From the IMG/VR virus record IMGVR_UViG_3300020001_000008, positions 1 to 23,851 of that record: 23,851 nt of DNA, one strand, 5' to 3'. Under the pieces are notes generated by a model that was given only the letters and a program-made list of their open reading frames with translations, searched no databases and was not told the DNA's origin. The translations under genes were made by a program, and so were the position numbers. This document shows positions 1-23,851 of this stretch, piece by piece. The stretch is from a virus. How positions within the stretch are numbered: position 1 is the first letter of the stretch; each line of letters begins with the position of its first letter.

Positions 1-272
1 TTACAACACAGACACGGCGTGAGGTAGCAGAAGGTGAAGGTCTGGACGATGATGGGAATCCGGAGGAGGTGGAGATACAGGTTGACTATGTTAAGTTAAA
101 GTTGTGTGATAAGCAAAAGTCGTTGAAGGAGTTGGCTATGTTAATGGGGTATGATGCACCAAGTAAAATAGAAGTAACGGGTAAAGGGATTGGAACTACG
201 ATGAACGTACAAATCAATGTATACAATAACGCGCCTGCGCTTGCGTCGAATGAAAAAGATATTAAAGATTAG
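1..272 (+). CDS. Phage terminase small subunit, C-terminal part (5' truncated)
   Basis: The frame is open from the first base of the window, so this is the 3' part of a gene that begins upstream; the GTG at 69 is only an internal codon. The visible protein starts with an acidic, low-complexity stretch (EEVEIQVDYV), then a helical segment (KLKLCDKQKSLKELAMLMGY) that resembles the C-terminal part of small terminase subunits, where the sequence often reads like 'K-Y-D-K-x-K-A-L-E-L-L-G'. Small terminase subunits recognise the packaging site on phage DNA and hand it to the large subunit. The gene ends 5 bases before the large terminase start, which supports the assignment. The DNA-binding N-terminal domain lies outside the window, so the call rests on this tail segment and on gene order. 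Confidence 0.75.
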   Translation, partial: TTQTRREVAEGEGLDDDGNPEEVEIQVDYVKLKLCDKQKSLKELAMLMGYDAPSKIEVTGKGIGTTMNVQINVYNNAPALASNEKDIKD

Positions 273-277
273 TTTAC

Positions 278-1504
278 TTGGGTAAAGAATTAACTTTATC
301 GCGCCCTTCGCTAGTCAATCCCGATGGGATATTTGAAACAGGTCCAGTTTTCCAAAAGATTCACGAGTCTCAAGCTGATATAGTTATTCTACAAGGTGGG
401 ACGGACAGTGGTAAAACTTATGCTACGATGCAGGAGTTATTTATTATCGCCTCTACTACAGTACCGCCAAAGATTGACCCAATAATTTCGATTGTTAATA
501 AGTCTATACCCGATAGTAAGAAGGGCGCGTATCGTATCGCTGAATCCATTTATCATTCTAATGAATTTATAAATAAGGCGATTGTTAATTGGAACCAGGG
601 TGAGCGTGTGGTGACTTTTAATACTGGTTGGATTATGGAGTTTCTAGGTGCGACTGATGAGCAGAGTGCGAAGCAAGGTAAGCGGCAATATCTTTTCGTT
701 AATGAGGCCAACGGGGTTGCTTACCCTATATTTTGGCAATATGCAAAACGTACTCGGGTACGAACTGTTATAGACTATAATCCAAGCGCGCCGTTTTGGG
801 CACATGAGAAATTGATTGGTACTACAAAAGATGGAAATGATTTGTATGCTACGGTAGAAACCTGGATATCGGATCATAGGCATAATCCGTTCCTGGACGA
901 AAAGGATCATGCAAAAACAGAAAATATAAAAGACAAAGACCTTTGGAATGTGTACGCACGTGGACGTACTGGAAATCTTATTGGATTAATATATCCGAAT
1001 TGGAAACAAATACTTGATAAGGATTTTCCGTGGCAAGAAGAAAGAAAATTTGGCGGCGTAGATTTTGGATATACAGTGGACCCGACGGCGGCAATAGATT
1101 GCAGGCGGATTGGTAATAAAATATACGTGCATGAGTTGTGTTACTTGCCAGCCGTGACTGCGACACAACTAAAAGCATTATATAAGGCGAATAAGTATAC
1201 AGATGAAATGCCTATATATTGTGAGCATGATGGGGATATGATTAGACAGTTACGGCAGTTTGATCTTATGACTATTGCAGCGCGTAAAGGAGCAGGGAGT
1301 ATACGGGCTGGTATAGCGAAAGTTAATGAGTATGAAATATACTTTACGGCAAGCTCAAAGAATATTGAACATGAGAGGCAACGGTATATGTGGATGATGG
1401 ACCCCGACACGGGTAAGCCTACGAATACTCCGATTGATAAAGTAAACCACCTTATGGATGCTATTCGGTATGCTATTTATACGCATTTTTGGCACCAGGA
1501 ATAG
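278..1504 (+). CDS. terL: Phage terminase large subunit (packaging ATPase and nuclease)
   Basis: This is the motor that pumps DNA into the prohead and cuts the concatemer. The 408 residues are a normal length for the PBSX/Terminase_6-like group. Visible motifs are the Walker A loop GGTDSGKT (residues 40-47), the Walker B strand YLFVNEAN (138-145, with N where D is more usual, followed by the catalytic-type E), a coupling-type motif DYNPS (166-170), and the nuclease domain with GGVDFGYTVDPTAAI (259-273), CEHDGD (315-320) and HLMDAIRYA (391-399). The acidic residues D262, D318 or D320 and D394 are candidates for the metal site. An in-frame stop at 263-265 leaves TTG at 278 as the only start before the Walker A loop; the next in-frame ATG is at residue 51, too late. 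It follows the small subunit by 5 bases. Confidence 0.96.
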   Translation: MGKELTLSRPSLVNPDGIFETGPVFQKIHESQADIVILQGGTDSGKTYATMQELFIIASTTVPPKIDPIISIVNKSIPDSKKGAYRIAESIYHSNEFINKAIVNWNQGERVVTFNTGWIMEFLGATDEQSAKQGKRQYLFVNEANGVAYPIFWQYAKRTRVRTVIDYNPSAPFWAHEKLIGTTKDGNDLYATVETWISDHRHNPFLDEKDHAKTENIKDKDLWNVYARGRTGNLIGLIYPNWKQILDKDFPWQEERKFGGVDFGYTVDPTAAIDCRRIGNKIYVHELCYLPAVTATQLKALYKANKYTDEMPIYCEHDGDMIRQLRQFDLMTIAARKGAGSIRAGIAKVNEYEIYFTASSKNIEHERQRYMWMMDPDTGKPTNTPIDKVNHLMDAIRYAIYTHFWHQE

Positions 1505-1526
1505 GGTTTTTGGCTACAGTTTTTTA

Positions 1527-1551
1527 TTTGACTAAAATTTGTTTAATTTTG
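1527..1551 (+). promoter_or_regulatory. Possible Bacteroidota-type promoter
   Basis: In the 63-base gap after the large terminase gene the sequence TAATTTTG (1544-1551) exactly matches the Bacteroidota -7 consensus TAnnTTTG. A TTTG lies at 1527-1530, but the spacing to the -7 box is 13 bases, shorter than the roughly 19-21 normally seen. An alternative pairing is TTTTTG ending at 1512 with TAAAATTTG at 1533-1541, about 20 bases apart but with one extra base in the -7 box. The ATG of the next gene is 16 bases downstream of the box. The gap is A+T-rich, so chance matches are likely. Confidence 0.3.
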
Positions 1552-1567
1552 TTTAAATATCTTAGCT

Positions 1568-1852
1568 ATGGGTTATAGTAGACTAACTAAGCGAAGTTTA
1601 TTAAATGAAATTTTAACACAAACCAAAAAAATCATGGGACAACTTGATGACATTAAAGCCGATCTTCAGGCAATGAACGATGCGGCGGACGGGGTGCAAA
1701 AGGATTTGGATTTTATCAAAGCGAAGTTGGATGCAGCAAGTGGTGGCCTTTCTTCGAAAGAAACTAAAGAGGTAGCTGATCTTGTGGCGGTAGCAAAGGC
1801 AAAGTTTCAGGCGCTTGATGCTGAAACTGATTCTACGGATCCAGCTGTATAA
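1568..1852 (+). CDS. Small coiled-coil protein, unknown function
   Basis: This 94-residue protein is not recognised as a named family. Residues about 8-60 have heptad-like spacing of hydrophobic residues (for example LLNEILTQTKKIMGQLDDIK), suggesting a coiled coil. The C-terminal part (KETKEVADLVAVAKAKFQAL) is another amphipathic helix, and the tail is acidic and polar (DAETDSTDPAV). There is no signal peptide or membrane segment. ATG 1568 is the first start; the ATG at 1634 (MGQLDDIK) is a possible shorter start, but the earlier one covers basic residues that fit the helix. It lies between the large terminase and portal genes, where small head accessory or scaffold-like proteins are common. 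The stop overlaps the next small gene as TAATG. Confidence 0.7.
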   Translation: MGYSRLTKRSLLNEILTQTKKIMGQLDDIKADLQAMNDAADGVQKDLDFIKAKLDAASGGLSSKETKEVADLVAVAKAKFQALDAETDSTDPAV

Positions 1853-1950
1853 TGTTGTTGGTCTTAAAAATAGCGGCTGGGATACTGGCCGCTAAAATTT
1901 TAGAGCGTATTTTTTTAGCTATTGTGCGCACATGGTTTACAAAACGTTAG
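1852..1950 (+). CDS. Candidate 32-residue membrane peptide
   Basis: A short reading frame begins at an ATG that shares one base with the stop of the gene before it (TAATG), and ends 7 bases before the portal start. This is the arrangement expected of a translationally coupled small gene. The product is almost entirely a hydrophobic or amphipathic helix (MLLVLKIAAGILAAKILERI and on), with a basic end (RTWFTKR). It could sit in the inner membrane. The competing reading is that 1853-1957 is a non-coding gap: an inverted repeat (TAGCGGC at 1871-1877, GCCGCTA at 1888-1894, 10-base loop) lies inside, followed by A/T runs, and could act as a weak terminator or processing hairpin. I favour coding because start and stop fit both neighbours so closely, but there is no homology evidence. 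Confidence 0.45.
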   Translation: MLLVLKIAAGILAAKILERIFLAIVRTWFTKR

Positions 1951-1957
1951 CTCATAG

Positions 1958-3418
1958 ATGGCAGTAGATCGAGGCTTTGCCGGACTAAATTCATTCTTCA
2001 ATAATTTATTCGGGACTATTGCCGGGCCAAACGCTTTTGGCCGAATGAGTAGTGACATTGATTTTATTCCAACCGATGGTAATGGGGATATTATACGGCT
2101 TAGGGGGCAGGAGGCTGTCTGGTTAGGCTTGCGTATGCCGATGCAGCAAAAATGGGCTTATGATTATTGTTATCCGCTTGCGTCTGTTATTGATCGCATG
2201 GCCGAAAGCGATATAAGTGGCGATGTAGAGATACTGAGAAGCGAAGGAAAGGGTAAAGAGAATGATGCTACAAATTCCTGGTCAACCCGTATGCGGGCCT
2301 TACTGCTTAACCCCAATCCGTTACAATCGTGGGAACAATTTCGCGGGCAGCAAGTCGCGTACAAGAAAACGTATGGTTATTGTCCTGTTATGCCAATAGT
2401 CCCTGCGGGATTTGAAGACCAACCAGATTATGCAAAGGCAATGATTAATCTCCCGCCCTGGTTGTTTAAATGTACGCCTACTGGAAAATATTTATATCAA
2501 ACTAAGATTGAAGAGTTTGTTAAAGAATACTCCATAAGTATTATGGGGCAAACGATTGCTCTTCCACCAAGTTCGATATTTATTCTTGAGGATAGTTTTG
2601 TACAATCATTTGAAAATAATTTTTTGCTTCCGCAATCCCGCCTTGTAGGTCTAGACATGGCGGTTAGTAACCTTTGTGCGGCAATGGAAGCGGACAATGT
2701 TTTGTTGCGTAAGAAAGGCCCGCTTGGTTTTATATCCCATGACGCGGCAGCGACTAAGGATAGTGTGGCTGGTTATATACCGATGACCAATGATCAGAAA
2801 AAAGATATACAAGCGGACTTGGCTAAGTATGGAATGTCGTGGGATCAATACCAGTATGTGGTAAGTAAAATCGCACTTAAGTGGAGCCCGATGTCATTTA
2901 ACGTAAAAGAATTAGGAACGAAGGAAACTGTTTTAGCGAGTGCACGAGCAATATGTCAACGTTTTGGTTTTCCATTTGTATTATTTGAAGATTCGGACGC
3001 TACATATTCTAATCAAGAGTCAGCGCATAAGAAATTTTATGATAACAATGTTATTCCGAATAATTATCGGGATATGGCAAAGTACAATCAGTTTTTTAAA
3101 GCCGCCGAAAACTCTTGTAAAATTTGTACAGATTATAGTGAACTTGCTATTTTCCAGGAAGATGAATTAAATGCTGGGCGCGCTATGCAGGCTGCAAGTA
3201 TGGGGTTGCAGATAGCATACTTGAATGATATTATAACAAAGAACCAATGGCTTGAGTATATTGGTATGCCGAACATAGGGCCGGAGGGAGATAAATTGTA
3301 CAGTGAGAGTGAAGCTAAAAAGGCGGCAGATGAACAAGCATCAGCGGCGGCGCAATCTGCAGCTGATCAGTTAATTAATAATCCGCCAGTAAAGGCATAT
3401 CAAATGAATGGTAATTAA
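1958..3418 (+). CDS. Phage portal protein
   Basis: The portal is the dodecameric ring at one capsid vertex through which DNA enters and leaves and to which the tail attaches. The 486 residues fit the usual length. Portal-like features are the early helix YPLASVIDRMAESDISGDV (72-90), then LLLNPNPLQSWEQF (115-128) followed by a beta-rich 'wing' (YKKTYGYCPVMPIVPAG), and a long helical region toward the C-terminus (TVLASARAICQRFGFPFVLF). The last 45 residues are Ala-, Lys- and Glu-rich (EAKKAADEQASAAAQSAADQ), probably a flexible crown. Its position between terminase and prohead protease is standard. The start at 1958 lies 7 bases after the small upstream frame. No catalytic residues are expected in this family; the call rests on length, motifs and order. 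Confidence 0.9.
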   Translation: MAVDRGFAGLNSFFNNLFGTIAGPNAFGRMSSDIDFIPTDGNGDIIRLRGQEAVWLGLRMPMQQKWAYDYCYPLASVIDRMAESDISGDVEILRSEGKGKENDATNSWSTRMRALLLNPNPLQSWEQFRGQQVAYKKTYGYCPVMPIVPAGFEDQPDYAKAMINLPPWLFKCTPTGKYLYQTKIEEFVKEYSISIMGQTIALPPSSIFILEDSFVQSFENNFLLPQSRLVGLDMAVSNLCAAMEADNVLLRKKGPLGFISHDAAATKDSVAGYIPMTNDQKKDIQADLAKYGMSWDQYQYVVSKIALKWSPMSFNVKELGTKETVLASARAICQRFGFPFVLFEDSDATYSNQESAHKKFYDNNVIPNNYRDMAKYNQFFKAAENSCKICTDYSELAIFQEDELNAGRAMQAASMGLQIAYLNDIITKNQWLEYIGMPNIGPEGDKLYSESEAKKAADEQASAAAQSAADQLINNPPVKAYQMNGN

Positions 3419-3550
3419 ATGCAAGTCAAGTTAAACATACTGCAAAATGAAATAAAGAGGCAAAAGCGTAAAGATAATCGCGACTATAGGAGTTATCAGG
3501 ATAAGTTAGCCGCAAAAATTAAAAAGAAAAATGAAAACAAAAGTGTTTAA
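3419..3550 (+). CDS. Candidate 43-residue highly basic peptide
   Basis: The ATG follows the portal stop directly (TAAATG), and the frame ends 20 bases inside the next gene. The product is helical and strongly charged, with 16 Lys or Arg residues in 43 (for example EIKRQKRKDNRDYRSYQDKL and a KIKKKNENK tail). It has no signal peptide or membrane segment. Without it, the 112 bases between portal and protease would be the widest untranslated gap in the head region. The function is unknown; a nucleic-acid- or capsid-binding role would fit the charge, but that is inference. The overlap with the protease start could couple the two. It could also be a chance frame in A-rich sequence, because Lys codons are easy to get there. 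Confidence 0.45.
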   Translation: MQVKLNILQNEIKRQKRKDNRDYRSYQDKLAAKIKKKNENKSV

Positions 3551-4241
3551 ATCCGATGTGCTGGATGTTGCAGACAAAGGTATTGTAACGATTTCTATAT
3601 CCAAGTTTAATAATAAAGACATGGGTGGCGATATTGTTCGCAAAGGAGCATTTTTGAAAACGTTTAACGAAGGCGCGAACCGGATTAAGCATCTTGTAGA
3701 CCATACTTTAAAGTATGCTGGCGTGGTTGGTGTTCCGGTAAAAATGTATGAGACCGATACGCACGCGGTAGTGGAGAGTGCGTTGAATTTAGAGAAGCAG
3801 GTTGCACGCGATCTTTTTTCGGATTATAAATTTTTTAACGCACATGGAAAAACGCTTGAACATTCTTATGGCTATGATACGATTAAGGGTAAGCCGTTGG
3901 AAAAAAGCGCGGAAGAAATATTGGAACTTAAGATGTATGAGTATAGTACGGTATTCTATGGCATGAATCCGGAAACTGGCTTAATTGATCTTAAGTCTGC
4001 CGATATGAACGTAGAGCACCTTGAAGAATACCTCCGCAAGTTTGATGTATCAAATAAACGCGGGCGTGAAATTGAATCTATTATTAAACAAATAAAGGCA
4101 CTCAAAGAAACAAAAACCGAAAAATCATTTTTGCAAAACTTTGACTCGCAAACATCTGATGACGCTCGTACCACGACTTCCGGGGATAATTTGTTTATGT
4201 TAGATGGATTTAAATTGAACTTAAAAGAAATGGCACTATAG
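3531..4241 (+). CDS. HK97-type prohead serine protease
   Basis: Peptidases of this family (U35) cut the scaffold-like N-terminal part off the capsid protein during head maturation. The 236 residues begin with a beta-rich segment, then NNKDMGGDIVRKGAF (27-41), matching the 'D-x-x-G-D-x-V-x-x-G-A-F' signature. The catalytic His is probably H58 in LVDHTLKYAGVVG (H54 is an alternative), and the nucleophile is probably S112 in LEHSYGYDTIKG. A family-like strand, LKMYEYSTVFYGMNPETGL (133-151), resembles 'E-x-S-x-V-x-x-x-x-N'. The C-terminal 70 residues are polar and helical and may themselves be cleaved. It lies directly before the major capsid gene, which supports the role. The start ATG 3531 keeps the conserved N-terminus; no other start is nearby. 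Confidence 0.92.
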   Translation: MKTKVFKSDVLDVADKGIVTISISKFNNKDMGGDIVRKGAFLKTFNEGANRIKHLVDHTLKYAGVVGVPVKMYETDTHAVVESALNLEKQVARDLFSDYKFFNAHGKTLEHSYGYDTIKGKPLEKSAEEILELKMYEYSTVFYGMNPETGLIDLKSADMNVEHLEEYLRKFDVSNKRGREIESIIKQIKALKETKTEKSFLQNFDSQTSDDARTTTSGDNLFMLDGFKLNLKEMAL

Positions 4242-4267
4242 GTGCAAAACTTAAAAAACATTCGAGT

Positions 4268-5713
4268 ATGAAAAATGAGTTTGGAAAAAATTTAACAGCG
4301 TTCAAAAGGCTATTCAAATTCCCGAAAATAAAATTGGGTTGGGGTTTGTTTGCCGTTGGATTGTTTACACTTGCCGTTATCGTGGGCATTTGGTTGCATC
4401 CTGTTGCTGGGCTTGCTACGCTGGCCATCGCGCCGGCTATTAAGTTTAAAAAAGACGGGTTGGAAAAAGATAGCGATGGGTATAAATACCTAGAAATGCT
4501 GGAAAAGCGGCTATCTATTGAAGGTCCTGAATCTTTGACTAAGGAGGAAATCACTGCGGTGATTGATGCTAAGGTAAAAGCCTTTGAAGGTCTTGATGTT
4601 GGTCAGGTAAAGGCGCTGCTTGATGCTGATAAAGGTGTTATGAAAATACTTGTGGCGCAGGGCGAGGCAATTACTGCAATGAAAGGGCAGCTTGCTAATC
4701 AACCTATAGATGAGTCTATTCGTGCGCAGGTTGTTTCTTGGCATACAAAAAACAAGGATATAATTGGGCGGATTAAGAGCGGTGAACGTGGCTTGGCTGT
4801 GCCTGTAATGGAAATTAAGGCAGCGAGTTCTCCTATGACTCCTGCGAATACAATTAGCGATACAATTACTATTGCCGCTGGTTCTGTTATTCGTATGGGT
4901 GGTGAGGTATTTGATATTCGTAGAACGTCACCAACATTTTGGGATTATCTTACTAAAGGGCGTACAGGTTTAGAGACCTTACCTTGGGTAAATAAGAAAG
5001 TACCGGCTGCTTCTGGTGCCGCTGCTTTTATCGGTCCTGGTATTGCTAAACCTGGTGTATCATTCACACTTGAGGTTGAAAAGTCTATTGCTAAGAAGGT
5101 TGCGGTATCTATGAAAATTGCAACCGAACTCTTGGATGATATTGATGGTATGACTTCTTTCATTCAAATAGAGTTAGCATATCAGCTTAAAATTGCTGTG
5201 AATACTGCGCTTATGACTGGAGTTGAATCCGGTACGGTTCCAGGTGGTGTGCAAACTTTTTCTTTAGGTTTCACTACTTCGGGGCTGTCTACCCAAAATC
5301 CAAATAATTGGGATTGCTGCCGTGCTATTGTTGCACAGATTCATAAAGCGTTTATCAATAGTCCGATTGTAATTTTCATGAATCCGATTGATACCGCTAA
5401 TATGGATATGGAAAAGGCAGTGTCTCAGGGTTCATACATGAATTTAAATTTACGCCAAGTTCCGGGTGCTATCATTGTAGAAGATTATAATGTACCAGTG
5501 GGATTTGTTCAGGCTATCGCTGTTGATTGTTTTAAAAATCTTATATATAAAGATTTTTCAATGCAGTTTGGATGGGAGAATGCAGACTTTACGCTTAACT
5601 TGATTACTGCGATTGCTGAAATGCGGTTGCATTCTTATCACAGCGAAAATGATGCAGCTGGTTTTGTATATGATGACTTAGCCGATATTAAGTCACAAAT
5701 TGCTGCGGCTTAG
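4268..5713 (+). CDS. Major capsid protein, HK97-like, with N-terminal membrane segment
   Basis: The C-terminal two thirds (about residues 170-481) look like a HK97-fold capsid protein: an N-arm (MTPANTISDTITIAAGSVIR), the region FDIRRTSPTFWDYLTKGRTG, a glycine/alanine loop, then KKVAVSMKIATELLDDIDGM and a helix with conserved polar faces. Residues about 64-150 are a charged helix (LEMLEKRLSIEGPESLTKEE) that fits the delta/scaffold domain normally removed by the protease encoded just upstream. Unusually, residues 1-22 are basic and 23-58 are very hydrophobic (LGWGLFAVGLFTLAVIVG, then LATLAIAPAI), enough for one long or two short membrane helices. ATG 4268 gives a 26-base gap after the protease gene; the next in-frame ATG is residue 77 (position 4496) and would drop this segment. 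The frame is uninterrupted, so I keep 4268. Confidence 0.9.
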   Translation: MKNEFGKNLTAFKRLFKFPKIKLGWGLFAVGLFTLAVIVGIWLHPVAGLATLAIAPAIKFKKDGLEKDSDGYKYLEMLEKRLSIEGPESLTKEEITAVIDAKVKAFEGLDVGQVKALLDADKGVMKILVAQGEAITAMKGQLANQPIDESIRAQVVSWHTKNKDIIGRIKSGERGLAVPVMEIKAASSPMTPANTISDTITIAAGSVIRMGGEVFDIRRTSPTFWDYLTKGRTGLETLPWVNKKVPAASGAAAFIGPGIAKPGVSFTLEVEKSIAKKVAVSMKIATELLDDIDGMTSFIQIELAYQLKIAVNTALMTGVESGTVPGGVQTFSLGFTTSGLSTQNPNNWDCCRAIVAQIHKAFINSPIVIFMNPIDTANMDMEKAVSQGSYMNLNLRQVPGAIIVEDYNVPVGFVQAIAVDCFKNLIYKDFSMQFGWENADFTLNLITAIAEMRLHSYHSENDAAGFVYDDLADIKSQIAAA

Positions 5714-5749
5714 GCAAAAAATTTTTAACACCGAAAAATTAAAAATACT

Positions 5750-6400
5750 ATGGCAAAGGAAAAAGTAGAACAAGAAGAAAAAGAAAGACCGGATACGAAG
5801 CAACTAAGCGTGTCTAAAGATGCGTCAGTTGATTTTCCGGTCGAGGTTATAGCTACAGATTCTGACATTTATCATGAAACAGGTACAAAGTATCATGTGG
5901 GATCAAAAAAAGCTAAAGAGTTGGTCACTCGTGGATGGGTGAAAATGGCGGCATTTGTATTGTTTATACTCACTAGTATGTGTTCGTACGCACAAACTTC
6001 CGTATATGCTGATCTTTACAATGCAACGAATACTTTTAGCCAAGCATTATTGCAGGCTTCAGTTACGATTAAAGATACAGTAACAAATACAGGGACGGGG
6101 GTACTTTATACTAAATCGCGTGTAAGCGGGCCTGGCACTGTAACTGTTCAGGTTGTAGTAACTAAAGTGAGCGGTACGGTCGCTGGGTCGATTACATTGC
6201 TTGGAAGTCTTGACGGTGTAAATTTTAAGGCTATTCCAACGCGTGAGACGCAGACCGCTATTACAGTTATTACTGCCGCTGATGCATCGTCTAACTATTC
6301 CATACGGTTACCTGACAGCCCATATTTATGGTACGCGGTAAGCTGGACTGGATCGGCAACGATGGTGGCAACGTTTACAGCTAAAATAATGAAACACTAA
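5750..6400 (+). CDS. Two-part head protein with internal signal peptide
   Basis: One open frame of 216 residues contains two different proteins in series. Residues 1-65 form a small charged domain (VEVIATDSDIYHETGTKYHV, ending KELVTRGWVK), resembling short head-associated proteins found next to capsid genes. At residue 66 there is a Met (ATG 5945) followed by a textbook signal peptide: AAFVLFILTSMCSYA, then QTS, with Ser and Ala at -3 and -1 and Gln at +1. The remaining 130 residues are beta-rich (SGTVAGSITLLGSLDGVNFK, later YAVSWTGSATMVATFTAKI), like sandwich domains common in Bacteroidota phage proteins. Either ATG 5945 is a second start making a separate secreted product, or two genes fused by loss of a stop, leaving the hydrophobic stretch as a membrane anchor. 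The position right after the capsid gene suggests decoration or stabilisation of the head. Confidence 0.75.
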   Translation: MAKEKVEQEEKERPDTKQLSVSKDASVDFPVEVIATDSDIYHETGTKYHVGSKKAKELVTRGWVKMAAFVLFILTSMCSYAQTSVYADLYNATNTFSQALLQASVTIKDTVTNTGTGVLYTKSRVSGPGTVTVQVVVTKVSGTVAGSITLLGSLDGVNFKAIPTRETQTAITVITAADASSNYSIRLPDSPYLWYAVSWTGSATMVATFTAKIMKH

Positions 6401-6423
6401 ACGACGCTCGTTAAACGCTTTGT

Positions 6424-7146
6424 ATGTTTGATATAGTTGCCTCAGATTTCGACGTAGTTCCATTTGCCTTACCTAATTTGGATAAAGCACCGAATAGCTT
6501 TGCCAATTTTGTAGATGCAAACATAGAGGAGCAACTACGGAAGGTGTTAGGCGACTTTTTTTACGATGCCTTTATTAATGGGCTCGCTTTACTTCCGGCG
6601 TGGGTACAAAAAGTTTCGCCCGCAGGATATGCAATTGGTGCTCAAGTTTCTATAGGTAACGATGTATGGGAGTCACTGACTGCCGATAACGTTGCTTTAG
6701 TTGTCGAGGGTATTAACTGGCATAAGGTGGAAATAAATAATAGATGGTTAGTATTGAAGAATGGTGCAGATTATACATATAACTCTTTCCCACGGAAGTG
6801 GGTAGGAATGCATAAAATGCTAGTACCAATGATTTATTCTTTATATACAGCCGCAAATGTAAAGCAACAAACTAGTTTAGGAATCGTCGTAGCGAATAGC
6901 GAGAATAGTGAAGTGGTAAGCGCAGGGGATAACATAGTTAGGGGTTGGAATAAGTACGTTGATTTTGTATATGGCGCAGAACGATGGGGATTTTCTCTTA
7001 ATATGTTTATGGGGTTACATGGTTATTTATATAGTGTTAAGGCCTATTTTGATGATTTGTTTGCCGCTAATGCTTATAAGACTATGCTGGTTTACTTAGA
7101 TACAGAGTTTTGTCCGCCCGTTTCGCAAAATGTTTTTGATTTATGA
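6424..7146 (+). CDS. Probable head-tail connector protein
   Basis: This is a 240-residue protein in the position of the first head-tail connector (adaptor) that docks on the portal. The N-terminal part (NSFANFVDANIEEQLRKVLG, then FFYDAFINGL) and the C-terminal part (RKWVGMHKMLVPMIYSLYTA) are helical. Between them, residues about 65-105 form a beta-rich insert with the pattern 'Y-x-x-G-x-x-V-x-x-x-x-x-W-x-S ... N-W' (YAIGAQVSIGNDVWESLTAD), like CBM5/12-type carbohydrate-binding modules and like the modules at 14948-16159. A helical connector split by such an insert fits a connector-like family seen in Bacteroidota phages, but I assign it mainly from order and fold-like pattern. Its stop (TGA 7144-7146) precedes the next gene by 4 bases. 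Confidence 0.65.
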   Translation: MFDIVASDFDVVPFALPNLDKAPNSFANFVDANIEEQLRKVLGDFFYDAFINGLALLPAWVQKVSPAGYAIGAQVSIGNDVWESLTADNVALVVEGINWHKVEINNRWLVLKNGADYTYNSFPRKWVGMHKMLVPMIYSLYTAANVKQQTSLGIVVANSENSEVVSAGDNIVRGWNKYVDFVYGAERWGFSLNMFMGLHGYLYSVKAYFDDLFAANAYKTMLVYLDTEFCPPVSQNVFDL

Positions 7147-7150
7147 ACGT

Positions 7151-7702
7151 ATGAGGGTACTTGTTGACGACATTGGGGAAGTAGTTACTGCTGTACGAAC
7201 AGACGCGCGAATAATTGCTTTGATTAATGATCCAAAAATTAACGGGCTTTTCCCTTTTTACATGTACGGACATAGGTTAGAAATTGCTAATAGACTGCTG
7301 GAAAAAGATATGGATAGCGTTTATAAATATCAAAAATATCCTTTGATAGCTTTACGTATGGATTTTCCAGAAACACATAATGCGGGCCAGCTAGTTGAGT
7401 ATACGCTTAATATTGCATTTCTTATGTTTACACAGATGGGGTATGATACCCCACAACGTTATGAGAATGTTATTAGGCCAATTTTATACCCGCTTGTTGA
7501 TATATTTTTTGAAAAGCTTGTTGAATCAGGATTATTTACGTGGACGGACACAACGATTCTTCCGCCTTGCATAAAGTACGATCGTCCATTTTATGGGACG
7601 GCTGGTTTGGAGAGTAACGAAAAATATATTTTCAATGATAACCTTGACGCTGTTGAGTTAGTTGATTTAAAAATTAGAAGTAGTAACGCGGAATGTTTAT
7701 AG
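7151..7702 (+). CDS. Probable tail terminator / head-tail joining protein
   Basis: This 183-residue protein sits between the connector and major tail protein genes, the usual place of the tail terminator. The fold pattern is alpha-beta: an N-terminal helix (VLVDDIGEVVTAVRTDARII), a strand with KYPLIALRMDFPE, a strand VEYTLNIAFLMFT, a long helix (YENVIRPILYPLVDIFFEKL), and terminal strands (AVELVDLKIRSS). This resembles small joining proteins of the gpU/gp6 type, but no diagnostic motif exists. Two starts are possible: ATG 7130, overlapping the connector by 17 bases, and ATG 7151, 4 bases after the connector stop. I chose 7151 because spacing elsewhere in this operon is short and non-overlapping or ATGA-coupled; 7130 would add seven residues. 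Confidence 0.65.
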   Translation: MRVLVDDIGEVVTAVRTDARIIALINDPKINGLFPFYMYGHRLEIANRLLEKDMDSVYKYQKYPLIALRMDFPETHNAGQLVEYTLNIAFLMFTQMGYDTPQRYENVIRPILYPLVDIFFEKLVESGLFTWTDTTILPPCIKYDRPFYGTAGLESNEKYIFNDNLDAVELVDLKIRSSNAECL

Positions 7703-7741
7703 GTTTATACCAATAGGCATTTTGCACAAATAAAAATAAGT

Positions 7742-8620
7742 ATGGCAGAAGTTTGTGTAGTCGATAAAAGAAATCTCGGCCCACAGTTATGTAAAGATTT
7801 GCCGCAAATGTTGAAGGGGATGATAACGACTCCACAGTCGTTTAAATTTTCAGCGGCGGCATCTATTATAGCAGCTAACTGGACGGCGGCCTTGATTGAC
7901 GATCCCGATGTGCGTATCCATAAATGGCCCGCATTTAAAGGGTTCCAAAATGTATCAGAGGCATCCATTTATGAACAGAATGCACTCACTGATATTTTTG
8001 TGCGTCCTGGTAAGTATATGTTTAGATTTGATATTGTTGAGTCTTTATGTATGCACAAGGCAATGTTTACACACAATGGCGGAAACCAGCGTGTATTTCT
8101 TGTAGATATTAAAAATAATATTTACGGGACTGTAGATGTTGATGGAAATTTTATGGGTTTTAGTGTTTCGCTGTTAAATCTGGAAAACATTATTTTTTCA
8201 GACGGCGCCGTTGCCTCTAAGTCTCCAGTATATCTTGTACTACTTGATAGTGACGAACTTAATGCAAGTGGGGGAAAGGTTAGCGGGTCAACGTTCTATA
8301 ATACGTTAAGCGAGTTGATTGATGTTAATGTAGAACTTTCCACCCCTCCGGCTCGTACCGCTAGCTCCATTCGTGTAACCGTTAAAACGGATTGTGACGG
8401 AACGGCTGTGAGTGGATTGGTTGCGGCGGATTTTGAAGCATTTACGTCCGCCGGTGTACCAATCGTGATTGCGACTGCGCCATATGCGGATGGGGTTTAT
8501 AACCTTACGTCGGCAGCTGCCTTTGTTGCTCTTATGACAATTAATATTAAGGAGCCCGCATCTTTGAGTATTAAGTTGTATGAATCGCTTGGAGCTGTAA
8601 CTGTACCATCTATTCCTTAA
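7742..8620 (+). CDS. Probable major tail (tube) protein with C-terminal Ig-like domain
   Basis: The 292-residue protein lies where the tail tube subunit is expected, between tail terminator and tape-measure genes. Residues about 1-200 are beta-rich with alternating polar and hydrophobic strands (PGKYMFRFDIVESLCMHKAM; NGGNQRVFLVDIKNNIYGTV; SPVYLVLLDSDELNASGG), as in tube proteins that stack as hexamers. Residues about 205-285 form a separate domain (SSIRVTVKTDCDGTAVSGLV ... ADGVYNLTSAAAFVALMTIN) with the look of the Ig-like domains often added to tail proteins for surface binding. No sheath gene is seen nearby, supporting a non-contractile tail. The start ATG 7742 follows a 39-base gap; no earlier in-frame ATG is seen there. 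Confidence 0.7.
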   Translation: MAEVCVVDKRNLGPQLCKDLPQMLKGMITTPQSFKFSAAASIIAANWTAALIDDPDVRIHKWPAFKGFQNVSEASIYEQNALTDIFVRPGKYMFRFDIVESLCMHKAMFTHNGGNQRVFLVDIKNNIYGTVDVDGNFMGFSVSLLNLENIIFSDGAVASKSPVYLVLLDSDELNASGGKVSGSTFYNTLSELIDVNVELSTPPARTASSIRVTVKTDCDGTAVSGLVAADFEAFTSAGVPIVIATAPYADGVYNLTSAAAFVALMTINIKEPASLSIKLYESLGAVTVPSIP

Positions 8621-8647
8621 TGATCTGGAATAGAAATGAAACAAAGA

Positions 8648-8665
8648 CCTGCCGTGTACGGTAGG
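8648..8665 (+). other. RNA hairpin 1 after the major tail gene
   Basis: The arms CCTGCCG (8648-8654) and CGGTAGG (8659-8665) can form 7 pairs (one G-U) around the loop TGTA. It is the first of three inverted repeats in the 156-base stretch between the tail tube gene and the next gene. There is no T-run directly after it, so it is not a standard terminator; it may protect or process the mRNA. Confidence 0.5.
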
Positions 8666-8670
8666 CATAT

Positions 8671-8698
8671 AAAGGGTGGGCTTTGCCGCCTGCCCTTT
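8671..8698 (+). terminator. Hairpin 2, terminator-like
   Basis: The arms AAAGGGTGGGC (8671-8681) and GCCTGCCCTTT (8688-8698) pair over 11 positions (two G-U) around a 6-base loop. An A-run leads in and a T-run closes the stem, but only a weak T-rich stretch follows (AACTAGGTTTT). It could attenuate transcription after the very highly expressed tube gene so that later tail genes are made in smaller amounts. The reverse strand has a similar A-run/T-run layout. Confidence 0.5.
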
Positions 8699-8736
8699 AA
8701 CTAGGTTTTGATGGTTGTTGATAGTATGTTGAACGA

Positions 8737-8764
8737 AAGGGTCGGGAGTGGTTGCCCGGCTCTT
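8737..8764 (+). terminator. Hairpin 3, terminator-like, just before gene start
   Basis: The arms AAGGGTCGGG (8737-8746) and CCCGGCTCTT (8755-8764) form 10 pairs (two G-U) with an 8-base loop, followed by ATTTTAAAAATT. This is the strongest terminator-like structure of the three in this gap. Because it lies within the first codons of the longer version of the next gene (ATG 8711), it argues that the true start is ATG 8777, directly after the hairpin. Confidence 0.55.
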
Positions 8765-8776
8765 ATTTTAAAAATT

Positions 8777-9220
8777 ATGGTTGCTGGTAAACTTGAAGAA
8801 TGGGTCGCAAAATTAAAAGCGTTCTCTGAGCAGAAGGTGGATGATGGGCTACTTAGAATTGTACGCGATCATAAATCGCAATTAATAGATTTGAATACTA
8901 ATCAGCTTATGCACGGACAAAATGCAGATGGCGGAGTATTAGGGATATATCGTAGCGAGCCATATATACGATTTAAACAATCTTTAAATTCATTGGCCGG
9001 TGGTAAAGTTGATGTCAGACTTACTGGAGATTTTCAAAATTCATTTTTTCTCGAAGCCGAAAAATTTCCAGTTTCCACATTCGCCACCGATACAAAGACT
9101 GCAAAATTAACAGCGCATTATGATGGCATTTTTGGTTTTACTCAAAAAAGTAAAGATGAGATTGTCGAAGATATTAAACCGGAAACAGTTGCCTTCTTAC
9201 AAGGTATGTTACAAGTATGA
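8777..9220 (+). CDS. Probable tail completion / minor tail protein (HK97 gp10-like)
   Basis: From ATG 8777 the product has 147 residues: a helix (KLEEWVAKLKAFSEQKVDDG), a middle with IYRSEPYIRFKQSLNSLAGG, beta strands (KVDVRLTGDFQNSFFLEA), the segment TKTAKLTAHYDGIFGFTQKS, and a terminal helix. The pattern 'L-T-G-D-F-x-x-x-x-F ... K-x-x-x-x-x-Y-x-x-x-I-F-G-x' is common in minor tail or neck proteins related to HK97 gp10, which complete the tail end that joins the head. A longer start at ATG 8711 would add 22 residues with no clear fold and would place the hairpin at 8737-8764 inside the gene, so I prefer 8777. The 3' end overlaps the next gene in another frame. Confidence 0.65.
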   Translation: MVAGKLEEWVAKLKAFSEQKVDDGLLRIVRDHKSQLIDLNTNQLMHGQNADGGVLGIYRSEPYIRFKQSLNSLAGGKVDVRLTGDFQNSFFLEAEKFPVSTFATDTKTAKLTAHYDGIFGFTQKSKDEIVEDIKPETVAFLQGMLQV

Positions 9221-9890
9221 AGATATTCCGCTACGTACTTATTTAACCGTAGCAGAAAATGGAACATACGGGTTACTGGTTAAAGAAGGTAAATTTTCAG
9301 ACGAAGAACTTAGGGAACAGTGGGATACAATTGTAGAAGCTAATAGCGAATTAACGGGACAAATGGAGTATAGCACGTATAAAGATTTGCTTATAAGCTA
9401 CGGTCAACTGCTTGCACAGTATAACGTGGATAAGGGGCAGATCATGAAACTTTGTTTTCAAGTAGATACTGAAATTATCGAAGATTTACAAAGTAAGGGT
9501 TATGTTATACAGACTAAAGGTGACGTGACTAAGCAAATGGAATTATATAATCGGGCTTTGATTAGTGGGGAGTTGAATGATGCACTGATTGAAGATATTC
9601 AAAAACAAATCACGGCTATAAATAGCGTGACCTATGCTGATAGTCTTACCAATGCTTTGACTCGTTCCAACAATCTTGTGACACGAATTGAGATGAAGAC
9701 TAAGGAAATGGAACGGTTTGCTAAGCTCGAGGGGTTTGGAAAAAAAGTTACATACGAAGAAATTATGGCAAATCTCAATGCAGCGCTTGGTTTTTGCGTA
9801 CAAGATAGTATAACCTTGGCGGCATTTAATGAATATCAAAGAATTTTAAAGAAACGTAATCAAAAATCGCCTAAATCGCAAGGCTCGTAA
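9189..9890 (+). CDS. Unknown protein between tail completion and tape measure genes
   Basis: The frame stays open up to 9120, but its first 69 bases overlap the previous gene and encode an unlikely basic stretch (KKVKMRLSKILNRK). TTG at 9189 gives 233 residues starting PSYKVCYKYEDIPLRTYLTV, and I prefer it. The first part is beta-like (GTYGLLVKEGKFSDEELREQ), the rest mostly helical (YSTYKDLLISYGQLLAQYNV; long charged helices to the end, finishing with KKRNQKSPKS). No signal peptide or membrane segment is seen. I do not recognise the family. Position before the tape measure is where tail assembly chaperones lie in siphoviruses, and a mostly helical protein would fit, but there is no sequence proof. 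It ends 6 bases before the tape-measure ATG. Confidence 0.6.
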   Translation: MPSYKVCYKYEDIPLRTYLTVAENGTYGLLVKEGKFSDEELREQWDTIVEANSELTGQMEYSTYKDLLISYGQLLAQYNVDKGQIMKLCFQVDTEIIEDLQSKGYVIQTKGDVTKQMELYNRALISGELNDALIEDIQKQITAINSVTYADSLTNALTRSNNLVTRIEMKTKEMERFAKLEGFGKKVTYEEIMANLNAALGFCVQDSITLAAFNEYQRILKKRNQKSPKSQGS

Positions 9891-9896
9891 AAGTAT

Positions 9897-12782
9897 ATGG
9901 GACAACTTGAACGAAAAGATATTATAAGTGATGACGCGATCCAGGCGCCGATGATTCTTACTAAAGCATTGGAGGCGGTACTCGTTGCCCAGGATAATAT
10001 TATTTCTAAGTCTAAGCAAATGTCTGATGCTTTAGGGAATGGTGGGTCGACGGAAAAGGTTAAAAAAGGAATACAGGATTTAACCGCCGAACAAAAAGAA
10101 CAGCTTAAGGTGATGGATGCGATTTCAAAAGAAAGCGCGAAAAATACCGATTCTTATAGGGCATCACAATTAGCTTTACAAAAACTAAAAGATGAAAATA
10201 AGCAGGCGTTGGCAACGCAAGACTCATGGACAAAATCTATGACTGCTGCTAATTCATCGTTAACTCAGCTAGAGCAAGCGTTAAATAAAAATCGCACAGC
10301 ATATGCTGCATTGAGAACGGAGCAGGAACGTAATTCTAAAACTGGTAAAGATTTATTGCATGTTATCCAGGAGCAGGATAAAGGAGTTAAAGGCATACGG
10401 GATAGTATGGGACAGGCTCAGGGGCATGTCGGTGCGTATCGTGAGGAGATTGAAAAATTAATACCGGCGTTAAAATCTATTGCGCCGGAAGCGGTAGAGG
10501 CAGGAGAGGCAACGGCTAGTTTTGGAACTAAATTATTAACAATAATTGCTAGTCCTATTACTTTGGGATTGGCTGGTTTAGCTGCCGGATTTTTTTTAGT
10601 TAAAACAGCTTTAGAAAGTTTTTTTGAACGTAGCATAGAAGGGGAGGACACAGCGGCAAAATCTGCCGGCGATTGGGCTGCCGCTGTTGAAGTGGTAAAA
10701 GATAGGTTTGCAGATTTAGGTAAAAGTATTTCCAATGCTTTAGGGTTGCAAGACCATGCAGTTGCGGGATTTATTTTTGCAACGTTAAATCAATTAGGAT
10801 TAAATAATTTGGCTGCCGATTATATAAAGAAAGCGGTTGAAACAGCGGAGTTAACGGATAAACAAATTGAACAGCGTAAAGAAGAATTAAGTATTGGTAT
10901 TGAAATAGCGGAGCAAGAGAAACGTAAGGCTAAAGATTTGTTTGATTCTAGAGATAAAATTAGGAAAAGCGACCAAGATAGATTCGATGCTGCACTCGAT
11001 CAACGTAAGGCTATTGAAAAAGAAATACAGCTTAAATTAAAACAGAACGACCTTGAGCAAGAAATTGCAAAAGGAGAAATAAAAGTTGGGGCAGATAATT
11101 ACGAAGCTGAGCAAAAGTTATCTAATCTTAAGGAAAAACGTATTCATATCGAGTCCGAATTATTCCAGGGGCAGCGGCGGGCCTCACAAACAATAAATAC
11201 AATTACACAAGAAACATCGCAACGTGAAATAGATACAGAAAAAGCCGCACAGGATGCAATTATAAAATTTCGTGAAAATACTTATAAAGATATTATTGAC
11301 ATTAATAAGCGGATTATAGGTAACCAGGAATTTACTGCTGAACAGCAAATACAGGCAGCGCAGCAATCTAGCGAAGCTATGGTAGGGCTTGCTACCGTGG
11401 CCGCATCTAAAGAACTCGCTACGGCGAAAGAGGCGGCTATAAAACGTATACAACTTACATCTGACGAACAAGATAAAATATTCGAAGAGAGTAATGGTAA
11501 TGTTATAAAGTTGGCAGGACTCGAGCGTGAGTTAAAAGAAAGTAAACTTAAAGAGGATAAAGAATATCAATCTCAAAATAGCGCGATTAATGAGCAAGCT
11601 TTAAGTGATAAAGAAAAGGCTGCAAGAGATGAGCGGGAAGCTATTGGAAAAATTATAATAGACAATGGAAAGTACTGGCTAGAGTTACGTAAAAGGTTAG
11701 CCGTTGAAGATTTTAACAGTGGTATGACTGCTCTGAATACTAAATTTAATTCAGGGTCTATTGGAGTTGTTGCGTATGAAAAACAAAAATTAGAATTACA
11801 AAAGCAGTCTTCTACACGTATTATTGATATTGAGTTAGCGGAGTATAAAACTCAAATTGATAATTTAATGACATACCAGGCAGTTACCGGTATATTAACT
11901 ACTGAACAGTATAAAACTTTACAAGATTTACAAAAACAGTTTTCAGATACAGAAGTAAAACAAACACAGTTAACAGCAGACCAAAAAGTTGCGCTGTATA
12001 AAAAGGCAAAGCAAGAAACGATTAAGATTGTTTCTGACCTTAGTAATGCCATACAAGGACTTGGGGATGCACAATACCAAGCTGCGGTTGCAGCATCGCA
12101 GGCACGTATTGATTTATTAACTAGCGAACATGAGCAGTCTGTAAAGGCAGCAGGAGATAATAAAAACGCTATTGCCACACTTGATAGAAAATACACAAAA
12201 GAGCTTGCAGCAGAAACTGAAAAACAAAATGCAATAAAGCGTAAGCAAGCTAAGTTTGATAAAATAGCATCAGAATTTAAGGTTATAAGTTCTACGGCGG
12301 CTGGTATTGCACAAGCTTATGAAGAATTTCCGTATCCAGTGGCAACTGTATTTGCGGTACTTATTGGGGCCGTTGCCGCGTTGCAATTGGCCGCTATTGC
12401 CGCCGCTCCATTACCCTCATACGAGATTGGTACAGGTAACCACCCTGGCGGTCCTGCCATTGTGGGCCACGGAATGGAACTAGTACGCGAACCTGGGCGT
12501 AGACCGTTTATAGTTTCGAGTCCGGAGATATTAAACTTAGCACGCGGTACGGAAGTTTTGACTAACGACGAAACCATGTCCGCGCTCGCTATGTCCGCCG
12601 TGACGCGTTCAGCGACCGGAGAACGACAAATACAGCCTATAATTATAGATACTAAATCTATTATAGATGCATTATATAAAACTCGCCAGCCTGATTTAAT
12701 AGAACAGAATGGAGAGATTTTAAAAGCATATGTTAAACGGGATGGTAGCAGACAAGTTACTCGTTCTAAATGGACTTACTAA
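9897..12782 (+). CDS. Tail tape measure protein
   Basis: At 961 residues this is one of the longest genes here and mostly long helices rich in Lys, Glu, Gln and Ala (for example KEQLKVMDAISKESAKNTDS, ATKEAAIKRIQLTSDEQDKI). Two hydrophobic stretches, at about residues 213-240 (LLTIIASPITLGLAGLAAGF) and 815-840 (ATVFAVLIGAVAALQLAAIA), fit the membrane-active parts that help DNA cross the inner membrane. Near the C-terminus GGPAIVGHGMELVREPG with ARGTEVLTNDE is a variant of the 'G-P-A-I-V-G-E-x-G-P-E-L-V ... G-T-x-V' signature common at the end of tape measures. Family knowledge gives about 0.15 nm of tail per residue, so a tail near 140 nm would be expected if all residues count. The start is ATG 9897, 6 bases after the previous stop. 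Confidence 0.93.
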   Translation: MGQLERKDIISDDAIQAPMILTKALEAVLVAQDNIISKSKQMSDALGNGGSTEKVKKGIQDLTAEQKEQLKVMDAISKESAKNTDSYRASQLALQKLKDENKQALATQDSWTKSMTAANSSLTQLEQALNKNRTAYAALRTEQERNSKTGKDLLHVIQEQDKGVKGIRDSMGQAQGHVGAYREEIEKLIPALKSIAPEAVEAGEATASFGTKLLTIIASPITLGLAGLAAGFFLVKTALESFFERSIEGEDTAAKSAGDWAAAVEVVKDRFADLGKSISNALGLQDHAVAGFIFATLNQLGLNNLAADYIKKAVETAELTDKQIEQRKEELSIGIEIAEQEKRKAKDLFDSRDKIRKSDQDRFDAALDQRKAIEKEIQLKLKQNDLEQEIAKGEIKVGADNYEAEQKLSNLKEKRIHIESELFQGQRRASQTINTITQETSQREIDTEKAAQDAIIKFRENTYKDIIDINKRIIGNQEFTAEQQIQAAQQSSEAMVGLATVAASKELATAKEAAIKRIQLTSDEQDKIFEESNGNVIKLAGLERELKESKLKEDKEYQSQNSAINEQALSDKEKAARDEREAIGKIIIDNGKYWLELRKRLAVEDFNSGMTALNTKFNSGSIGVVAYEKQKLELQKQSSTRIIDIELAEYKTQIDNLMTYQAVTGILTTEQYKTLQDLQKQFSDTEVKQTQLTADQKVALYKKAKQETIKIVSDLSNAIQGLGDAQYQAAVAASQARIDLLTSEHEQSVKAAGDNKNAIATLDRKYTKELAAETEKQNAIKRKQAKFDKIASEFKVISSTAAGIAQAYEEFPYPVATVFAVLIGAVAALQLAAIAAAPLPSYEIGTGNHPGGPAIVGHGMELVREPGRRPFIVSSPEILNLARGTEVLTNDETMSALAMSAVTRSATGERQIQPIIIDTKSIIDALYKTRQPDLIEQNGEILKAYVKRDGSRQVTRSKWTY

Positions 12783-12788
12783 GGGTGT

Positions 12789-14951
12789 ATGAATAAGTAT
12801 AATTTTCGTGCCACACTTACTTCACCCGCCGGGTCTTTAGTTGTAGTGGAGCCGCAAGGTGTCCAAGAAGCTCCGTTAACGCTTACCAGAAATCCCACGT
12901 TTAAAAGTGTAGTAGAGAATTTTGAAACGCAATTAACGTATGTATTGACCGCTGTGGATTTTATAAACGCCGCAAAGGCACTTGGAATTGATACCCTATT
13001 AACTGTACTTATAGAAGTGTCAAGCGACTTTGGCGTGACGTGGGAAACTTTTCACGAAGGTATCTTAGATTTGCCGGCAATCTCTGCACTTTCCAATTCG
13101 TCCGGATATAAAATAAAGTTGGGTAGTAGGAAAGACGATGTTTGGACCAAACTATTAAGTCGTGTAGATACGGATGTAGATGTGCAGTCGGCCGTAGACT
13201 TAGATGGGAATGCTATAGCTGCTGCGACATTACTTGATGTAACACTGACCACGCAAGTTATCAGACGGGTATGTAGAATGGAGATGTGGAATACGACCGA
13301 TGATGATTTTGTGGATCAGGTTTATACCTTTGCTGCTCCTACTGGAACCTGGACGGATTATTTAGCCGCACCACTTGATTTTCCTAAAAAAGTGTTTGAT
13401 GAGTTTAAAACAAAATATAACTACACACCAAATCCTTTTAAAGTAACAGGCCCAACTATACCTTATTCTGATTATGGAATATTTGAGTTAATCGAAGCAG
13501 ACGAGATAGCAACAAAATACGAAATTGATTTTTCTGTTTATCTATCATCTGACGCTGCATATCAATACAGAATACCGGCAAATGACAATATAATTTTTCC
13601 ATTGGGTAATGGTATTAGATTTTACTATATTCGATTAGATGACGCTGTTCCATTTCCCGATGCGTCAGCAGCTACTATTATAAATGCAGTAAATTTAGGA
13701 GTAGATGGAACGGACGGGAGAACTTGGTTTTCTGGTTCGTTTGTTGAGTTAGATATAAGAAAAGGAACGCGTATTTATATTTTAATGCATTATCTTAGAA
13801 CGGTAGTTCCATTTGATGCTTACGTAGTTCCGGATGATGTTTATGGAGATTCTTCTTTTATAAATATAATAGCGCATACTACTTTTCCATCATCGACAAC
13901 AAAAGCAATACGAGTAGGTGAGGGATTTGATGCAATTATTAAACGCATAACGGGAGGCGATAATTTTTATAGCGATTTTTTTTCTATAGGCTGCGGAAGA
14001 GATTTCGTCAATATGCTTGGTCTCCATCTTCGTGGGTATAATTTTACGGCTAAGCCATTTACTGATAACTTATCTGAACGTTTTGCAGCGGCTAACGCAA
14101 TATGGAATATAGGTCTTGGTTATGAAAAAGTCGCAGGGGTATTAAAAGTAAGAATAGAGGAGGCTGCACATTTTTTTGATTCAAGTAGTAATTCTATTGA
14201 TCTTAGTTACGTAAATAACTATATATCTACATTTAAAACGGATGCAATAAATAATGGCGTAGACATAGGCTATGGAAAATGGCAACTAACTGCCGGGGGG
14301 TCGCTTATAGATGATCCGCAAACAATCCATACTTATGTTCCGCCATTTAAATACGTTGGCAAAAAAATTTCCATACTTTGTAGCTGGATTGCTGCCTCGT
14401 TGATGTTTGAATTAACTCGTAGGGCGATAGAAAAACTTAGCGAGACTTTCGATACAGATAATGATAAATTTATTTTACATATTGATGGTACTGCAGCAAG
14501 GTTAATCTATATAGCAGCAACAAACTTGAATGACCCGGATACTAGGTATAATAAAGAAATTACGCCTGGACGAAATTTTTTACGCCACGCGGCATCCTTG
14601 TTTGTTGGTGCTGCGCAATATATCGGAAGTGTTTTTAAATTTACTAGCGGGCTCGGAAATTTTTTAGCCGAGGTCGAAATCTCGCCATATGCCTGCACAG
14701 GTTCTGACGTTGCCACAGTTGCCGAAAATCAAGATATGGTAATCACGGGTACAGTACTACATGGTATTGAAGTGATAAAGTTTGAAGGCTATCCATTAAA
14801 CTGGGATCAGTATAAACTTATACGTGACTCTCCAAATAAGTCAATTGGTATAAGTAAGACTAATGCAGATCACGTGCCATATTTCATTGATAATATAGAC
14901 TTTTTTTTATTCGAGAGAAAGGCTAACTTTATACTATTTAGAACAGTATGA
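12789..14951 (+). CDS. Distal tail / baseplate hub candidate
   Basis: The 720-residue protein follows the tape measure, where distal tail and tail-hub proteins are found. The first 110 residues are beta-rich and contain NPTFKSVVENFETQLTYV, a long middle has alternating strands, and near the C-terminus are helical parts (SWIAASLMFELTRRAIEKLS). The opening, ending with SSDFGVTWETFHEGILDL, resembles large tail proteins of Bacteroidota phages usually left as hypothetical. There is no enzyme motif I can identify. It overlaps the next gene by ATGA (14948-14951), so the two are probably translated in a fixed ratio. It could be a hub or a distal tail ring; order alone cannot separate them. Confidence 0.7.
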   Translation: MNKYNFRATLTSPAGSLVVVEPQGVQEAPLTLTRNPTFKSVVENFETQLTYVLTAVDFINAAKALGIDTLLTVLIEVSSDFGVTWETFHEGILDLPAISALSNSSGYKIKLGSRKDDVWTKLLSRVDTDVDVQSAVDLDGNAIAAATLLDVTLTTQVIRRVCRMEMWNTTDDDFVDQVYTFAAPTGTWTDYLAAPLDFPKKVFDEFKTKYNYTPNPFKVTGPTIPYSDYGIFELIEADEIATKYEIDFSVYLSSDAAYQYRIPANDNIIFPLGNGIRFYYIRLDDAVPFPDASAATIINAVNLGVDGTDGRTWFSGSFVELDIRKGTRIYILMHYLRTVVPFDAYVVPDDVYGDSSFINIIAHTTFPSSTTKAIRVGEGFDAIIKRITGGDNFYSDFFSIGCGRDFVNMLGLHLRGYNFTAKPFTDNLSERFAAANAIWNIGLGYEKVAGVLKVRIEEAAHFFDSSSNSIDLSYVNNYISTFKTDAINNGVDIGYGKWQLTAGGSLIDDPQTIHTYVPPFKYVGKKISILCSWIAASLMFELTRRAIEKLSETFDTDNDKFILHIDGTAARLIYIAATNLNDPDTRYNKEITPGRNFLRHAASLFVGAAQYIGSVFKFTSGLGNFLAEVEISPYACTGSDVATVAENQDMVITGTVLHGIEVIKFEGYPLNWDQYKLIRDSPNKSIGISKTNADHVPYFIDNIDFFLFERKANFILFRTV

Positions 14952-16159
14952 TAGTTGATCCAAATACGGCTGCTGCAATTCTGGGGGTTTCTAACATTAA
15001 CCCAATACAACTATGGCCACCAGATCGGCTTACGTTTAACCAGACTAAAATTAAACTTATCCCAACAAAAAGATATTTACAGGCATTCGATTTTTTAGAA
15101 TCGCTTTATAATCGGTTAGATATTGCATTTAACGAAGCATTGTTAGAGGATTGGGATGCTACGGTTACTTATCAAACTGGGGATAAAGTTTATGATCCTA
15201 CAACTCAAACTCGCTGGATATCCACAGAGGATGGTAATATAAATAACGAGCCTAACCCATTAAACTCTTCCCCTGGTTCACCATCTACGCATTGGGATCA
15301 TAGTCCGTTAATAGGCGCGCCAATAGATTATGATTTTGGAACGACATATAATACCGGCGATCGTGCTTTAGCTTATTTCGGTCTTGGGACTGCGCAATAT
15401 GTAGTACAGTCGTTGGCAGATGGAAATACTGGTAACCAACCTAACGGATATATTGGTGTATGGTGGGACTACGTTACTGAGTCAAGAGGAATATCTCCTA
15501 AGCTGCGTATGTATGCGGACGGAGTTTTAATCGCGACTTTAGATTTTATAAATGTTAGGCCACAATCTACACATCAATATATAAACTGGCTTTGGTCAAT
15601 TTTTCCAGAAGCTGAAGATGCAGTAATCACACTTGATATATATGATCCTGCAAGTGATATGGTTTTGGCTATATCTGATTGCTTACGTGTGTTATCTTAT
15701 GACCCAAAACCTTCGCTAACTATTAAGTACACGAATAGTGACGATTTTAACGGTATGGCATTTGAGGGCGCGAATCAGGAGTTTTACATAAGGCTTAATG
15801 CGTTGTTCTATGAGGAAACGCATCCGGTAAATGCTGAGGATTATGAATTATCCGTAGGAGTTATTGTATCTTTACGTAAAGAAATGCTTACAAAACGCTT
15901 ACTTAATATTATTGAGCCAATGCCAGAATTTATGCACAAGAAGATTGAGCAACTTCTTATGTGCGATTTTGTAGAGATTGGCGGACTACCTTGGAAAAAA
16001 CAAGATGATTATCAGAGATCGATTAGCGAAACTTCATTATTATCCATAGCAAAAGTAGTATTAACTCAAGCGGATGAAGTACTTGTTAATATATCCAAGT
16101 ATGATCCATATTCGGCAGGTCGCGTATTTAGCGGGGAGTTTGCAAATCCATTTTCATGA
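14948..16159 (+). CDS. Baseplate-tip protein with two carbohydrate-binding-like modules
   Basis: This 403-residue protein begins with a conserved-looking segment (INPIQLWPPDRLTFNQTKIK) and then carries two tandem beta-modules. Residues 69-117 (WDATVTYQTGDKVYDPTTQT, later STHWDHS) and 128-176 (YDFGTTYNTGDRALAYFGLG, later GVWWDYV) both follow 'Y-x-x-G-D-x-V/A ... W/Y ... W-D', the pattern of CBM5/12-type modules that bind chitin or other sugars. The second half is beta- and helix-mixed (RMYADGVLIATLDFINVRPQ; ELSVGVIVSLRKEMLTKRLL) and likely joins it to the tail tip. Binding to host surface glycans at the tip is a reasonable inference. It is joined by 4-base ATGA overlaps both to the gene before and to the fibre gene after. 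Confidence 0.65.
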   Translation: MIVDPNTAAAILGVSNINPIQLWPPDRLTFNQTKIKLIPTKRYLQAFDFLESLYNRLDIAFNEALLEDWDATVTYQTGDKVYDPTTQTRWISTEDGNINNEPNPLNSSPGSPSTHWDHSPLIGAPIDYDFGTTYNTGDRALAYFGLGTAQYVVQSLADGNTGNQPNGYIGVWWDYVTESRGISPKLRMYADGVLIATLDFINVRPQSTHQYINWLWSIFPEAEDAVITLDIYDPASDMVLAISDCLRVLSYDPKPSLTIKYTNSDDFNGMAFEGANQEFYIRLNALFYEETHPVNAEDYELSVGVIVSLRKEMLTKRLLNIIEPMPEFMHKKIEQLLMCDFVEIGGLPWKKQDDYQRSISETSLLSIAKVVLTQADEVLVNISKYDPYSAGRVFSGEFANPFS

Positions 16160-19100
16160 AAAAAATATTTATACTATTTACATTTGTTTTTTCGTTCGGC
16201 AAAATTTTTTCGCAAACGCAAAAAACAGACGCAGCCTTAACTACACAGGCACAAACTATTAAAAACGAAACAGTTCCATCGGCTAATACTCCGTTACGTG
16301 TTGGGACAATGTTCCTAGACGATATTGCCTCTAAAGTTAATGGTAATCAATATGCGGGAGTGAATACTGGGGGGACAAGCATAGCTTATACTGCTACAGT
16401 AACCCCGGCCATTGTATCTTATCCTTCGTTTTATAGTATCAAAGTTAAATTTCATGTTAATAATACTGGGGCATCAACGCTTTCCTTAAACGGGCTACCT
16501 GCAAAAACTATAAAAAAGGTTTTGGCTGGCGTGGTTGTAAATGTTGCGGCGGATGATATTGTTGCAGGCGCACCTTATTGGTTAATATATGACGCTGCTG
16601 AATTTATTATTCAAATAGGCGGTGGCAGCGGCGGAGGCGGTGGAGGCGGAACATGGGGTACAATTACTGGTACTTTAAGTGATCAAACAGATTTAAATAA
16701 TGCATTGAGTTTAAAGCAGTCTTCATTAACTCCTACTTCTGTAAAAACATCTAATTATACTGCTGCGCCAGGTGAATTTGTACCGGTTAACGCAACAGGA
16801 GGCGTTATCGGTATTACTTTACCAACTATGCCGTCAGAGGGTACAACTATAGGCGTAAAAATAGTTGCTATAAGTTCTACAACTTATGTCACTGTTTCTT
16901 CCGGCGGCAGTGATAGATTTAATATAGCTGCCGGCCCTGCAAATTTTGATTTGCTAAATAGAAACGAGACAGCATATTTTCAATATCATTGTATAACATC
17001 TTTTTTAGGGGTATGTACAGCCGGTCTTTGGTACTCTACCTCAGAGAATGCTGGCACGCTTATAAAGGGCGTAAATTACTTACAGCAAAATGTAAGTATT
17101 GATGGCGCCTATAATGTGCGCTGGGGAGATACTTCTATACCGCTCGGAATCTTCGACGTAGTAGCCGGCAACTCTGGCTATACACAATTTTCTAAGGCGC
17201 TACTAACTCTTAACGTTCTTGACCTTACACATGTTGATGCCGGCACTGGTGGCGTTATGGGCGAGCTATTACTGGATGCCACCGGAGCTCACTTGACTGG
17301 TGGCCTGAGTGCTGGTTTCCATACCATGCTAGACTTAACTGCAACTTCGGCTTTGTTCACCGATACCCGAACGTCTAAGAAAGGATTGGAGTATGCAGCT
17401 ACAGGGTATGTAACGCAATTGCATTCGTTGGTGGATAAGGAATATGCAGATGCTTTGGTGGGTGGATCACCGCTCTCGTTTTCGAATGGACTTACCAACA
17501 CGGCTGGGGTTGTTAAGTTGGGGGGAACATTGACTGGTAATACAAATATAAATGGGTCATTTGATTTTGGATTTGGGCAAAGTACATCTTTAATAAATTT
17601 CTTGGTTACGGCTACCGGAGTTGGTATTTATTCGGGGTTTACTTCTTATATAACGATGAATCCCGATCTAACACTACATACTACGGGGGTATTTATTATC
17701 GCCGCAGGAAATGTAAATTTACAAATATCTGGGGGCATAGCTACATTTTCAGGAAACAGGAACGCTTATGAGTGGAATTCTGTATGGTCAGCCACAGCCG
17801 CCACAGATGCAAATATAAATTTTCGTGGCACATTTACGGCAGCTTCCGGTTTAGGTACTATTGGTTATAAGTTTACTCCAGCATTAGTGGGATTAGGAAC
17901 ATCCAGTGTTCAAATTGGGCTAGATGTTAGTCCTACTTTTTCCGGAGGAACTACACCGATTAATTATGCGGCGAGATTTCGAAATAGTTCCGTGTTATTT
18001 CCGGCAGGTACCACTACTTACGCACCTATTATTATACCAACTGGTACAAATCTAACTACAACGGTTGCTGGAGCGCTGGAGAACGATGGCACACACTTGT
18101 ATTTTACGTTCGCGAATGCTGGAACTAGATTTCAATTAGATCAGCAAGGTGGTGGGGGCGGGAGTTGGTTACTTACCGGAACCTCCACGCTTACCGGAGT
18201 TGCGACAATAACTAGCAACGTCAAAAATCAACATATCTTCAACGGTACATGGACCGCTACAGCCGCCGCAGATGCTCACATACAATTTGGCGGTACACTA
18301 ACGGCAGCCTCTGGATTAGGAGTTACCGGATACGTGATTAATCCGTCGCTTACCGCTGTAGGAACTTCAAGCGTTCAAGTAGGATTAGATGTTGCTCCTA
18401 CGTTCTCAGGTGGGACAACGCCGGTCAATATTGCAGCGAGGTTTCAGAATGGAGGAGTGATTATTGGAAATTTTTCAGCATTTCCTGTACCAACTATTCC
18501 CGATGCGCTTTTAATTAGAACCGACCAGAATGCCGCTACTAGACTTTCAATTATTAACAATACAAGTGGAACAGGGGCCGTTTCCTCTATTGTACTTAGT
18601 AATTCAGCGGCCTTGAGTACGGGAATAACTTTAGCTGCTTTTTCCGCAGGGTTTACTTCTTCCAGCTTGTTCGTAGCAAATACAGCAGTTTTAGGTTCCT
18701 CCCTCAGTGGAGGGCTAAATATTGGAACACAAGTAAATAGTCCCATACAGTTTTGGGTCAACAATTCAGCGGCCGGTGCTGTTGTTAGAAATTCATTTAC
18801 GTCCGGTATTAGTCACTGGACTTTTGGTAGTTCAGGAACAGGACAAACAGCGATAGTAAATATTACCAGCAGCGTGGGGGTAGGAGTACCAACCCTCCTC
18901 GTTGCTAACGGTGCTCACATAAACTTGACTGCCTCGGTCGAAGTTCTTAATGTTAACCTCAACACTTCCGCCACTGTCCAATACGCTACCGGAGCTCAGG
19001 CTATTCTTCGTAACGTATTAGTTCAGGCTCCCACTATTGGATTTGTTGGGGCTTCTGTAGCCACAGACGTTGCAACGTTCACGATCACAGGTCCGCCCAA

Positions 19101-21168
19101 GGCAGGAACCAATGCAACCCATACCAACGCGCATGGGTTATTAATTCAAGCCGGGGCGGTAACGAGTGCAGGAGCGGCAGGAGCGGCATTTGGATTGACG
19201 TCCAATGCACCTACGGGAGGCACGGTTAACTACGCAGGTCAAGGTATTGGAGGATCATGGTTGTTTGCAGCAGGTACGACTACTTATGCGCCCATCATTA
19301 TACCCTCAGGCACAAACCTGACGACAACTAAGGCCGGGGCACTGGAGAACAATGGTACACACTTGTATTTCACCTTTGCTAATTCAGGAACTAGGTATCA
19401 GTTAGATCAGCAGAGTGGTGGAGGAATCACTAACACTGCTGCCAATAACGAGCTAATGAAGTCAGACGGTACTAATGCTGTACCCTCCGGAACATTTTCA
19501 ACGACTGCCGGTAATCTAATATTTGGAACTGGTCTTGCAGGGGCAACACGCACGTTGGCCGCAGATGGGTCGGCGACCGATGTTTCGCTTGCACTGAATC
19601 CGAAAGGAGCAGGCATTGTGTCGATGGTCAGCAGTACTTTTCAGTTTGAGAACGTTTTAGGTAGTCCAACATTATTTACTTCAGGTACAGGAGCGTTCAC
19701 GGTGTTCGGCCCGGATGGAGCAACGAGTCCCGGTCTGAATATTTATTTAAAAGCAGGTGATGGTGGCACGCTGAGTGGGAATTACAATGGTGGTAATGTA
19801 ACTTTTTCCGGTGGAATTGGGGGAGGCACAGGAGTACCAGGTAATGTTGCTTTTCATACAGGTTCCGGGACGTTTGGCGGTGGGTCGAAAGTTATATTCA
19901 TGGGAGACGCAGCAGTCAATCCAACAACCAACCCCACGAGCGGTGGGATCATGTTTGTGAAGTCATCAGATCATAATCCTTATTGGAGGACACCGGCTGG
20001 CGTAGAGACCTTAATGCTAGGTGGTATCTCAGCATTGACAGTAGGCACAACTACTATTACTTCTGGAACAAGTACACGCATACCATTTAATGATGGCGGG
20101 GTATATAGCGAAGATTCCGGCTTAACTTATGATAAAACGAACGATGCTATTACAGTTGGTAACGCTAGATTATCTACAACTGGGGTTGGTAACACATTTC
20201 TTGGGGAAGCGGCTGGAAATTTCACGCTTTCCTTAACAGGCAATACAGGAATTGGTAAACAAACTGGTGGTGTATTATCTAGTGGGTACAGCAATACATT
20301 AATAGGTAGTCAAGTTGGATTAGTATTAACCACCGGAAATTCGAATACCGGTGTTGGAACAAACGCCTTGGATCATGTTATAGCTGGGGCTAGAAACACA
20401 GGGATTGGAGCCGGGGCGCTTCAATTCACTACTGGTAATGATAATACGGGTTTAGGGGAATTTGCTGGAAATAATATTACAACAGGAAATAATAATTTAA
20501 TTTTAGGTTCTCAAATAAATGCCCAATCTGCAACATCCTCAGATCAATTATCAATTCAAAATATAATTTTTGGAACCGGTAATTCTGGAACGGGGACAAC
20601 ACTTTCCACTGGAAATATTGGAATTGGTATCTCAGCACCAACTGCCAAGCTAAGTATAGCAGGCGGAACAACGGCCGTGCCCCCATTAGGTTTAACCTCA
20701 GGAACTAATTTAACAACTCCCATCGCTGGGGCTTTTGAATATAACGGAGTAAATTTATTTTTCACCCCCAGCGGAACAACCAGAAAAACTGCGTCATTGT
20801 ATCAAGTTGCCCGGTCCACCGCTCAAACCGGAGCTAATGCCAGCGTAACGACCTGGACGGTAGGGGCTAGCGATGGAACATTCTTGGTATCGGCCAATGT
20901 TTTGGTAACTGCATCCACTACCCATGCCTTCACCGTTACATGCACGTATACCGATGAGGGAAATACTTCCAGAACAGTAACATTAACGCTTTCACAATTA
21001 GGGGGAACACTAGGCACCTCGGTAGCCAACGCAGCTGGAACGGTTCCGTATGAAGGTATTCCTTTGCACATTAGATGTAAGGCAGCAACGACTATTACAA
21101 TAGGGACTACCGGAACGTTTACCTCCGTTACTTATAATGTCGAAGGTAGTATTGCTCAAATAAATTAA
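16156..21168 (+). CDS. Long modular tail fibre with N-terminal Sec signal peptide
   Basis: At 1670 residues this is the largest gene. It opens with a signal peptide (KKIFILFTFVFSFGKIFS, then QTQ), very unusual for a tail fibre. Residues about 27-150 form a fibre-shaft domain (ATVTPAIVSYPSFYSIKVKF; NNTGASTLSLNGLPAKTIKK), then a glycine linker (GGGSGGGGGGGTWGTITGTL) leading to the frequent fibre motif SDQTDLNNALSLK. Later are two 80-residue repeats (nt 17761 and 18226), a 53-residue repeat (18001 and 19267, weaker at 20665), a run of seven ~17-residue repeats (20184-20523) of YadA-head type, and GIGISAPTAKLSIAG, a motif often seen before fibre chaperone domains. No S74 endosialidase-type chaperone follows; instead the last ~110 residues form a beta-rich tip (HAFTVTCTYTDEGNTSRTVT). 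The fibre overlaps the baseplate gene by ATGA, so it belongs to the tail operon. G+C is higher in 18.9-19.7 kb, suggesting mosaic origin. Confidence 0.9.
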   Translation: MKKIFILFTFVFSFGKIFSQTQKTDAALTTQAQTIKNETVPSANTPLRVGTMFLDDIASKVNGNQYAGVNTGGTSIAYTATVTPAIVSYPSFYSIKVKFHVNNTGASTLSLNGLPAKTIKKVLAGVVVNVAADDIVAGAPYWLIYDAAEFIIQIGGGSGGGGGGGTWGTITGTLSDQTDLNNALSLKQSSLTPTSVKTSNYTAAPGEFVPVNATGGVIGITLPTMPSEGTTIGVKIVAISSTTYVTVSSGGSDRFNIAAGPANFDLLNRNETAYFQYHCITSFLGVCTAGLWYSTSENAGTLIKGVNYLQQNVSIDGAYNVRWGDTSIPLGIFDVVAGNSGYTQFSKALLTLNVLDLTHVDAGTGGVMGELLLDATGAHLTGGLSAGFHTMLDLTATSALFTDTRTSKKGLEYAATGYVTQLHSLVDKEYADALVGGSPLSFSNGLTNTAGVVKLGGTLTGNTNINGSFDFGFGQSTSLINFLVTATGVGIYSGFTSYITMNPDLTLHTTGVFIIAAGNVNLQISGGIATFSGNRNAYEWNSVWSATAATDANINFRGTFTAASGLGTIGYKFTPALVGLGTSSVQIGLDVSPTFSGGTTPINYAARFRNSSVLFPAGTTTYAPIIIPTGTNLTTTVAGALENDGTHLYFTFANAGTRFQLDQQGGGGGSWLLTGTSTLTGVATITSNVKNQHIFNGTWTATAAADAHIQFGGTLTAASGLGVTGYVINPSLTAVGTSSVQVGLDVAPTFSGGTTPVNIAARFQNGGVIIGNFSAFPVPTIPDALLIRTDQNAATRLSIINNTSGTGAVSSIVLSNSAALSTGITLAAFSAGFTSSSLFVANTAVLGSSLSGGLNIGTQVNSPIQFWVNNSAAGAVVRNSFTSGISHWTFGSSGTGQTAIVNITSSVGVGVPTLLVANGAHINLTASVEVLNVNLNTSATVQYATGAQAILRNVLVQAPTIGFVGASVATDVATFTITGPPKAGTNATHTNAHGLLIQAGAVTSAGAAGAAFGLTSNAPTGGTVNYAGQGIGGSWLFAAGTTTYAPIIIPSGTNLTTTKAGALENNGTHLYFTFANSGTRYQLDQQSGGGITNTAANNELMKSDGTNAVPSGTFSTTAGNLIFGTGLAGATRTLAADGSATDVSLALNPKGAGIVSMVSSTFQFENVLGSPTLFTSGTGAFTVFGPDGATSPGLNIYLKAGDGGTLSGNYNGGNVTFSGGIGGGTGVPGNVAFHTGSGTFGGGSKVIFMGDAAVNPTTNPTSGGIMFVKSSDHNPYWRTPAGVETLMLGGISALTVGTTTITSGTSTRIPFNDGGVYSEDSGLTYDKTNDAITVGNARLSTTGVGNTFLGEAAGNFTLSLTGNTGIGKQTGGVLSSGYSNTLIGSQVGLVLTTGNSNTGVGTNALDHVIAGARNTGIGAGALQFTTGNDNTGLGEFAGNNITTGNNNLILGSQINAQSATSSDQLSIQNIIFGTGNSGTGTTLSTGNIGIGISAPTAKLSIAGGTTAVPPLGLTSGTNLTTPIAGAFEYNGVNLFFTPSGTTRKTASLYQVARSTAQTGANASVTTWTVGASDGTFLVSANVLVTASTTHAFTVTCTYTDEGNTSRTVTLTLSQLGGTLGTSVANAAGTVPYEGIPLHIRCKAATTITIGTTGTFTSVTYNVEGSIAQIN
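17761..18000 (+). repeat. Fibre repeat A, copy 1
   Basis: An 80-residue unit (NAYEWNSVWSATAATDANIN onward) aligned without gaps to the unit at 18226-18465. Shared core: FTAASGLG or LTAASGLG, then GTSSVQ-GLDV-PTFSGGTTP. Both probably fold as the same beta-rich fibre block. Similarity is clear in protein and still visible in DNA. Confidence 0.8.
18001..18159 (+). repeat. Fibre repeat B, copy 1
   Basis: A 53-residue unit (PAGTTTYAPIIIPTGTNLTT onward, ending DQQGGGG) directly after repeat A copy 1. The Gly-rich end is a likely hinge. Confidence 0.85.
18226..18465 (+). repeat. Fibre repeat A, copy 2
   Basis: The second copy of the 80-residue unit (NQHIFNGTWTATAAADAHIQ onward). It differs from copy 1 mostly by conservative changes, as expected after an old duplication or recombination within the fibre gene. 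Confidence 0.8.
19267..19425 (+). repeat. Fibre repeat B, copy 2
   Basis: The second copy of the 53-residue unit (AAGTTTYAPIIIPSGTNLTT onward, ending DQQSGGG), nearly identical in protein to the copy at 18001 but with many silent changes and more G+C, so the copies have evolved apart or came from different sources. Confidence 0.85.
20184..20523 (+). repeat. Seven tandem ~17-residue beta-roll repeats in the fibre
   Basis: Successive units read GNTFLGEAAGNFTLSLT, GNTGIGKQTGGVLSSGY, SNTLIGSQVGLVLTTGN, SNTGVGTNALDHVIAGA, RNTGIGAGALQFTTGN, DNTGLGEFAGNNITTGN and a last NNLILGSQ. The 'N-T-x-x-G-x-x-x-x' core every ~17 residues is typical of left-handed beta-rolls in YadA-like heads and some phage fibres, which assemble as trimers. 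Confidence 0.8.
20665..20787 (+). repeat. Fibre repeat B, degenerate copy 3
   Basis: A shortened relative of repeat B, with LTSGTNLTTPIAGAFEYNGV followed by NLFFTPSGTTRK, located just before the fibre's C-terminal tip domain. The conserved core is 'S/T-G-T-N-L-T-T-x-x-A-G-A-x-E-x-x-G-x-x-L-x-F-T'. Confidence 0.7.
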
Positions 21169-21177
21169 TTATTAACT

Positions 21178-21702
21178 ATGAAAACAATAATCTTTATTCT
21201 AATCAGTTTTTGCGCTTCCGCCCAAGTGGCCAACAATACTTGGGCTGTAGTCAACCTAAGCGATAATTTGCGCCTACAGTTTAACGGCAATCCCGTTAAG
21301 CAAAAAGCTGTGGTAAGCAGCTTTACGATCTACAATACAAAAGAATGGCAACTTGAGGTCATGGTACAGAGTTACGAAAGCGTTGCCGGGGCTTATGGGA
21401 ACTACATTCTAGCTACGATAGCCGCGGATGGAATTTTAACCACGGCTCAAAAAGATGTTCTAAGTTTAACCTATAGCGATAAATATATTCGTTATGGTAC
21501 GGCTGGGCACTGGGTGGACGTGAATGGTAACATAGTTGCAAGTGGCACCCCCGGAGCTATCACCGAGTTAGCTTATTGGCAACAGTTTAAGCTCAACCAA
21601 ATCGCTGGAACCGGTACGCTTTCCACCCAAGGCGCGTTGGATGAAATGTACTTAATCGTTGCGGCTTTGATAAATAAATTAAACACAAATAAAAACTGGT
21701 AA
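21178..21702 (+). CDS. Small secreted protein, unknown (1 of 3 after the fibre)
   Basis: The 174-residue product starts with a clear signal peptide (KTIIFILISFCASA, then QVA; Ala at -3 and -1, Gln at +1). The mature part is beta-rich first (NTWAVVNLSDNLRLQFNGNP; KEWQLEVMVQSYESVAGAYG) and helical near the end (GALDEMYLIVAALINKLNTN). It has no cysteine after the signal peptide. I do not recognise the family. The gene begins 9 bases after the fibre stop and ends 3 bases before the next gene, so it is in the fibre operon; a secreted partner of the fibre, a receptor-blocking or a lysis role are possible but unproven. Confidence 0.7.
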   Translation: MKTIIFILISFCASAQVANNTWAVVNLSDNLRLQFNGNPVKQKAVVSSFTIYNTKEWQLEVMVQSYESVAGAYGNYILATIAADGILTTAQKDVLSLTYSDKYIRYGTAGHWVDVNGNIVASGTPGAITELAYWQQFKLNQIAGTGTLSTQGALDEMYLIVAALINKLNTNKNW

Positions 21703-21705
21703 CCC

Positions 21706-22113
21706 ATGAAAACTAAACTTTTAACACTCACCTTCATCTTGTTTTCCATTCTATCTTATGCGCAGACTGACGTTGTGGCTAAAGCTGGCAAGCCTTCAAA
21801 ATCATTCACAGTAGGTGGTACACCAGCGCTACTTAATTTGCAGGATACACTGACCATTGAATTGCGGACTTACCAAAAACAAATTTTAACCAAACTCGAC
21901 TCGGTGCAAAAGGCGTTTGCGGCAGACGTGGAAAAAAACAAAGAAGTAATAGCCACCTTCAATACGTTAATGCAGCGATCGGCATCTATTCAGGAACAAT
22001 CCAGACAAGCGCAGGAATTGATTCTGGATGCGCAAGGAATTGACCCAAAGAAATTCCGGATTTCTGGTGGAGACCTGACTAAAGGAACGTTGAAGTTGGA
22101 AAAAATTAAGTAG
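21706..22113 (+). CDS. Small secreted coiled-coil protein (2 of 3)
   Basis: This is a 135-residue protein with signal peptide KTKLLTLTFILFSILSYA followed by QTD. The mature part is a polar linker (KAGKPSKSFTVGGTPALLNL), then a long helix with heptad-like spacing (TIELRTYQKQILTKLDSVQK; VEKNKEVIATFNTLMQRSAS; SRQAQELILDAQG), and a basic beta-like end (KKFRISGGDLTKGTLKLEKI). A periplasmic coiled coil is typical of spanins and also of proteins that hold fibres together. It lacks the lipobox Cys of an outer spanin and, if the signal is cut, the anchor of an inner spanin, so spanin is only a weak alternative. It lies 3 bases after the previous gene. Confidence 0.7.
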   Translation: MKTKLLTLTFILFSILSYAQTDVVAKAGKPSKSFTVGGTPALLNLQDTLTIELRTYQKQILTKLDSVQKAFAADVEKNKEVIATFNTLMQRSASIQEQSRQAQELILDAQGIDPKKFRISGGDLTKGTLKLEKIK

Positions 22114-22171
22114 CATATTAAAATATTGCCTGACGTTCTTTTAGTTAGACTGAATTGGTCAGAACTTAATG

Positions 22172-22200
22172 CAACAAGGGAGGTAAGGCGTCCCTTGTTG
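22172..22200 (+). terminator. Hairpin terminator after the fibre operon
   Basis: A perfect 10-base inverted repeat (CAACAAGGGA 22172-22181, TCCCTTGTTG 22191-22200, 9-base loop) is followed by ATTTAAAAG, 58 bases after the stop at 22113. A second, weaker fold precedes it: GTTCT 22135-22139 with AGAAC 22161-22165, enclosing GACT 22148-22151 with GGTC 22157-22160. The T-run is short, so termination may be partial. It separates the tail operon from the secreted pair that follows. No promoter matching the Bacteroidota consensus is obvious in the rest of the gap. Confidence 0.6.
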
Positions 22201-22219
22201 ATTTAAAAGAAAATTAAAG

Positions 22220-22513
22220 ATGAAACTTATATTTATTTTATTAATTGTTTCATTTGTATCTAATGGACAAATCATGCGACAGCCCACTGTCGATAAAATT
22301 CCATTTGCAGGAATGCTCATAGTTATTACTAAAGATCATCCATTTCCCAAATGTGAAGATTTCGCGAAATTGAATTGGGAAGCACTTAAGAAAAAACATA
22401 GTGAGCTAAAATCCAGAGCTATTCAATCCCATGAGGTGGTTTTAGTTTATCCAGGTAACAAAAGAATATATCTTACCTTTGATCAGCTTAAAGAAATTGC
22501 GTGTAAAAAATGA
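22220..22513 (+). CDS. Small secreted protein with two cysteines (3 of 3)
   Basis: The 97-residue product opens with a signal peptide (KLIFILLIVSFVSNG, then QIM). The mature part is basic and short, with a beta-like start (FAGMLIVITKDHPFPKCEDF), a helix (AKLNWEALKKKHSELKSRAI), a strand (HEVVLVYPGNKRIYLTF) and a last helix ending IACKK. The two Cys, near the start and end of the mature part, could form a disulfide in the periplasm. The family is not recognised. It comes 19 bases after the hairpin terminator, and its stop overlaps the next gene's ATG as ATGA (22510-22513), so it is coupled to the beta-helix protein and may act with it, for example as an immunity or folding partner (inference). 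Confidence 0.65.
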   Translation: MKLIFILLIVSFVSNGQIMRQPTVDKIPFAGMLIVITKDHPFPKCEDFAKLNWEALKKKHSELKSRAIQSHEVVLVYPGNKRIYLTFDQLKEIACKK

Positions 22514-23851
22514 AAAAACTCTTATTCATTCTCGCTTTCTTTTATTCCGCGGTTTCGGCTCAATCCATTCCATACAGTTCCACAGGTACGATTAGTATCG
22601 CCAAAATCTTTGCATTAAAAACGACTGCCGATAGCCTGTTCCTTGTGAATGAAATAAGAGTAAATGCTTTGGAGGCTTCGATTCTAAAGCTCAAGGCTTC
22701 GTTTGATTCGTTGTTAAGGGCTGTTCCTCCATTGCCTGTAAAGAAATACTCGGACATTCCGTTACCCCCATTGACATTCGGGACTGCGATTGTGCCAAGT
22801 AATTTTTGTTGTACCTCACCAGGATTATTTGACTTTGCCTCGGGACGACCTCCTGGAGACTATAAACCGAATGGGGCTTTTGTAAATGGGTTATCCATCC
22901 GGCAAGCAAGTGGGGCCTACAGATTCGTTACTACGGCTGGGGCGGTTTACGGCACGCAAGGCACCGGGCAGAATCACGGAATCAGTACTAATGGTGTCGG
23001 GACTTATGATCTTTCATTTTACGGTCTTGCCACGGCTGCTACTATTGTCACCGGCGAAAACGGATTTCAAATGCCATCGGCCAGCGGTGGGTCAACGATC
23101 TTAGTTCAGGATGCTGTAGCCAAAAACCCTAATGCGTCTGGTTTTACCGCCAATTTTGGAATATTGGGGACCAACTATTACAAAACTATTACGGTAAAAA
23201 ATCTCAGATGCTTCAACACTGGCCAAGAATGTATTTATGAGGGCAACACCGGGGCGAGTTACAACGGAACCAACTATATAAATGTATCGGTAGTCAGCAA
23301 TTGCTTTGGGTATAACCTCCAACGGGAGTTCATTCAAATAGAACACGCAAACTTTGTCACGGTTGAATATAATACCAGTATCAACGCCGGGCAGACGACT
23401 ACCAGTGGCCAAAGTAATAATTTTCAGTATCACGACAACGGGCCAGGAAGTCAAGTCAGGTATAATGTTTTTTCCGGGGCAAAGGACGGGTTCTCCATTG
23501 CTTCACACGGCTTACGCCTTCATCATAACTACATAAGCTGGACGGCGTTTCCCGGGCAGATCCTTCGCACCGACAACCAATACTTTGCGGCATTTGCTAA
23601 CCGGCTCACTGGGGACTCGATCATCATCGAAAACAACTGCTTCAAGAAACTTGGAGGACCTGATACCTATGCTGTGAAGGTTGAAGAAAGGATGGCGCCA
23701 ATCGTTTTCAGAAACAATACGCTCGATGGCTCTACGACAATGTATCTGGATAACAGGGTAGTAGGCTATACAAATACAATCACGGGCCAGGTTGGGAATC
23801 ACGGTAACGTTATTGGAACCTGCGGGTCACCTGTAATGGTGGGTTCGTATA
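22510..23851 (+). CDS. Secreted right-handed beta-helix protein, probable polysaccharide-binding or -degrading (3' truncated)
   Basis: The frame begins with ATG at 22510 and is open to the end of the window (447 residues seen, no stop). The signal peptide is KKLLFILAFFYSAVSA followed by QSI. Residues about 25-80 are helical and include a charged segment (NEIRVNALEASILKLKASFD); then a proline-rich linker (RAVPPLPVKKYSDIPLPPLT). From about residue 195 the sequence shows short repeating strands with Asn ladders (YKTITVKNLRCFNTGQECIY; FVTVEYNTSINAGQ; VRYNVFSGAKDGFS; LRLHHNYIS; IIIENNCFKKLGG; PIVFRNNTLDGS), the pattern of pectate-lyase-like right-handed beta-helices found in tailspike depolymerases and secreted lyases. 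It is G+C-richer than the window's tail genes. It may be a receptor-binding depolymerase added to the fibre, or a secreted cargo enzyme; no catalytic residues can be named. Confidence 0.8.
   Translation, partial: MKKLLFILAFFYSAVSAQSIPYSSTGTISIAKIFALKTTADSLFLVNEIRVNALEASILKLKASFDSLLRAVPPLPVKKYSDIPLPPLTFGTAIVPSNFCCTSPGLFDFASGRPPGDYKPNGAFVNGLSIRQASGAYRFVTTAGAVYGTQGTGQNHGISTNGVGTYDLSFYGLATAATIVTGENGFQMPSASGGSTILVQDAVAKNPNASGFTANFGILGTNYYKTITVKNLRCFNTGQECIYEGNTGASYNGTNYINVSVVSNCFGYNLQREFIQIEHANFVTVEYNTSINAGQTTTSGQSNNFQYHDNGPGSQVRYNVFSGAKDGFSIASHGLRLHHNYISWTAFPGQILRTDNQYFAAFANRLTGDSIIIENNCFKKLGGPDTYAVKVEERMAPIVFRNNTLDGSTTMYLDNRVVGYTNTITGQVGNHGNVIGTCGSPVMVGSY

Follow-up and report, generated by a model that had tools for sequence, protein, structure and literature searches.

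The last gene of the stretch analysed here raises two questions: what its product does, and whether it belongs to the phage genome in which it is found. The stretch, called the window below, is an entire IMG/VR record (G000) of 23,851 bp. It contains genes for a terminase, portal, protease, capsid and tail. After these come a large gene for a fibre-like protein, then three small genes and finally the gene at 22510 (Table 1). Profile searches with the fibre-like gene gave no informative match. A sequence-only reading had described the 22510 gene as one for a secreted beta-helix protein at the edge of a module, and had suggested that it may be a recently acquired depolymerase or prophage cargo.

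Table 1. Features of the window at and upstream of the 22510 gene.
Feature	Position	Strand	Remarks
Fibre-like gene, 1670 aa	16156..21168	+	Q-type signal; putative function, from place and repeats
174-aa cassette gene	21178..21702	+	Q-type signal; relatives in G001-G004
135-aa cassette gene	21706..22113	+	Q-type signal
Strong hairpin without T-run, ahead of the 97-aa gene	22172..22200	+	-21.2 kcal/mol, z -6.0
97-aa gene	22220..22513	+	Q-type signal; stop overlaps start of 22510 gene
Gene under study	22510..23851	+	ORF open at record end, 447 aa present; ~475 aa via contig L027
Sec signal-peptide-like N-terminus, MKKLLFILAFFYSAVSA^Q	22510..22560	+	Home-made score 4.96
Probable amphipathic helix or stalk, residues ~36-72	22615..22725	+	Helix moment 1.05-1.21, residues 51-76
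Repeat-like core, candidate right-handed beta-helix	23035..23850	+	Asn motifs at 23356, 23512, 23620, 23701

The 3′ boundary of the gene could be traced beyond the window. The record terminates within the 22510 gene, and the supposed module edge is therefore only the edge of a contig; phage genes carry on past this point in the relatives. Record G001 (54,236 bp) encodes a complete homologue of 479 aa that is 92% identical to the 22510 protein. A scan with the amidase alignment found the contig L027 (record G007), the first 127 nt of which are identical to positions 23725-23851 of the window with matching frame. We infer that the window and L027 come from a single phage. The continuation in L027 provides the stop that was to be sought past 23851 and gives the C-terminus ...GSYSDPDNYPVQGLQESTSPWYDWGYRGLRH. 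In the complete G001 homologue, neither a T9SS sorting domain (NCBIfam, Pfam) nor an S74 domain (Pfam) was matched, and the L027 C-terminus gave no NCBIfam match to a T9SS sorting domain.

In both G001 and L027 the gene is followed by genes for a transmembrane (TM) protein, an 85-aa protein and a receiver-domain protein (PF00072 in G001). Downstream of these, G001 encodes a protein of the Amidase_2 family, and its counterpart in L027 is 95% identical. The 22510 gene of both phages is thus located between the fibre-like cassette and the TM, receiver-domain and amidase genes, which places it in the middle of a phage genome and not at a prophage end next to host DNA. The earlier suggestion of prophage cargo expressed from the host side has the different base composition and the signal peptide in its favour. 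However, TM, receiver-domain, amidase and further phage genes follow the 22510 gene, its start overlaps the stop of the 97-aa gene by 4 nt (ATGA), and no promoter or terminator of its own stands out in a consensus scan, which returned 7 promoter-like sites where shuffled sequence would be expected to give 4.3 (sd 2.4). The gene had also been said to follow a terminator. The hairpin at this place has no T-run and precedes a separate gene, the consensus scan detected no + strand terminator in 21600-23851, and the G001 locus L002 contains a similar, weaker hairpin. Of seven records examined for a tyrosine integrase, G004 alone gave a match, and G004 does not have the 22510 gene; none was detected in G000, G001, G002, G003, G006 or G007, although these records may be incomplete. 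The search for a resolvase covered six records, among them the first five of these, and had no match. Taken as an explanation of the 22510 gene, prophage cargo is very improbable.

Two observations on these records are noted here in their own right. The integrase match in G004 (contig of 68,688 bp) lies at 53042-53560 and is above the family cut-off. The receiver domain between the TM genes and the amidase is a stand-alone response-regulator receiver domain (L002:8213-8581 and L027:994-1362; PF00072 match of the L002 copy, E 2.5e-18). PADLOC reported nothing on the 22510 gene and gave weak matches only, on the L002 receiver-domain protein.

The base composition of the gene does differ from that of the tail genes, as had been stated. 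Its G+C content is 0.460, compared to 0.36-0.42 in the 14 head and tail genes, and its GC3 is 0.479, compared to 0.28-0.38 in all 14 of them (mean 0.329, sd 0.034; Fisher P = 4.6e-11 against the pooled genes). The line 22921-22980, which had been cited as a sign of oddness, indeed contains 36 G or C, but the same count is reached by 256 overlapping 60-nt windows, many of them in head, tape-measure and fibre genes. That line is not special; the true contrast lies in third positions and codon use. The fibre gene averages 0.445 G+C with stretches near 0.50, and its GC3 of 0.329 is like that of the head and tail genes. The difference in composition therefore holds against the fibre gene as well (GC3, Fisher P = 7e-9), a comparison named earlier as part of what could refute the reading. 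Codon use was compared between tables of the window and of G001, each head or tail gene being excluded from its own table. All 14 head and tail genes gave positive, window-like values, and the fibre gene and the 97-aa gene are also window-like. The 22510 gene (-0.084 per codon), the 21178 gene (-0.079) and the 21706 gene (-0.069) gave negative, G001-like values.

In an all-against-all BLASTP of the picked ORFs (E 1e-5), 4 of the 19 window ORFs matched G001: a part of the fibre gene, the 174-aa gene, the 135-aa gene (128 aa in G001) and the 22510 gene. The head and tail proteins of the window had no match in G001 at this threshold, and the terminase and portal belong to different PHROGs in the two phages. 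By the same comparison, the head and tail genes of G006 are closely related to those of the window, with 14 ORF pairs, and G002 has the cassette in common with the window, plus two tail proteins at 29-33% identity. Synonymous divergence of the window or L027 from G001 was calculated by the Nei-Gojobori method, in which the high values are saturated. It is 0.43 for the 22510 gene, 0.11 for the TM gene, 0.14 for the 85-aa gene, 0.32 for the receiver-domain gene and 0.37 for the amidase gene, and 1.15, 2.7 and 3.1 for the upstream 174-aa, 128-aa and 97-aa genes. The low values from the 22510 gene to the amidase imply that a recently exchanged block starts near 22510 and extends through the amidase. 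The dN/dS of about 0.09 for the 22510 gene indicates that its protein is under constraint.

No match to the 22510 gene was found in any of the five records G002-G006, G005 and G006 stopping short of the place where it would be expected. In G002 a different TM gene directly follows the 97-aa gene, and TM genes and an amidase relative come after the cassette of G003 and of G004. One of two further records checked has the gene, namely G007, the source of L027. Searches with the 22510 protein found no homologue in genome contigs, phages, plasmids or PDB sequences, and the 174-aa alignment used as query found none in genome contigs. Among the viral contigs scanned with the 22510 protein or its parts, the G001 record alone was matched; these scans require short exact peptide matches and so miss distant relatives. 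The earlier suggestion of recent acquisition is supported by the foreign codon use, by the 92% identity to a homologue from a phage that is otherwise unrelated, by the synonymous divergence of 0.43 against 1.15-3.1 upstream, and by the missing gene at the corresponding place in G002, G003 and G004. This suggests that Bacteroidota viruses swap genes for host-secreted proteins.

The assignment to Bacteroidota derives from the predicted export signals. These were scored with a home-made measure rather than SignalP, which combines a basic start, a hydrophobic stretch, a small residue before the cut and Gln after it. By this score the N-terminus of the 22510 protein is Sec-like, in agreement with the signal peptide noted earlier, and all five cassette genes of the window are predicted to have Q-type signals. 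Across six contigs, 18 of 20 cassette ORFs carry such signals compared to 2 of 306 other ORFs; the cassette spans for this tally were drawn after the pattern was seen, and it omits the fibre of G006, whose start looks signal-like by eye, and also, because the ORF picker passed over them, the 97-aa homologues in G001 and in G002. Each of the two ORFs within the spans that have no Q-type signal encodes a 159-aa protein, one in G001 and the other in G002. PMC5837995 describes this Q-rule as a property of the substrates of Bacteroidota signal peptidase I, and the signals thus point to a Bacteroidota host. Of the control isolates, phi14:2 (100,000 of 100,418 bases) has one Q-type ORF, of 85 aa and without structural annotation, and none was found in B40-8, phi18:1, phi18:2 (28,000 of 38,476 bases) or phi17:2 (28,000 of 145,343). 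Q-type signals are therefore no general fibre trait in these few isolates. A literature search that covered few subscription journals and preprints identified no published export signals on phage fibres.

Three further features were seen in these regions. In the ORF that follows the window's gene for the major head protein (5750-6400), an internal start precedes a stretch resembling a Q-type signal, which may mean two overlapping genes; a 40-codon limit kept this start out of the above tally. The 159-aa protein is membrane-like, is 100% identical between G001 and G002 (L002:5217-5696, L009:9026-9505) and was not seen in the cassette of the window. A gene of 136 aa on the minus strand, again with a Q-type signal, is present at L027:2549-2959 (-) and on the G002 contig at L009:11776-12186 (-), with a DNA match of 92%.

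The export signals bear on two other explanations of the gene. It could encode an ordinary virion tailspike, whose N-terminus is unused or serves assembly and whose trimer, packed in the cytoplasm, digests capsule at adsorption. Beta-helix trimers are the usual tailspike design, and both the place of the 22510 gene after a fibre-like gene and the helical stalk before the core would suit such a protein. However, Q-type signals are near-universal in the cassette and nearly missing elsewhere in the same contigs, and none of the virion ORFs annotated by MS/MS in phi14:2 and phi18:1 scored as Q-type. We consider a tailspike doubtful. Alternatively, the product could be a non-enzymatic adhesin or surface protein, which is exported, alters the surface of the infected cell and, for example, blocks further adsorption. 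The export signals, the neighbouring small exported proteins and the lack of a catalytic family match speak for this, but the adjacent amidase suggests late expression, when superinfection would presumably be less important, and we regard an adhesin as unlikely.

The fold of the 22510 protein was assessed from its repeats. The motif [VIL]x[VILFY]x[NHY]N, chosen after inspection as one of four regexes tried on the core, occurs four times there, compared to a mean of 0.32 in shuffles (P 0.0002), and at most twice per 277-aa stretch among 247 other proteins. Two of the four regexes were not enriched in the core (P 0.15 and 0.36), and the Asn motif is missing from a P22 tailspike fragment. The protein matched nothing in Pfam (including Beta_helix PF13229 and relatives), PHROG, NCBIfam or PDB sequences. 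AlphaFold2 gave unusable models with a mean pLDDT of 28 (full length, 2-row alignment) and 31 (core); a low-confidence model has a helix at residues 43-70. No PHROG or Pfam match to a virion-anchoring N-terminal domain was obtained, and the N-terminus is signal-like. The right-handed beta-helix of the sequence-only reading was accordingly not confirmed by any profile or PDB-sequence match, its sole support being the repeated Asn motif. We nevertheless regard a beta-helix as the probable fold of the core.

We tentatively propose that the 22510 gene serves a Bacteroidota tailed phage as an accessory late gene gained by exchange, and that its product is a Sec-exported, probably glycan-directed solenoid protein. 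The gene would have been acquired from phage to phage as the first in a block with the TM, receiver-domain and amidase genes. The host Sec pathway would export the product and cut it before Gln. Outside the cytoplasm the product may form a helical stalk and a parallel beta-helix and, by analogy with other beta-helix proteins, might bind or cleave an envelope or matrix glycan of the host. Such an activity would aid release, spread or competition. A more speculative proposal, to which we give limited credence, concerns the cassette as a whole, which would be mobile. Here the fibre-like protein and its partners would all be exported through Sec, and the phage would build a secreted or surface fibre layer beyond the cytoplasm, or dress its virions no earlier than export or lysis, with the beta-helix-like gene as a swappable extension. 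The cytoplasm is the normal site of tail-fibre synthesis and assembly. If true, such a shared and exchanged block with export signals throughout would point to phage proteins that act outside the infected cell, at lysis or earlier. The exchanged cassette of Q-rule fibre-like proteins, as drawn from six contigs and a heuristic score, is the more interesting result.

Similar to the tailspike depolymerases of the P22 type, the 22510 gene is a late phage gene near a fibre gene, and its product may share with them a stalk, a beta-helix and a glycan target. Unlike these tailspikes, the protein begins with a Sec-type signal in which Gln follows the cut. It gave no sequence or profile match and has no recognised virion anchor, and its Asn motif is missing from the P22 tailspike fragment. 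The secreted bacterial tailspike-like enzyme WceF, reported in PMC7949094, is similar in concept, as a protein that is secreted, modifies glycans and folds like a tailspike. WceF is encoded by a bacterial gene. The closest parallel for the export signals may be found in phages of Porphyromonas gingivalis, for which PMC10367356 reports five Q-rule signal-peptide genes of unknown function. These resemble the cassette genes in having signal peptides that leave Gln exposed and in lacking a known function. The phages discussed here differ in that the genes form a compact cassette, which includes a large fibre-like gene, occurs in phages that are otherwise dissimilar and has a swapped accessory gene as its extension.
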